The position numbers and the translations under genes were made by a program. Below, piece by piece: positions 1 to 64,000 of a DNA stretch of 64,000 bases (position 1 is the first letter of the stretch; each line of letters opens with the position of its first letter). The notes beneath the pieces are model-generated. The model did not search any database. It saw nothing but the letters and a program-made list of their open reading frames with translations, and was not told where the DNA came from. The DNA is from Candidatus Ruthia magnifica str. Cm (Calyptogena magnifica) (lineage in GTDB: Bacteria; Pseudomonadota; Gammaproteobacteria; PS1; Pseudothioglobaceae): assembly GCF_000015105.1 (NCBI RefSeq), contig NC_008610.1, positions 930,001-994,000 of the forward strand, in the 5' to 3' direction.

Positions 1-512
1 GATTGAAAGACTGCTTAATATACTTAATTATAATACTATTTTTTATTACGCGCCCAAGCCATGTTAGAGTTTTATACGCTTGTAGACTATGTGTCTCGGA
101 GTTGATTAATTTGAGTTATTATCATATTAATCTAGCTAATGAATATATTCGTATTCATGATAAGGGCGCCATGGATGAAGTGGCAATGGATTGTTTTAGT
201 AAATTACGAAAAAATACAAAATCATTTTTATTAAAAAAATGGCTAAACTGATAATTACTTTCTAGCTAATCGTGACGCCAATATAAGCCGACAAAATTCA
301 TTTTACATCAGCTATAAAACAGGTATTAACAAACTTCTATCGCCACATACACTGCGCTATGTTTTGCCATACATTTTAAAAAAAGAACAACCTTACATAG
401 TGTACAATTAATGCTCGAACATAGTAATATTTTTAGAACACAAATTTTATACTCACATTCAAAATACCTAGTTTTAAATTACAGCATAAAAAAACACTAC
501 CCCAGAGAGTAG
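1..512 (+). pseudogene. xerD: xerD tyrosine recombinase, decayed, 5' end outside the window
   Basis: This is a remnant of the C-terminal catalytic half of a XerC/XerD tyrosine recombinase, which resolves chromosome dimers at dif. The first frame, to about 251, carries the XerD-like stretch VLYACRLCVSELINL followed by IRIHDKG. The next frame (about 256-365) carries the box II motif LSPHTLRY. A third frame from 366 reads LHSVQLMLEHSNI and ends at a TAG at 510-512, where XerD proteins normally end. At least two frameshifts separate these parts, and the expected arginine-to-tyrosine region reads YSH rather than YTH. The order and spacing match XerD, so identity is fairly secure and function is very unlikely. 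Confidence 0.8.
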
Positions 513-1476
513 ATGTCTTGATAATACTAATTAAAAAAGATTTCGTCTCCTAAATTAGTTTGGTTAAATGATATCAACATTAATACTCTTGCTTATAAAA
601 AACATACAAAATTAAAAATAATTAGTGGAAATAAACATCGATATATATCATCCAAATATAGTAAAAACAAAAGAACATCACCTAATGTTAAAACAATATT
701 AACTACATTTTAACCTCACTAATTACTAAAAATACTTTTACCACTTCTAGATCTTCAATGATACCATTTTTTTTCATAAAACATAACAATTAGAGTCTTT
801 TTTATTACAAAATCTGTAAAATAGTTTTTTGTTAAAAATTAAGATTCTTTGCAAGAATATAATTATCCAATCTATCTAACATCCTATATCAACTATCAAA
901 AGATAGACTAAAAATATTGACGACTTTATAATGTGGATTATTTGAAATAATAATATACATGTGAAATATATTCACTTTATTATTACTATTTAATGATATC
1001 GTTATGCCATTCATGATAAAATATTTGATAATGTAATTCGATTTGGATACATCATAATTATTACATCAAATATTAAATCACTTTTCAACAATATAAAATC
1101 CTCTTGAATGACTTCTATAGTCAGACATAAAAAATAAATATTATTGGTTGTTTGACAAAACAGCATTAAAAACATATTCTATTTTATATCACTAACATGT
1201 TGTTCTAAATATTTACGGGCACTATGCTTTAAATAGTCTGTTGCTACAATTATTTTTTAACACCTTGAACACTAAATGTGTCAAATAAGTGCTGTAGAAT
1301 AGGTTTTTATTAAATAATAGTAAGACATTTGACACATCTAAAGTAAGTGATTGTAGACGATATCCTGTACCAAACAACCAATAAAACAACAATTGGAATT
1401 CATTGAATGTCTTTCATAATATTTTTTCCATTACTGAGTTTCGTATCTGTAATCATTATAGTACAATTTAAAAATA
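513..1476. other. gene-free decayed stretch between xerD remnant and greA
   Basis: No intact gene is visible in these 964 bases. Short open fragments suggest lost genes. On the plus strand, 541-712 reads about 55 codons without a stop but has no family I recognise. On the minus strand, about 1185-1300 reads FDTFSVQGVKK and then IIVATDYLKHSARKYLEQHV across frames. These look protein-like, but I could not assign a family. I saw no terminator or repeat array. Confidence 0.5.
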
Positions 1477-1953
1477 TTAAATATACTCAACACTTAATAC
1501 TTCATAAACAATATCACCCTTAGGTGCTTTCACTGTTACTTCATCACCTTCTTCGTTGCCCATTAATGCACTAGCAATTGGTGAATGACACGAAATTTTA
1601 CCTAGTATAATATCAGCTTCATCTTCACCCACAATTTTATACGTGGTTTCACTATCATCTTCAATGTTCATTAGGGTAATAGTAGTACCAAAAACACAAC
1701 GACCATCTTGATTAAGTTTAGTAACATCAATCACTTGCATACGAGAAAGCTTTGATTCAACTTCTTTGATTCGACCTTCAATAAAGCCTTGCTCTTCTTT
1801 AGCGGCGTGATATTCAGCATTTTCTTTAAGATCACCATGAGCGCGTGCTGTGACAATATTTTCAATAATACGTGGACGGCTAACATTTTTAAGTTTAAGT
1901 AATTCCGCTTCTAGTACTTTTGCACCAAAAACAGTCATTGGTATATTTTCCAT
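1477..1953 (-). CDS. greA: transcription elongation factor GreA
   Basis: GreA enters the secondary channel of RNA polymerase and stimulates cleavage of backtracked RNA. The 158-residue length is normal for the family. The N-terminal half forms the coiled-coil finger; the motif HGDLKENAEYHAAKEEQ places the tip acids at Asp41 and Glu44, as in E. coli GreA. The C-terminal half is the FKBP-like domain. The start codon overlaps the carB stop by one base (TAATG), so it is last in a carA-mlaA-carB-greA run and is probably translationally coupled. Identity is secure. Confidence 0.97.
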   Translation of the reverse strand: MENIPMTVFGAKVLEAELLKLKNVSRPRIIENIVTARAHGDLKENAEYHAAKEEQGFIEGRIKEVESKLSRMQVIDVTKLNQDGRCVFGTTITLMNIEDDSETTYKIVGEDEADIILGKISCHSPIASALMGNEEGDEVTVKAPKGDIVYEVLSVEYI

Positions 1954-4900
1954 TACAAGTGTAGTGATTGAAGTTTGGTTATGGTAAGTTTATTATTAAC
2001 TTTCAAACCATCCAGTATAGCAAATGCGGCTGCCACTGTGGTAGTAAATGGTACTTTATGCACCAATACTTGGCAACGAATTGCTGCAGCATCTTCCACT
2101 CCTTGAGTGTCTTCAGTTGAATTAATGATCAAATCAATGTCATCATTTTTAATCATATCAACAATATGAGGAGAGCCTTCTGATACTTTATTGACCACTT
2201 CACACTCAAGTCCGGCCTCATTTAACATATCCCTATTACTACGCGTTGAAACCAAGCTAAAGCCTTGTGCTAATAATTTTTTACCTAAATCAATCAATTC
2301 ATTACGGTCAAGTTTGCGTAAACTAACAAACACCTTGCCATTTTCTGGTACACGACTGCCTGCTGCTAATTGAGCTTTATCAAAAGCTGAGGCAAAATCT
2401 TTACCAATGCCCATTACTTCTCCTGTTGAGCGCATTTCAGGACCTAAAACCGGATCTACACCTAAAAATTTATTAAATGGGAATACAGCCTCTTTGACAC
2501 TAAAATGTTTAGGAATAATCTCTTTGGTAAAATTCTGTGCTTTAAGCGACACACCTGACATCACACGTGCAGCAATACGTGCCAGTGGTACTCCAATTGC
2601 TTTAGAAACAAAAGGCACTGTACGAGAGGCACGTGGATTAACTTCAATAATATAAATCTCACCATCTTGATAGGCTAACTGGGTATTCATTAAACCAATC
2701 ACATTTAATTTTTTAGCCATGGCAATAACCTGAATACGCATTTCATCCAACACATCACTGGCTAGCGAATAAGGTGGAAGTGAACAAGCAGAATCTCCTG
2801 AATGAATACCTGCTTGCTCAATGTGTTGCATAATACCGCCAATCACCACATCTTCACCATCACAAATTGCATCAATATCAACTTCAATGGCATGGTCTAA
2901 AAATGAATCTAACAAAACAGGAGAATTATTTGATACTTGAACTGCTGTATACATATAATGTTCAAGACTGTCTTTATCATAAACAATTTCCATTGCTCGA
3001 CCACCAAGCACATAAGAAGGTCTAACTATTAATGGAAAACCAATTGCATCTGCAATATCTTGTGCTTGTTCTAATGAACGTGCTGTGCCATTTAGTGGCT
3101 GCTTAAGCTCTAATTCTTGCAACATTTTAGAAAAACGTTCTCTATCTTCAGCTAAATCAATGGCATCTGGCGTTGTGCCAATAATATTTGCACCATTTTT
3201 TTCTAATGCATCAGCCAATTTAAGTGGTGTTTGACCACCATAATGCACAATAATACCATCTGGGTTTTCAATATCAACAATGGTCAGAACATCCTCTAAG
3301 GTCAATGGCTCAAAATACAAGCGGTCTGAAATATCGTAGTCAGTTGAAACTGTTTCAGGATTGCAATTCACCATAATCGTCTCAAACCCATCTTCACGTA
3401 GCGCTAATGATGCATGCACACAACAACAATCAAACTCAATACCTTGCCCAATACGATTGGGTCCGCCACCCAAAATCATAATTTTTTTCTTATTAGTTGG
3501 ATTGGCTTCACATTCGAGTTGATAAGTTGAATATAAATAAGCAGTCTGGGTGTCAAATTCTGCCGCGCAACTGTCCACTCTCTTAAACACAGGTTTAATA
3601 TTAAGCGCACGACGACGCTCACGCACTGAAGACTCACTACAACAAAATAATTGTGCCAAACGTGCATCAGAAAAACCTTTACGTTTCAAGGTAAACATTT
3701 TATCAGCATCAATATCAGTAACATTTATGCCATCAATTTGCAATTCAGTTGAAACAATATCTTGTATTTGCGTCAAAAACCAAGGGTCAACTTTAGACAA
3801 ATCAAATACTTCTTCAACACTCATGCCCAATCTAAAGGCATCAGCCAAATAAAAAATACGTTCACCTCGAGCTGAAATACACTCAGAACGTATTTTATTG
3901 CGTGCATCATAAGCGTTCAAATCAATAATAGGGTCTAATCCAACCTTGTCAGTCTCTAGCCCTCTTAATGCTTTTTGTAAAGATTCTTGAAAGGTTGAAC
4001 CAATAGCCATTACTTCGCCAACAGACTTCATTTGCGTGGTTAAACGATCATCTGCTTTGGGAAATTTCTCAAAGGCAAATCTTGGAATTTTAGTTACTAC
4101 GTAATCAATACTTGGCTCAAAAGAAGCGGGTATTTTACCACCTGTAATTTCATTATCAAGTTCGTCTAAAGTGTAACCTATAGCTAGTTTTGCAGCCACT
4201 CTGGCAATAGGAAAGCCTGTTGCTTTTGATGCCAATGCTGATGAGCGAGATACACGTGGATTCATCTCAATAATGGTTAAACGACCATTTTTTGGATTAA
4301 GCGCAAATTGCACGTTTGAACCACCTGTATCAACCCCAATTTCACGAAGCACTGCCAATGAAGCATCACGCATCACTTGGTACTCTTTATCAGTTAGTGT
4401 TTGTGCAGGTGCAACAGTAATTGAATCACCCGTATGAATGCCCATAGGGTCAAGATTTTCAATAGAACAAACAATAATACAATTATCTTTGCTATCACGC
4501 ACTACTTCCATCTCAAACTCTTTCCAGCCAAGAATAGATTCTTCAATTAAAAGTTCATTAGTCGGTGAAAGGTCTAAACCTCGTTCGCAAATTTCAACAA
4601 ATTCCTCTTTGTTATAAGCAATACCACCACCACTACCACCCATAGTAAACGAGGGACGAATAATGGTTGGAAAACCTACCGTTTTTTGTACAGTATGTGC
4701 TTGCTCTATATTATGAGCCACAGCGGCTTTAGGCATATCAAGGCCAATTTTTAACATCGCCTCACGAAATAAATCACGATCCTCCGCTTTATCAATGGCT
4801 TCTTTTTTAGCGCCAATCATTTCTACACCGTGTTTCTCAAGCACACCATGACGTTCTAAATCAAGTGCACAATTAAGTGCAGTTTGCCCGCCCATGGTCG

Positions 4901-5162
4901 GCAACAAAGCATCAGGTTTTTCTTTTTCAATAATTTTTTCAATCGTACGCCACTCAATTGGCTCAATATAAGTTGCATCTGCCATTTTCGGGTCGGTCAT
5001 GATGGTAGCTGGGTTGGAATTAATCAAAATAACACGATACCCCTCTTCACGCAATGCTGTACAGGCTTGCGCACCAGAATAATCAAACTCGCAAGCTTGA
5101 CCAATCAAAATAGGTCCAGAACCGATAATTAAAATACTTTTAAGATCTTGTCTTTTTGGCAT
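1953..5162 (-). CDS. carB: carbamoyl-phosphate synthase large subunit
   Basis: CarB makes carbamoyl phosphate from bicarbonate, ATP and CarA-derived ammonia for pyrimidine and arginine synthesis. At 1069 residues it is full length. Two homologous ATP-grasp halves are visible: the first begins [20 protein letters not shown], and the second begins [20 protein letters not shown] near residue 560. The C-terminal 130 residues form the MGS-like allosteric domain. It starts 21 bases after mlaA and overlaps greA by one base. The unusual point is its separation from carA by mlaA. No frame damage is seen. Confidence 0.98.
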
Positions 5163-5183
5163 TAGTGTGTGTTTTAAATTAGG

Positions 5184-5870
5184 TCAGAAGTCATCATTTT
5201 CAATAGGCGGATTACCATCAAAGATATCAAATTGTCTTTTTTGTAGATAAGAAGAGCGTGTTGCAATATAAACATCATCTGAATTTTTCAGTAAAACCGT
5301 TACTGGTAATAGCTTGACTCTAGTATCAACGGCTTGGGCGAGTAGTAAGGCCACTTCTTCAGTGGTATTTAACTCTTTGGTTACATCAATATTTTCAGTA
5401 ATATCAACATAAGTACCCGTTGAATCGCGCATGGTTGATGGACCTAAAACTGGTAAAACAACGTAAGGTCCACTTGACACACCCCACACTGCCATCGTTT
5501 GACCAAAATCTTCATTAGTTTTTTCTAACCCAATATCACTGGCAACATCAAACAAACCAACCAATCCAATGGTGCTATTCACTAAAATCCTGCCAAACGT
5601 ACTTACACTGTCAAATAATTTAAACTGCAAAATTTCATTACCCAACGTGTAAATATCGTTTAAATTAGAAGAAAAATCACTAACTCGATTTTGCATCGTT
5701 TTGGGTATAGATTCTTTATAAGTCCTAGCTATAGGCTCAAAGAAATTTTCATCTAAGGCTTGATTAAACTCAAAAACTACTCTATTTGATGCCTCAAATA
5801 AATCAACATCTTCAGCCATGGTAATTGTACCGAATATCAATAACAAAAAGCTCCTTAATAAATTTTTCAT
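5184..5870 (-). CDS. mlaA: MlaA/VacJ family outer-membrane lipid-asymmetry protein
   Basis: MlaA removes misplaced phospholipid from the outer leaflet of the outer membrane and passes it to the Mla pathway. Family features include the start of the mature region ([13 protein letters not shown]), the central [36 protein letters not shown] and the end segment Y(L)[10 protein letters not shown]. The 228-residue length is normal. The N-terminus is hydrophobic ([16 protein letters not shown]) and ends in a plausible signal-peptidase I site. No lipobox cysteine is present, so it may not be lipidated as E. coli MlaA is. Its ATG overlaps the carA stop (ATGA), and it lies between carA and carB. Confidence 0.88.
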
Positions 5871-6988
5871 TCGCTCATTTCCTTAATAAATATATCAAAT
5901 AAACCACTCATATCGTGTGGCCCTGGCGAGGCTTCAGGATGTCCCTGGAAGCCAAATGCTTTTTTATTAACAACACTAATACCTTGGATGGAATTATCAA
6001 ATAACGAACGATGTGTTACTTCTAAATCGTTTGGCATATTTTCCTCTGATACTGAAAATCCATGGTTTTGAGAAGTGATCATCACTTCCTTAGTATGTAA
6101 ATTTTGCACAGGATGGTTAGCTCCATGATGGCCAAATTTCATCTTTTGCGTTGTTGCACCAACTGCCAAAGACAATAATTGATGTCCTAAGCAAATACCA
6201 AACAACGGCACATCTTTTTTTAACAAGATCTGAATGTTTTTAATAGCATAATCACATGGCTCAGGATCACCTGGTCCATTAGATAAAAATACACCATCAG
6301 GATTGCTTGCTAATACTTCAGATACTGATGTTTGTGCATTAACAACAGTCAATGCACACCCTCTATCTACCAGCATTCTTAAGATATTTTTCTTTATCCC
6401 AAAGTCATAAACCACGACTTTAAATTTAGTATTTAGCTCATTAAATTTGGAATTTTCTAGCGAATAAGAGCCTTGATTAAACTCATACGACTGAGTGATT
6501 GAAACCACTTTTGCCAAATCCATATTTTTAAGGCCAACAAACGATTGAGCCTTGACAACAGCTGCATCTTGGTCAATATAACTACCTGTAACAATACAGC
6601 CTTTAAGTGAACCTTGTTTACGCAAGTGACGCGTTAGTGCGCGTGTATCAATATCACTAATAGCAACAATATAATTTAATTTTAAATACTCACTTAAAGG
6701 CATATTTGAACACCAATTACTTACCGCCAAGGGCAAATCACGGATAATCAAACCTGCTACATGAATCTTATCTGATTCTTCGTCAACTGGATTGGTACCT
6801 GTATTACCAATATGTGGATAAGTCAATGCAACAATTTGCTGCGCATACGATGGATCAGTTAAGATTTCTTGATAACCCGTCATTGAGGTATTAAACACCA
6901 CTTCACCTAAAGTTTCACCATTAACGCCAATAGATTTCCCATGAAAAACCTTCCCATCTTCTAATGCTAATAAGGCAACTTGTGACAA
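5867..6988 (-). CDS. carA: carbamoyl-phosphate synthase small (glutaminase) subunit
   Basis: CarA hydrolyses glutamine and delivers ammonia to CarB. The 373-residue protein has the N-terminal CPSase small-chain domain and a C-terminal class I glutamine amidotransferase domain. The nucleophile is Cys266 in GICLGHQ, and the partner residues are His350 and Glu352 in QGHPEASPG. It is the first gene of the minus-strand run and diverges from the HMA/thiS pair. A small stem-loop lies at 7000-7019, just upstream of the start. All catalytic residues are present. Confidence 0.98.
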
Positions 6989-6999
6989 CTAAAAATACT

Positions 7000-7019
7000 T
7001 CCGAATAAGAAACTTCGGA
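7000..7019. other. short stem-loop in the carA leader
   Basis: TCCGAA at 7000-7005 pairs with TTCGGA at 7014-7019 around an eight-base loop. It lies 12-31 bases upstream of the carA ATG in a 118-base divergent intergenic region. It could affect the carA leader RNA or be a protein-binding site. No U-tract follows, so a terminator is unlikely. Confidence 0.35.
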
Positions 7020-7073
7020 TATTTTACCATATTATCGTATTACTTTGGTATCCAGATACACGAATCAAAATGA

Positions 7074-7079
7074 TATAAT
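7074..7079 (+). promoter_or_regulatory. candidate -10 box for the HMA-thiS pair
   Basis: A perfect TATAAT lies 28 bases upstream of the ATG at 7107. No convincing -35 box is seen at 16-18 bases spacing, so in an AT-rich genome this is only a candidate. Confidence 0.35.
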
Positions 7080-7106
7080 GGCACTTATTAATAAATAAGA
7101 GACGTT

Positions 7107-7376
7107 ATGAAGATAGCCGTTGATAATATCAAATGTGGTGGTTGTGCAGACACCATTACTAAAAAATTAACAACAACTTTTGATACAGAAAATATTGATA
7201 TTAACCTTGAACAAGGAGTTATAAATCTTGACGTAGACGAAGTTAAAAAAGACGAAGTTGTCAAAGTTCTACTCAATCTTGGCTACCCTGAAATCAACTC
7301 AATATATGGGTTTCGTTCTGCCAAAGCTAAGGTAAAATCCTTTGTTTCTTGTGCCATTGGTAAAATGAACATATGA
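7107..7376 (+). CDS. heavy-metal-associated (HMA) domain protein
   Basis: This small 89-residue protein has one ferredoxin-like HMA domain. The metal-binding motif is IKCGGCADT, with Cys10 and Cys13. Such proteins usually carry copper(I) or other soft metals to an ATPase or target enzyme, but no metal ATPase gene is near. A short basic tail with a third cysteine (Cys82, in SFVSCAIGK) extends past the normal HMA fold. Its stop overlaps the thiS start (ATGA), so the two are probably translated together. The specific metal and partner cannot be told from sequence. Confidence 0.75.
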   Translation: MKIAVDNIKCGGCADTITKKLTTTFDTENIDINLEQGVINLDVDEVKKDEVVKVLLNLGYPEINSIYGFRSAKAKVKSFVSCAIGKMNI

Positions 7377-7573
7377 CACTCACCCTAAATGGTAAGTCGC
7401 TAAAGGTAGCTGATAATTTAAACGCACATGATTTGATTGTTCAACTAGGTTATGAAAATCAACGCATTGCACTAGAAGTCAATGAAACTATTATTCCCAA
7501 ATACAAACATGTTGAATTTACCCTAAATGAAAGCGATAAAATTGAGATTATTAAAGCGGTGGGTGGTGGTTAA
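7373..7573 (+). CDS. thiS: sulfur carrier protein ThiS
   Basis: ThiS is a ubiquitin-like sulfur carrier. Its C-terminal Gly-Gly is adenylated and thiocarboxylated to give sulfur for the thiamine thiazole ring. This 66-residue protein starts MTLTLNGKSL and ends in KAVGGG, both typical. The start overlaps the upstream HMA gene by four bases. No thiF, thiG or thiH lies nearby, so the partners must be elsewhere. Other small Gly-Gly carriers are possible, but length and sequence favour ThiS. Confidence 0.88.
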   Translation: MTLTLNGKSLKVADNLNAHDLIVQLGYENQRIALEVNETIIPKYKHVEFTLNESDKIEIIKAVGGG

Positions 7574-7615
7574 TATTTAGTTTTTAAGCAATGCACGAAT
7601 ACCTCAGCTAACCAT

Positions 7616-8662
7616 TTAAATCATCCAATCTTTTTGAATTTCATCAGCAGAAAATGGCTTAACACTCAATTGTTGTCCCACGCCAATATTAAGTTTAACT
7701 TCCACATCAACCAACTTCTCTTCTCTGCATTGAGAATAGCGTGCTAATATTTTAGCGGCAATTTGCAAGTCTTCTTGATTTGGCTCGCCGTCAATCAATG
7801 CCAAGGGACCATTACAACTGGTCGGATACAAATTAGCATATTGATTACGATAGCCTTCTAGAAATTTAACTTCACCTTCTTCACGGGCAACAATCATTTT
7901 AAAACGTGGATTTGGGCGAATGTGTCTGCCAACTTTAAGCATAATTAAATCATCCAATTGATAATCACGATTGCCACGCGATTGCCACATATCGACCAAC
8001 TTATCTGAGTATTGTTTGTCAGTTAAGAAACAACAACCACCTGCAGGTGTGGTATAGTCATTGAACCTATATTGCTTGGCTAAAGCTATTTGTGGCTTGC
8101 GCGTACGTCCTGAAAAATCCAGTAATTTTTCTCTGTCCACCCAACCTTCAAGTTCTGCCTTAGTGGCTGGCAAATGTTTTGCACATAAAGGCCTTAGAAG
8201 CAAATCATTCGCGCCTGATTCTGTTTGGACAATGGGCATAGCTTCTTTACGCTGTGACATGGGACGTTGACCCATAACTTCACCTGTAATGATAAAATCA
8301 AACTCATACTCAAGTATCCATTCTTTAGCTTTTCTAACCATAAAACTCTTACAATCTAGACATGGATTCATATTTTTACCATAACCATGCTTAGGATTTA
8401 AAAGTACGTCACGATATTCTTCAATCACATCAATAATATGTAATTTAATGCCCAACTGTTCTGCTACCCATAAAGCATTGTTACGCTTTAGTTTGTCTTT
8501 TTTTTGCTTGCGAATAGCATGCGTATGCCCTTCCACGCAAAAACCAGTAAAAAAGTTAATACCTTCTATATAAATTCCTTGATCCAGCATTAGTTTAGTG
8601 CTTAATAGAGAGTCTAGTCCACCTGAAATTAACGATATAGCTTTAATTTTTTTGTTTATCAT
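7616..8662 (-). CDS. PP-loop (AANH) ATPase, ThiI/MnmA-like tRNA thiolation family
   Basis: The protein has an N-terminal PP-loop, ISLISGGLDSLLS, that binds ATP for adenylating a substrate, as in ThiI and MnmA sulfur-transfer enzymes. A CxxC pair (NPCLDCK), a TGEVMGQRPMSQR segment and a Cys-Cys pair (GGCCFLTD) could take part in sulfur transfer or metal binding. I choose the ATG at 8660-8662, giving 348 residues. The longer frame to 8698 adds codons that coincide with the decayed end of prmA. The exact substrate is unknown; proteins of this type are often annotated loosely as thiouridylases. Confidence 0.7.
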   Translation of the reverse strand: MINKKIKAISLISGGLDSLLSTKLMLDQGIYIEGINFFTGFCVEGHTHAIRKQKKDKLKRNNALWVAEQLGIKLHIIDVIEEYRDVLLNPKHGYGKNMNPCLDCKSFMVRKAKEWILEYEFDFIITGEVMGQRPMSQRKEAMPIVQTESGANDLLLRPLCAKHLPATKAELEGWVDREKLLDFSGRTRKPQIALAKQYRFNDYTTPAGGCCFLTDKQYSDKLVDMWQSRGNRDYQLDDLIMLKVGRHIRPNPRFKMIVAREEGEVKFLEGYRNQYANLYPTSCNGPLALIDGEPNQEDLQIAAKILARYSQCREEKLVDVEVKLNIGVGQQLSVKPFSADEIQKDWMI

Positions 8663-9364
8663 GCTTTGTTTTCCAATGTCATCTACGATACCACTCATCT
8701 TTTTGTTTAATGTTTAGTGTTGAAAAATAATCTCTACTTGGGGCTTACAAAATATCAGATAGTACAATTTTTCCGTCTGATTTAATTCTCTTGAAAAGAT
8801 ATTCAGACAAATCAACCAAGGGATTAGCTAAGATATAAGCAATCAATAAATCAACTTGATTTAACTCGTCTTCTCTGTCACTGTATGATATAGTTATTTT
8901 AGATTCAACATGGTTAGTTTGAATATTATTTGTAGTCTAAAAGCACCTCTTGTAGTTCGTTATCAATGGCGATAATTATTTCTTTTACACCTATAAATTG
9001 CCAAAACACCAGTATCAATCATAGTTAAGTCCTTTAGTGAGTTTTGATCCAAATATTGCAAGCACAAATCTTCGTTTGCTACGTACCTGTTACAAATACC
9101 AAGCTAGGTCCATAATAACAGCCTACTTTTAGTAGAATAAATACATCTTCTCACAAAAGACAAATCCAAATACTTTTTACACTCATCTTTTTAAATACGA
9201 TTTCTAGTAGTTCAAAAGAGGTTTATTCAATATTACAAATTGTCTTAAACATCATAAAATGAATCGCTAAAGATAATAGACAAAGCATCCAAATCTTTCA
9301 ACACCTCAGAAATAAAATCTGTTTGGTCTTTGCTTATTCTAATAGTAAGTTATATTCAGTCCAT
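8643..9364 (-). pseudogene. prmA: prmA, ribosomal protein L11 methyltransferase, decayed
   Basis: Read on the minus strand from an ATG at 9362-9364, fragments in shifting frames follow PrmA order. First is a start with a stop in place of a residue, then SEVLKDLDALSIIFSD. Next come CLQYLDQNSLKDLTMIDTG with GVLAI (SAM motif), then GVKEIIIAIDNELQEVLLD, and then DLLIAYILANPLVDL followed by SDGKIVLSDIL. The C-terminal KQKDEWYRR matches the family end, which finishes near 8643 inside the start of the next gene. Stops, frameshifts and internal loss (about 720 bases against about 880) make it non-functional. Confidence 0.85.
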
Positions 9365-9511
9365 AACGAGCAAATTATACCCTAAGAATATTACGAAGAT
9401 CCCATCTCATACCTTTTTTACAACCTTGATGGATATTTTTATAAAAACCAAGTGAGCTATTAAGGTATTAGGTACAATAAGTATACTTTTCATAAAATAA
9501 CAAGGTAAAAA
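9365..9511. other. intergenic leader before the TusE/DsrC-like gene
   Basis: These 147 bases separate the prmA remnant from the next gene. A possible -10 (TACAAT, 9473-9478) and a ribosome-binding sequence AAGG, seven bases before the ATG, lie in the plus direction. Nothing else is recognisable. Confidence 0.3.
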
Positions 9512-9802
9512 ATGGAGCTAGAGAGAACAGGCAATGGCTACTTAGTTGATCCAACAATTTGGACAGAAGACATTATGCATGAAATGGCCAAAGAAGATGA
9601 TATTGAATTAACTGAAAGTATGGTTAATCAAATTCTTATAGCCAGAAAATATTTTGAGGAAAATTCATCAGTACCACCCATCAGAACCTTTGCCAAAGTT
9701 ATTGGTATTGATAAAAAAATCCTATTTAAGGAATGGTTAACTGGCCCAATGAAGCCTATTACCAAATACGGTGGTATGCCCCAACCAACGGGTTGTGTTT
9801 AA
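9512..9802 (+). CDS. DsrC/TusE-family sulfur-relay protein, single-cysteine form
   Basis: This 96-residue protein belongs to the DsrC/TusE family, small proteins that carry persulfide sulfur to tRNA thiolation (TusE) or take part in dissimilatory sulfite reductase chemistry (DsrC). The family C-terminus is clear: MPQPTGCV, with the conserved penultimate cysteine. The second DsrC cysteine, eleven residues earlier, is Thr (ITKYGG), so it cannot form the DsrC trisulfide. The insert before the C-terminal arm is short (IGIDKKILFKEWLTGP). That places it closer to TusE or a DsrC-like paralogue. It converges on alaS. Confidence 0.82.
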   Translation: MELERTGNGYLVDPTIWTEDIMHEMAKEDDIELTESMVNQILIARKYFEENSSVPPIRTFAKVIGIDKKILFKEWLTGPMKPITKYGGMPQPTGCV

Positions 9803-9810
9803 TCTCTGAC

Positions 9811-12408
9811 TTAAATTAATGATTTAACTGAGGCAAGTGCCTTGGCTAAATATTCAGGCTGAGTACCCCCGCCTTGTGCCATATCTGGACGACCGCCACC
9901 TTTTCCACCAATTTGTTCTGCAACATAGTTAAGAATTTTTACAGCTTGATACCGCTTAGTTAAGTCTTTCGTTACACCTACAACTAACGATACTTTATCA
10001 TTACTTACCACTGCTAATACGATAACAGCCGAACCTAGTTTGTCTTTGAGCTTATCAGCAATGTTACGCAAATCTTTGCCACTAGACCCTTCTACGACAG
10101 TCGAAAGTAATTTAATATTTCTCACTTCTTGCACTTGTCCAATCAAATCATCTCCTTGATTGCTGGTTAATTGTTTTTGGAAAATGGTAATTTGTTCTTC
10201 CAATTCTTTTTGCTGTTTAATAAATTGTGTGACTTTTTCTACCACTTGTGCATTGTTTGACTTGGTCATTTGTGAAATTTCACTCAAGCTATTTTGCATT
10301 TGATTATCAAATTGGTACGCATCATAGCCTGTTAACGCTTCAATACGACGCACACCAGCAGAAACACCACTTTCTGAAGTAATTCTAAAAAGTCCAATAT
10401 CGCCGAGTTGCTTCACGTGAGTGCCGCCACATAATTCCACTGAAAAATCATCTTTACCCATGGTTAAAACACGAACAGTATCACTATATTTTTCACCAAA
10501 TAGCGCTATTGCGTCTTTTTTTTTTGCATTTTCAATATTAATAATATCGGTATGTACTTTTGTATTTCCTAAAATCTTACGATTAATCATGCCTTCAATT
10601 TTATTGATGTCTGATTTAGTAATCACCTCATCATGCGAGAAATCAAAACGTAGTTTTTCACTATCGACCAAAGAACCTTTTTGCGTTACTGTCTCACCCA
10701 GAACAATGCGAAGTGCGGCATGTAATAAATGTGTTGCTGAATGATTTCTAGCAATACATTTACGAGATTTTTTATCAACATTGGCTTGTATTGTATCACC
10801 CACTTTTAAAACGCCCTTGTTTAAAACGCCATAATGTTCAAATACGCCTGATTTTTGTTTATTTGTATGATCCACTTTAAACTCAATTTTTGCATTAGAC
10901 AGAACGCCGCTATCGCCAACTTGGCCACCTGACTCAGCATAAAAACTTGACTGAGCTAAAACTACAATTCCATATTCACCTGCTTTAATTTCTTCAACCA
11001 ATTTACTATTTTTAACAAGTGCTAGAATTGAAGAAATATTCTCCAATTGTTCATAACCTAAAAACTCAGTTACTCCTATGATATCAACATTTTTTTTAGA
11101 TATTTTAAAATCTCCTGCTTGTCGAGCGCGGTCTCTTTGTCTGGTCATTTCAAACTCAAAACCTAACATGTCAATGGTTAAATGACGCTCACGAGCAATG
11201 TCTGCTGTTAAATCTATTGGAAAACCATAAGTATCGTAAAGTTTAAAAACTGTTTTACCATCAATCTCACTACCATTAAGATTGGTGATTGCATCTTCTA
11301 AGAGTCTCATACCTTGGTCTAACGTTTGTGAAAAACGTTGTTCTTCACGCTTTAGTACCTTTTCAACTTTAGGTAAAGCTTGTTTTAATTCCGGATAAGC
11401 ATCTTTGAATTCCAATGCCAATACTGGCGCCAAACGGTAAAAAAATACTTTGTCAATACCCATCTTATGTCCATGACGAATACCACGGCGAATAATACGA
11501 CGAAGTACGTAACCCCTGCCTTCATTTGAAGGGTTGACGCCATCAACAATCATAAAAGCAGTAGAACGAATATGATCAGCAATCACACGCACCGAGGCAT
11601 TATTATTTTTAATATTATTGGATTTAGGTGTTAGGTTTACAATAGCCTTAACAAGACTTTGAAAACCATCTGTATCGTAATTGTTATTCTTATGTTGTAA
11701 CACAGCGGCTAAACGTTCCAAACCCATGCCTGTATCTACACAAGGTACAGCTAATGGTTTTAAATGACCATCTTCTTGTTTATCAAATTGTGTAAATACT
11801 AAGTTCCATATTTCAATATATCGGTCACCATCTTCATCAGCATGCCCTGGTGGGCCACCGGCAATATGCTCACCATAATCATAAAAAATCTCACTTGATG
11901 GACCACACGGGCCTGTATCACCCATTTGCCAAAAATTATCTTTAGTACCACAACGAGAGATTCGGTTTTTAGGAAAGCCAATTTCATTGATCCAAATATT
12001 TTCTGCTTCATCGTCCTCTTCAAACACACTCACCCAAAGTTTTTCCTTGGGTAGGTTTAACTCTTTTGTCAGAAATTCCCAAGCATAATAAATAGCTTCA
12101 CGTTTAAAATAATCACCAAAACTAAAATTACCCAACATTTCAAAAAAAGTATGGTGGCGTGCTGTATAGCCAACATTTTCAAGATCATTGTGTTTGCCGC
12201 CAGCACGCACGCAACGTTGAACCGATACAGCACGCATATATGGACGCTTTTCCACGCCACTAAATACATCCTTAAACAGCACCATACCTGCATTAACGAA
12301 CAATAAAGTTTTATCATTATGAGGAATAAGTGATGCACTAGACTCAATCGTATGACCTTTTGACTCAAAATAATCTAAGAATTTTTGTCTAATTTGTGCA
12401 GTTTTCAT
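9811..12408 (-). CDS. alaS: alanyl-tRNA synthetase
   Basis: AlaS charges tRNA-Ala and edits mischarged Ser and Gly. The 865-residue length is normal. The class II catalytic core starts TAQIRQKFLDYFESKGH. The editing domain has RNHSATHLLHAALR (zinc-binding HxxxH) and ELCGGTHV with the third ligand cysteine. The C-Ala domain carries GGKGGGRPDMAQGGG. The coding strand contains an A10 run (plus-strand T10 at 10516-10525) in the AKKKDA segment of the editing domain. The frame is intact there, but slippage is possible. Confidence 0.98.
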   Translation of the reverse strand: MKTAQIRQKFLDYFESKGHTIESSASLIPHNDKTLLFVNAGMVLFKDVFSGVEKRPYMRAVSVQRCVRAGGKHNDLENVGYTARHHTFFEMLGNFSFGDYFKREAIYYAWEFLTKELNLPKEKLWVSVFEEDDEAENIWINEIGFPKNRISRCGTKDNFWQMGDTGPCGPSSEIFYDYGEHIAGGPPGHADEDGDRYIEIWNLVFTQFDKQEDGHLKPLAVPCVDTGMGLERLAAVLQHKNNNYDTDGFQSLVKAIVNLTPKSNNIKNNNASVRVIADHIRSTAFMIVDGVNPSNEGRGYVLRRIIRRGIRHGHKMGIDKVFFYRLAPVLALEFKDAYPELKQALPKVEKVLKREEQRFSQTLDQGMRLLEDAITNLNGSEIDGKTVFKLYDTYGFPIDLTADIARERHLTIDMLGFEFEMTRQRDRARQAGDFKISKKNVDIIGVTEFLGYEQLENISSILALVKNSKLVEEIKAGEYGIVVLAQSSFYAESGGQVGDSGVLSNAKIEFKVDHTNKQKSGVFEHYGVLNKGVLKVGDTIQANVDKKSRKCIARNHSATHLLHAALRIVLGETVTQKGSLVDSEKLRFDFSHDEVITKSDINKIEGMINRKILGNTKVHTDIINIENAKKKDAIALFGEKYSDTVRVLTMGKDDFSVELCGGTHVKQLGDIGLFRITSESGVSAGVRRIEALTGYDAYQFDNQMQNSLSEISQMTKSNNAQVVEKVTQFIKQQKELEEQITIFQKQLTSNQGDDLIGQVQEVRNIKLLSTVVEGSSGKDLRNIADKLKDKLGSAVIVLAVVSNDKVSLVVGVTKDLTKRYQAVKILNYVAEQIGGKGGGRPDMAQGGGTQPEYLAKALASVKSLI

Positions 12409-12455
12409 TTTGCCAAAAGCGCTTGATAAAAGTCCGCATTATACGCCGTAAAAGC

Positions 12456-12802
12456 CTATACAATAAGGGAAGTATCTCCTGCACTCTTGAAGAGTAATAT
12501 CAATATCACCTGAAAATGAATCAATCATAATGGTTGGTTCTAATGAGCAATAGTTCTTCATCAATAATCACATCTATATACTTTTCTAATGTATCCAATA
12601 AAGCATGTACAACACCATGATTAGACACTCTAAGACCAATGGTTTTTTCTTAGTACGTAACAACGTTATGTATACCTTGTAAGATACATATGTATACGCT
12701 AGGTAGAATTTTCTTGAGCAGTCTAAAAATATTATTCAACTTGGTATATTTACCAATGTGTACCAAATCATGTATCATACGTCTAATTTTAGTATGCGTC
12801 AT
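12456..12802 (-). pseudogene. yciO: yciO (Sua5/YciO/YrdC family), decayed
   Basis: Minus-strand fragments follow the YciO order: MIHDLVHIGKYTKLNN, then IFRLLKKILPSVYICILQG, then KTIGLRVSNHGVVHALLDTLE, then YIDVIIDEELLLI. The end is SAGDTSLIV with a stop at 12456-12458. These correspond to the YciO segments ending in KTIGMRVPSNP and REGVGD. The N-terminal third and the stretch after LDTLE are missing, and at least three frame changes are needed. YciO resembles the threonylcarbamoyl-AMP synthases, but its own role is uncertain. Confidence 0.8.
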
Positions 12803-13082
12803 TTAACACCCATTTTTACCCGCTAAAAACATCTGAATACTGATTTCATATCCTTACAAATACTTTCTTGAATCAGAATTTTGGCAAAATGTGTTCGAAT
12901 AATCATGCCTATTTTAGCAAGCACTTTGGTTTTTTACATAGCATTAATAATATCAGCTCCGCTCAAACTACGCACTATCACACTACTTCAGTAGGCAATA
13001 AAATACCATCTAAATGATACGAGTGATTGTGTAAGCCGATGATTACAAGTTGTTTATTATAATCTGTCTGTTTTGTAAGCAT
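12803..13082 (-). pseudogene. rnm: rnm/trpH (PHP-domain phosphoesterase), decayed
   Basis: From an ATG at 13080-13082 the minus strand reads a PHP-domain start, VIIGLHNHSYHLDGILLPTEVV, in which the first metal-binding histidines (HNH) survive. It then hits a stop. Further on, GMIIRTHFAKILIQESI with CKDMKSVFRCFLAGKNG matches the IGRPHFA...FDRYLGRG region of E. coli YciV/TrpH-type proteins. Large parts are missing. The order rnm then yciO is the same as in E. coli and other gammaproteobacteria, which supports both assignments. Confidence 0.72.
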
Positions 13083-13089
13083 AATTGAC

Positions 13090-13095
13090 TATAAT
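13090..13095 (+). promoter_or_regulatory. candidate -10 box for glmS
   Basis: TATAAT lies 33 bases before the glmS ATG at 13128. A second TATAAT occurs at 13058-13063. No strong -35 box accompanies either. Confidence 0.35.
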
Positions 13096-13127
13096 CTCAA
13101 ACATAATTACTTAATACAATTAATATC

Positions 13128-14975
13128 ATGTGTGGAATCGTTGGCGGCATTTGTAAAAACAATATCACCCCAATTCTACTTAGTGGGTTAAAGCGCTTAG
13201 AATATCGTGGATATGATTCAGCAGGCATTGTCGTCTTGTCAAACGACAATAAACTAAGTCGTGTGCGTGTAGTAGGTAAAGTGATTAACCTTGAAACTAG
13301 TATTCAAAAACAAAGTCTAAAAATACAAGGTAATATTGGTATTGCACACACTCGTTGGGCAACCCATGGCGAACCATCAACACAAAATGCACATCCTCAT
13401 ATTTGTTTTGGCACTGTTAGTGTTGTACATAATGGCATTATCGAGAACTTCCTTAAACTCAAACAAAAGCAAAAAGAACAAGGTTATGATTTTACTTCAG
13501 ATACCGATACTGAGGTGATTGTTCATAGCATCCATCAAGCTCTAAAAACGTCAGTAAATTTACTTAAAGCCACCCAAAAAGCTGTAAAAATCTTTGAAGG
13601 AGCTTATGGTTTAGGGGTAATATCATCAGAATACCCAGGGCATATCGTTGTTGCTAAAAATGGCTCACCACTCATTATAGGCATCAGTGATGAAGGTAAT
13701 TTTATTGCCTCAGATCAGGTGGCTTTACTGGACATCACCAAGAAATTTATTTTTTTAGAAGAAGGGGATGTTGCCGATATTACGTTTGATTCAATTACTA
13801 TTTACAATAAAGATGGTAGACAAATCAATAGAAGCATTAAAACTTCAAATCTTAACAGCAAACAAATTGACCTAGGTGATTATAAATATTACATGCAAAA
13901 AGAGATTTTTGAACAACCGCAAGCAATTCGTGACACGTTAGAATCACGAATTACCAAAAATACCGTGTTGCTTTCTGCCTTTGGTTATCGTGCTAAAACC
14001 ATTTTCAAAAATACAAAGCACATTCAAATTATTGCTTGTGGTACTAGTTATAACGCAGGCTTAGTCGCTAAATACTGGCTTGAAGACATTGCAAAAATAC
14101 CAACTAATATTGAAGTGGCCAGCGAGTATCGCTACCGTAATCCTATTGTACTTGATAACACTCTATTAATCACTATTTCTCAAAGCGGAGAAACTGCTGA
14201 TACTTTAGAAGCACTAAGATCTATCAAAAAGCGTTACAAGAATATTCACACATTAACCATTTGTAATTGTGCAGAATCTTCCTTAACACGTGAATCTGAA
14301 CTTATCTTATTAACCCACGCCGGCCCTGAAATTAGTGTAGCTTCTACTAAAGCCTTTACCACGCAACTGGTATCTTTAGCATTATTTTCAGTTGCCATTG
14401 GCAAATGTCATAAACAAGTGGATAAACAACAAGAAGCCTCTATTGTAGATGGTCTAAATCGCTTGTCAGGTTTGATTAAAAAAACACTTGAACAAGAAAA
14501 TAAAATTATTAAACTCGCACAATCTTTTAAAGACAAGTTTAATGCCATTTTCTTAGGAAGGGGAACAATGCATGCTATTGCCATGGAGGGTGCGCTTAAA
14601 CTTAAAGAAATTAGCTATATTCATTCGGAAGCTTTTCCAGCAGGTGAGCTTAAACATGGCCCTATTGCTCTAATTGATAAAGATACACCTGTTATTGCAA
14701 TTGCGCCTAATGACCAACTATTAGATAAGCTCAAATCAAACTTACAAGAAGTCAAATCTCGTGGTTCACAAATGATTGTTTTTGAAGATGAAATGTCCAA
14801 TGTACTTCCTATGAAAAATATGACTGTCATGTCAATTACACATAACCTTGGTAGAATTACAGCGCCTATTATTTTTACTATTCCTTTGCAACTACTAAGC
14901 TATCACGTTGCATTAATCAAAGGCGCTGATGTTGATAAACCTCGTAATCTGGCTAAATCAGTAACTGTAGAATAA
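13128..14975 (+). CDS. glmS: glutamine--fructose-6-phosphate aminotransferase
   Basis: GlmS makes glucosamine-6-phosphate, the entry step to UDP-GlcNAc for peptidoglycan, LPS and surface sugars. The 615-residue protein begins MCGIVGG, exposing the catalytic cysteine after Met removal. The N-terminal glutaminase domain has HTRWATHGEPS. The two SIS isomerase domains show CGTSYNAG and SQSGETADTLEAL. The end is the typical NLAKSVTVE. It is followed ten bases later by pgi, with which it likely shares a transcript. No glmS ribozyme or leader is obvious. Confidence 0.98.
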   Translation: MCGIVGGICKNNITPILLSGLKRLEYRGYDSAGIVVLSNDNKLSRVRVVGKVINLETSIQKQSLKIQGNIGIAHTRWATHGEPSTQNAHPHICFGTVSVVHNGIIENFLKLKQKQKEQGYDFTSDTDTEVIVHSIHQALKTSVNLLKATQKAVKIFEGAYGLGVISSEYPGHIVVAKNGSPLIIGISDEGNFIASDQVALLDITKKFIFLEEGDVADITFDSITIYNKDGRQINRSIKTSNLNSKQIDLGDYKYYMQKEIFEQPQAIRDTLESRITKNTVLLSAFGYRAKTIFKNTKHIQIIACGTSYNAGLVAKYWLEDIAKIPTNIEVASEYRYRNPIVLDNTLLITISQSGETADTLEALRSIKKRYKNIHTLTICNCAESSLTRESELILLTHAGPEISVASTKAFTTQLVSLALFSVAIGKCHKQVDKQQEASIVDGLNRLSGLIKKTLEQENKIIKLAQSFKDKFNAIFLGRGTMHAIAMEGALKLKEISYIHSEAFPAGELKHGPIALIDKDTPVIAIAPNDQLLDKLKSNLQEVKSRGSQMIVFEDEMSNVLPMKNMTVMSITHNLGRITAPIIFTIPLQLLSYHVALIKGADVDKPRNLAKSVTVE

Positions 14976-14984
14976 CGTAATATT

Positions 14985-16220
14985 ATGATTAGCGTACTAG
15001 GTTTTGATTCTGATTTTGACCCTTGTCTTTTGGGTCGAATTATCAATGAAAAAAAAGAAATTGGTTATTATAATTTACCTAATCAAGATACTACCTATGT
15101 TCATCATTATTTAAAACAACTAAACAAAAGGCAAGATTTGAACAGCATTATTGATATTGTTGTTATCGGTATTGGTGGGTCAAGCTTAGGCGCTAAAGCG
15201 GTTTATCATTTTATTAAACCCATAAGACAATTAAAACGAAACCTGCATTTTATGGATAGTACCGACCCTGTTACTATTACCAATATTTGCAATAGTATAA
15301 ACATGGGCTCAACACATTTTATTGTTATCTCTAAATCAGGCACAACTATTGAAACAATTGCGGCTTATAAGCACATTCTTGCAATAATTAAAAGCGTCCA
15401 ACTCTCGTATTTTCCCTTTACTTTTATTACCGACCAAGGTTCACTACTAGCGCAACATGCTCAAAAAGTTAATGGCTTAATTATTAATATACAACAAAAT
15501 ATTGGTGGCAGATTTTCACTCCTAAGCAGTTCGGGTATTATCCCATTGGCATTGACAGGCATAAAAATTGATTGTTTGCTAAAAGGTGCTGCAAAAATTA
15601 AAGACAGTTTTTTTAATCAAGGTTATATGCAAAATGCATTGCTCAAAAAAGCAACTTTTTATGCCAAAAACTCTTCAAACTATAACATTAATGCCTTATT
15701 TTCTTATACCGATTCACTTAAATATTTTAATGATTGGTATGTACAATTATGGGGAGAAAGCTTGGGTAAGAAACAAGAAAACTCAGCCCTTAATGTTGGA
15801 TTAACACCTATTGGACTAACTGGACCTAAAGATCAACACTCTTTTTTACAATTATTGTTTGAAGGAACCAGAGATAAAAGTGTCACCTTTATTAAACTTA
15901 AAACCTTTGACAATCACCAAAAAGTACCTAATATTACCTTAGAAAAATTAGAAGCGTTAGATCTAATTAATCAAGTTGAATTCTCAACCTTAATTAATAT
16001 GCAGTCTGACGCTCTTATAGAATCCTTAAAAGAACATACAAGAATCCCACTTGATGAAATTATTTTGCAAAAACAAGATGAATTTAGTATTGGTCAACTG
16101 ATTTATTACTACGAATTATTAACATCACTTGTTGGGGACTTACTCAATATTAATACTTACAATCAGCCTGGTGTAGAATCTGGCAAAAACATCCTCATTA
16201 AAAAACTACAACAATTATGA
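14985..16220 (+). CDS. pgi: glucose-6-phosphate isomerase, short form
   Basis: Pgi interconverts glucose-6-phosphate and fructose-6-phosphate. Two SIS-type segments are visible: VVIGIGGSSLGAKAVYHF near residue 58 and VISKSGTTIETIAAYKH near residue 110. NIGGRFSLLSSSG and the C-terminal NQPGVESGKN are typical active-site regions. At 411 residues it is much shorter than the roughly 550-residue E. coli enzyme, mainly by a shorter N-terminus and fewer inserts. It sits between glmS (10-base gap) and galU (ATGA overlap), so the three probably supply sugar precursors together. Confidence 0.93.
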   Translation: MISVLGFDSDFDPCLLGRIINEKKEIGYYNLPNQDTTYVHHYLKQLNKRQDLNSIIDIVVIGIGGSSLGAKAVYHFIKPIRQLKRNLHFMDSTDPVTITNICNSINMGSTHFIVISKSGTTIETIAAYKHILAIIKSVQLSYFPFTFITDQGSLLAQHAQKVNGLIINIQQNIGGRFSLLSSSGIIPLALTGIKIDCLLKGAAKIKDSFFNQGYMQNALLKKATFYAKNSSNYNINALFSYTDSLKYFNDWYVQLWGESLGKKQENSALNVGLTPIGLTGPKDQHSFLQLLFEGTRDKSVTFIKLKTFDNHQKVPNITLEKLEALDLINQVEFSTLINMQSDALIESLKEHTRIPLDEIILQKQDEFSIGQLIYYYELLTSLVGDLLNINTYNQPGVESGKNILIKKLQQL

Positions 16221-17047
16221 TTAAAAAATGTCTTTTCCCTGCAGCAGGCTTTGGTACTAGATTCTTACCAGCTACAAAAGCAGTACCCAAAGAAATGCTA
16301 CCTATTCTGACCAAACCATTATTACAATATGCCGTAAAAGAAGCACTTGATGCTGGCATGAGCAATATGGCTATCGTCACCGGCAAAGGTAAGCGAGCCA
16401 TTGAAGACCACTTTGATCGATCTTTAGAGTTGGAAATGCAAATTCAAGGTACGCAAAAAGAAGTACTATTAAAAGAAATTAATGCCGTTTGTAACAATTC
16501 TACCTTTACTTATGTCAGGCAAAAGCAAATGCTAGGATTGGGACATGCCATTCTCACTGGTGAACCGCTAATTGGTAATGAACCATTTGCTGTCCATCTA
16601 GCTGATGATTTATGCACATCAGAAAATGACAATGTACTAACTCAAATGATTCAAATGTACAACAAATATCAATGTTCAATCGTGGCTATTGAACAAGTGC
16701 CCATGGATCAAACACATAAGTACGGCGTAATTACTGGTGACTTGGTTAACAATACTAATGACACATACCGTGTTACTAGTATGATTGAAAAACCAAATCC
16801 AAAGGATGCACCCACTAATATGGCTATCATAGGTCGTTATATCTTAACGCCAGATATTTTTAACATCCTAAAACAAAATAAACCTGGCAAAGATGGTGAA
16901 ATTCAAATCACCGATGCGCTACTCACCCAAGCAAAACAAGGCAGAGTGATTGCTTATAAATTTAAGGGCAAGCGGTTTGATTGCGGTAGTATCCAAGGTT
17001 ATGTTGAAGCAACAAACTACTTTGCTAAACAGCAAGGTATTATTTGA
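16217..17047 (+). CDS. galU: UTP--glucose-1-phosphate uridylyltransferase
   Basis: GalU forms UDP-glucose from glucose-1-phosphate and UTP. The 276-residue protein has the nucleotidyltransferase signature FPAAGFGTRFLPATKAVPKEMLP at its N-terminus, the HLADDL metal-site segment and MIEKPNPKDAP. The C-terminal GKRFDCGSIQGYVEA is characteristic of GalU. Its start overlaps the pgi stop by four bases. It converges on the polysaccharide gene at 17071, and no clear terminator is seen in the 23-base gap. Confidence 0.97.
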   Translation: MIKKCLFPAAGFGTRFLPATKAVPKEMLPILTKPLLQYAVKEALDAGMSNMAIVTGKGKRAIEDHFDRSLELEMQIQGTQKEVLLKEINAVCNNSTFTYVRQKQMLGLGHAILTGEPLIGNEPFAVHLADDLCTSENDNVLTQMIQMYNKYQCSIVAIEQVPMDQTHKYGVITGDLVNNTNDTYRVTSMIEKPNPKDAPTNMAIIGRYILTPDIFNILKQNKPGKDGEIQITDALLTQAKQGRVIAYKFKGKRFDCGSIQGYVEATNYFAKQQGII

Positions 17048-17070
17048 AGTTTATATTCTTGAAACGGTTC

Positions 17071-18981
17071 TTACTTTTTTAGAACAGGTAAGGATTGGTT
17101 ATTAAATAATAAGTCACTAATACCGCACTGTGGCTTAAAACCTGGTACAATTTGTATCAGTAATAAACGTAATTTATTTTGATCATGGCTAGTAATAGCA
17201 AGTTTTATATCATCTAATAACAATCTTAACTCTCTCCAAGAGAGCATATTTTCTTGAGCTTTCATAATCATTGAGTGACTAGTATTCAACGCATTGTCAT
17301 CAATTAATAATTCTTCAAAAAGCTTTTCTCCTGGACGAAGACCTGTGATTTTAATTTCAATATCTCCATTTAAGTTGGTTTCATCTTTAAGCTCTAATCC
17401 CGTTAAATGAATCATCTTTAAAGCCAAATCATAAATTCTAACGGATTTACCCATATCAAGTACAAACACATCACCACCAGAACCCATAGCACCTGCTTGA
17501 ATAACCAATGCCACTGCTTCAGATATGGTCATAAAATAACGAACAATTTCTTTATCAGTCACCGTTACTGGTCCGCCTTCTTTAATTTGTTTTTTAAACA
17601 AAGGAATAACCGAGCCGCTAGAATCTAGCACATTGCCAAACCTCACTATGCTAAACCTTGTATCACTTTGACATTTTGACAATGCTTGCAATACCATTTC
17701 AGCACAGCGTTTAGTGGCACCCATGGTATTTGTTGGACGTACGGCTTTATCAGTGGATATTAGCACAAATGTTTCAACCTTGTTATTAATTGCAGCTTGT
17801 GCACAATTGAGCGTACCAAAAATGTTATTCATTACGCCTTCAGTATGATTAAACTCCACCATAGGCACATGTTTATAAGCCGCAGCATGATAAACTGTCT
17901 GCACTTTAAATTGCTTACACACTCTTTCTACTCTGTCTTGGTCAACCACAGAACCTAATATTGGAAATACCTTGGCGCTATCACTCAATTCTTTATCAAT
18001 GGTATAAAGTACCAATTCACTTTGCTCAAATAATATTAGTTTGGACACGCCGAGGCTAATAACCTGTCTACACAGCTCTGAACCAATTGATCCACCAGCA
18101 CCTGTTATCATCACAACTTTGTTTTTGATATTCACTTCAAGTAGAGATTGATTAGGACTGATAGGCTCTCTACCCAACAATTCACCAATACTCACATCAC
18201 GTAAATCATCAACTTTAACTTGACCTTGCGCAAGTGCAGACACACCTGGCAAAATCCGTACAAGAACTGGATATGATTCTAATAGATTGATAATTTCATT
18301 ACGCCTTTGACGTGACACTGAAGGCAATGCCAATAAAATTTCATTGACACTATATTTGTATATCAATAATTCAATATGCTTAGTGCCATATACTTTTACA
18401 CCATTAATATATTGCTTATTTAAATCCTTAGCATCATCAATAAAGGCAACAGGCTTATACTCTTTTGATTGTAATAATGCCTCAGATAACTGCCTTCCAG
18501 CCGCTCCAGCACCATAAATAATAACATTTTTCTTGCTATTTTTAAGAAAAGTACCCACATCAGATAGCGCCCATCTAGCCAACATTCTCAATCCACCAAT
18601 TGCCATAATTGCCAGTAATCCATTAATAAGTATAACTGATCTTGGAATGCCTTCTACGGCAGTTATAAAGCCAACTACGCCCCATATCAGTGCATATAGA
18701 GATACGGCCTTAATTACTGACCATAATGCCTGAAGCCCTAAAAACCGAACAATACCATGATAAAGTCCAAATTGAATAAAAATTGGAATAGCAATCACTG
18801 GTGCGCCAATAATCACCAAAAAAAGATCGCTTTGTGGCCAATACCAATATCCAAGTCTAAGAGAAAAGGAAACTAGCAATATACTGACCAACACAACTGA
18901 GTCAATCAATAAAACAATTAATTGCTTAATAGTCCTAGGCAATGTTGTTAATTTCTTAAATAGTTTCATTATTTTAAGCAC
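17071..18981 (-). CDS. membrane nucleotide-sugar 4,6-dehydratase (WbpM/CapD family)
   Basis: This 636-residue protein has about four N-terminal transmembrane helices, a first Rossmann region (VIIYGAGAAGRQL), and a C-terminal SDR dehydratase. The second dinucleotide motif is VMITGAGGSIGSELCRQ near residue 290. The TDKAVRP and MGATKR segments hold the catalytic residues; Met replaces Tyr of YxxxK, as in the large WbpM-type enzymes. It likely converts UDP-GlcNAc to the 4-keto-6-deoxy intermediate used for QuiNAc or FucNAc. It lies two bases downstream of the initiating transferase. The expected reductase partner next to it is broken. Confidence 0.92.
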   Translation of the reverse strand: MLKIMKLFKKLTTLPRTIKQLIVLLIDSVVLVSILLVSFSLRLGYWYWPQSDLFLVIIGAPVIAIPIFIQFGLYHGIVRFLGLQALWSVIKAVSLYALIWGVVGFITAVEGIPRSVILINGLLAIMAIGGLRMLARWALSDVGTFLKNSKKNVIIYGAGAAGRQLSEALLQSKEYKPVAFIDDAKDLNKQYINGVKVYGTKHIELLIYKYSVNEILLALPSVSRQRRNEIINLLESYPVLVRILPGVSALAQGQVKVDDLRDVSIGELLGREPISPNQSLLEVNIKNKVVMITGAGGSIGSELCRQVISLGVSKLILFEQSELVLYTIDKELSDSAKVFPILGSVVDQDRVERVCKQFKVQTVYHAAAYKHVPMVEFNHTEGVMNNIFGTLNCAQAAINNKVETFVLISTDKAVRPTNTMGATKRCAEMVLQALSKCQSDTRFSIVRFGNVLDSSGSVIPLFKKQIKEGGPVTVTDKEIVRYFMTISEAVALVIQAGAMGSGGDVFVLDMGKSVRIYDLALKMIHLTGLELKDETNLNGDIEIKITGLRPGEKLFEELLIDDNALNTSHSMIMKAQENMLSWRELRLLLDDIKLAITSHDQNKLRLLLIQIVPGFKPQCGISDLLFNNQSLPVLKK

Positions 18982-18983
18982 CT

Positions 18984-19544
18984 TTAATGAGACACGTTTT
19001 CTCGTTTAATAACTTTTAAAAAAGTCATCCATAATATTCTTATGTCAAACCAAAATGACTGATAAGCTATATACTCTATATCTAAATTAACTTTATCAAT
19101 AATTGACAATGTATCTCGCCCATTAACTTGCGCCCAACCAGTGACGCCCGGCAATAATTTATACACTCCTTTTTTAGTGCGCAAAGCAATTAAATCCTCT
19201 TGGTTAAACAGTGCAGGTCGTGGCCCCACAAAGCTCATATCACCTTTTAAGATTGAATACAATTGTGGCAATTCATCCAAACTTGTACGTCGCAAAAACT
19301 CACCAATAGGCGATAAATAAGTACTTGGATTGTTTAACAAGTGTTTTGCTATAATGGGGGTATTCATTCGCATTGTACGAAACTTTGGCATATTAAAAAT
19401 AATATTATTTTTTCCGACTCTATCTGACCAATAAAGTATACTGCCCTTTAAGGTTGATTTAACTAATACAGCCACTACAATAATCGGCAACAACATTAAC
19501 GAAGTACAAATTATAACCAACAACAAATCAAATCCTCTTTTCAT
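18984..19544 (-). CDS. initiating sugar-phosphate transferase (PglC/WcaJ-C type)
   Basis: This 186-residue monotopic phosphoglycosyl transferase moves a sugar-1-phosphate onto undecaprenyl phosphate, starting repeat-unit assembly at the inner membrane. It begins KRGFDLLLVI with one membrane-inserted hydrophobic helix. Next come PKFRTMRMNTP, the catalytic Asp-Glu in RRTSLDELPQL, GDMSFVGPRPAL and GVTGWAQVNGRD. The short PglC-like form lacks the N-terminal membrane domain of WcaJ. The start overlaps the stop of the broken epimerase by four bases, so the two were a translational pair. Confidence 0.93.
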   Translation of the reverse strand: MKRGFDLLLVIICTSLMLLPIIVVAVLVKSTLKGSILYWSDRVGKNNIIFNMPKFRTMRMNTPIIAKHLLNNPSTYLSPIGEFLRRTSLDELPQLYSILKGDMSFVGPRPALFNQEDLIALRTKKGVYKLLPGVTGWAQVNGRDTLSIIDKVNLDIEYIAYQSFWFDIRILWMTFLKVIKRENVSH

Positions 19545-20432
19545 TTGCTACCCCTTAAGCGTTCCACCCATAATGACAACACAGGTTGCCAACCTAATAA
19601 ATTCCTTATCTTAGAATTATCTACTTGAAGTAATGAAGATAAGTAAATTGCATTTAATTTTTTACTCAATAAATTAGCAATAAAAATCATAAAGCCTACA
19701 GGAATTAACAATAAATATGGATTTTTATCAAAGGCTTTTTTCAATTTTTTTAAGTAGCTGCGTGGTAGATAAATCTTGATCATCAGAAATTAAAAAAACT
19801 TCATTTAAAACTTTTTTATGACTTACGCAAGTAATTATAAAATCTACCAAATTATCAAGCGTTATTAAAAAACGAGTATTTTTAATCAATCCCAATGTTA
19901 AAGGCATTAAAAATTTTGAACTTAACCAATTAATCAACCTACCAAAATTACCAGGCATATTAACATCATAAACTAAAATAACCACCTTTAAACCTGTCTT
20001 ATTTAATAATTTAAACCCACTTTAGATTCATATTTACTAACGGCATAAGGTTCTTATGAATTAAGCTTTGTTATTTTCTGTGAATTCAATATTGCTACTA
20101 TTGACATTAATCCTAATAGAGCTAATAAAAATTAATCTTTTTACTTTATTAATAGCTGATTACGTTACCAAATTCAAATTTGTATTTATTTGTTGAAATT
20201 CATCAAGTACTGACATCTTCTTTGGATCAAGTACATCTGCTTTACCTGCTAGACGCATCACAACATCAATGCCACCTAAACTGTGCGAAAATACCCAATC
20301 ACAAACTGCTTAATCCTATTAGAAAAAATATTTATTTTTATACGAATAACGACAGATAAATTACCCCCTTATTAAGTAATTCTTTAGACAACGCTACCTA
20401 CAAAACCTGTCGCCTGAGAGTAATATGTTCAT
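19541..20432 (-). pseudogene. NAD-dependent nucleotide-sugar epimerase/reductase, frameshifted
   Basis: Fragments in several frames rebuild an extended SDR protein of the type paired with PglC/WbpL and WbpM. In order they are an ATG at 20430-20432 with the start of a TGFVGS motif, GIDVVMRLAGKADVLDPKKM, LVYDVNMPGNFGRLINWL, and LDNLVDFIITC. EVFLISDDQDLSTTQLLKKI and DNSKIRNLLGWQPVLSL follow. At least four frame breaks are needed. The ends still overlap the neighbours exactly: TAATG with the upstream GT2 and ATGA with the transferase. Loss seems recent. It probably reduced or epimerised the WbpM product. Confidence 0.85.
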
Positions 20433-21175
20433 TATTTTTTCAACAATCCTACTATTTTTTGCAGATACTTAGATAAAATTTTAAAAATATTAGTTTTAAT
20501 ACCATTTTCTTTACAAACCCGTAGAGTTTCAATATTATTTATCCAAATACTACTTAAAGAAGTACTAACGCCACCTATTCGCATTTTGACAATTACTTCT
20601 GGTAAATAATGATAACTAATTTTATATGTATATAAAAAACGCACTAAAATATCAAAGTCAGCAGCATTTTTTAAATCTGTTCTAAACATACCATATTTTT
20701 GATAAACTTCTTTTTTTACAAAAAAAGTAGGGTGAGCTGGCATCCAACCATAGGCAAACTTATTAGGACTAAAGTAACTATTATCATATCGCCTAATCAC
20801 TTTTTCTAAATTGTTAGGTCGTACGTACACCAAATCTGCAAACACACAATCCACTTTTTTTTCAAATACTTTGATAATTTTTTGGATGACAAATTTATTA
20901 ATATAAAAATCATCGGAATTTAAAATTCCAATAATATCACCAGTTGCTAACACAATTCCTTTATTCATGGCATCATAAATACCCTTATCTGGTTCAGATA
21001 CAAATTTTGTAATTTTATTTTGATAATTTTTGATAATTTCAATTGTTCCGTCTGAAGAACCGCCATCAATAACAATATACTCAATATTTTGATAATTTTG
21101 ACTCAAAACAGAATCAATAGCATCCTTTATAGTGGTTTTATTGTTCCAGACTACTGTTATGATTGATAACTTCAA
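20432..21175 (-). CDS. glycosyltransferase family 2
   Basis: This 247-residue GT-A fold transferase likely adds a sugar to the polysaccharide repeat on the cytoplasmic side. It begins KLSIITVVWNNKTTIKDAI and has VIDGGSSDGTIEII for nucleotide binding. The metal-binding acidic motif is LNSDDFY near residue 85, and the acceptor-side AADFDILVR resembles the family ED motif. Its start overlaps the upstream GT4 gene by four bases, and its stop overlaps the broken epimerase start (TAATG). Donor and linkage cannot be predicted. Confidence 0.88.
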   Translation of the reverse strand: MKLSIITVVWNNKTTIKDAIDSVLSQNYQNIEYIVIDGGSSDGTIEIIKNYQNKITKFVSEPDKGIYDAMNKGIVLATGDIIGILNSDDFYINKFVIQKIIKVFEKKVDCVFADLVYVRPNNLEKVIRRYDNSYFSPNKFAYGWMPAHPTFFVKKEVYQKYGMFRTDLKNAADFDILVRFLYTYKISYHYLPEVIVKMRIGGVSTSLSSIWINNIETLRVCKENGIKTNIFKILSKYLQKIVGLLKK

Positions 21176-22320
21176 TTTTCGTCCAATATTTGTTTATAAA
21201 TCTCTATTTGCTTCTTAACCACGTAACTATTTTCAAATTTTTTAGCTTTTAATATTGCATGATTACTCAAAAAATCATAATCTTTATATTCAAAAGACTT
21301 TTCAATAACATCTTTAAGTGTAATTTTTGAACAAATAAACCCATTAACACCGTCTTGTATAAAATCTTTTCTAGTGCCTACATTAAACCCTATAACTGGC
21401 ACACCAAAGTTCATAGCTTCAATCATTGTTAACCCAAAAGTTTCATACAAAACTGAGGTTTGAATTAAATATTTGACACTTGAAATTATTTGAAGCGTTT
21501 TCTCTCTTGAACATTTTCCTTTGAAAATAATATTACTCTTATTGTATTGATTCCTAATATTCTCTTCATCATCTCCACTACCTACAATGATTAATACAAA
21601 TTGTTCATCTAATTTTTCCCAAACCTTTAAAAGCTCATAAATTCCTTTAGACTCTTCTAGTCTACCAACATACACATACCCGTTTTTATTGTCACCCCTA
21701 CTAAACGACATATTTAAACTATTGGGCTTAAGAATAATCTTTTTTTCATCTACACCCAAAATCTTGATTTTTTCTTTTTGAAAATTTGTTAATACAAAAA
21801 AATAGTCAATATTATCGAAAACCTTGATAAATTTATAAAACCAGAATGACGACTGTGCCAACATACTTTGAACCAGTGATTTTCTAAAGCATTTATTTAA
21901 AATACCTTTAAATGAAAACTTATGCTTAGTACATAATTCGCACACTCCATAACCATCTCTATAAAATGTACCAGATATACACCAAAGGCGATAGTTATGT
22001 AAAGTATGGATAACTTTAGCACCACCATTTTTAGCGGCCTTAAAAATACTGGGTGTTAAAAGTGGATAAAAATTATGTACATGAACAATATCAATATGGT
22101 TTTTTTCAACCATTTTTCTTATCTTTTGATAATATTTAAATGAAAACCAAATACCAAAAATAAGCTTAAATTTACTAACACCATCATTAGACACGTCAAA
22201 AGAAAATACATTTTTTCTTTCTAATATTTCTTGTAAAAACTGTAATTCATTGTTATAAACAATATCTTCACCACCTATTTTACTAGACTGATATTTATTA
22301 TGAACGATTAAAAGTTTCAT
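21172..22320 (-). CDS. glycosyltransferase family 4
   Basis: This 382-residue protein has a two-Rossmann GT-B architecture. The N-terminal acceptor domain starts KLLIVHNKYQ and includes HVHNFYPLLTPSIFKAAK. The C-terminal donor domain has YVYVGRLEESKGIYELLKVWEKL. The donor-binding EX7E motif is in ETFGLTMIEAMNFGVPVIGF near residue 300. A CxxC pair (GVCELCTKHK) lies in the N-terminal domain, as in some Wca-type enzymes. It overlaps the next GT2 gene by four bases. It is the only intact GT4 gene in the island. Confidence 0.9.
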   Translation of the reverse strand: MKLLIVHNKYQSSKIGGEDIVYNNELQFLQEILERKNVFSFDVSNDGVSKFKLIFGIWFSFKYYQKIRKMVEKNHIDIVHVHNFYPLLTPSIFKAAKNGGAKVIHTLHNYRLWCISGTFYRDGYGVCELCTKHKFSFKGILNKCFRKSLVQSMLAQSSFWFYKFIKVFDNIDYFFVLTNFQKEKIKILGVDEKKIILKPNSLNMSFSRGDNKNGYVYVGRLEESKGIYELLKVWEKLDEQFVLIIVGSGDDEENIRNQYNKSNIIFKGKCSREKTLQIISSVKYLIQTSVLYETFGLTMIEAMNFGVPVIGFNVGTRKDFIQDGVNGFICSKITLKDVIEKSFEYKDYDFLSNHAILKAKKFENSYVVKKQIEIYKQILDEN

Positions 22321-22384
22321 ATTTTGGTTGATATATGTTTCTATCTATTTAGAATTTCTATTTTTAATAGAGAATCTCTTAAGA

Positions 22385-22705
22385 CCACCCAATAGTTTTT
22401 CCAATTCAACCACAATTTTGTGAGACAATAACGGGTAATTTAAAATGAAGCATCTCTTCTACAACTAACCCATAAGCCTCTTAAATATTTGGTAATTACA
22501 TATATCATTTTCAATAAAATAATTTTTGAATTTTTTATTGTTTACAAAACCTTCAAATATTGTATTTTTATTTTCAATACTTTAAAGATGATTTTTCACT
22601 TTCGCCAGTATCTATTATAGCAAATTGATGCTCTTTTAAATCGTTAAAAACCTTAATTAATAATTCTATATGTAAATTGTCTGAGACAAATACAATAGAA
22701 ATAAT
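22385..22705 (-). pseudogene. GT4 glycosyltransferase C-terminal remnant
   Basis: The minus strand keeps the donor domain of a GT4 enzyme in two or three frames. IVFVSDNLHIELLIKVFNDL with FAIIDTGESEKSSLK corresponds to the usual VGRL...K.I.LLIKAF region. It is followed by NTIFEGFVNNKKFKNYF and EAYGLVVEEMLHFKLPVIVS. The EX7E acids (EAYGLVVEE) survive, but stops and frame changes interrupt the frame. This is a second, broken GT4 gene immediately upstream of the intact one. Confidence 0.72.
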
Positions 22706-23315
22706 GTAATTTTTAAACAATAATATAAGCAACATTATTTGTACACAAATGAATAATAATATTGTAGGGTAATAAATAAAAATTATCTTGATGAAAGCAA
22801 AAAAATATACTACCAATAAAAACAAACAACAAAATATTAAAAGTATTATCAAGCTCGAATGGCAAATTAACAAAAATACAACTATCAATTGTATAAATAT
22901 ATTTTATATATTCTTGTCTATTCCAAATAAGATTAATCTAGTAAAAAAATAAAGTAGGTAAGAAACATGCGTATTGAACAAGGATGAAAAATCTATCCCA
23001 ATAAATATTACCTATAGTTCATCAAAAATATTAACACTTTCTCTATGTAAAACATATCTTTTTACTGATTTTACAATTAGCTCCAAAAAATAAAAAAGAA
23101 ATATGAAGTAAAAAATATTTAACAAAAATACCTTAATGTTTAAATAAAATTTAATAAAAAACAAAAACATACACTAAAAGTGAAAGTTGACATACCCAAA
23201 AATAATAGTAAGTATTCCCAGTACCTTTAAATTATCAATCTAATTAATTTTTTGCATTATAATTTAACACACACTTACACCAAAAATAATTTACCCACCT
23301 CAACTCAACTATTAT
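22706..23315 (-). other. hydrophobic decayed stretch, possibly a polymerase remnant
   Basis: No intact gene is present. On the minus strand 22706-22888 encodes a strongly hydrophobic run, and the region above it reads NRQEYIKYI followed by NLPFELDNTFN in another frame. A polytopic membrane protein such as an EpsG-like Wzy polymerase, or the N-terminal half of the adjacent broken transferase, could have left this. The evidence does not decide between them. Confidence 0.35.
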
Positions 23316-24188
23316 TTATATTTTCTTCAATAGAGTCTTTATATAAAACTTTAATAAAGACCAATATTTTATAAAATAAAGAAATAAATTACTTGCCACC
23401 TTATTATTGTTTTTAATTTGACAATATTCCTTAAATATTTCTAAAATCCTGTCATTATTCAACCCATCAGCACGCCATCTAGCAACAATAATATTTTTAG
23501 TCAATACTTTAGGAAAATGGTGATATGAACGTAATAGGTGCTCATAATCCATGCAAAAAACATTATTTACATCAAATAAGCCATATTTTTCAAAGTAGCT
23601 TTTATGTGTAAAAAGACCTTGATGGGGTATAGACATTCTAAATAAAAGTGATTTTTTATTAAAATTACTAACATGCTTTGAAACATATAGCTCTTTACCA
23701 TTTATATCCACTCTTTGCACTTTTGCACTTATAAGCACATCTTCTTTTGTATTAACATTGTTAAATACTTTTTCCAAAGCGCAGGTAGAATAAAAACCAT
23801 CACTATCACCTTGAAAATTTATATATTCACCTTTAGCAGCCATAACGCCTTTATTAAAAGCATCAGCTATACCATCGTCTTTTTCACTCACCCAATAAGC
23901 GATTTTATCTTCATATTTTTTGATAATGTCTACAGTTCTGTCCGTTGAGCCACCATCAATAATAATGTATTCAATATTGCCATAAGTTTGTTTGATAACA
24001 CTTTTAATGGTTTCTTCTAAAAATTTATCACCATTAAAAACCACAGTCACAACTGTAATTAATGGCTTGTTAGGGTGCAACTTTTTAGAATATTTATGAG
24101 TTTTTGTTTTGTCTTTATTATCGTTTTTTGGTAAAGATAGGTCTGATTTAGATGGATTTTCCAGTATGATTTTTTGGTGATTATTCAT
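23316..24188 (-). CDS. glycosyltransferase family 2
   Basis: A 290-residue GT-A transferase. The first 42 residues are polar and lysine-rich and are not part of the domain. The core then starts PLITVVTVVFNGDKFLEETI, with IDGGSTDRTVDII and the acidic QGDSDGFYS motif near residue 129. A CMDYEHLLR segment is in the usual catalytic ED position. The C-terminus has a short hydrophobic and basic tail. It resembles the GT2 at 20432 in its N-terminal half, so the two may descend from one family. It is flanked by decayed DNA on both sides. Confidence 0.86.
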   Translation of the reverse strand: MNNHQKIILENPSKSDLSLPKNDNKDKTKTHKYSKKLHPNKPLITVVTVVFNGDKFLEETIKSVIKQTYGNIEYIIIDGGSTDRTVDIIKKYEDKIAYWVSEKDDGIADAFNKGVMAAKGEYINFQGDSDGFYSTCALEKVFNNVNTKEDVLISAKVQRVDINGKELYVSKHVSNFNKKSLLFRMSIPHQGLFTHKSYFEKYGLFDVNNVFCMDYEHLLRSYHHFPKVLTKNIIVARWRADGLNNDRILEIFKEYCQIKNNNKVASNLFLYFIKYWSLLKFYIKTLLKKI

Positions 24189-24229
24189 ATTTACACCTAA
24201 GGTCGATTTTTCACTATAAAAGTTTCTAT

Positions 24230-24455
24230 TTATATTTCTTTGTCAATATATGCCAATAAATTTTTATTGGTAATTTTTCTTAAATTAATAATATCAAAAA
24301 AGACAAAGTGTCTTTTTCGTTAAGCTGATAGACAAAAGCTCTTTCATCGTAAATAATAGCAATACCTATATCACTTTCTTTTTTGTAATTATCTGTGGCT
24401 CATGAGCCAAAAATAATAGATTTTTCATTAGCTTCCAAGATAACTTAAAATTTGA
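24230..24455 (-). pseudogene. MNT-type nucleotidyltransferase remnant
   Basis: One minus-strand frame ending at a TAA (24230-24232) reads EANEKSIIFGS, then a TGA, then ATDNYKKESDIGIAIIYDERA. This matches the minimal nucleotidyltransferase signature GSRARG...SDIDLAV, with the catalytic GS and one Asp present but Gly in place of the second Asp. A stop sits within the GSxA motif, and the upstream QILSYLEAN part needs a frame change. Such domains are often antitoxins of HEPN/MNT pairs. No HEPN partner is seen. Confidence 0.5.
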
Positions 24456-24597
24456 CGAAAAAAACTGCATGACTCCTACTTTTTCAACGATTGTTAGGTT
24501 ATCTATTGCTTAGTACTTTATTCTAATAATCTAAAATATTTATAAAAATCACATGTCATCTTTCATAGTTTTTCTGCTTCATGAGAAATATTTTAAA

Positions 24598-25236
24598 TTA
24601 AAAAATTCTTAATATTTTCTTAAAATAATTAATTAAAAAATTTGGTAATACAGATTTTATTGCCTTTTTTACTTTAAATTTTAAATTTACAGCAACTGCC
24701 GGTTGATTTTTTTTTGGTATATTCCAGTCTAAACCATAGATCTTTTCTAAAAAATACATTGGATTTTTGGGTACGTTAAATTTTGTATCTAAAAAATTTA
24801 TTGTATCAAATTTTTCTAAATAGAATGAATTAATACTATCTGAATTACAAACCCTTCTTCCTAATATTTTCTTTTTAAAAAAATAAATATCAATATAATC
24901 ATCATCTCTAATGATAGATAAAAGATCTCTTTCGTATCTAGCAACTACAAAGCCATTATTTTTTAATTCAAATAATAATGACAACAAAGTCTCTCTATTT
25001 TCATCAAGACAAAAGACATCAACATCTTCATCATATTTAATGAAATTCTTTTCTCTTATGGCACCAAGTAATGTTCCATAAGTCAATCCAAAAGAAACAT
25101 TGTTTCTATCTAAAATTGTTTTAAAATTAAGTAAATTATTTTTACAAACATCTAAATCAATAATTTTTCTACCATAAAATAATTCAATTGGAGTGTACTT
25201 ATAAGTACCTCGATTTGTAGAAATCTCATTTATCAT
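24598..25236 (-). CDS. LicD-family phosphotransferase
   Basis: LicD proteins transfer phosphocholine, phosphoglycerol or similar groups from a CDP-linked donor onto surface sugars. The nucleotidyltransferase-like signature is GLTYGTLLGAIREKNFIKYD, followed by EDVDVF with the metal-binding acids. YIDIYFF supplies a later acidic pair. I choose the ATG at 25234-25236, giving 212 residues. An upstream ATG would overlap tagD by over 70 bases, while this one overlaps by only 11. Its coupling with tagD suggests CDP-glycerol as donor, an inference from context. Confidence 0.82.
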   Translation of the reverse strand: MINEISTNRGTYKYTPIELFYGRKIIDLDVCKNNLLNFKTILDRNNVSFGLTYGTLLGAIREKNFIKYDEDVDVFCLDENRETLLSLLFELKNNGFVVARYERDLLSIIRDDDYIDIYFFKKKILGRRVCNSDSINSFYLEKFDTINFLDTKFNVPKNPMYFLEKIYGLDWNIPKKNQPAVAVNLKFKVKKAIKSVLPNFLINYFKKILRIF

Positions 25237-25681
25237 ATTTGGTTTTTTTAACCTCAAAAATACTAAGAAAATCCTCTTTTGAAGTAGAGAGGAATTCAAT
25301 TAAAGATTTTTTTAACTCAGTTGTAGATATATCTTCTGTCCTATCTAAATAAACAACTTCACAATAATTACTTAAAAAATTAAATTCACCTTTCCAGTCA
25401 TTCCCTATAGCAAAAACATCAACCCCATATTTTTTTATATCTTTAATTTTTTGCCCCCATGCTTCTTCTGGAATTACTCTATCTACACATTTAATATTTT
25501 TAACAATTTCAATGCGTTGCTCAAAAGGTATAAGTATCTTTTTCTTTTTAACAAGATTAAATTTCTCTGTTGAAACAGCAACAATTAACTCATCCCCCAT
25601 ATTTTTTAATTTTTTAAGTAATTTTAAGTGTCCAATATGGAACATATCGAAAGTTCCATAAGTAATGATTGTTTTATGCAT
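25226..25681 (-). CDS. tagD: glycerol-3-phosphate cytidylyltransferase (TagD-like)
   Basis: A 151-residue cytidylyltransferase of the TagD/GCT type, which makes CDP-glycerol from glycerol-3-phosphate and CTP. It begins IITYGTFDMFHIGHLKLLKK, containing the HxGH nucleotide-binding motif. The second signature is RTEDISTTELKKS near residue 115, matching RTxGISTT. The family norm is about 130 residues, so it has a slightly longer C-terminus. It overlaps the licD-like gene, which would use the product. A close relative with another substrate, such as a different polyol phosphate, cannot be excluded. Confidence 0.85.
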   Translation of the reverse strand: MHKTIITYGTFDMFHIGHLKLLKKLKNMGDELIVAVSTEKFNLVKKKKILIPFEQRIEIVKNIKCVDRVIPEEAWGQKIKDIKKYGVDVFAIGNDWKGEFNFLSNYCEVVYLDRTEDISTTELKKSLIEFLSTSKEDFLSIFEVKKTKYDK

Positions 25682-25685
25682 AAAA

Positions 25686-26630
25686 TTACCTAATATTAAG
25701 AAATTTTTTAATTAGCATGGAAATAATTTTCTTAACCTTAACAAAAGTTTTTTTTATTTTTTTATTTTCAAAAGAAAAATCATAAGTACTGTTTGCTAAT
25801 ACATATTTAGGATGAGACAAGGGGAAATATAATTCTTTTGTTTTAGTAAATTCCTTTGGAACTTGACCAAATGTATGTGTTGCGTTATCTCCAAATCCAA
25901 AATTTGCAACCATATTATATTTAGGAAATATACTCAACTGTCCCTGAGATGCTAGAGAAAAATACCATTGCCAATCCCAAGCACTTACTGCGCCAGATTG
26001 AATGGTTTTTACTACATTATTCCAATATACAATACTATGTTTTCCATATCCCATATTCTCAATGATTATATTTTTACTACAACTATCTAACCAACTCATA
26101 TCAAAATCCATATTTTCCCAAGATCTTCTCCAAGCCGCCCATCCCCAGCATGCCTTATATTTTGAAAAAGTATAAGAGTTTTTAATAAATTCTTGCCCTA
26201 TATGATTGGTACCACTGATCATTCCAATTCTATTATCATTCTGATATCTTATTAGCAATTCTTCACAATACCAAAAGAAACTTTGTCTAGGAACGCAATC
26301 ATCTTCAAGTATTACTCCCGACTCTTCGTTTTTAAAAAACCAATCTATGGATAATTTAACATTGGGGCCACATCCTTGATTTTTCTTCTGAAAAAGAGTT
26401 TGAACTTTACAATCCCAATCAATATTTGAAACTATGAAATCTCTTACGTCCTGAGTCTTTTCACGCTCTCCTTCTTCCTGTTCTCTTGCTCCATCTGCTG
26501 CTATGTATAACCTGGGTGGTTTTGCTTTTTTTATAGTTTCAAAAACTTGTTTTGTGTTATCAAGTCTATTAAAAACTAAAAATAATACTGCCGTATTAAG
26601 CGGGTACTGAGGTGTAAATTTATTTCTCAT
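25686..26630 (-). CDS. GT-A-like nucleotide-sugar transferase (HlpA-like)
   Basis: A 314-residue protein of a type often annotated as hemolytic protein HlpA-like, found in polysaccharide clusters. The start PLNTAVLFLVFNRLDNTKQVF and LYIAADGARE look like a GT-A Rossmann half. An acidic metal-binding candidate is GVILEDDCVPRQSFFWY near residue 105. A tryptophan-rich segment, ACWGWAAWRRSWENMDFDM, follows. A sugar transferase role in the repeat unit is likely from fold and context. Donor and acceptor are unknown. Its stop is four bases from the tagD start. Confidence 0.72.
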   Translation of the reverse strand: MRNKFTPQYPLNTAVLFLVFNRLDNTKQVFETIKKAKPPRLYIAADGAREQEEGEREKTQDVRDFIVSNIDWDCKVQTLFQKKNQGCGPNVKLSIDWFFKNEESGVILEDDCVPRQSFFWYCEELLIRYQNDNRIGMISGTNHIGQEFIKNSYTFSKYKACWGWAAWRRSWENMDFDMSWLDSCSKNIIIENMGYGKHSIVYWNNVVKTIQSGAVSAWDWQWYFSLASQGQLSIFPKYNMVANFGFGDNATHTFGQVPKEFTKTKELYFPLSHPKYVLANSTYDFSFENKKIKKTFVKVKKIISMLIKKFLNIR

Positions 26631-26720
26631 ACTATCTCTAGAACCAACCGCCTTATTATTTTAAACAAAAAAAATTCTATTTGACAACTTGGCATATCCT
26701 TTTTTATTTTACTTAAAATA

Positions 26721-27607
26721 TTAATCTATCCAAGTAAACTTTATCCTTCTCAAAATAGAGTAAATAAAAATTATTTTTACGATTATAAAATTTGGGATAA
26801 TTTTTCTAAAAATGGATAATTTTTTCCTTTTCTCTCTAAATTCAATTAATTTAATTTCATACCTAGACATGCTATTCTTATACAAACCTCTACTTATCAA
26901 TGAGTAACCATCATTCCCATGATCATCATCAATACTTGCAAAAAGTTCATATTTTGGTATGGCCAATGTGATTGGATAAAACCCAGTATCCGTAGATCTT
27001 TTTTCAAAATCAAATGGGGTTTCTTTTGACCATCGTTTTAATTTCGGATGATTTGTTCTAATAATTTTATTAAACAATTTAACACTAGAAATACTAACTG
27101 CAGATAGTACATAAAAGTATCGGCTAAATTTTTTCTCTATGACATGGATGTTTTTCATATTCATATCATATATATTCAAATGATTTGTTGCATGTGAAAC
27201 TATACATTTAAATTTATCTTTAGTACCATTATGCCACCAACTATATATTAAATGATCAACTTTATTCTCTCTCATATCAATCAAAATATCATCAAATTTT
27301 TCAATATTAGCCATATTAATATGATCTTCTATCCAAAAAAATACAAAATCTGTATCTATTTGAGGTAACATCTCTCGTGTATCATAAAACCACCCTTTTC
27401 TAGATTCTATTACATATGGATACAGCGCCTCACTAAGTTGTTCTTTTAAAAAAAAATAGTTTTAAGTTTGTAACTACCTCTAACATTTATCACCCATTTT
27501 TGGGCTTTAATATCTTTAAATGATTCAAATGAATCTTTCATTCTTTGATATCTCTCTTCATTGTTAATTCTAAAATTAGCAAAAATAGTTAGAGTTGGTG
27601 TGTTCAA
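26721..27607 (-). CDS. unknown polysaccharide-cluster protein interrupted at a T9 tract
   Basis: Two collinear frames make one protein of about 295 residues. The first starts at TTG 27605-27607, with GGAG six bases upstream overlapping the end of the previous gene. It reads LNTPTLTIFANFRINNEERY and on to VINVRGSYKLKTIFF, then stops in a coding-strand T9 run (27448-27456). One extra T restores KEQLSEALYPYVIESRKGWF and joins the open frame to 26721. The second part has FVFFWIEDHINMA, perhaps an acidic sugar-nucleotide site. I do not recognise the family. An intact frame of 216 residues starts at 27371, but lacks the conserved beginning. Confidence 0.6.
27448..27456 (-). other. T9 homopolymer at the frameshift
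   Basis: Nine T residues on the coding strand (A9 on plus) sit exactly where the frame of the surrounding gene shifts. A tract of ten would restore the full reading frame. Such tracts are sites of replication or RNA polymerase slippage. Confidence 0.6.
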
Positions 27608-27610
27608 ATC

Positions 27611-28744
27611 TTACTCCATAAACCTTACATTATGATTAATATTTTTCAAAATATCTTTTTTTATTTCATTGTTATAAACGCCAGCTTTAAGTATCACCAT
27701 GGGATTTTCAATATTTTTTAAAATTTCTGGTGATGCAACTTGCATATCTGTGCCATACAATCTTTTACCTTGTTTATTTGGATCATTATCCAATAGGCAA
27801 ACCATTTTACTAGTATTTAAGCCAAAGGCTATTAGGTATTGAGAAAATACATGAGCACCAAACAAATAAATCTTAGTGGTGCTATTTTCTATTCTTTTAT
27901 TCAAATTATGTACTAATACTTCATGATATAAAATATAGTCTAAATATAGTTTTTTATTTTCTTCATATAGGCTATCATTTAATTGAATAGGTTGTACAGA
28001 TGAATCTTTTATAGTGCCATAAAAAATACTATGATCATCCATAAAATATTCTTTTTTATCTATTTTAAACCCATGTTTAGCAAGTAGATATTCAACATAA
28101 GGCTCTGTTAAAAAAATTGTATGTTCAAAGTTAATACAATTTGTATATTTTCGCTCTAACATCACTTTCATATTTGGAATACTAAAAATTAATTTTTTTC
28201 CATCTTTCATGAGCTTAGATAAATATTTTATAAAAGCATCTGGTTCATAAATATGTTCAAATACATGGGAATGTACTATTGTGTCATAATCATCTTCAAA
28301 TATAAAAGTATCATCAAAAAAACATTTTATAAGATTGACTTTTACTCCACTAGCTAGAATAGGATTTGGTTCTACAATGGTCCAATTTGAGCTGTTAATA
28401 TCTTGGTACTTTTTTGATAAAATCCCATGAGCCCCTCCAATTTCAATCAAACTATTTGGATTATAGTAACTTAAAAATTTAGCAAATGCATTATGATGAT
28501 TGTCCCATATTTTTCCTACAGCCCCTGCATGATTTTCAGGATATAGTATATTTAAAGGAATCAATTCTTTTAATTCAATCAATCCTGAATTTTTAAAAAT
28601 AACCCAAGTCATATCAGCAACCAAGTCTTCCTTTTGTAATTGTTTAGTACACCCCATATAAACTGGAAAATTTCTCAAAGTATGCAAAATTTCTAAATTT
28701 TCACTCTTTGTAATTTCGCATCTATTTCTAGTTCTTATTTCCAC
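27611..28744 (-). CDS. class I SAM-dependent methyltransferase with C-terminal domain
   Basis: A 377-residue protein. The SAM-binding motif is SLIEIGGAHGILSKKYQD near residue 98. A later IVHSHVFEHIYEPDAF segment is typical of class I methyltransferases. The N-terminal 70 residues contain RNRCEI and PVYMGC and resemble the N-terminal region of sugar C-methyltransferases, but a complete zinc-binding Cys set is not seen. The C-terminal domain (IYLFGAHVFSQYLI, LDNDPNKQGKRLYG) resembles that of NovU-like sugar methyltransferases. The start is GTG at 28742-28744, overlapping the upstream stop (TAGTG). A sugar or nucleotide-sugar is the likely substrate. Confidence 0.78.
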   Translation of the reverse strand: MEIRTRNRCEITKSENLEILHTLRNFPVYMGCTKQLQKEDLVADMTWVIFKNSGLIELKELIPLNILYPENHAGAVGKIWDNHHNAFAKFLSYYNPNSLIEIGGAHGILSKKYQDINSSNWTIVEPNPILASGVKVNLIKCFFDDTFIFEDDYDTIVHSHVFEHIYEPDAFIKYLSKLMKDGKKLIFSIPNMKVMLERKYTNCINFEHTIFLTEPYVEYLLAKHGFKIDKKEYFMDDHSIFYGTIKDSSVQPIQLNDSLYEENKKLYLDYILYHEVLVHNLNKRIENSTTKIYLFGAHVFSQYLIAFGLNTSKMVCLLDNDPNKQGKRLYGTDMQVASPEILKNIENPMVILKAGVYNNEIKKDILKNINHNVRFME

Positions 28745-30315
28745 TAACCTTCTCCTAAAATCTCATTTAACATATTTTTACCAAGATAAAAAAGCAATAA
28801 ACTGTATGGATAATGATGAAGTGTTGCAATATTAAGATAAATTAATGCTGTCATTAATTGCACTCTCTTATAACTATATCCTTGTTGTTCAATCCATTTT
28901 TTAAAATAATTTTCACAATCAACTAAATTTTGTTTTCTTAAAAAATCATAATAAACTGTATTTAGTCTATGATCCACTTCAAATAGATTTTTATCAACCA
29001 ATTCATGTGACACAATAATGCCATGATTTAATTTTGCAAAATCATAATAAATATCACCATAGTCCATAATTCCACCAAAATTTTGCCTCCAATCAATTAA
29101 AGTAAATGGTATTTTACTTTCACTATTTATAAGAATATTTTCAAAATGCAAATCGCCATGAAATCTAACAGGAATACCACAAGTTAATTCATTCCAATTA
29201 ACTTTATCTAATAAATTAAAAATTTTAGGAATTTTATTACCATTTATTATTTCTTCTAAGTCTATCTGCTCAAAAATTGTAAAATATTGTTTCACTCTTT
29301 TGTATGTTTTTTCTTTATAAAACTTCATACAAATATCTTTAAATTCTTTTTCTTGATTTTTATCTAAATCTTTTTTAATCCAAAACTTTTCCATCCAATC
29401 AAGATAATACTTAAAAGTGCTTATTGTAGGATTCTTAGAAAGAACTTCACCTTTAACCTTGTTATATGAATACATATTAGTAGTTGAATTTATTATACTT
29501 GGTATAAAGTTTTCCAAACCTTTTGCTCTTTGCACTCTATCTTTTATAAATAACTCATCAATAGAAAATTTAACAACTTTATCAGCCACAAACCAAATAG
29601 CTTCTTCTTCTTTTTCTAATATATTTGCATCAATATTTTTACTAAAATACTCTCTTGTTTTATTTAATTCATTAATATTGCCAGTGTCAAACCATGTAAA
29701 TGTAATTGGTTCAATCCCCTTATCTATTAAAAACCTAAGACCATAACTTTCGCCTATTTCAATTGAGCCTTGATTTATCCCGCTATTCATAGCCTTCCAA
29801 AACTCTTTATAATCATAAATCCCAGCTAATCCTATATAGGCCTTAACATCACCCTTTGTACCTTTTACACATATCTCCACTACATCTCTTTTTTGAGTTC
29901 TTATTGTTCGATATTGACTATTATTTTTAATTTTGGCTTGACCCATCCAATTGTGTAATGGAGGTTTAATATTCTCTAAAACTAGAGTATCATTTGAACT
30001 AAATATAAAAGGGCATTGTAAGTATTTTTCACATTGAATAATAGTATAGCCAAGACCAGAGCCCTCGCCTTCATACAAATTAACATCAACAAAAGTAAAT
30101 TTTCTATTCGAATAAGCTAGAGTTAAATAATCTTTAACAGTTTGCGCTTTATATCCTACAGGTATAATAAATTCTACATTTTCATCAAATTTTTCAATAA
30201 TATATGAAATTACAGGTTTATGAGCAACTGATATTAAGGCTTTATTAACATTTTTTGTCATACCTTTCAGTCTATTACCAAGCCCAGCAGAAGCTATTAA
30301 AACTTTATATTGCAT
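28744..30315 (-). CDS. nucleotidyltransferase fused to APH/choline-kinase-type kinase
   Basis: This 523-residue protein has two enzymes in one chain. Residues 1-240 are a sugar-phosphate nucleotidyltransferase: VLIASAGLGNRLKGMTKNVNKAL at the start, SSNDTL for the metal and WFDTGNINEL near the end. Residues about 260-520 are an aminoglycoside/choline-kinase fold: FHGDLHFENILI is the catalytic loop and LIDWRQNFGG holds the metal Asp. I choose the ATG at 30313-30315, one base after the cupin stop. It could phosphorylate a sugar or alcohol and activate it as an NDP or CMP derivative. The substrate is not known. Confidence 0.78.
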   Translation of the reverse strand: MQYKVLIASAGLGNRLKGMTKNVNKALISVAHKPVISYIIEKFDENVEFIIPVGYKAQTVKDYLTLAYSNRKFTFVDVNLYEGEGSGLGYTIIQCEKYLQCPFIFSSNDTLVLENIKPPLHNWMGQAKIKNNSQYRTIRTQKRDVVEICVKGTKGDVKAYIGLAGIYDYKEFWKAMNSGINQGSIEIGESYGLRFLIDKGIEPITFTWFDTGNINELNKTREYFSKNIDANILEKEEEAIWFVADKVVKFSIDELFIKDRVQRAKGLENFIPSIINSTTNMYSYNKVKGEVLSKNPTISTFKYYLDWMEKFWIKKDLDKNQEKEFKDICMKFYKEKTYKRVKQYFTIFEQIDLEEIINGNKIPKIFNLLDKVNWNELTCGIPVRFHGDLHFENILINSESKIPFTLIDWRQNFGGIMDYGDIYYDFAKLNHGIIVSHELVDKNLFEVDHRLNTVYYDFLRKQNLVDCENYFKKWIEQQGYSYKRVQLMTALIYLNIATLHHYPYSLLLFYLGKNMLNEILGEG

Positions 30316-30316
30316 A

Positions 30317-30664
30317 CTAATCTCGTTTATATCTATCTTGTAGTCTAACAACATCTTTTAATTCTGGCGTTGAGATTTCAAAATAAATACTATCTTCCAA
30401 TGCTTCCATTCTATGAATTTTAAATGGATAGAGAGTTAGATAACTATTTGGTTTCATAACAACTTCATCAAGTTCGTCTATTTTATCTCCAATATATACT
30501 TTTAAACTCCCAATTAAAAGATACACTGTTTCAGTTTTTATCTCATGGTATTGTAAACTGCATGCATGCCCTTTATACATTGTTAGTTTTTTAAACACAT
30601 ATTTCTCATTTTTTTCTAGAAGATCCTCTTTTCCCCATGGTTTTTTTGTAGTTACCAGTTCCAT
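30317..30664 (-). CDS. small cupin, mannose-6-phosphate isomerase C-terminal type
   Basis: A 115-residue single-domain cupin. It begins VTTKKPWGKEDLLEKNEKYVF, like the KPWG start of type II phosphomannose isomerase domains. The cupin motif is CSLQYHEIKTETVYLLIGSLKV with conserved His and Glu metal ligands. PFKIHRMEAL gives the second histidine motif. It could be a sugar-phosphate isomerase or an epimerase for the neighbouring activation genes. It lies 10 bases after the aldolase gene and one base before the nucleotidyltransferase-kinase gene. Confidence 0.78.
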   Translation of the reverse strand: MELVTTKKPWGKEDLLEKNEKYVFKKLTMYKGHACSLQYHEIKTETVYLLIGSLKVYIGDKIDELDEVVMKPNSYLTLYPFKIHRMEALEDSIYFEISTPELKDVVRLQDRYKRD

Positions 30665-30674
30665 TTTATATCCT

Positions 30675-31820
30675 TCATATCATTTTAAATAATTGTATAT
30701 ATCTTGTCATAGATTGTTTAATCAATGTTTTTAAATATTCATCTAAATTTATATTCTTCCGTAACAATCCACTTACAACTTTTTGTTTCATTTCAATTAT
30801 TTGTTCATTTGAAAATATATAATGCCCGCAAATAATAGTTTTATCAATTGCTGTAGTTTTACTATCTTCCAATATCCATTTTTTCCATTTATTTGAGGAT
30901 ACAGCTATATTTACAAATAAATCAAATTCTTTTTTATATCCAAAAGTATTTAAAAGGTATAAAAAACCTTTTGTTTCAACTACACCAAACTCTGGTGCTA
31001 CATTTGAAGCGCGGATGCCTAATATTGGTCTTAAAGACAACGCCTCATTGCTGAGATAATCAACATTATGTTCTTTTAACATCACATCATATTTCTTACA
31101 CAGAAATACAGTCTGTTTTAAATGTTCAAGCGATAAATTACTAGTAGTTATAATATCATCTTTAAATATCCCTACATTTTTACACTCCATCACTTTTGTA
31201 CCTGTTTGAGCAACTACAAAAGTTGGTTTTGTTATTTTATTTTTTTTATAAAATTTTTGAGTTTCATTTAAGAAATATTCAAATTGTTCAAGGCTTTGTC
31301 CATAACCATCTTGCTCTTCGGTTCCTAATTCAAATTGTATATTTTTATTATTTTGTTTGGCAAACTCAAAGGTATGACCATATAGTTCAAATAATCTATT
31401 TAAGATTTTATCTATTGTTAAATTTTCACCTTGAATTGGAATACTAGGATCTAAATGTAGAAAATTAAATTCAGCTAAAATATCATTTTCAAGTGATTTT
31501 TTCGCAGAAATCATAGAATCTAATATATTTAAATTATTTTCTATTTCAGATATGCCTTGCCAAAGACCGCCATGATCCCTTGCTAAAAAAATTTTGTTTG
31601 CATTTTTATTTTTTACATAATTTACAAATTTTTCAGTAGTGAAATTTTCTACATAACCACCTCCAAATTCCTTACTATCTATTTGTCTTCTACTGGCAAT
31701 AAGGATCTGGGGTATATTAAATTGTTTAGATAATTCTATACTAGCATCAATACAATTTTTACTCATAGGGCCACTACATAGTAATGTGGCTTTTTTATTT
31801 TTTAAAAAATCTTTTATCAT
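30675..31820 (-). CDS. GatZ/KbaZ-like class II tagatose-bisphosphate aldolase family protein
   Basis: A 381-residue TIM-barrel protein of the GatZ/KbaZ family. In E. coli these support the catalytic aldolase subunit for tagatose-1,6-bisphosphate. Matching segments are ILIASRRQIDSKEFGGGYVE, a KIFLARDHGGLWQ segment in the position of GDHLGP, and FELGTEEQDGYGQSL. A catalytic GatY/KbaY partner is not present, and the protein is shorter than the usual 420 residues. The polysaccharide context points to carbon-skeleton building for an unusual sugar rather than galactitol catabolism. That is inference. Confidence 0.75.
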   Translation of the reverse strand: MIKDFLKNKKATLLCSGPMSKNCIDASIELSKQFNIPQILIASRRQIDSKEFGGGYVENFTTEKFVNYVKNKNANKIFLARDHGGLWQGISEIENNLNILDSMISAKKSLENDILAEFNFLHLDPSIPIQGENLTIDKILNRLFELYGHTFEFAKQNNKNIQFELGTEEQDGYGQSLEQFEYFLNETQKFYKKNKITKPTFVVAQTGTKVMECKNVGIFKDDIITTSNLSLEHLKQTVFLCKKYDVMLKEHNVDYLSNEALSLRPILGIRASNVAPEFGVVETKGFLYLLNTFGYKKEFDLFVNIAVSSNKWKKWILEDSKTTAIDKTIICGHYIFSNEQIIEMKQKVVSGLLRKNINLDEYLKTLIKQSMTRYIQLFKMI

Positions 31821-31846
31821 GCTGTCTAGTGTCCACTTAATCTAAT

Positions 31847-32338
31847 TTATTTATTTGGTAATTCATCTAGAATATATGGCTTAAAAAAATTTTCTAATAT
31901 ATGTAAACTAGCTTCTGCAACGGCACGATTCGCACCACTTCTCTTAGTAATAAAGTCCGCTACACTCTTCACATATTCATCACCATTTGCAGGGGCAATA
32001 CAATAAGCTACTTTTTTAAACACATAATGATCAAATATACCATCTCCCATATAAATTACCTCTTTTAGGTCCCATTTCTCTTTAATCCAATCAATTCTTT
32101 TAATCGTACTTACTAAATGAAGTGGTCTTTTCATATCGTCCACTATTCTAGATTTTGATATTTCAAAACCTCTATGATCTCCTGTTACAAAATGAATATC
32201 AAGATATGGCTCTAGTAATGATAAAGCATCATTATCATCCGCCCCAAACACTTTCATGATTTTTCCATCTGATGAATAGTAAAACCTTCCATCTGTCATT
32301 ACACCATCTACATCTAATATAAAAATTTTAGGACTCAC
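31847..32338 (-). CDS. KdsC-like HAD phosphatase
   Basis: A 163-residue HAD phosphatase of the KdsC subfamily, small C0-type proteins that form tetramers. The nucleophile motif is FILDVDGVMTDGRFYYSSDG near the N-terminus. Motif II is the Thr in HFVTGDHRG. Motif III is in KRIDWIKEKW, and motif IV is VIYMGDGIFDHYVFK. KdsC removes phosphate from KDO-8-phosphate, but the GatZ-like gene 26 bases downstream suggests another acidic or keto sugar phosphate. It overlaps the wzx start region by 11 bases. Confidence 0.85.
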   Translation of the reverse strand: MSPKIFILDVDGVMTDGRFYYSSDGKIMKVFGADDNDALSLLEPYLDIHFVTGDHRGFEISKSRIVDDMKRPLHLVSTIKRIDWIKEKWDLKEVIYMGDGIFDHYVFKKVAYCIAPANGDEYVKSVADFITKRSGANRAVAEASLHILENFFKPYILDELPNK

Positions 32339-33656
32339 TATTTACCTCACTAAATTTTAGCTTCCAAAATGAAAATATCGCCACAATCATTAACAATACA
32401 TTGCTCCTTGTAGATCTCATTATTAAATCAAATATAAAAATATTAAAAGTAAATGATACAAATGTAGCTATCATTGCCCCATTAATACCATATATTGGTA
32501 TTAATATATAATTCAAAATTATATTTAAAAAGCTAGCTAATGCAATTGTATACAACGAATATTTTTGCATATTCTCATTTAATAAATAACTACTTCTACC
32601 TACACCAAAAAATGCAAAAAACAATCTGAATCCAAAAATTGCAAAAATAGCTCCAGCTTCTACATACAAACCTCCATATAAAAGAACAACCACACTTTCC
32701 CCAAAAAAATAAATTGGTAGTGATACTACTAAGAACATACTCATCATCAATCTATAAAAATTAAGCGTTCTGAAGCGATAAAGATTTGGTGATATTTTTT
32801 TAGTACTAATAATAGCAGGTAAAAATGTACTCTGAATTATCATTGGTAGAAATCCAAATATTGCCATTAACTTAAACGCTATACTGTAATATGCTACTTT
32901 AGCAAAACCAAGCATTTCTTTTAACATAATTTGATCTATATATGATTGAATTGACAATGCTAAACCAGAGATAATCAACGGCCAACTATCTCGTAATAAA
33001 CTAACTGCCATTTCTTTTCTAAAAACTAATTTTTTAATTTCTAAAATTGAATTCTTTAAAAAAAATAACCCAACTGCCAATATAAAACTATCGAACAAAA
33101 TAACCCAAACAAAGGCTATCAATGATGCTTCATTTAAAATAAGTACTATTTTTATGATAGAGGATATAAAAAGAGTAACTACATTTACATATACCACATA
33201 CTTACTTAGTACTTTAGCTTGAAAATACATATCTATCACATTAAAACTTTGAAAGATGGTGGCTGAGGCTATAATGAATACTAAAGCATTAGTAAAACTG
33301 TCATTTGAGGTGAAATTTATAGCAATAGCTAAGATCAATAGTACGAATAATGCACCTATAAATTTTAACCAAAACGCTGTTCCGATAAGTTCATTTATAC
33401 AATTTTCACCCTTAACTAATTCACGCACCACTATTCCATCAAGACCAAGTGTGGCAATGACTGCAAACAAACCCACAAAACTTTGAGCATAACTGAACAA
33501 TCCGAACTGCTCTGGACCTAGGTACCGGACAACCCAAATACCAACGAACAATCCTATAGCCATACGCAGAATTTTTTCCCCAAACAGCCATGATGTATTT
33601 TTAAAATATTTCATAAAACCACTATGGTTTTTTAAGTCTTTAATTTTATTTAGCAT
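32328..33656 (-). CDS. wzx: Wzx-type polysaccharide flippase
   Basis: A 442-residue MOP-family flippase that moves lipid-linked repeat units across the inner membrane. About 12-14 hydrophobic helices run the whole length. The N-terminal [20 protein letters not shown] and [17 protein letters not shown] are typical of the RfbX/PST group. A downstream signature is [20 protein letters not shown]. It overlaps the fcl stop by 11 bases and the KdsC-like gene by 11 bases. It is the only intact flippase in the island. Confidence 0.9.
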
Positions 33657-34602
33657 TATTCATAAACCATCGATAAGCTTTATCTAAACCATCTTCCAAA
33701 CTAGTTGTTACTTGCCAGCCTAATTTACTAATTTTATTAATGTCCAACCGTTTTCTTAACGTACCATCTGGTATTTTATCATTCCAAATAATTTTGCCTT
33801 TAAACCTTGTTACTTTTTTGATTAATTCTGCTAATTGCTTGATGGTGATGTCTTCACCAGTACCGATATTAATATGCGATAACATTGGATCAGTGTTATT
33901 TTTGTAAGTATTTTTATTAAAAGAAATAACAAAAATACACGCTTTTGCCATATCATCAACATACAAAAACTCTCGCATTGCTTTACCTGTACCCCAAACT
34001 GCCACTTCATTAGCATTATTAATTTTTGCTTCGTGAAAACGACGTATTAAAGCAGGAATGACGTGGGAATTTTTAGAATAGAAATTATCGCCTATGCCAT
34101 ATAAATTAGTAGGCATAACTGAGCGAAAATCAGTATTATGTTGCCGATTGTAGGATTCACAAAGTTTAATGCCTGCTATTTTAGCAATCGCATAAGGCTC
34201 ATTAGTAGGCTCTAATGTTGATGTTAGTAAGTATATTTCTTGTATAGGCTGTGGTGCATATTTTGGATAAATACAAGAGCTACCTAAAAATAATAATCGT
34301 TTTATTTTATTTTGATAGGCACTGTGAATAATATTAGCTTCTATCATTAAATTGTTATAAATAAAATCAGCAGGGAATTCATTATTAGCATAAATCCCAC
34401 CAACTTTAGCGGCAGCTAGAAAGACATATTGTGGTTTTTTTTTGGCGAAAAAATTAGCCACTTGTTGTTGATTAGTTAAATCCAACTCATTATGAGTTTT
34501 ATAAATTAAATTTTTAAAATTTTGGTTTTTTAATTCTCTAACGATTGCTGAACCGACTAAGCCTTGATGACCAGCAATATAAATTTTATCGTTAAGCTGC
34601 AT
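33646..34602 (-). CDS. fcl: GDP-L-fucose synthase
   Basis: Fcl (GMER) epimerises and reduces GDP-4-keto-6-deoxymannose to GDP-L-fucose. The 318-residue SDR protein begins [20 protein letters not shown], with the NADP-binding motif. [19 protein letters not shown] and [13 protein letters not shown] carry the catalytic Ser and YxxxK. Another family segment is [20 protein letters not shown]. It follows gmd by 10 bases and overlaps wzx by 11 bases. With gmd and manC it gives a complete route to GDP-fucose. Confidence 0.96.
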
Positions 34603-34612
34603 CTTGGATTAA

Positions 34613-35704
34613 TTATTCGTTAAAATTAGGTATTTTAAAGCCGTGCCTTTTAATCAAGGTATCGCGCTTAGCAAGATTAATGTCATTTTCCATCATCTCA
34701 CGTGCCATCTCCTCTAAGGTAATTTTTGGCACCCAGCCTAGTTTTTCTTTAGCTTTGGTTGAATCGCCAAGTAATGTTTTTACCTCAGTTGGTCGGAAAT
34801 AGCGTGCATCAACCGCAACAATTAAATTACCAGTTTCCATATCATAACCTTTTTCATTCATACCTTTATCTTCCCAGCGGATTTTTTTATTTAAATGACC
34901 CCAAGAAAAATTAACAAAATCACGTACAGAGTATTGAACACCAGTAGCAATACAAAAATCATCTGGCTCATCCTGCTGTAGCATGAGCCATTGCATTTCT
35001 ACATAATCTTTAGCGTGTCCCCAATCTCGCTTAGCATCCATATTGCCAAGATAAACTCTATCTTGCAAGCCTAGTGAAATACGAGCCAATGCTCTGGTGA
35101 TTTTACGAGTAACAAATGTTTCTCCACGTATCGGCGATTCATGATTAAACAAAATTCCGTTACAAGCATACATACCATAAGCTTCACGATAATTAACTGT
35201 AATCCAATAAGCATAAAGTTTAGCAACTGCATAAGGAGAACGTGGATAAAAAGGCGTAGTTTCTTTTTGTGGTATTTCTTGTGCCTCTCCATATAACTCC
35301 GAAGTAGAAGCTTGATAATAACGAGTTTTCTTTTCCAAACCTAAAATACGAATTGCTTCCAATATACGAAGTGCACCAAGACCAACAGTATCTACCGTAT
35401 ATTCTGGTATTTCAAATGAAACTGCAACATGTGATTGTGCACCGAGGTTATAGATTTCATCAGGCTGGATTTGTTGAATAATGCGTACTAAGCTCATTGA
35501 ATCAGATAAATCGCCATAATGGAGAATAAAATTTCTATGAGAAGTATGTGGATCTTGATAAAGGTGATCAATACGATCGGTATTAAATGATGAAGAACGG
35601 CGTTTAATACCATGAATCTCATAACCCTTCTCTAATAAAAATTCTGCTAAATAAGCACCATCTTGACCAGTTATACCTGTAATTAATGCTTTCTTTTTAT
35701 TCAC
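34613..35704 (-). CDS. gmd: GDP-mannose 4,6-dehydratase
   Basis: Gmd converts GDP-mannose to GDP-4-keto-6-deoxymannose. The 363-residue protein has [20 protein letters not shown] at the N-terminus, [17 protein letters not shown], and the catalytic STSELYG segment with [15 protein letters not shown] (YxxxK). [13 protein letters not shown] is a family signature. Length is normal. It starts 53 bases after manC and precedes fcl by 10 bases. No mutation in active-site residues is seen. Confidence 0.97.
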
Positions 35705-35757
35705 TATTTAGGCTCTAAAAAAATTTCAACATATAATATATTTATACACTCTGTTAT

Positions 35758-37176
35758 TCACTTTTTACTACGAGCATATATGTCTTCAAATCTAACGATA
35801 TCATCCTCACCCAAATAAGCACCGCTTTGCACTTCAATAACCTCCAATGATTTTCTGGTTTTATTTTCCAAGGCATGTATTATACCAATAGGAATATAAG
35901 CTGATTCTCCCTTGCCCAAGGTTAATACTTTTTTACCATTTGTAACAGTTGCTGTACCATTTACAACCACCCAGTGCTCTGCACGTTTGTAATGCATTTG
36001 TAGTGATAATTTTGCACCTGGATTGACATGAAGCTTTTTTACTTGAAAGTATTTGCCTGAATCAATAGAGTCAAACCAACCCCATGGTCTAAAAACTTTT
36101 CGGTGCATTCCATTCTCATGTCTGTTAGAATTTTGTAATTTTACAACAATAGATTTTATCTCTTTAACCTTATCTTGACTAGCAATAAAGGTAACATCAA
36201 GTGTATTCACAATAATTAGATTTTCCACACCAAGTGTGGCGACCATGTGGTGATTTGCGTTAATATAAGTATTAATCGTATCTTTAGTAAAAACATTTCC
36301 TGAAATGACATTATTATTACTATCTTTTGTGCCAATATTATAAAGTGCTGACCATGAACCAATATCATTCCATCGTGCATCCAATGGCACAACAACAACA
36401 TGACTACTTTTTTCCATTAATGCATAATCAATTGAATCACTTGGTGATTTAGTAAATGCTTGTTTATCTAAGCGAATAAAATCAAAATCTAGTATTGCAT
36501 TATCAACTGCCTTATTAACTGATTTAATAATGTCGGGCGAATAAATAGTTAACTCATTAATCAGTGTGTTGGCTTGAAACACAAATATACCACTATTCCA
36601 AAAATAGTTATCTTGCTCTAAATATGATTCTGCAGTTTTCAAATTAGGTTTTTCGATAAATTTTTCAACTTGATATGCACCATCAATATTAATTTCAGAT
36701 GATTTGATATAACCATAATTGATATTAGCCTGCGTTGGCACAATACCAAAAGTAACCAATTTTCCTGCTTGAGCTTGCTTAATAGCAATATAAACTGTCT
36801 TATGAAAAGTTTTAATATCTTGAATAATATGATCAGCTGATAGTACAAATAGTATTATATCGTCTGATTGTTTAATTGATTGCAATGCTGCAGCCGCAAT
36901 AGCGGGAGCGGTATTTTTACCAATCGGCTCAAGTAAAATTGTTGGACTTTTAATACCAATTTCCCGACATTGTTGTGCAACTAAAAAACGATGGTCAATA
37001 TTACAAATAATCATGGGATCCATAAAATTATTTAACCCATCTAAACGCAAAATTGTTTCTTGCAATATACTTTTATCACTCACTAAAGACAAATACTGTT
37101 TAGGATGTTGCTTATGAGATAATGGCCATAATCTCTTACCAGAACCACCAGATAAGATAATTGGCATTATATTCAT
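35758..37176 (-). CDS. manC: mannose-1-phosphate guanylyltransferase / mannose-6-phosphate isomerase
   Basis: A 472-residue bifunctional enzyme that makes GDP-mannose and interconverts mannose-6-phosphate and fructose-6-phosphate. The N-terminal nucleotidyltransferase motif is PIILSGGSGKRLWPLSHKQH, followed by FVLSADHII and VEKFIEKPN. The C-terminal type II PMI cupin starts RPWGWFDSIDSGKYFQVKK and has LQMHYKRAEHWVVVNGTATV. It is the first gene of the long minus-strand polysaccharide run. Upstream are 370 bases without a gene that hold a striking hairpin. No phosphomannomutase gene is in the window. Confidence 0.97.
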   Translation of the reverse strand: MNIMPIILSGGSGKRLWPLSHKQHPKQYLSLVSDKSILQETILRLDGLNNFMDPMIICNIDHRFLVAQQCREIGIKSPTILLEPIGKNTAPAIAAAALQSIKQSDDIILFVLSADHIIQDIKTFHKTVYIAIKQAQAGKLVTFGIVPTQANINYGYIKSSEINIDGAYQVEKFIEKPNLKTAESYLEQDNYFWNSGIFVFQANTLINELTIYSPDIIKSVNKAVDNAILDFDFIRLDKQAFTKSPSDSIDYALMEKSSHVVVVPLDARWNDIGSWSALYNIGTKDSNNNVISGNVFTKDTINTYINANHHMVATLGVENLIIVNTLDVTFIASQDKVKEIKSIVVKLQNSNRHENGMHRKVFRPWGWFDSIDSGKYFQVKKLHVNPGAKLSLQMHYKRAEHWVVVNGTATVTNGKKVLTLGKGESAYIPIGIIHALENKTRKSLEVIEVQSGAYLGEDDIVRFEDIYARSKK

Positions 37177-37546
37177 AAATAATATCCTTGAATAAATGAG
37201 TTGAAACTAATTACACTCACCACCTAATCGTTTTCCTAAATAAATCACACATATAAGTTGGTATTATCTGTTATTCTGATAACAGATAATACCAAATGTT
37301 ATTATTTAATGCTTTTTTATATAAAATCTAATATTGGTCAATCACGATAACGTTCTAAACGATACACCGTATGTGTCCTTTATTAAAAATAATATTCTAC
37401 CAATTATGGTATTATAACGAAATAATTCACTAGATCCAAACTGGAGTTTTGCTTGATTAATAGAGATATAAATTCTGATCAATTAATGTTTATTTGTAAT
37501 ATAACCAGTAATTTTATACAAAAAAAATAATTTTCAAAAAGAACAA
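37177..37546. promoter_or_regulatory. divergent intergenic region between manC and a plus-strand transferase
   Basis: These 370 bases separate two divergent transcription units and probably hold both promoters. They contain a 17-base-pair perfect inverted repeat (37258-37295) and a smaller one, TACCA-ATTA-TGGTA at 37398-37411, that shares its TACCA/TGGTA half-site. A minus-strand frame is open for about 40 codons at 37345-37490, but has no start and no recognisable family. Confidence 0.4.
37258..37295. repeat. perfect 17-bp inverted repeat with 4-base loop
   Basis: TTGGTATTATCTGTTAT at 37258-37274 pairs without mismatch with ATAACAGATAATACCAA at 37279-37295 around TCTG. It is AT-rich and has no T-run directly after it on either strand, so a simple rho-independent terminator is unlikely. 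It lies 82 bases upstream of manC and 252 bases before the plus-strand gene. It could be an operator, an RNA hairpin or a mobile-element trace. Confidence 0.7.
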
Positions 37547-38275
37547 GTGAATAAAGTTAATATTGTATGCATGAAATGGGGTGATAAATTTTCTGTTGAG
37601 TATGTTAATCGACTCTTTGGCATGGTTTCTCGTCATCTTTTTATGCCGTTTCGATTTGTGTGTTTCACTGAAAATAGTATAGGCATACGAGACGAGGTAG
37701 AAGTACAAGATTTACCAAAATTAGACCTATCACCTGGATTGCCAGAAAGGGGTTGGCAAAAATTAACTGTATTTAAAAAAGACTTTGGTGGCTTATCTGG
37801 ACCTACTTTATTTCTAGATTTAGATATAGTGGTGGTTGGAAATTTAAATGATTTTTTCACTTATCCTGGTGACTTTCTAATTGCCCATGATAAGAAAAAT
37901 CCAAAAAAAATAGAAGGCAACTCATCAATATTTAGGTTTGAAATTGGGCAACATTCAGAAATTTTAAGTCATTTTGAACAAAATTATGAATTAGTGAAAA
38001 CCGAAGTACGCCATGAACAGGCGTACTTATCACGTGAAATGTACAAACAAGACAAATTGAGATATTGGCCAGATGAATGGGTACCAAGCTTTAAGTATCG
38101 CTGTTGTCCTTCTTGGATAAAGTCTTGGTTTCAAACACCTTTTATACCCAAGGGTTCAAAAGTTGTTTTATTTCATGGCTTACCCAATCCCCCCGAAGCA
38201 ATTATTGGATGTAGTGGAAAATGGTATCGACACATCCAGCCATCGTCCTGGATTGAAGAATATTGGAAAATCTAA
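37547..38275 (+). CDS. glycosyltransferase with GT-A fold (GT8-like)
   Basis: A 242-residue transferase. It begins KVNIVCMKWGDKFSVEYVNRL, and the DxD-type metal motif is TLFLDLDIVVVGNLNDFF near residue 90. A VVLFHGLPNPPEA segment near the end resembles the HxxGxxKPW-like region of GT8 enzymes. The start is GTG at 37547; the next in-frame ATG (37571) would remove the first beta strand, so GTG is favoured. It likely modifies LPS core or capsule. Its stop overlaps the start of a broken GT25 gene (TAATG). Confidence 0.75.
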   Translation: MNKVNIVCMKWGDKFSVEYVNRLFGMVSRHLFMPFRFVCFTENSIGIRDEVEVQDLPKLDLSPGLPERGWQKLTVFKKDFGGLSGPTLFLDLDIVVVGNLNDFFTYPGDFLIAHDKKNPKKIEGNSSIFRFEIGQHSEILSHFEQNYELVKTEVRHEQAYLSREMYKQDKLRYWPDEWVPSFKYRCCPSWIKSWFQTPFIPKGSKVVLFHGLPNPPEAIIGCSGKWYRHIQPSSWIEEYWKI

Positions 38276-38900
38276 TGAACGCTACAAAAATTACTATTTA
38301 TATTATCAATTTAGATAGAAGTTCTATCGGATTATCTTATATAGACAAGTAATCATTTAAATTAAAAATGTCATTTAAAAAGATGGCAGCAATTGATTCT
38401 CACCAAATTCAACCTCAAATATTACAATCTTATTAATAACAATCAAGCTCTCATTATACGACTTTATTTACAGGAGAAATTATCTGTGCTCTTACTTAGG
38501 AATGGCTTAAGCCATAACTCTCTAATCTGATTATGATTTAATCATAATCACAGGTGGCGTGTTTGTTGGTAAGGAAAATTATATTAAACTTGCTATAGAA
38601 CAATTAGATCAAATAAATTTATACTGTATTAAGACAAAACCAAACAAGCCACTTATTTTTGGTAGCCTAGAGCATTGTGCTTTTATTGGATTGTCATGAA
38701 ATCCAGTTTCTGCCATGGCAATTTTCTTACTCTTTGCTCGGCCTTTTATTAAAAAATACAAGGTACAAGTCACTATCTAAATACTACTTTTAAAACTCAA
38801 GCAAACTTTGATTGGTATAAGCCAAAACCTATACGTAAATTTGTACGTACACACCTGACCATACAACTTTTTCCAACCTATATGTATTGTAAGAGGATGA
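38275..38900 (+). pseudogene. GT25-family glycosyltransferase, decayed
   Basis: The first frame starts at an ATG overlapping the previous stop and reads ITIYIINLDRSS, the GT25 N-terminal motif, before a stop at codon 26. Later frames give MAAIDSHQIQPQILQSY, TGEIICALT (the family's GEIGCxLSH segment) and GGVFVGKENYIKLAIEQL. The last part, about 38700-38900, reads FARPFIKKYKVQV and LNTTFKTQANFDWYKPKP. Several stops and shifts make it non-functional. The end is not exact. Confidence 0.68.
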
Positions 38901-39709
38901 TGTTAAAATGCATGATAGCATTAAGAATATAATTGAAATTATATTTCAACATTTAGATGAAAAATTTTTGATTAATCTGTCTGGCAAAAAGGCATGCTAG
39001 AAAAAGAAAAAACATTAATAATATTGTGTTTATTCGTTATCAAACACCGTCACTTAAAAACCAAAATACTATTTATGGTAAATTAGCTACTCAAAATTTT
39101 TAAGATACCTGTCGACACACTAAAATAAATGCTTTAATTTTATAATGTACAAATTTAAAGTTTGGATTAAGGTTGTGTTTCTCTCTCCAATATTTTTAAA
39201 TAGGTGGTTCAACAATTTTAACCAAAAAAATAAAAAATCTGTCCAATAAGATTAGTATGGATTTTAAAAGCCAGAAAAAACAACTTATTACTGCATAGAG
39301 AGATAATATACACTTATAATGATTTTCATAATATTGAAACACACGATGGCTGGTTTTTGTAACTGATATTTTTTCAGATTACTCTGATGATAATGCACTT
39401 AAGGATTTATCCATAGCATGTCCATACCTACTAAATACTATCAAAATATAAAAATGGGCGTTTCATTACTAATGCACAAAACAACAAGGATAATAAAGAA
39501 AAAATACCAACCTCAATATAGAAGGAATAATACTTTAATGTTTACAATTGGTAATGGCGACACGCTTATAAATATGGTTTGGCGTATTAATAATTAACAT
39601 TGTAGGTCAAATATTGCTTGAAGCGCTTCTAAGATTACAAAAAATTGACACTGTCTTGTCTATAAACATTTTAAACGCAAAGCATATGCTAAAAATAGGA
39701 TGATGGTAG
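38901..39709 (+). other. decayed stretch, unidentified gene remnants
   Basis: No intact gene is seen. Short protein-like fragments on the plus strand include an open start at about 39145 (MYKFKVWIKVVFLSPIFLNRW). A later frame reads LLLHREIIYTYNDFHNIETH with TDIFSDYSDDNALKDLS, and one near 39540 reads MFTIGNGDTLINMVWRINN. They probably derive from one or two lost surface-sugar genes. I could not assign a family. Confidence 0.4.
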
Positions 39710-40498
39710 ATGAATATTTTTGTTATTAATTTAGAAAATTCTGTAGAACGTCGCAACTTTCAACAAGAACAGTTATTTGCACTTAAGTTAGATTTTGAGT
39801 TCTTAGATGCAATATCAACCACTGATGTAAGTACAACAATTCACAAACAGTATTGCCAAGATTGGCAACGCCCCTTAAAGGCAACCGAAGTTGCTTGTTA
39901 TTTTTCTCATCGCTGTGCATGGAATAAGGTAATTCAATCAAACCAACCAGCCTTAATACTAGAAGACGATGCGTTACTATCAAAATGTGTACCCGAATTA
40001 CTTGCAAATCTTTCTGATAAAAAAAGTATTGATTTAGTCAATCTTGAAAACAGAAGTAGAAAAAAATTCATCTCAAAATCTAATGTACTCCTCGAATGTA
40101 ACTCAAAACTTCTTCGTCTTTATCAAGATAGAACAGGCGCTGCTGGATATATTCTCTATCCAAATGGAGCAAAAAAACTCATACAATGCGAAAAAAGAAA
40201 AGGAATTGCACTAGCTGATGCACATATTACTGCTTGTAATAGCATCAAAGCCTATCAAGTAGAACCAGCGCCCATTATTCAACTGGATCAGTGTAATTAT
40301 TATGGATTAAACAACATCTATCCAGAAAAAATATTCACTTCAACTATTGATAATTGTAACAATCTACAAGGCAACTTATATTTTCGAATAAAAAGAGTTT
40401 ATTTTCAGATAAAACTAGGGTTACGTCAACTATTGTTAATAACAAAATCAGAAAGACGATATGTAAAACTTAAAAAAGAAGATTTTTTACAAAAATAA
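39710..40498 (+). CDS. GT25-family LPS glycosyltransferase
   Basis: A 262-residue GT25 enzyme, the family of LgtA/LgtB-like LPS galactosyltransferases. It begins MNIFVINLENSVERRNF, then FLDAISTTD, and KATEVACYFSHRCAWNKVI is the family EIGCxxSH segment. The metal-binding acids are in ALILEDDALLS near residue 85. TGAAGYILYPNGAKKLI is also typical. It likely adds a sugar to the LPS core or oligosaccharide. Its end faces the waaL-like gene, with a hairpin between them. Confidence 0.85.
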   Translation: MNIFVINLENSVERRNFQQEQLFALKLDFEFLDAISTTDVSTTIHKQYCQDWQRPLKATEVACYFSHRCAWNKVIQSNQPALILEDDALLSKCVPELLANLSDKKSIDLVNLENRSRKKFISKSNVLLECNSKLLRLYQDRTGAAGYILYPNGAKKLIQCEKRKGIALADAHITACNSIKAYQVEPAPIIQLDQCNYYGLNNIYPEKIFTSTIDNCNNLQGNLYFRIKRVYFQIKLGLRQLLLITKSERRYVKLKKEDFLQK

Positions 40499-40504
40499 GA
40501 TAAA

Positions 40505-40535
40505 CCTACTAAGAAGTAAGTCTACTTTTTGTAGG
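40505..40535 (-). terminator. candidate terminator hairpin between convergent genes
   Basis: CCTAC (40505-40509) with AAGAAGTA (40511-40518) pairs with TACTTTTT (40523-40530) and GTAGG (40531-40535), with one bulge and one G-T pair around AGTC. On the minus strand it is followed by TTTATCTTATTTTT, so it may end the waaL-like transcript. The hairpin overlaps that gene's last codons. Confidence 0.5.
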
Positions 40536-41744
40536 CACAGGAAGTAAAACACCTAAGAAAAATACAACGAAGCTCCGCATTACATTGTGAGAATATATAC
40601 TGTCGGTAATAGCGTACACTGATAAGGCAATAATAAATAATAGACCAATTGCATTTTTAGTAAAATCCTTATTAGTTCTTAATCGTTTGAAAAATATAGC
40701 CAAAGGTAAAAATAACAACATTAATAACACCAGCAAACCCACAATACCAAATCCAACTAGGGAATTAATATAGTCATTATGTAGCATTTTTTGACCTTTA
40801 ATAAGTCCTTTTTCATAACTACCAGATGTATATCTACTAGCTGCAAGCCCAGTATTTTGATAACCATAACCAATTATTGGTTGTTGCTTAAAAGCTGCCA
40901 AACCACCACGCCACATTGATAATCTTAGATCTATAGAACCATACGAATTTTTATTTTTAGAAAAAGTTTTAATCTCTTCAAAAGCAACGTTAATTCTATC
41001 ATTAACTTGTTTACTATGTATAAAAAAAACTGTTGTAATAACTGCTGTTACCACAATTAGTAACAAGCCTTTCTTAGTTAAGCATCCTTGAATAAACCAA
41101 ATAAATATAACACTGAAAAATAACACTAAAAATATCATCCATGAGATACGTGTACCACTTAAAATTATAGAGTATGACGCCAATAAGAAAATAAGAAATG
41201 AAAATAATTTTTCTTTATTAGTTTGACTCCAAACATCAATGATAGCAACAAAAGCAAAAAATACCATAATAAAGCCAAATATTGTGGGTGAATCAGCCCC
41301 TGCTTCTACCCTGTCAATACCTAAGTAAGAATTCTGGTAAACAGCATAGATACTTCCAATAATAATACTTAGCTTAATTGCTAACACCATATGCTTAAAA
41401 TTGACATTACATTTAAAAATACTATATGCCACAAATGGTGCAACTAAAAAATGAATATTGGAACCAATTTTGCTAATTCCATGGCTTGGATTATCCGATA
41501 AAATTACAGACATGACAATAGACAAGAAAAACACAAAAATCAAATAACTATACAACTTTAACTGATCATGCATAAAAGGAAGTACTTTTTCATATGTAGA
41601 GAAATATATGCCAAAAATTATCAAAATAAAAATTATCAACTCTGACATATATTTAACATTTAACACAAATAACGGCATTGATAATACTGTCAATTGCAAG
41701 AAAGTAAATCTAACGATATTTGGATATTTGATTGATAACTTCAT
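40509..41744 (-). CDS. O-antigen ligase / polymerase family membrane protein (WaaL/Wzy_C)
   Basis: A polytopic inner-membrane protein of 411 residues from the chosen ATG at 41742-41744. It has about eleven hydrophobic helices and one long periplasmic loop containing [14 protein letters not shown] and [20 protein letters not shown], the segment with conserved His and Arg/Lys residues of O-antigen ligases. An upstream ATG at 41912 would overlap glnS heavily and adds no membrane domain. The family includes both ligases and Wzy polymerases, and sequence alone does not decide. It is the only intact Wzy/WaaL-like gene in the island. Confidence 0.8.
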
Positions 41745-41786
41745 AACATGAATTTTACTATTATTATTCACTATAATACAAATCTT

Positions 41787-43436
41787 ATGAATAAGGCCAT
41801 CCACACCAACTTTATCCGCAACAAAATTGATAACGATTTGGAGCAAAAATTGTATACTTCCATTCAAACACGTTTTCCGCCTGAGCCTAATGGTTATTTG
41901 CATATTGGACATGCTAAATCAATTTGTCTAAATTTTGGTTTAGCAAAAGATTACAAGGGGCAATGTAATTTGCGATTTGATGATACTAATCCTGCTAAAG
42001 AAGATGTTGAATTTATAGACGCCATTAAAACAGACATTAAATGGCTTGGATTTGCATGGGATGGTGACATTAAGTACAGTTCTCATTATTTTAACCAGTT
42101 TTATGAGTATGCCATTGAACTTATTAATAAAAATCTAGCTTACATTTGTTTTTTAAATGCAGATGAAGCTCGCACCTATAGAGGCACTTTAAAAAAAGTT
42201 GGGGAAAATAGTCCTTATAGAAATACATCAATTCTAGAAAATTTAGAATTATTTGCAAAAATGAAAGCAGGTGAATTTTTAGAAGGTGAGTGTGTACTAC
42301 GTGCCAAAATTGATATGAGTAGTCCATTTATGTGTATGCGTGACCCAACTCTATACCGTATTCGCTTTGATAAACATCATCAAACTGGTAATCAATGGCG
42401 TATTTATCCAATGTATGATTTTGCTCATTGTATTAGTGATGCGATTGAAGGTGTAACTCACTCTTTATGCACATTGGAATTTCAAGACAATCGGCGCCTA
42501 TATGATTGGATACTAGAAAACATAAATGATTTTAATAAACCTAATCGTCCACATCAATATGAGTTTTCACGGCTAAATTTAGAATATACCGTCATGTCAA
42601 AACGTAAATTACAAAAATTAGTCGAAGATGGATTGATACCTGGCTGGGATGATCCACGTATGCCTACGCTCTCAGGGCTTCGTCGTCGTGGTTATACTGC
42701 GACCAGTATTCGCGACTTTGTCAATCGAATTGGTATTTCTAAAGTGGATAGCATTACAGACATAACAATTTTAGAAGCCGCTGTACGTAATGATTTAAAT
42801 ATCAAGGCACCACGTACAATGGGCGTGATTGATCCAATACGTATCATTATTGAAAATTATCCAGAAGGCAAAATTGAAACCTTAAAAGCCCCCATTCATC
42901 CACAAAATGAGACAATGGGTAAACGTGATATATTCTTCTCTCGTGAATTATATATTGACAGGGCAGACTTTAAAGAAATAGTTCCTAATAAAAAATTTAA
43001 ACGACTGGCAATCAATAAAGAAGTACGTCTACGATCTGCTTATGTAATTCATGCAACTACTTTTGACACCGATTTTGATGGTAATATTACCATCGTATAC
43101 GCAATATACGACCCTAATACATTGGGTAAAAATCCTGCAGATGGTCGTAAAGTCAAAGGCGTAATTCATTTTGTTGAGGCCAGTAAAGCGTTCAAAGCAG
43201 AATTTAGATTATATGAGCGATTATTCACACTTGAAAACCCTGGTAAAAATGATCACTTTGAACAGTTATTTAATCCTCAATCACTAATCACCAGTTATGG
43301 TGTAGTAGAACCTAGTATGGTTAATAGCAAACCTGAATTCGCTTATCAGTTTGAACGTGAAGGATATTTTTGTCGAGACAATCAATCAAGCGATGAACTG
43401 ATATTTAACAAAACGATAAGTTTACACAACATTTAG
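41787..43436 (+). CDS. glnS: glutaminyl-tRNA synthetase
   Basis: GlnS charges tRNA-Gln. The 549-residue protein from the ATG at 41787 begins [19 protein letters not shown], matching the E. coli TNFIRQIIDEDL start; an ATG at 41748 adds 13 residues without family support. The class I motifs are [17 protein letters not shown] (HIGH) and [10 protein letters not shown] (KMSKS). [17 protein letters not shown] and the C-terminal anticodon-binding domain ending in FEREGYFC are present. It diverges from the waaL-like gene with only 42 bases between them. Confidence 0.97.
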
Positions 43437-44771
43437 TGTGTTTAATTCTTAAAAAATAGTTTAATTATTTGACTTAGTGTTGTATTTATCGGTGTTACAT
43501 TACTAGCATCTAGGGCTGGATATCATGGTTTTTATGATTCTAGATTTATCAAACTATATACTATAACTTTTGGCATTGGTTTTTGTTTATTTACACATTA
43601 TGGCAAATCATCATTTTTTTATTAGATACTAGTAGTATTTTCTGTGTTTTTATCAATAAGTGGCTGCTATGGCTAATTGTTTTTATGCATTTTCTTGTTG
43701 TTCTATTTTTAGAACTAAAGTGTAAAAAAATAACTACATTTGCTGGAACCGAATTAAAACCATTTCTTTATCATTGCCTGTATCTATATTATTGATTTTT
43801 ATGTATACAGAAAGCATAAATTAAGTTATTTAAATCCACTTCTACGTTTAATTATTGCTCATATTTTTTCAAACCTTAAAGCTACACAGTGGTTTAATAG
43901 TCTTTGAAACGAATTATACAAAATATCACTTACTCAAAGTAAGTAGCATACTAATACAATAATAGAAAAAATTATATACGCTACTTCAATATTATCTATA
44001 AATAATTTACACATTATTTGAATTCAAATTTATATCTATTCAGATTGCCAACAACTTTTAGTTGATTGGTATCTAGAATTTAATCTAATAAAACTTGATA
44101 CTTGTCAATAAATATCTATTGATACTGTTCACGTCAAGTTTTAAAACGAATGATTTTTATCATTTATAATAACACTCATAACCATAAACACCCATATGCG
44201 ATAATGTAAAAGACTCACTATCGATGTAAATGATATTAGGAAAATCATGAGTTGGTAGTTGGTTTTTTAACCACAGAAGTTTTGTCTTATTTAAAATTCA
44301 ATGCTTATTCCTTAGTTATTTACAATAATGTTGAATAAAAAGCCATAACTGAATACTGAAAAATTACTCACACCATACCAACTAAAGGCTATTAACAAAA
44401 ATAAAGCTAAGAACACTCAAACTATAACACTATTTTACTGTCTTTTTTGAGTGTATGATAAAAGATTTAATAAACCAATAAACAGCGCTCTAGATAATCA
44501 TAGATTTAAATAAATTGAACTAAATCATCCAAAAATATTTTGCCAAAGTATGAAAGTCAAAACTAGATGTGAAACTTTTAAAAACCTCAAAAATGAGACA
44601 TTTATACATACCATTAACACAAAAACAATTTTTTACTAACGCTAGATTTTAAACAACAGTAATAACATCCTAAAGTTAACCACAACGCATTTAATGTTCA
44701 ATTATCCATCACCCATGAATAACAAAGAAATCTAGTAATATTAAAATTAAACTAAATAAATAAGATTGTTA
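43437..44771. other. 1.3 kb decayed stretch between glnS and surE
   Basis: No intact gene is recognised. Near 43460-43610 the plus strand reads hydrophobic fragments including IGVTLLASRAGYHGFYDSRF and LYTITFGIGFCLFTHYGKSS. A 70-codon hydrophobic frame at 43583-43795 is probably part of the same decayed membrane gene. The minus strand at 44164-44290 carries a sulfatase-like fragment, listed separately. The rest has dense stops on all frames. Confidence 0.5.
44164..44290 (-). pseudogene. alkaline-phosphatase-superfamily (sulfatase/EptA-like) fragment
   Basis: One minus-strand frame reads LWLKNQLPTHDFPNIIYIDS and then ESFTLSHMGVYGYECYYK. The pattern PNIIxIxxDS...HMGxYGYE is the start of the sulfatase or phosphoethanolamine-transferase catalytic domain, where the first metal Asp lies. 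The rest of the domain is not recognisable. Only one motif supports this call. Confidence 0.35.
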
Positions 44772-45515
44772 TTATTTGATTTGATTTAGCCATTTTGACA
44801 CCGTATCAATCTCATTATATTTAGTTAAATCAATTTGTAAAGGAGTGACTGATACATAATAATTAGCAATGGCATGAAAATCTGTACCTACGCCATTATC
44901 GGCCTCTTTACCATTTTCACCAATCCAGTAAAGAGTTGGGTCATCTTTATCAGCAACACTTTGCTCTGACATATGGCGTTTTCCTAAACGCGTTGTTTGA
45001 AATCCTTTAATATAATTCAAAGACACATCTGGTACATTGACATTTAGCACAGTATCATGTGACAACTGAGTATGAGATATTTGGTTAATTAATTGTTTTG
45101 CAATGATGCCTGCCGTCTCAAAATGTTGACCTTTCCAACTTGCTAGTGATATCGCCACAGATGGCAAGCCTAAAAATCGACCCTCTATCGCGCCAGCAAC
45201 GGTACCTGAATAAATTACATCATCACCCAAATTAGCGCCAAAATTAATACCTGTCACCACTAAATCAATTTTTTCATTTAAGAAGCCACATAGAGCTAAA
45301 TGCACACAATCACTTGGCGTTGCATCAATTTTATAAACATTGTTTGATATTTGAATTGGCCTTAAAGGATTATCAAACGTGAGTGAACTACTAGAAGCTG
45401 ATTTATTTTCACTAGGCGCAACCACAATAATCTCATGTTCTTGTGTTAAAGATTGAGCAAGCTGCACAATCCCTGGAGCTTGATAGCCATCATCATTGCT
45501 AATTAAAATTTTCAT
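44772..45515 (-). CDS. surE: 5'/3'-nucleotidase SurE
   Basis: SurE is a survival protein with nucleotidase activity on 5'- and 3'-nucleoside monophosphates. The 247-residue protein begins MKILISNDDGYQAPGI with the metal-binding Asp-Asp. It has VVAPSENKSASSSSLT, ATPSDCVHLAL and GINFGANLGDDVIYSGTV, all typical. The usual pcm, nlpD and rpoS neighbours do not follow; decayed DNA does. It starts 24 bases after clpA. Confidence 0.97.
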   Translation of the reverse strand: MKILISNDDGYQAPGIVQLAQSLTQEHEIIVVAPSENKSASSSSLTFDNPLRPIQISNNVYKIDATPSDCVHLALCGFLNEKIDLVVTGINFGANLGDDVIYSGTVAGAIEGRFLGLPSVAISLASWKGQHFETAGIIAKQLINQISHTQLSHDTVLNVNVPDVSLNYIKGFQTTRLGKRHMSEQSVADKDDPTLYWIGENGKEADNGVGTDFHAIANYYVSVTPLQIDLTKYNEIDTVSKWLNQIK

Positions 45516-45538
45516 CTTTAATTAGAAAATGTTTTGCA

Positions 45539-47761
45539 TCATGATTGTATTGCAAGGGTAATTCTGTCTTTTTTAACACCAATTTTCACCAAGCCACCAT
45601 TGATTAATTTACCAAACAATAACTCATCTGCTAGCGGCTTACGGACTTCTTTTTCAATCAAGCGTGTCATAGGTCGTGCACCCATCTTAGTATCATAACC
45701 ATGCCTTGCAAACCATTTTCTGGCAGCCTTAGATACAATGAGCGAAACTTGTTTATTTTCTAATGCTTCTTCTAATTCAAATAAGAACTTGTTTACCACA
45801 TAAATAATGGTTTGTTCATTAAGTGCATTAAAATAAATAACTTCTGATAAACGATTTCTAAATTCTGGTGTGAATGATTTCTTCAATTCAGTTTCATAAT
45901 CTAATGAATGGTCTTGTTCACTAAAACCCATTGATGCACGTTGAACACTTTGCGCGCCAGCATTTGATGTCATCACTAAAATTACATTTCTAAAGTCAGT
46001 CTCTCGACCATTAGCATCAGTCATTTTGCCGTTGTCCATGACTTGCAGTAATAGATTAAAAATATCCATGTGGGCTTTCTCAATCTCATCAAGTAGTAGT
46101 ACAGCATATGGGCTGGCATTAACCGCTTCAGTCAGTAAACCACCTTCATCATAACCTACATAGCCTGGTGGTGAACCAATTAGTCTAGAAATTGAATGAC
46201 GCTCTCCATACTCACTCATATCAAAACGCAACAACTTAACCCCCATAATTCGAGCCAATTGCTTGCAAATTTCTGTCTTACCCACACCCGTTGGACCCGC
46301 AAAAAGAAAAGATCCCATTGGTTTATCAACTTGCGCCAAACCTGAACGTGACAACTTAATCGCCGTAGATAGGCTACTCAGTGCGTAATCTTGTCCAAAC
46401 ACATCTAATTTAAGCTCTACTTCTAAGTTTTTAAGTAAAAATTTGTCATCATTAGTCACTTGTTTAGACGGAATACGCGCTAATTTGGCAATAATATTTT
46501 CAATATCACCCACACCAATATTAATTTTACGTTTTGATTTAGGCTGAATTTGTTGATAAGCACCTGCTTCATCAATCACATCAATGGCTTTATCTGGTAA
46601 GCGGCGATCATTCATATAACGATGAGACAATTCAGCAGCAGAGCTTAATGCCGCCACTGAATATTTAACTTTATGATGATTTTGGTAATATTTTTTAAGA
46701 CCTTGCAAAATTTTGACAGTATCTACTACTGAAGGCTCATCAATATCAATTTTTTGAAAACGACGTGACAATACATGATCTTTTTCAAATATTTTTCGAT
46801 ACTCTTCATAAGTGGTTGAGCCCATACATCTAAGTGTACCATCAGCTAATGCAGGTTTTAATAAATTAGATGCATCCAATGAACCACCAGAAACGCTACC
46901 TGCACCAATCAATGTATGAATTTCATCAATAAACAAAATAGCCTGTGGAATTTTTTCCAAATCTGTTAGTACTATTTTAAAGCGTTTCTCAAAATCGCCT
47001 CGATATTTTGTGCCTGCAATGAGTACGCCAATATCTAGTGAATAAATACTAGCTTTCTTTAAAACGTCTGGTACTTTTCCTTCAATAATTTTTAAAGCAA
47101 TACCTTGTGCAATAGCTGTTTTGCCAACACCAGCAAGACCGACAAACAGTATGTTATTTTTACGACGTCTAGACAATACTTGCACTGTACGAATAACCTC
47201 TTCCTCCCTACCAAATAGGGGGTCTATTTTCCCAGATTTAGCTTTTTCACATAGATTTATTGTATAAATTTCCAATGAGGATTGTTTGGGTTTTTTCTTA
47301 CCTAGTTCAATTTTTGACTCACTTATAATAGGTTCTGACACTCTATTTAAAATACCTTTCATGGCATCTAAGCGTGAAATATTATTAAGTTTTAACAAAT
47401 AAACCGCATAGGACTCCTTTTCAGAAAAAATACTCACCAGTACATTCATTGCATATATCGTATTTCTTTGTGCAGATTGTGCCTGATAAACACTACGTTG
47501 TAAAACACGTTGAAAACCTATTGTTGGCACAATATCAATATTAGAATCAAGTGCAATGAGCGGTGTATGTGAATCAATATAACACTCTAATTCATTTTGA
47601 AATTCATCAGCATCAACTCGTTTATTTCTTAAAAAAGTGATCACTTCATCTATATTAAGCAATGCTAGAAGCAAATGCTCAACCGTTACAAATTCTAAAC
47701 GATTATTACGCGCTTGGGTCATAACATAATTAATTTCTTGTTGTAATCCTGTCTCAATCAT
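45539..47761 (-). CDS. clpA: ATP-dependent Clp protease ATPase subunit ClpA
   Basis: ClpA unfolds substrates and feeds them to ClpP. The 740-residue protein has an N-domain with two repeats (residues 1-145) and two AAA+ modules. The first Walker A is FVGLAGVGKTAIAQG near residue 210 and the second is FAGPTGVGKTEICKQ near residue 490. FIDEIHTLIGAGS is a Walker B region. The ClpP-docking IGL-type loop is not obvious to me. It lies seven bases after clpS, its adaptor. Confidence 0.96.
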   Translation of the reverse strand: MIETGLQQEINYVMTQARNNRLEFVTVEHLLLALLNIDEVITFLRNKRVDADEFQNELECYIDSHTPLIALDSNIDIVPTIGFQRVLQRSVYQAQSAQRNTIYAMNVLVSIFSEKESYAVYLLKLNNISRLDAMKGILNRVSEPIISESKIELGKKKPKQSSLEIYTINLCEKAKSGKIDPLFGREEEVIRTVQVLSRRRKNNILFVGLAGVGKTAIAQGIALKIIEGKVPDVLKKASIYSLDIGVLIAGTKYRGDFEKRFKIVLTDLEKIPQAILFIDEIHTLIGAGSVSGGSLDASNLLKPALADGTLRCMGSTTYEEYRKIFEKDHVLSRRFQKIDIDEPSVVDTVKILQGLKKYYQNHHKVKYSVAALSSAAELSHRYMNDRRLPDKAIDVIDEAGAYQQIQPKSKRKINIGVGDIENIIAKLARIPSKQVTNDDKFLLKNLEVELKLDVFGQDYALSSLSTAIKLSRSGLAQVDKPMGSFLFAGPTGVGKTEICKQLARIMGVKLLRFDMSEYGERHSISRLIGSPPGYVGYDEGGLLTEAVNASPYAVLLLDEIEKAHMDIFNLLLQVMDNGKMTDANGRETDFRNVILVMTSNAGAQSVQRASMGFSEQDHSLDYETELKKSFTPEFRNRLSEVIYFNALNEQTIIYVVNKFLFELEEALENKQVSLIVSKAARKWFARHGYDTKMGARPMTRLIEKEVRKPLADELLFGKLINGGLVKIGVKKDRITLAIQS

Positions 47762-47768
47762 GATTTTA

Positions 47769-48068
47769 TTATATCTTCAACTCACGCAATACACATATTA
47801 ATGGTTGTTCATTTTTACGTGCAAACTCTATCACCTGCGTTACTTTAGTTTGTGCAATATCATATGAAAAAATACCGCAAATTCCCTCTCCCTCTATGTG
47901 AATTTTAAGCATAGTTGCTTGGGCTGCTTCTTCACTTTTTGAAAAAAATTGTACAAGCACATCAATCACAAATTCCATAGTTGTGTAATCATCATTTAAC
48001 AACAATACTTGAAATTTATTTGGTTTTTTAAACTTTGGTTTTGAAATTTGTACTAGTACCTTTATCAT
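47769..48068 (-). CDS. clpS: ClpS adaptor protein
   Basis: ClpS binds N-degron substrates and delivers them to ClpA. The core motif is [20 protein letters not shown] near residue 22, which holds the substrate-pocket acids. [22 protein letters not shown] with the conserved His follows. I choose the ATG at 48066-48068, giving 99 residues; the longer frame would overlap lptG by over 30 bases. It starts two bases after the lptG stop, forming an lptG-clpS-clpA-surE run. Confidence 0.94.
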
Positions 48069-48070
48069 AA

Positions 48071-49153
48071 TTAAGTAGCTGATTTTTTCTTTAACAATGC
48101 CCATACAAAAACTAACATCAGCAATGTTGGTATTGAGGCGCTCAAGAAGTGATTATAATCAAACCGAAGTGACAATACACCACCAATACGCGAAGCTAAC
48201 TCAAAAAATAAGCTCATCATCAAACCTAAGAAAATATTTTTACCAAGTGATGCGTCACGAAGTGAACCAAAAACAAACAACATTGAAAATAATATCATCG
48301 CAATCAAAGTAATAGGCTTCATAAGACGTTTGTATATTTCTACTTCAAAAATATCAGCAGCAAGATGATTAATTGTTAAAAAACGTATTTGTTGATAAAG
48401 ATGCCAAGTTGATAATTCACGCGGGTCTTTTTTAAGATTTTCTATCAGTTTTTTATTAAACGACACTTGGACACTGTATTTCTCAAAATTATTTTCAGAA
48501 AATGTTGTTAAATTACCATCCTTCCCAAACTGATAATGGATTGACTGACTAAGTTCTAAGTTATCTCCATTAGAAATAGCACTATCAGAATGTACGATAG
48601 AATCCAACGTATCTGGCGCTCGTAATTTAATGAGGGTAACATCTTGGAATGATTTACCATCAAAATTTTTCTTAACATGAATAAAAAGCTCACTGTCTTT
48701 CAACCAAAACCCCTGTTGATTCTTAAACGTTATATTTTCCCCTAATGCTTTAGCGCGTAAACTTTCTGCATATTCAATAGTTATTGGTGTAACCAACTCG
48801 CCTATAAAAATAACAATGGCAATAAACATCAATGCAGCCCGAACAACAATATTTGAAATTTGCATGATTGATACACCTGCACTTCTAATAACAACCAACT
48901 GAGAAGTAGATGCCAGATGACCCAATGCCAAAAGCGAGCCTAATAAAATAATAACTGATGAATACGAATACACAACTGCAGGAATATCTGAAATCACGTA
49001 TTTTGTAACTTCAAATACCGTATAATTAGCCTGTCCTATAAACGTAACCTCTTCAAGAAAGTTAAAAAATGCATAAATACCTAACCAAACTAGCATAACG
49101 GCTGATGTGTAAAAGGCCATGGTTTTAACAATGTAGCGGTCTAAAATTTTCAT
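48071..49153 (-). CDS. lptG: LPS export permease LptG
   Basis: LptG is a membrane subunit of the LptBFG ABC transporter that extracts LPS from the inner membrane. The 360-residue protein begins [20 protein letters not shown], typical of the YjgQ family. It has three N-terminal helices, a large periplasmic beta-jellyroll region (about 125-265) and three C-terminal helices. [20 protein letters not shown] is a family coupling-helix segment. lptF is not adjacent here. It diverges from guaA by 42 bases. Confidence 0.92.
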
Positions 49154-49167
49154 TAAAATAGTCGTCT

Positions 49168-49173
49168 TATAAT
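49168..49173 (+). promoter_or_regulatory. candidate -10 box for guaA
   Basis: TATAAT lies 23 bases before the guaA ATG in the short divergent gap with lptG. No clear -35 box is present at the ideal distance. Confidence 0.35.
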
Positions 49174-49195
49174 AGAATTATTTAACGCTGACACC

Positions 49196-50761
49196 ATGAT
49201 GAACAATATTCACCTTGATAAAATCCTTATTCTTGATTTTGGTTCTCAATATACCCAGCTTATTGCCCGTCGTGTGCGTGAAATTGGTGTTTATTGTGAA
49301 TTATTTCCCTATGATGTAGATAGTGAATTTATTAAAAAGCTCAATCCTAAAGGTATCATTCTTTCAGGTGGTCCTGACACAGTCACACTTGATAATGCTG
49401 CCAAAGCACCAAGTATTATATTTGATCTCAACATACCGATACTGGGTATTTGTTATGGCATGCAAACTATGGCGATACAACTTGGTGGTCGTGCCACTTC
49501 AGCCAACAAACATGAATATGGTTTTGCCAAAGTTCGTGTTCGCAACCACTCACCATTACTAAGTGACATTAGTGATGAAGGTCATGGTTTATTAGATGTA
49601 TGGATGAGTCACGGAATTGAGGTAGAACAATTGCCAAATGGATTTAAACTAATTGCTTCTACAGATAACTGTAATATAGCAGGGTTTGCTAATGTAGAAA
49701 AACATTATTATGGCTTACAATTTCACCCAGAGGTTACTCATACCAAACAAGGTGAACGCATTTTAGAACGCTTTATCAGCGGTATTTGTCAATGTGAAAA
49801 AAACTGGACAACGGACAATATCATCGCTAAATTAGTACAAAACCTTAAAGATCAAATTGGCAATGCTAATATTTTATTAGGACTATCTGGTGGTGTAGAT
49901 TCCTTAGTAGTTGCCGTACTTTTGCAACAAGCAGTGGGTAAGCAACTCACTTGTGTATTTGTTGATAATGGCCTTTTACGTTTCAATGAAGGAAATGAAG
50001 TAATGCAAATCTTTGCACAAAATATGGACATGAAAGTCATACGTGCTAATGCTCATAAAAAATTCTATGACGCATTATTAAATGAAAATGAGCCTGAGGC
50101 AAAACGCAAAATTATTGGCCGTGCATTTATTGAAGTGTTTGAAGAAGAAGCTAAAAAACTCGATAACATCCAGTTTTTAGCTCAAGGTACGATTTATCCA
50201 GATGTTATTGAATCAGCAGACGCAAAATATGGCAAAGCTAAACTTATTAAATCACACCATAATGTTGGTGGCTTACCAAACGATTTACAATTCAAATTAG
50301 TGGAACCTCTAAAAGAATTATTCAAAGACGAAGTGCGTAAAATTAGCGTTAAACTAAGTATCCCACCACATATTATTTATCGCCATCCATTCCCAGGTCC
50401 TGGCCTAGGTGTACGTATTCTAGGGCAAGTGAAACAAGAATACGCCAATATTTTAAGACAAGCTGATGCTATTTTCATGGATGAGTTACATAAAAACAAT
50501 TTATACGACACAGTCAATCAAGCCTTTGCTGTATTCCTACCTATTAAATCAGTTGGCATTACTGGAGATGAGCGTCGTTATGACTACGTTATTGCATTAC
50601 GTGCTGTTGAAACCATTGATTTTATGACAGCTCGCTGGGCAAGATTGCCGTATGATTTTCTAGATTTAGTATCTAACCGAATCATGAATGAAATCTCTCG
50701 TATTTCACGTGTAGTTTATGACGTTTCTGGGAAACCACCAGCAACCATTGAATGGGAATAA
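49196..50761 (+). CDS. guaA: GMP synthase (glutamine-hydrolysing)
   Basis: GuaA converts XMP to GMP. The 521-residue protein starts with a class I amidotransferase ([20 protein letters not shown]; nucleophile in [11 protein letters not shown]; His/Glu in LQFHPEVTH). Then comes the ATP pyrophosphatase domain with the PP-loop [17 protein letters not shown] near residue 225. The C-terminal dimerisation domain ends in [11 protein letters not shown]. guaB is not adjacent. It overlaps tadA by ten bases. Confidence 0.98.
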
Positions 50762-51222
50762 GCGCACCGACTGATGCGCAATGGATGACGCTTGCTATTG
50801 AACAAGCTAAACAAGCACAAAAAGTAAATGAAGTGCCTGTTGGTGCTATTTTAATACAAAACAATCAATTAATTAGCAGTGCATACAACCAGCCCATTTC
50901 AAACAACGACCCAACTGCCCATGCAGAAATACAATTATTACGCGCTGCAGGAAAACAACTAAACAACTATCGATTGTATGACACAACCTTATATGTTACT
51001 TTGGAACCTTGTACTATGTGCTTAGGTGCTATAGTGCATGCACGTGTATCATACATTGTATTTGGCGCTTATGATCAAAAATCAGGCGTTTGCGGGTCGT
51101 GTATAAATTTGCAAAACAGTCAATGTTTTAACCACTCAATAAATATTCAGGGTGGTATTCTAGCTGACCAATGCAAAGATCTATTGCAACAATTTTTTAA
51201 AAGTCGTAGAATAGACTCCTAA
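50752..51222 (+). CDS. tadA: tRNA-specific adenosine deaminase TadA
   Basis: TadA deaminates adenosine 34 of tRNA-Arg to inosine. The 156-residue protein has the zinc-deaminase motifs [11 protein letters not shown] (His57 ligand, Glu59 catalytic) and [17 protein letters not shown] (Cys87 and Cys90 ligands). The segment [15 protein letters not shown] fits TadA rather than other deaminases. The start overlaps the end of guaA by ten bases, suggesting coupling. Confidence 0.96.
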
Positions 51223-51815
51223 TTATAGTTACGTAATTTTTTAAACTACATTTAAAATAATTTAAATACATATTCATTGAAAAACTTCCATCTCTTAAAA
51301 ACTGTCTCTAGTTATCAATAGTCATCATTAATTATTTTGGATAAGTATAAAGGGTAACTTTCATTATGTTTTTGAATATAGGTATTTGTATATTTACTTA
51401 ATTTTTTCTTATTAACACCGTTTCTCCAAAATAATTCTAAAATTGATATTTCTTTATAATAATCAACCTTTAAATTTTAAATGTATTGCTAGTATTCTTT
51501 AGCTTTATTTCACTGATTAAATAAGTAAAAGCTAGTTCTGTTTAGATTTGTGAGGACTATTGTTTTTAATGATTGCTAGAGTTTTTTACTAGTGCTAAAA
51601 AATATATTAAGAAGTAGATAAATAATAATATCTAAAAAGCACTCGTTTTTACAGTTAAAACCATATAGCACAATCAAAAAATCCAACTTATCTATTTTTT
51701 CAGGTTTTTTATTGAGCCCTTTTTCTTTGTAGTAATTCTTCACTCATATCATTAAATTTTTAATTCCTTATAATTAAAATCGTTATTATCAATTCCTTGA
51801 GAAATGATACCAATT
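51223..51815. other. 593-base stretch without an intact gene
   Basis: It lies downstream of both tadA and fabG. The minus strand has short protein-like fragments, such as MSEELLQRKRAQ near 51740 and KEISILELFWRNGVNKKKLS near 51430. They do not match a family I can name. In many relatives acpP and fabF follow fabG; no trace of acpP (its DSL motif) is visible here. Confidence 0.45.
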
Positions 51816-52562
51816 TTAAACCGTGTACATGCCGCCATTCACATGTAATGTCTGTGCTGTGATATAGGAGCCACCATCACTTGCTAAAAATAATACTACA
51901 TTTGCAACTTCATCAACTGTACCTAAACGATTCATTGGAATTTGTTGTGATAAGGCCACTTTTTGTTCTTTAGGTAGTGCATTAGTCATATCTGTTTCAA
52001 TAAAACCAGGAGCAACTACATTAACGGTAATATCACGAGAGCCCACTTCACGAGCCAATGATTTGGTAAATCCCATAATGCCTGCCTTAGCAGCGGCATA
52101 GTTAGTTTGGCCTGCATTGCCCATAGCACCAACAACAGAAGCAATAGAAATAATACGACCCGCTTTTTTCTTCATCATACCACGCAATACGGCTTTTGAC
52201 ATTTTATAAACAGAAGTCAAATTGGTATTCATAATATCATCCCATTCATCTTCTTTCATGCGTATGAGTAGATTATCACGGGTAATACCTGCATTATTAA
52301 CCAAGATATCAATAACGCCATAAATACTAACAATAGACTTTATTACCTTAGCAATTTGATCATTATTAGTCACATTAAGTATCATGCCTATACCTGTCAT
52401 TCCATTATATTTTAATGTTGCACTAATTGAATTTACGCCTTTATCACTAGTTGCCGTACCAATGATAGTTGCACCTGCTGCACCCAAAATCAAAGCAATT
52501 GCTTGACCAATACCACGACTTGCGCCTGTTACTAATACGATTTTTCCTTTCAAATTATTCAT
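51816..52562 (-). CDS. fabG: 3-oxoacyl-[ACP] reductase FabG
   Basis: FabG performs the NADPH-dependent reduction of beta-ketoacyl-ACP in fatty-acid elongation. The 248-residue SDR protein has VLVTGASRGIGQAIA for cofactor binding, VNNAGITRDNLLIRM, and the catalytic tetrad with Ser in IASVVGAMGN and TNYAAAKAG (YxxxK). The C-terminal ITAQTLHVNGGMYTV is typical of FabG. Its start overlaps the fabD stop by four bases (ATGA). Confidence 0.97.
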   Translation of the reverse strand: MNNLKGKIVLVTGASRGIGQAIALILGAAGATIIGTATSDKGVNSISATLKYNGMTGIGMILNVTNNDQIAKVIKSIVSIYGVIDILVNNAGITRDNLLIRMKEDEWDDIMNTNLTSVYKMSKAVLRGMMKKKAGRIISIASVVGAMGNAGQTNYAAAKAGIMGFTKSLAREVGSRDITVNVVAPGFIETDMTNALPKEQKVALSQQIPMNRLGTVDEVANVVLFLASDGGSYITAQTLHVNGGMYTV

Positions 52563-53491
52563 GATAAAATTTCCTCTAAAGCTATTTCTATGCTGACTGA
52601 ATCCAATATGGCATTAGCCGTTAATGATTTTTCAATTCTTCTTGTTAAACCTGTAAGTACTCTACCCGGGCCAGATTCAATTAATTTTTCAACGCCCATA
52701 TTGTGCATCGCTTGAACGGTATTTGTCCATAATACTGGTCTATGTAGTTGTGCGACTAATTTAGTTTTTATATCATCAACGTCAGTTGCTTTAAGTGCAT
52801 CAAAGTTATGTAACACATCAATACTATTTTTATTAAACTGAACGACATCTACAATGTTTTTAAACTCAACTGCTGCATTGTTCATTAATGAACAATGTGA
52901 TGGTACACTAACTGACAATATCGCCGCACGCTTAGCGCCTGCAGTTTTCATCAATTGACAAGCAACCTCTACAGCCTCTTTATTGCCTGCAATAACCACT
53001 TGTCCTAATGAATTAAAGTTAACCGCTTCAACAATACCACGACCTGAATAATCCGCACATAATTTAACCACAACGCTATCCTCCAAACCCAAAATAGCCG
53101 CCATTGCACCCACCCCTTCAGGCACTGCTGATTGCATCAATTCTGCGCGCTTTTTAACCAGTTTAATACCATCACTAAATCCTAGAGCGCCCGATACTAC
53201 TAAGGCTGTATATTCACCCAAACTATGACCCGCCATACAAATAGGAAATAAATCATGTTTATGGGTAAGTGCCAAATAAGTGGCATAACCTGCAGCCAAC
53301 ATGGCTGGTTGAGTATTTTGTGTTTGATTAAGGGCGTTTTGATCTTGTTGTGTTAATGCCCAAAGATCAAAACCCAATGCATCACTCGCCTCAGTAAATA
53401 TTTCTTTTACAATGAGATAATGATTAGCAAGTTCTGACAACATGCCCAAAGATTGTGATCCTTGACCTGGGAATATAATAGCGTATTTCAT
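52559..53491 (-). CDS. fabD: malonyl-CoA:ACP transacylase FabD
   Basis: FabD loads malonyl groups onto acyl carrier protein. The 310-residue protein starts AIIFPGQGSQSLGM and has the nucleophile motif MAGHSLGEYTALV (Ser near residue 92). The catalytic His is in VSVPSHCSLM. Length and motifs are normal. It overlaps fabG, and its start is 89 bases from the rpmA terminator side. fabH and plsX, common upstream partners, are not adjacent. Confidence 0.97.
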   Translation of the reverse strand: MKYAIIFPGQGSQSLGMLSELANHYLIVKEIFTEASDALGFDLWALTQQDQNALNQTQNTQPAMLAAGYATYLALTHKHDLFPICMAGHSLGEYTALVVSGALGFSDGIKLVKKRAELMQSAVPEGVGAMAAILGLEDSVVVKLCADYSGRGIVEAVNFNSLGQVVIAGNKEAVEVACQLMKTAGAKRAAILSVSVPSHCSLMNNAAVEFKNIVDVVQFNKNSIDVLHNFDALKATDVDDIKTKLVAQLHRPVLWTNTVQAMHNMGVEKLIESGPGRVLTGLTRRIEKSLTANAILDSVSIEIALEEILS

Positions 53492-53530
53492 AAAATTTTA
53501 AACAAACGAAGTAGCCATATTTTAATTAAC

Positions 53531-53557
53531 AAAAAAAAGCGCTCGAAAAGCACTTTT
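53531..53557 (-). terminator. rho-independent terminator of rplU-rpmA
   Basis: AAAAGCGCT (53535-53543) pairs with AGCACTTTT (53549-53557) over nine pairs with one G-T, around a five-base CGAAA loop. On the minus strand it is followed by eight T residues (A8 at 53531-53538). It lies 23 bases after the rpmA stop, so it ends the rplU-rpmA transcript before fabD. Confidence 0.85.
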
Positions 53558-53579
53558 AAAAAAATATTAGTGCGTGAAA

Positions 53580-53837
53580 TTACGCAGTTTCAATCGAAAC
53601 ATACTGATGCATAAATTTACCTTTTTTAGCAAAAATAACTTTACCATCCATTGTGGCAAACAATGTGTCATCTTTACCCTTGCGAACATTAGTGCCTGGA
53701 TGAAATTTAGTGCCCCTTTGACGGACTAAAATATTACCAGATAATACAACTTGACCACCAAATCTTTTAACACCTAGACGTTTTGATACGGAATCTCTAC
53801 CGTTATTAGTGCTGCCACCTGCTTTTTTATGTGCCAT
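53580..53837 (-). CDS. rpmA: 50S ribosomal protein L27
   Basis: L27 lies near the peptidyl-transferase centre. The 85-residue protein begins [16 protein letters not shown] and has [20 protein letters not shown], the universal L27 signature. No Firmicutes-type N-terminal cleavage extension is present. It is 11 bases after rplU and followed by a clear terminator. Confidence 0.98.
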
Positions 53838-53848
53838 AAATTACTCCT

Positions 53849-54160
53849 TCATGCCTTAATTTTAACAATTTCAATTTCAGTAAACAATTGACGATGACCT
53901 TGTTGTTTCATTGAATGTTTACGACGACGGAATTTAAGAATATGCACTTTTTTCTCTTTGCCTTGTGAAATAATTTTTGCCTCAACAGTTACTTTAGGCA
54001 CAAAAGGTGTACCCACTCGAACATTATCACCATCGGCAACCATTAATACCTCTTTGAAAGTAACTTTTTTACCAGATTCAATTTCTAATTTTTCAATTTT
54101 TAAAGTTGTACCCTGTTCAACTCTAAATTGTTGACCACCTGTCTTAATAACTGCGTACAT
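53849..54160 (-). CDS. rplU: 50S ribosomal protein L21
   Basis: L21 binds 23S rRNA. The 103-residue protein begins MYAVIKTGGQQFRVEQGT and has KVHILKFRRRKHSMKQQGH, with RQLFTEIEIVKI at the end, all typical. It is the first gene of the rplU-rpmA unit. A TATAAT on the minus strand at 54199-54204 could be its promoter -10. Confidence 0.98.
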   Translation of the reverse strand: MYAVIKTGGQQFRVEQGTTLKIEKLEIESGKKVTFKEVLMVADGDNVRVGTPFVPKVTVEAKIISQGKEKKVHILKFRRRKHSMKQQGHRQLFTEIEIVKIKA

Positions 54161-54251
54161 AACTAGCCCTATAATATATTGCTTAAAAAAAGAACGTAAT
54201 TATACTTGAATGTTTATAGCTTTATGAAGTTTGTTTAATGAAATTATAACG

Positions 54252-54257
54252 TATAAT
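54252..54257 (+). promoter_or_regulatory. candidate -10 box for ppiB
   Basis: TATAAT lies 31 bases before the ppiB ATG in the 127-base divergent gap with rplU. A -35 is not convincing. Confidence 0.35.
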
Positions 54258-54287
54258 TACATTTTTTCTTCAAATGCATTTTAACAC

Positions 54288-54776
54288 ATGGTTATTTTTG
54301 AAACCAACATGGGCAAAATTCATATTGACATTGACACTAAAAACGCACCAGTCAGCGCACAAAATTTTATTGATTATATAAATGATGGCTTTTATAACGA
54401 TACTATTTTTCATCGTGTGATTAAAAATTTTATGATTCAAGGTGGTGGCTTTACAAAAGACATGAACCAAAAAAATACCAAATCTGAAATTGAAAATGAA
54501 GCTAAAAATGGTTTAAAAAATACCAAATATTCGCTGTCTATGGCCAGAACTTCTGCGCCACACTCTGCCAGTTCACAATTCTTTATCAACACATCTGATA
54601 ACTCATTCTTAGATTTTCCTGGTCAAGATGGTTGGGGCTATTGCGTATTTGGTGAAGTTGTTGAAGGCTTTGTGATAGTTGACAAAATTAACCAAGTTGC
54701 TACTAGCAATAATAGTGGTCATGGTGACGTACCAAATGACTCTGTCATTGTCAATAAGGCATACGACGTTTCATAA
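54288..54776 (+). CDS. ppiB: peptidyl-prolyl cis-trans isomerase B (cyclophilin)
   Basis: A 162-residue cytoplasmic cyclophilin that speeds prolyl isomerisation. It starts MVIFETNMGKIHIDI without a signal peptide. The active-site segments are TIFHRVIKNFMIQGGGF (with the catalytic Arg) and SASSQFFINTSDN. WGYCVFGEVVEG is also typical. Its stop overlaps the lpxH start by one base (TAATG). Confidence 0.96.
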   Translation: MVIFETNMGKIHIDIDTKNAPVSAQNFIDYINDGFYNDTIFHRVIKNFMIQGGGFTKDMNQKNTKSEIENEAKNGLKNTKYSLSMARTSAPHSASSQFFINTSDNSFLDFPGQDGWGYCVFGEVVEGFVIVDKINQVATSNNSGHGDVPNDSVIVNKAYDVS

Positions 54777-55495
54777 TGATTCAAACGCTTATCATAGCGG
54801 ATTTACACCTTATTGCTAATGAGACGGACAAAACCCGTCTTTTTATTAAGTTTTGCCAAGAGCAGGCAATTATGGCTGACCAACTTTTTATTCTTGGAGA
54901 TTTATTTAATGTTTGGTTGGGTGATGACTTATCAATTGATTATTATCAAAAGGTTGTCTTAGCGTTAAAAACACTAAGTCTTAAAACTAAAATTTTTATC
55001 ATGACTGGGAATCGTGATTTTTTACTAGGCGATGACTTTGTCAAACAAACTCATTGTATTTTGATTGATACGCCTTACTTACTTGAAACCAATAACCAAC
55101 AATATATACTCACACATGGCGATGAGTTATGCACTGATGACGAGAGCTACCAGTATTTAAAGAACGTATTACAACACCCAATCACAAAATTTATTTTTTT
55201 GCATTTGAAAGCAAAATTACGCTTAAAAATTAGTGCTCAATTACACAAAAAAAGCATTAAAGCTCAAAAACATAAATCATACGAGATTATGGATGTCAAT
55301 ACAACAACCGTCAATCAATTAATGCAAAAATACCCTGGTGCAAATCTTATTCACGGACACACACATCGATTAGACACTCATGTTAATGATGACTTTACTA
55401 GATACGTATTAGGAGACTGGTCAAATAACCAAGGCAATGCAATTAAAATTAATCATCAATTAAATCGCCTTGAAATTAGCACGACAATCAACTAA
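54776..55495 (+). CDS. lpxH: UDP-2,3-diacylglucosamine diphosphatase LpxH
   Basis: LpxH cleaves UDP-diacylglucosamine to lipid X in lipid A synthesis. The 239-residue metallophosphoesterase has the metal motifs IADLHLIAN, ILGDLFNVWLGDD, TGNRDFLLG, LTHGDELCTDD and HGHTHRLDTH. These match the LpxH pattern, including the GNRDFLLG segment. Its last 36 bases overlap the end of the RNase gene on the opposite strand. Confidence 0.95.
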   Translation: MIQTLIIADLHLIANETDKTRLFIKFCQEQAIMADQLFILGDLFNVWLGDDLSIDYYQKVVLALKTLSLKTKIFIMTGNRDFLLGDDFVKQTHCILIDTPYLLETNNQQYILTHGDELCTDDESYQYLKNVLQHPITKFIFLHLKAKLRLKISAQLHKKSIKAQKHKSYEIMDVNTTTVNQLMQKYPGANLIHGHTHRLDTHVNDDFTRYVLGDWSNNQGNAIKINHQLNRLEISTTIN

Positions 55496-57265
55496 ATCAA
55501 CGGTTGTTACCTTTAACGCTACCTTTTCATCTAGCTTAGGCAAAATTTTAAACTTAATTTGTGTCATCATACCCAGTTCAGGAATCATAAATAATACTTT
55601 ATCACCACGTGTATCTATCACAATACCTTCGCCCTGCCATGATGGGTTATAAAGTAAATAAACGCATTTGTAATGGTCATTACTAGAACGTACTGTTCTA
55701 CCAACAGTGGACATGATGGTATTATGAATGCCAATAATCTTTTTAACATCTTCCTTGCCTAGTGTATCTTCACCTTTAATGAAACAGCTAAGCTGCTGAT
55801 GTGCAAGCAAATCAAGATACCTTCTAAGTGGACTAGTAATACGTAAATACACTTTAAGGCCTAGTCCAAAATGTGGCAAATTCTTTGTGGATATGGCTGA
55901 GTGTCTAAAAAATTTTGTAGCTTTAAACGATTCAGATAAAGATAATACGTCTTTATTATCCAATGTTTCTTGTGGAAACTTGCCTTTATCTTGAATTACA
56001 TAAGGCATAACAATGTCATTATCAATAGAAAATTGTGCAACAACACGACCTGCCATTATCATCATTTCAGCCACTAATTCACGACTTTGACTTGAACTTT
56101 GTGTCAAAATTGATACTTGGCCTTGCTTAAATTTAACATCAACATTGGGTAAATTTAAACTGATTGCACCACAATTGTCTCTATATTTTTTATGCGCCTT
56201 TGTAATACTTTGTAATTTGGATAAATGTTCATTAGACACTAACATCTCATCTGCATCATCGTAATTTATATTAGTCACTTTAATTAAACTATGGACCACT
56301 TCAATATGATCAATTTCACCTGATTCTAAAGTAAACCCTATCGACAAAGCGTTTGACGTTTCAGCCAACCCTAATGCACACATTTTTGTCGCAGAAATAG
56401 GCAACATATGAATAATTTGTTCAGGCAAATATAAATTAGAAGCACGCTCTTGTGCATAAGCGTCCAACTCAGAACCAACAGTAGCAATCAAGGACACGTC
56501 AGCAATATGAACAAAAATCTTATCTCCATCAATACTAATTGCATCATCAGCATCATTTGAATCAGCATTATCTATTGCATAACTGGATAAATACGTTAAA
56601 TCAACCCGCTCAATTTGTGCCATGCTAACATCAATTTGCTCATCCTTAGAAATATTATAACGTGCCGGATATGGATTAAAGCTTGGCTTGAAATAGTCAA
56701 GTCTTAATAACAATTTATACGCAGATTCAGGCGTATTTTCTATATCAGAATTGGCCAAAATCTTAGCATACTTAGATTGATTTAACGCAACTTTTACAAT
56801 TTCTTCAATGTAAGGTAAATCTTGCTCATCAAAGGTATTGTTACTAATATTATCCACACAGTGTTTAAGGTTTTTAGCCTCAAAAATTTGAACGTCACGC
56901 TTAGTTTGGATGCTTTCAACTTGAGAGGTTGGGCGTACAAAAACTTTATCTTTTTGCCAATAAAGATATAAACCATCTTCAATTAAAATATAACTACACC
57001 AAGCATTTTTGGCACTATATTCGTCAAACAACCATTGTGTTATTTCTTCTAATGTTAATACTTCTTTTTGAAAATTTTCAAGAACAGTAATATCTGCTTG
57101 TACACAAGCACCACTTATTTGAACAAATTCAGGATGAATAAAACGGAAATCTTTTTCCCGTACCGATCGCAAAGAACCATCATCAAACTCTAATGCAAAT
57201 TTATGCATCGTTTGACTAACAATACGCGCAGATTTGCCTTTATAGGCAACTAAAGCGTTAATCAA
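55460..57265 (-). CDS. RNase II/RNB-family exoribonuclease
   Basis: A 601-residue 3'-5' exoribonuclease of the RNB family. The catalytic acids are in YAIDNADSNDADDAISID near residue 237, and the RNB domain continues to YLRITSPLRRYLDLLAHQQL near 490. A reduced C-terminal S1-like domain follows. The N-terminal region is not a clear pair of cold-shock domains, and the protein is shorter than RNase R (about 800) and E. coli RNase II (644). It may be RNase II or a related RNB protein. It overlaps lpxH tail to tail and starts seven bases after gcvH. Confidence 0.85.
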   Translation of the reverse strand: MINALVAYKGKSARIVSQTMHKFALEFDDGSLRSVREKDFRFIHPEFVQISGACVQADITVLENFQKEVLTLEEITQWLFDEYSAKNAWCSYILIEDGLYLYWQKDKVFVRPTSQVESIQTKRDVQIFEAKNLKHCVDNISNNTFDEQDLPYIEEIVKVALNQSKYAKILANSDIENTPESAYKLLLRLDYFKPSFNPYPARYNISKDEQIDVSMAQIERVDLTYLSSYAIDNADSNDADDAISIDGDKIFVHIADVSLIATVGSELDAYAQERASNLYLPEQIIHMLPISATKMCALGLAETSNALSIGFTLESGEIDHIEVVHSLIKVTNINYDDADEMLVSNEHLSKLQSITKAHKKYRDNCGAISLNLPNVDVKFKQGQVSILTQSSSQSRELVAEMMIMAGRVVAQFSIDNDIVMPYVIQDKGKFPQETLDNKDVLSLSESFKATKFFRHSAISTKNLPHFGLGLKVYLRITSPLRRYLDLLAHQQLSCFIKGEDTLGKEDVKKIIGIHNTIMSTVGRTVRSSNDHYKCVYLLYNPSWQGEGIVIDTRGDKVLFMIPELGMMTQIKFKILPKLDEKVALKVTTVDLVDCRANFKAI

Positions 57266-57272
57266 TTTAAAT

Positions 57273-57647
57273 CTAGTCTAGTATTTGCGCATAAACAGCG
57301 ACATTCATCAAATCATCAACTGAATGAGACTTAAATTTGACCAGCCAACCATCATCATAACAACTATAATTAATCAGTTCTGGCTCGTCATCAAGTGCCT
57401 TATTGACTTTAATAATTTGCAAATCAGCAGGTGCATAAACACCACTAGCTGCTTTAACAGATTCAACCACACAAAATTCATCCTCAATAGAGACCTCATC
57501 ATCAATGTTGGGTAATTCCACAAATACCATATCACCTAATAGTGCTTGTGCATGATCAGTAATACCCATGGTATAAGTGCCATCGCCATGATCTAAAATC
57601 CACTCGTGAGTTTGTGTGTATTGTCTATCGTCTCTTATTTCGCTCAT
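57273..57647 (-). CDS. gcvH: glycine cleavage system H protein
   Basis: GcvH carries the aminomethyl group on a lipoyl arm between the P, T and L proteins. The 124-residue protein has the lipoylation motif [14 protein letters not shown] with Lys65. The N-terminal [20 protein letters not shown] and [12 protein letters not shown] are typical. It is 43 bases after gcvT. gcvP is not in the window. Confidence 0.96.
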
Positions 57648-57690
57648 GTTGTTCTCCTAAATTTTCTCAAGCAGGACTTTGCTTACTTAC

Positions 57691-58767
57691 TTAAACCAAT
57701 ACTTTTCCATTACGCACGAATGGCAATTTGACTATTTTAGCGTAAACTTTCTTTTTTCGTATCTCAATTTCACATACGCCAAAGCTACCCTTAGGTACAC
57801 TTGCCAGTGCAATTGCCTTACCAATAGTGGGTGAAAATGTGCCTGAAGTTACCTCACCTTCGCCTAGACTAGTTATTACTTTTTGATGATTTCGAATTAT
57901 ACCTTTACCTTCTAAAACTAACCCAACAATAGTCTTTTCAACGCCTTTTTCTTTTAATATTTCTAATGCATCACGACCTATAAACGCACGATTTTCATTA
58001 GTTAGATCAATTGTCCAAGTTAATGCTGCTTCAAGTGGTGAAACCTTATCACTCATCTCTGAACCATACAAACTCATACCCGCTTCTAGACGCAAGGTGT
58101 CACGCGCACCCAAGCCACAAGGCCTAATACCTGCTTCAAGTAACATTTTCCAAGTAAATTTTGCTGAACTTGAAGACAGTATAATCTCAAACCCATCTTC
58201 GCCTGTATAACCTGTACGTGCAATGAATAATCCACCCAAACTAGCCGCATTAAATGGCTTTAACTTACCACAAACCTCTTCAACCCCTGGCATAGCTGTA
58301 AATACCTTTACCCTTGCATTTGGACCTTGTACAGCAATCATTGCTAGATTAGACATACACTCAACCGATACATCAAAACCACTTGCCTGGGCGTTAATCC
58401 AAGTCATATCTTTTTCGGCAGTGCCTGCATTAATTACTATACGATAATATTCATCATCTTGGTAATAAATAATCAAATCATCTATCACCCCGCCTGACTC
58501 ATTTAACATGCAACTATATAACGCCTTACCTTGTATTTTTAACTTATCAACATCATTAGCAATCAAAATTTGCAAAAATGCTTTTGCTTCGATGCCTTTA
58601 AAATCCACCACACTCATATGCGAGACATCAAACATACCTGCATCACGGCGTACTTGATGATGTTCTTCAATTTGTGAACCGTAATTAAGCGGCATTTCCC
58701 AATCTCCAAAATCAACCATCTTTCCTTGCGACTCTATGTGCATTTGATACAAAGGTGTTTGTCTCAT
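57691..58767 (-). CDS. gcvT: glycine cleavage system T protein (aminomethyltransferase)
   Basis: GcvT moves a one-carbon unit from the H protein to tetrahydrofolate. The 358-residue protein has GDWEMPLNYGSQIEEHHQVR and the catalytic-Asp region DAGMFDVSHMSVVDF. RTGYTGEDGFEIIL and ARDTLRLEAGMSLYGSEM are typical GcvT segments. The start overlaps the yciB stop by one base (TAATG), so expression is coupled to a membrane protein gene. Confidence 0.97.
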   Translation of the reverse strand: MRQTPLYQMHIESQGKMVDFGDWEMPLNYGSQIEEHHQVRRDAGMFDVSHMSVVDFKGIEAKAFLQILIANDVDKLKIQGKALYSCMLNESGGVIDDLIIYYQDDEYYRIVINAGTAEKDMTWINAQASGFDVSVECMSNLAMIAVQGPNARVKVFTAMPGVEEVCGKLKPFNAASLGGLFIARTGYTGEDGFEIILSSSSAKFTWKMLLEAGIRPCGLGARDTLRLEAGMSLYGSEMSDKVSPLEAALTWTIDLTNENRAFIGRDALEILKEKGVEKTIVGLVLEGKGIIRNHQKVITSLGEGEVTSGTFSPTIGKAIALASVPKGSFGVCEIEIRKKKVYAKIVKLPFVRNGKVLV

Positions 58768-59417
58768 TATTTTTTATCCTCTTTAATGTATTTTTTAATA
58801 AAAATTATCGTTATAATAATCAATGTAAATGTCAACCCCATGGTGCCAAATAGTTTGAAATCAACCCAAGATTCTTCAGTATGCTGGGCAACAATACAAA
58901 GCTGTTCCATCGTTGTATTTACACAATCCAGCTCTGTCAATTCAATTTTAGAATCAAGTTTAGTAGCAGTAAATAACGCCTCTCTAGCACCTAAAGCAAG
59001 ATTAACATAATGAGCATTAAAAATTGCAATGCTTGTAAAACCAAACCCCCATAACCAACTAAGCTGGTGCCACATATTTTTTGGCAATTCTAATTCTTTA
59101 CCCAACATTCTTTGTAATAGAGTTTTCTTGCCAATCCACATACTTAACACCAACACAAAAGCAAACACCACATACAACACACTAACCTTCCACATTAAAA
59201 ATGCAGGGTCTCTAAGGGCAAGTGTTATACCGCCTAAAAACACCAATAAACCAAATGTTATTAAATGGATATTTTCAAACTTACCCATTCGATAACGGGT
59301 AATCATTATCTGCAAAAAAGTTGCACCAATCATAGCATAAATTGCCATATACAAACCCATCGTCCTATAAATAACAAAAAATAGGACAATAGGGAAAAAA
59401 TCAAGTAAAAATTTCAT
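58767..59417 (-). CDS. yciB: YciB/IspZ septation-related membrane protein
   Basis: YciB (IspA/IspZ) is an inner-membrane protein linked to cell division and envelope integrity. The protein has six or so hydrophobic helices. The N-terminal FLLDFFPIVLFFVIY, NIHLITFGLLVFLGGITLAL and FLMWKVSVLYVVFAFVL match the family. It is longer than usual (about 180), with a 34-residue polar insert near residue 150 containing two Cys. I choose the ATG at 59415-59417; a GTG directly upstream is an alternative. Confidence 0.9.
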   Translation of the reverse strand: MKFLLDFFPIVLFFVIYRTMGLYMAIYAMIGATFLQIMITRYRMGKFENIHLITFGLLVFLGGITLALRDPAFLMWKVSVLYVVFAFVLVLSMWIGKKTLLQRMLGKELELPKNMWHQLSWLWGFGFTSIAIFNAHYVNLALGAREALFTATKLDSKIELTELDCVNTTMEQLCIVAQHTEESWVDFKLFGTMGLTFTLIIITIIFIKKYIKEDKK

Positions 59418-59420
59418 CAC

Positions 59421-59630
59421 TTACTCTAAATGTTCTTTTGAGCAATACACCTTATTATTTTGAATAATTGCCTCATTTTTAGGAATATGAACCTTACAAA
59501 CACTACAAGCGAGCATTTTATTAATCGATGTTTTTTGGTCAATACGATCAGTTGGTTTTCTAAACTTTTTTAAAAGTAAAAATCCTGTCCACACAAGTAA
59601 AACAATAATAATTAACTTAACAATTCCCAT
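59421..59630 (-). CDS. small membrane protein of the PP0621 type
   Basis: A 69-residue protein from the ATG at 59628-59630. One N-terminal transmembrane helix (GIVKLIIIVLLVWTGFLLL) is followed by a short cytoplasmic tail. The tail carries a CxxC motif in LACSVCKVHIPKNEAI and a later Cys in KVYCSKEHLE, likely a small zinc ribbon. The family is widespread in proteobacteria but its function is unknown. Its stop lies next to the yciB start. A longer start at 59666 is possible but adds no conserved part. Confidence 0.75.
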   Translation of the reverse strand: MGIVKLIIIVLLVWTGFLLLKKFRKPTDRIDQKTSINKMLACSVCKVHIPKNEAIIQNNKVYCSKEHLE

Positions 59631-59715
59631 ACAATTCAACCTTGACAAAGAGCGAAATTTTACCAATGCTTAGTATATAATTGACTCTTTTTATATGTTT
59701 ATAATTCACAAAATT

Positions 59716-59802
59716 GCCCGGGTGGTGAAATTGGTAGACACACAGGACTTAAAATCCTGCGGCTTCACGGTTGTGCCGGTTCGATTCCGGCCCCGGGCAC
59801 CA
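59716..59802 (+). tRNA. tRNA-Leu (anticodon UAA)
   Basis: An 87-base tRNA. GCCCGGG (59716-59722) pairs with CCCGGGC (59792-59798), followed by A and an encoded CCA at 59800-59802. The anticodon arm is CAGGA-CTTAAAA-TCCTG with TAA in the loop. The long variable arm (GCGGCTTCACGGTTGTG) and T-arm GCCGGTTCGATTCCGGC confirm a class II leucine tRNA. Confidence 0.97.
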
Positions 59803-59823
59803 TACTAAAATCAATCTTTGTAT

Positions 59824-59843
59824 TGCAACTTTCAATAGTTGCA
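59824..59843 (+). other. stem-loop downstream of tRNA-Leu
   Basis: TGCAACT (59824-59830) pairs with AGTTGCA (59837-59843) around a six-base loop, 22 bases after the tRNA. No T-run follows, so it may be a processing or weak termination structure. Confidence 0.35.
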
Positions 59844-59988
59844 CGACCAACACCTGAATACAATGAAAATCTGACTACATTTCACTAATAAAGAAGTGTA
59901 GGGTTACTAGTTATCTATGTAACTACTTTTCAAGGTGTTTGAATAATCTTTTATCAAAAAAATTCATCTTAACTCATCAAAGGTTTCG

Positions 59989-59994
59989 TATAAT
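59989..59994 (+). promoter_or_regulatory. candidate -10 box for ridA
   Basis: TATAAT lies 29 bases before the ridA ATG in a 220-base gap after the tRNA. No good -35 box is visible. Confidence 0.35.
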
Positions 59995-60022
59995 TAATAC
60001 ATTCTAACTTAAGTACTTTATC

Positions 60023-60430
60023 ATGCAAAAACATATTATTTCAACTAGCAAAGCCCCTAAAGCAATTGGTACTTACTCTCAAGCAGTGCATATTACTGGC
60101 GGTTCTAGCGTTTATTTATCCGGACAAATCCCTCTAATACCAGAAACAATGGAAATAATCAGCGACAGTATCGGCGAACAAATTAATCAAGTATTTAAAA
60201 ATTTAACGGCTGTTTGTCAAACATCCAATGGCGACTTAAAAAATATTGTCAAACTTAATATATATCTCACTGATCTTAACAATTTTCCAAAAGTCAATGA
60301 AATTATGTCTACTTATTTTGATGAACCTTATCCCGCACGTGTGGTGGTTGGTGTTAATGAATTACCCAAGGGCTCAATGGTGGAAATGGATGGAATTATG
60401 GCAATAGAACCCTATGATTACACCTACTAA
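60023..60430 (+). CDS. ridA: RidA family enamine/imine deaminase
   Basis: RidA hydrolyses reactive enamine and imine intermediates made by PLP enzymes. The 135-residue protein has the family segments APKAIGTYSQAV, VYLSGQIPL, and PYPARVVVGVNELPKGSMVEMD. The catalytic Arg is in YPARVVV. The usual relation to isoleucine biosynthesis applies, though no ilv gene is near. It lies 78 bases before recG. Confidence 0.95.
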   Translation: MQKHIISTSKAPKAIGTYSQAVHITGGSSVYLSGQIPLIPETMEIISDSIGEQINQVFKNLTAVCQTSNGDLKNIVKLNIYLTDLNNFPKVNEIMSTYFDEPYPARVVVGVNELPKGSMVEMDGIMAIEPYDYTY

Positions 60431-60508
60431 ATGTATCATAAAATGCAACTTTCTAAAATAGCTTGGCAACAATTTTTATGGTTTGTTTAGATAAAACTTC
60501 TCTTACTC

Positions 60509-62569
60509 ATGCATCAGTTATTTAGTCCAATCATTGTATTAAATGGATTAGGCCCAAAAATACAGCAAAAACTAAACGCTATTGGTATTTTTAATTTGGA
60601 ACATTTATTGTTTCATCTACCAACACGTTATCAAGACAAAACCAAGCTAACTAAGCTAAATCAAGCTCAAGTAGGTGATGAGGTGTTAATTCAGCTAACC
60701 ATAGAACATATCGAACAAGTATCAACTCATCAGCGACAACTGTTATGCTACTTATCTGATTCTGGTCATCAAGACTTATTACTTCGATTTTTTCATTTTA
60801 ATCAAAAACAAAACTTCATTCGTGGTGATATCATCCAATGCTTTGGTGAAATAAAAATTGGCAAAAATAGCTTAGAAATGCACCACCCTGAATATCGATT
60901 AATCTCTAAAGGGCAGGCTCACTTACTAGAAAAAACACTCAGTCCCATATATGCATTAACTGCCAATATTCACCAAGCACAAATGAAAAAATGGATTGAT
61001 ATTGCATTAGAGACTTTACAACAATCAAACTTATATGACAATTTTAAAAATCTAGCAAATAATTCTATGCCTACTCTTAAACAGGCTTTGAAGACACTAC
61101 ACCATCCTAAAGTTAATGATAATATCGAACAAATTACTAATTTTAACCACCCTTCACAACAACGCCTGATTATTGAAGAGTTATGTGCACAACGACTTAA
61201 CTTACTCCAACTCAAAGATAAACGTAAATCCAAAAAGTCTAATATCTTTAAGATTAAAGACGTTTTAACCAAAAAAGTACTAAACGTCTTAGGGTTTCAA
61301 CTAACGAAAGCACAACAGCGTAGCATTGATGAAATTAATTCAGACCTTGCATCGAACTTTCCAATGCTTAGATTATTACAAGGTGACGTAGGATCAGGAA
61401 AGACTATTGTAGCCGTATTTGCTTGCTTACAAGCAATCGAAAATGGATTTCAAGTTACCATTATGGCACCCAATGAGGCACTTGCTTCACAACATTTACA
61501 AGAATTTTCAAATTATCTAGACCCTTTGGGTATTGATATTGCATTTTTAACTGGTTCACAAAGTGCAACACAAAGAGTAGAACGACTTAAAAAAATTATC
61601 ATTGATGAAGTAAAAATTATCATTGGCACCCACGTATTCCTTCAAACTCAAGTTGTTTTTAATAAATTAGGTTTAGTGATTATTGACGAACAGCATAAAT
61701 TCGGTGTACATCAACGCTTATCACTTGTACAAAAAGCACACAATACACCCCATCAACTGGTCATGACTGCCACCCCTATTCCAACCTCATTAATCATGAG
61801 TGCCTATGCAGATTTAGATTGTTCAGTGATTGATGAATTACCTCCTGGCAGAAAACCCACTAAAACCATTGCACTTAGCAATGATAAAAAAGACAAAGTG
61901 ATTGAAAAAATCAAACAAGTTTGTACTACTGGTAATCAAGTATATTGGGTATGCACACTAATTGAAGAATCAGAAACGCTTCGTGCTAAATCTGCCACCA
62001 GTACTCATCATTATCTACAGGAAAATTTAAAAGAATTAACCGTAGTGCTGATTCATGGAAAGATGCACAAGGATGAAAAATCCACTATTATGGATCAATT
62101 TCTAAAAAACAAGATTGATGTTTTAGTCGCCACCACAGTCATTGAAATTGGGGTTAATGTCACCAACTCACCACTCATAGTGATTGAAAACTCTGAAAGA
62201 TTGGGACTTTCACAATTACACCAATTACGTAGCCGTGCAGGGCGAGACACTAATACTAGCGTTTGTATTTTAATGTATCAGGCGCCACTCAGTCACAGTT
62301 CTTTTGTACGACTTGACACCTTAAGACAAACAAATGATGGCTTTAAAATTGCACAAAAAGACTTAGAGCTTCGTGGCCCTGGTGAGATTTTAGGCACACA
62401 GCAAGCAGGTATCGCTAATATGAAAATTGCCAATATTGTGCGTGATAGATATCTACTCAAACAAGTATATTTTTACTCAGAAAAATTCTTAAAATTAAGA
62501 AAAGACAAGCAGCAAGCACTTATTACTCGTTGGATTACTGATGATAAAAGCCAATATGGTAATACTTAA
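60509..62569 (+). CDS. recG: ATP-dependent DNA helicase RecG
   Basis: RecG remodels stalled forks and Holliday junctions. The 686-residue length is normal. An N-terminal wedge (OB) domain includes FHLPTRYQDKT. Helicase motif I is LLQGDVGSGKTIVAVFA near residue 288. Motif II is VIIDEQHKFGVHQR, and motif III is VMTATPIPTSLIM. Motifs V and VI are ATTVIEIGVNV and QLRSRAGRDTNTS. The C-terminal RGPGEILGTQQAG is a RecG signature. Confidence 0.97.
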   Translation: MHQLFSPIIVLNGLGPKIQQKLNAIGIFNLEHLLFHLPTRYQDKTKLTKLNQAQVGDEVLIQLTIEHIEQVSTHQRQLLCYLSDSGHQDLLLRFFHFNQKQNFIRGDIIQCFGEIKIGKNSLEMHHPEYRLISKGQAHLLEKTLSPIYALTANIHQAQMKKWIDIALETLQQSNLYDNFKNLANNSMPTLKQALKTLHHPKVNDNIEQITNFNHPSQQRLIIEELCAQRLNLLQLKDKRKSKKSNIFKIKDVLTKKVLNVLGFQLTKAQQRSIDEINSDLASNFPMLRLLQGDVGSGKTIVAVFACLQAIENGFQVTIMAPNEALASQHLQEFSNYLDPLGIDIAFLTGSQSATQRVERLKKIIIDEVKIIIGTHVFLQTQVVFNKLGLVIIDEQHKFGVHQRLSLVQKAHNTPHQLVMTATPIPTSLIMSAYADLDCSVIDELPPGRKPTKTIALSNDKKDKVIEKIKQVCTTGNQVYWVCTLIEESETLRAKSATSTHHYLQENLKELTVVLIHGKMHKDEKSTIMDQFLKNKIDVLVATTVIEIGVNVTNSPLIVIENSERLGLSQLHQLRSRAGRDTNTSVCILMYQAPLSHSSFVRLDTLRQTNDGFKIAQKDLELRGPGEILGTQQAGIANMKIANIVRDRYLLKQVYFYSEKFLKLRKDKQQALITRWITDDKSQYGNT

Positions 62570-62600
62570 AAGTGCTTAATTAACGTAAAATAACTCAACT

Positions 62601-63074
62601 ATGATTAACACAAAAAACTTGATATGGACAAACTTAAATCAAGTGAGCAATATACCTAACCACGTTCTTATTTGGCTTAATGACCACCAATCCTTAACTG
62701 CTAAATTAAAGCAAAAATTTAATCATTTTTCCATCAATGTTTTATCACAAATAGAGTCTTTTGTATATGCTAATGAAGCAGAATTGCTTGACTGGAACGG
62801 CCAATCTATTGTGCGTGAAGTAGAACTTTTAGGAGATAATCAGGTTGTTGTATTTGCCAGATCAATTATCCCCATCACTAATGACACAAAAAACTTATTA
62901 AAAATTGGTAGTAAACCTTTAGGCGAGGCATTGTTTAATGATAAAAGTATTAAACGTAGTCAACTACAAATCACACACACACATGATACTTGGGGTAGAA
63001 GGTCTATTTTTACCATTGGTTCAACTCAAGTATTGGTCAGTGAATTTTTTATAAAAAATTTATATGCTGTATAA
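62601..63074 (+). CDS. ubiC: chorismate lyase UbiC
   Basis: UbiC releases pyruvate from chorismate to make 4-hydroxybenzoate, the first step of ubiquinone synthesis. The 157-residue protein has the family pattern NEAELLDWNGQSIVREVELLG, FARSIIP with the ligand Arg, and LGEALFNDKSIKRSQLQI. TWGRRSIF near the end is also typical. It follows recG by 31 bases. Confidence 0.9.
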   Translation: MINTKNLIWTNLNQVSNIPNHVLIWLNDHQSLTAKLKQKFNHFSINVLSQIESFVYANEAELLDWNGQSIVREVELLGDNQVVVFARSIIPITNDTKNLLKIGSKPLGEALFNDKSIKRSQLQITHTHDTWGRRSIFTIGSTQVLVSEFFIKNLYAV

Positions 63075-63110
63075 ACCTTATAAAAATAAACAAATTGGTC
63101 AGTCTAACTA

Positions 63111-63824
63111 ATGCGTGATAATATCTTCACTAAAGAGAATGACTTAGTTAATTTCGCCTTTGATTCACAAGTGGCCAATGTGTTTGACGACATGGTTAAA
63201 CGCTCAGTGCCAGCTTATCAATCTATGATTGAGATGATTAGTTTAAGTGTTAAAACTTATGGCCAAGACAATACTAATTATTATGACCTTGGCGCTTCAA
63301 CAGGTGCCACTTCCATTGCCTTAGGTATCAATAACCCACACTCAAATAATCAAATTATTGCCCTTGACAATTCACCAGATATGGTTAAAAAATGCCAGCA
63401 AAATTTAGCAGGTAAAATTGATAATGTTGATGTAATTTGTGGTGATATCCTCGATATGAAGTTTGAAAATGCATCTATTATTGTACTTAATCTAACCTTG
63501 CAATTTATTGCACCAAACAATAGACAAGCCTTAATTAATAGGATTTATAAAGATTTAAATACAAATGGCGCATTAATTATTTCTGAAAAAATTCATTTTA
63601 ATGATCAACAAAAACAAAAACAGATAGCCAAATTACATTTAAATTTTAAACGCGCCAATGGTTATAGCGAGCTTGAGATTACAAATAAACGTCAATCGAT
63701 TGAAAATGTACTAATAACAGATAGCAAGCAAACCCACTTTAAGCGATTTAACATGGCAGGCTTTAAAAACAGTATTTGTCATTTTCAGTGTCTTAATTTT
63801 GTTTCCTTTTTAGCGGTAAAATAA
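63111..63824 (+). CDS. cmoA: carboxy-S-adenosyl-L-methionine synthase CmoA
   Basis: CmoA makes carboxy-SAM from SAM and prephenate, used by CmoB to form cmo5U34 in tRNA wobble positions. The 237-residue protein has the N-terminal [20 protein letters not shown] and the SAM motif [15 protein letters not shown] near residue 62. [18 protein letters not shown] and [19 protein letters not shown] are typical. cmoB is not adjacent. Confidence 0.93.
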
Positions 63825-63832
63825 CACACAGT

Positions 63833-64000
63833 ATGTTACTGATGATTGACAATTACGACTCATTTACCTATAACTTGGTGCAATATTTTGGAGAGTTGGG
63901 GCAAGCCGTTGAAGTGTATCGTAACGATGAAATTACAATACAAGACATTGAAAAACTTGCACCTAAATTTTTGGTAATTTCACCAGGCCCTTGTACACCA
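63833..64000 (+). CDS. anthranilate/aminodeoxychorismate synthase glutaminase, partial
   Basis: This is the start of a TrpG/PabA class I amidotransferase, cut by the window end. The first 56 residues read [20 protein letters not shown], then [10 protein letters not shown] and VISPGPCTP. This N-terminal domain precedes the Cys nucleophile. TrpG and PabA cannot be separated from this part. It starts nine bases after cmoA. Confidence 0.9.

Follow-up and report, generated by a model that had tools for sequence, protein, structure and literature searches.

The closest described counterparts of the gene considered here are the slippage-rescued genes of Buchnera and Blochmannia, in which a single indel in an A/T run interrupts an otherwise intact gene in the reduced, AT-rich genome of an obligate symbiont (cited in PMC5009743; PMC3017870). 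For Blochmannia vafer, eight genes of this type and 153 poly(A) tracts within coding sequences are on record (PMC3017870), and corrected transcripts in Buchnera and Blochmannia amount to 12-50% (PMC5009743). Single-nucleotide insertions are the common slippage event at A/T runs in both E. coli and Buchnera and rise steeply with run length, homopolymer insertions being confined to A/T runs (PMC5574713), and the E. coli polymerase slips more on T runs than on A runs (PMC6260861). Two genes from enteric pathogens are also pertinent. In mxiE of Shigella flexneri one additional U at a T9 tract is needed to fuse the overlapping ORFs mxiEa and mxiEb (PMC6260861, PMC1088944), with slippage at 20-30% (PMC4256274), and in tssM1 of Citrobacter rodentium an interrupted gene is restored by nucleotides added during transcription at an A11 tract (PMC4256274).

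The gene described here is of the kind known from Buchnera and Blochmannia, slippage rescue itself being putative in this case. It belongs to Candidatus Ruthia magnifica, which lives inside the cells of the clam Calyptogena magnifica as a sulfur-oxidising symbiont. The genome is a single contig of 1,160,782 bp (1.16 Mb in PMC3202245), and its reduced, AT-rich character bears out the likeness to Buchnera and Blochmannia that the original prediction had drawn. Ruthia has two genes split in this way among 52 A/T runs. What differs is that the run is of T rather than poly(A), that the symbiont lives in a marine clam, and that the gene is accessory and most likely horizontally acquired. The resemblance to mxiE extends to the length of the tract, the single U needed and the overlapping frames, but mxiE is an established functional arrangement whereas the homologues of the Ruthia gene lack the run, and the T9 split looks like a lineage-specific accident. 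The tssM1 gene resembles what we propose for Ruthia in its mode of restoration and differs in its poly(A) run of 11 by an early stop late in the gene and in the requirement for both length variants.

Two frames meeting at a T9 tract

The split gene lies at positions 26721-27607, minus strand, of the window (the whole stretch of 64,000 nucleotides that was analysed) and consists of two frames that meet at a T9 tract:

27607 to 27446, minus strand: 5' part of the split gene, an ORF of 53 amino acids with a TTG start and a TAA directly after T9
27448 to 27456, minus strand (A9 on the plus strand): T9 tract, junction of both frames
27446 to 26721, minus strand: 3' part, open for 241 codons in the neighbouring frame, with an internal ATG at 27371
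27614 to 27617, minus strand: Shine-Dalgarno-like GGAG, 6 bases upstream of the TTG start and within the last bases of the overlapping methyltransferase gene

The interval 27440-27607 given in the original prediction contains the 5' part but not the whole gene. Its central claim, a gene split at a T9 tract whose frames are both open and protein-like and are joined by a tenth T, is confirmed: the two frames fuse on addition of one T (loss of two T gives the identical frame) into a protein of about 295 amino acids, and homologues align with it without a gap over the junction. The codons leading into the stop of the 5' frame are ACT ATT TTT TTT TAA; read in the zero frame, the tract presents the heptamer U_UUU_UUU and then UAA. 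That the two ORFs are paired by chance is ruled out by this gapless homology together with a Markov simulation, in which the longest open stretch among 2000 sequences of the same composition (905 nt each) was 120 codons.

The 5' ORF starts directly after the end of the methyltransferase gene, and the TTG start is usable and has, as had been claimed, a good Shine-Dalgarno sequence, GGAG six bases upstream. The further claim that the 5' part keeps no damage apart from the tract agrees with the roughly 295 codons of the gene, which contain no other stop or frameshift, but the start, ATG in the Arcobacter homologue, has become TTG and is a second possible weakening; expression of the gene may thus be relaxed already. 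As in the Buchnera and Blochmannia genes, a single indel in an A/T run of at least nine is accompanied by a remainder that is open in frame. Promoter-like matches occur at the rate of shuffled sequence, and a scan for terminators yielded none. In Pfam and NCBIfam no match above the curated cut-off assigns the protein to a named family, the PDB holds no relative of it, and two AlphaFold models are of low confidence (pLDDT 37-41).

The order of zero-frame codons, a slippery heptamer and then a stop (ATT TTT TTT TAA), raises the question of rescue by the ribosome, as a -1 slip on U_UUU_UUU just before the UAA would go in the direction needed and give the identical fusion protein, and the second split gene discussed below, ccmG, has A_AAA_AAA in like relation. 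However, a heptamer of this kind is present in any nine-base run, and a stimulatory structure is absent: the 101 nt around the tract fold no better than shuffles do (z = +0.9), and no stable hairpin follows the tract. We consider ribosomal rescue very improbable, and its programmed form, a -1 frameshift with a stimulator, was rejected on finding the heptamer but not the downstream structure. Since no stimulatory RNA structure is present, transcription is the likelier level of rescue.

The glycan cassette, its homologues and its surroundings

Upstream of the split gene lie five intact genes:

27611-28744, minus strand: methyltransferase (Methyltransf_23) that also resembles, weakly, a C-methyltransferase C-terminal domain; the same neighbour is found in Arcobacter
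28744-30354, minus strand: sugar nucleotidyltransferase-like protein with an APH-like kinase domain
30317-30664, minus strand: cupin / mannose-6-phosphate isomerase C-terminal domain
30675-31820, minus strand: GatZ/KbaZ-like protein, weak Pfam match below the cut-off
31847-32338, minus strand: KdsC-like HAD phosphatase, below the cut-off of the curated model

Together with the split gene these neighbours (27611-32338) form a six-gene cassette whose order, KdsC-like, GatZ-like, cupin, nucleotidyltransferase/APH, methyltransferase, split gene, is shared with an Arcobacter MAG (positions 270-5852 of its locus L004) and in part with a Neomarinimicrobiota MAG. The five neighbours are 74-83% identical to their counterparts in the Arcobacter MAG. 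Among 82 further genomes of the family to which Ruthia belongs, the split gene has no homologue and the nucleotidyltransferase/APH gene no full-length one, and GC content falls to about 27% at the cassette vs about 34% outside. This synteny, the absence from the family and the drop in GC indicate that the cassette was most likely acquired horizontally. The combination of nucleotidyltransferase-APH, GatZ-like and KdsC-like genes suggests an undescribed sugar pathway.

A homologue scan with one genome per species returned two relatives of the split gene, in the Arcobacter MAG (60% identity) and the Neomarinimicrobiota MAG (44%); a search at order level added no homologues to those of the family search, and a scan of viral contigs gave no relatives. 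The intact homologues that accompany the Buchnera and Blochmannia cases are thus represented here by two MAGs of unrelated lineages from outside the family, each of which spans the junction in one frame and aligns there with the fused protein without a gap. At the junction the Arcobacter MAG reads ATT TTA TTT CTT AGA and the Neomarinimicrobiota MAG AAT TTT TTA AAA; a 9-base run is present in neither and, among the copies found, is unique to Ruthia. The 5' part is 88% identical to the Arcobacter homologue over 51 codons, and the differences between the two genes fall on 21 of the 51 third positions but on only 9 of the 102 first and second positions (Fisher p = 6e-6). The local codon signature is likewise present in both parts of the gene, each in its own frame. 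Until a short time ago the gene most likely still worked, although the conservation relative to Arcobacter mostly reflects the time before the break.

Other parts of the window contain genes in more advanced decay. At 19544-20432 (minus strand), 3' of a sugar transferase gene, lies a remnant with many stops and frame changes that is epimerase-like (NAD-dependent) by a Pfam match that is not significant. Between two glycosyltransferase genes, the segment 22320-23316 (minus strand) holds only broken frames, including a hydrophobic ORF of 104 amino acids, and looks like one or more dead genes of the glycan locus. Further away, remnants at 38270-39715 (plus strand) include a molybdopterin-binding fragment (MoCF_biosynth, E 7e-6, just under the cut-off) and probably represent a dead moeA-like gene.

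The split gene, then, is a cassette-borne gene of a surface-glycan locus, broken by a contraction of one nucleotide. Whereas the two remnants of this locus have many stops in every frame, it has a single lesion and must therefore be either young or still in use. In the former case it could be a plain pseudogene, an accessory glycan gene inactivated by the loss of one nucleotide and in early decay, with too little slippage product to matter. Its absence from all other genomes of the family, the clearly decayed remnants in the same locus and the change of its start from ATG to TTG would all suit such a fate. However, some 295 codons contain no second lesion, and an active gene with a T9 tract should give some +1 transcripts regardless of selection (PMC5574713, PMC4256274). 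We therefore regard a plain pseudogene as unlikely, albeit as an explanation to be taken seriously.

Mismatch repair, A/T runs and the split ccmG gene

MutS models matched nothing in the genus (12 genomes, Ruthia and 11 congeners), and MutL models nothing in the Ruthia genome, in a search that detected both proteins in 11 of 14 control genomes. Term searches of PMC3202245 and PMC5310779, which treat repair-gene loss in these symbionts, did not bring up MutL in either paper, nor MutS in PMC5310779. Slipped-strand errors in A/T runs are to be expected in such a repair-poor genome.

We took a census of A/T runs of at least nine over the whole Ruthia genome by pattern search and inspection of individual stretches. 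It yielded 52 runs, of which 41 have nine bases, 11 have ten and none has more. Nine of the 52 fall into short frames or intergenic DNA, 41 lie inside a single open frame 150 or more codons long, and two coincide with a gene split, the T9 tract of the glycan-locus gene and an A10 tract in ccmG/dsbE. Frames ending at a tract edge at genome positions 715019 and 1020619 proved on inspection to belong to intact genes. One of the in-frame runs, an A10 (mRNA sense) in the essential gene alaS at 10516-10525 of the window, could serve as a control for RNA slippage within the same genome. Congener genomes contain 41-83 9-mers each vs 63 in Ruthia, so its supply of runs is not special.

The census also bears on the reliability of the T9 tract. 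Nine T might be peculiar to the assembly or to the symbionts of the sequenced clam, in a population of mixed lengths or with ten T; 24 indels separate a Galapagos consensus from the reference (PMC13345212), and differences of this sort are usually found at homopolymers. On the other hand, the reference is a finished Sanger genome of about 14x coverage (PMC3035367), in which a T9 is normally well read, and the location of 41 of the 52 runs within one open frame indicates that tract lengths are generally right. An artefact or polymorphism of this kind thus appears quite improbable.

Phase variation, which the original prediction had also entertained, would mean that T9 turns a surface glycan gene on and off reversibly. 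The classical layout, with a tract close to the 5' end of a gene for surface polysaccharide where mismatch repair is lacking, is just that of the split gene. However, a tract of nine is short and is not specific to the locus, since runs of nine or ten occur 52 times in the genome, most of them in frame in unrelated genes, and none exceeds ten. Moreover, the homologues have no tract at the junction, and transmission is mainly vertical (PMC13345212), which leaves little reason for a contingency locus. We do not retain phase variation, which we hold to be extremely improbable.

The second split gene, ccmG/dsbE, is located at 709038-709564 of the genome (minus strand) and is interrupted at an A10 tract (mRNA sense, 709385-709394), which is flanked by the fragments MKKFLPLVL...IQDKLKK and KISLVNIWASWCVTCR. 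Addition of one A, or a -1 slip at A_AAA_AAA, restores the frame, and the fused product is recognised as DsbE/CcmG (TIGR00385, 164 bits, above the cut-off). The frame is intact in 11 of 11 congeners, and in the ten whose junction was read it is TTACAAGGAAAAATATCT or a close variant with a run of A5; in Ruthia it reads TTAAAAAAAAAATATCT. CcmG/DsbE is needed for c-type cytochromes. The adjoining genes ccmE and ccmC as well as ccmF elsewhere in the genome are intact in Ruthia, which is predicted to respire oxygen only, by way of cytochrome c oxidase (PMC2642828). Given the intact ccmC, ccmE and ccmF and this predicted dependence on oxygen, a wholly dead ccmG is hard to accept. Counting against this argument, Ruthia has thioredoxin-like paralogues of about 26-28% identity, as do its congeners, and the A10 run could be polymorphic. 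Even so, ccmG is a stronger argument than the glycan gene for frame rescue in Ruthia, and the better test case. Term searches in papers about Ruthia turned up neither the split glycan gene nor ccmG nor slippage at runs of this kind.

A proposed leaky allele and its meaning

How, then, may the glycan gene have come to its present state? The explanation that we favour, and regard as rather probable, is that of a single cassette gene of about 295 codons which has lost one T, so that its DNA allele encodes a stub while slippage on T9 still provides some full-length protein. Ruthia would have acquired the gene within the six-gene cassette; base changes would then have turned codons 51-54 into a T run, from which slipped-strand replication would have removed one T, with neither MutS nor MutL detected that could correct the loss. 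We infer this direction of the mutation as well as its recency. The DNA allele would now specify a stub of 53 amino acids, and slippage of RNA polymerase on T9 would most likely insert an extra U into part of the transcripts. The result would be a leaky, weakened allele with some full-length protein rather than a programmed switch. Rescue by +1 U slippage in transcription is plausible, and if the gene is transcribed some full-length product is likely, judging by the insertion behaviour known from E. coli and Buchnera and by slippage at the T9 of mxiE. That the gene is accessory counts against this explanation, and absent rescue it is simply a young pseudogene. For the genome as a whole we advance more tentatively, and at somewhat less than even weight, that at least two genes of Ruthia, ccmG included, have their full frames only in slipped transcripts or through slipped translation.

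Taken by itself, the split glycan gene shows nothing out of the ordinary, only how gene loss begins in a symbiont in which mismatch repair is not detectable, and its value is that it led to ccmG/dsbE, which is split alike. If ccmG transcripts with A11 were present in the gill, transcriptional rescue would reach to marine symbionts, and counts of gene loss that treat such genes as dead would need correcting. If two genes are indeed rescued, frame rescue at A/T runs would be at work in a chemosynthetic symbiont from the sea, beyond the insect endosymbionts.
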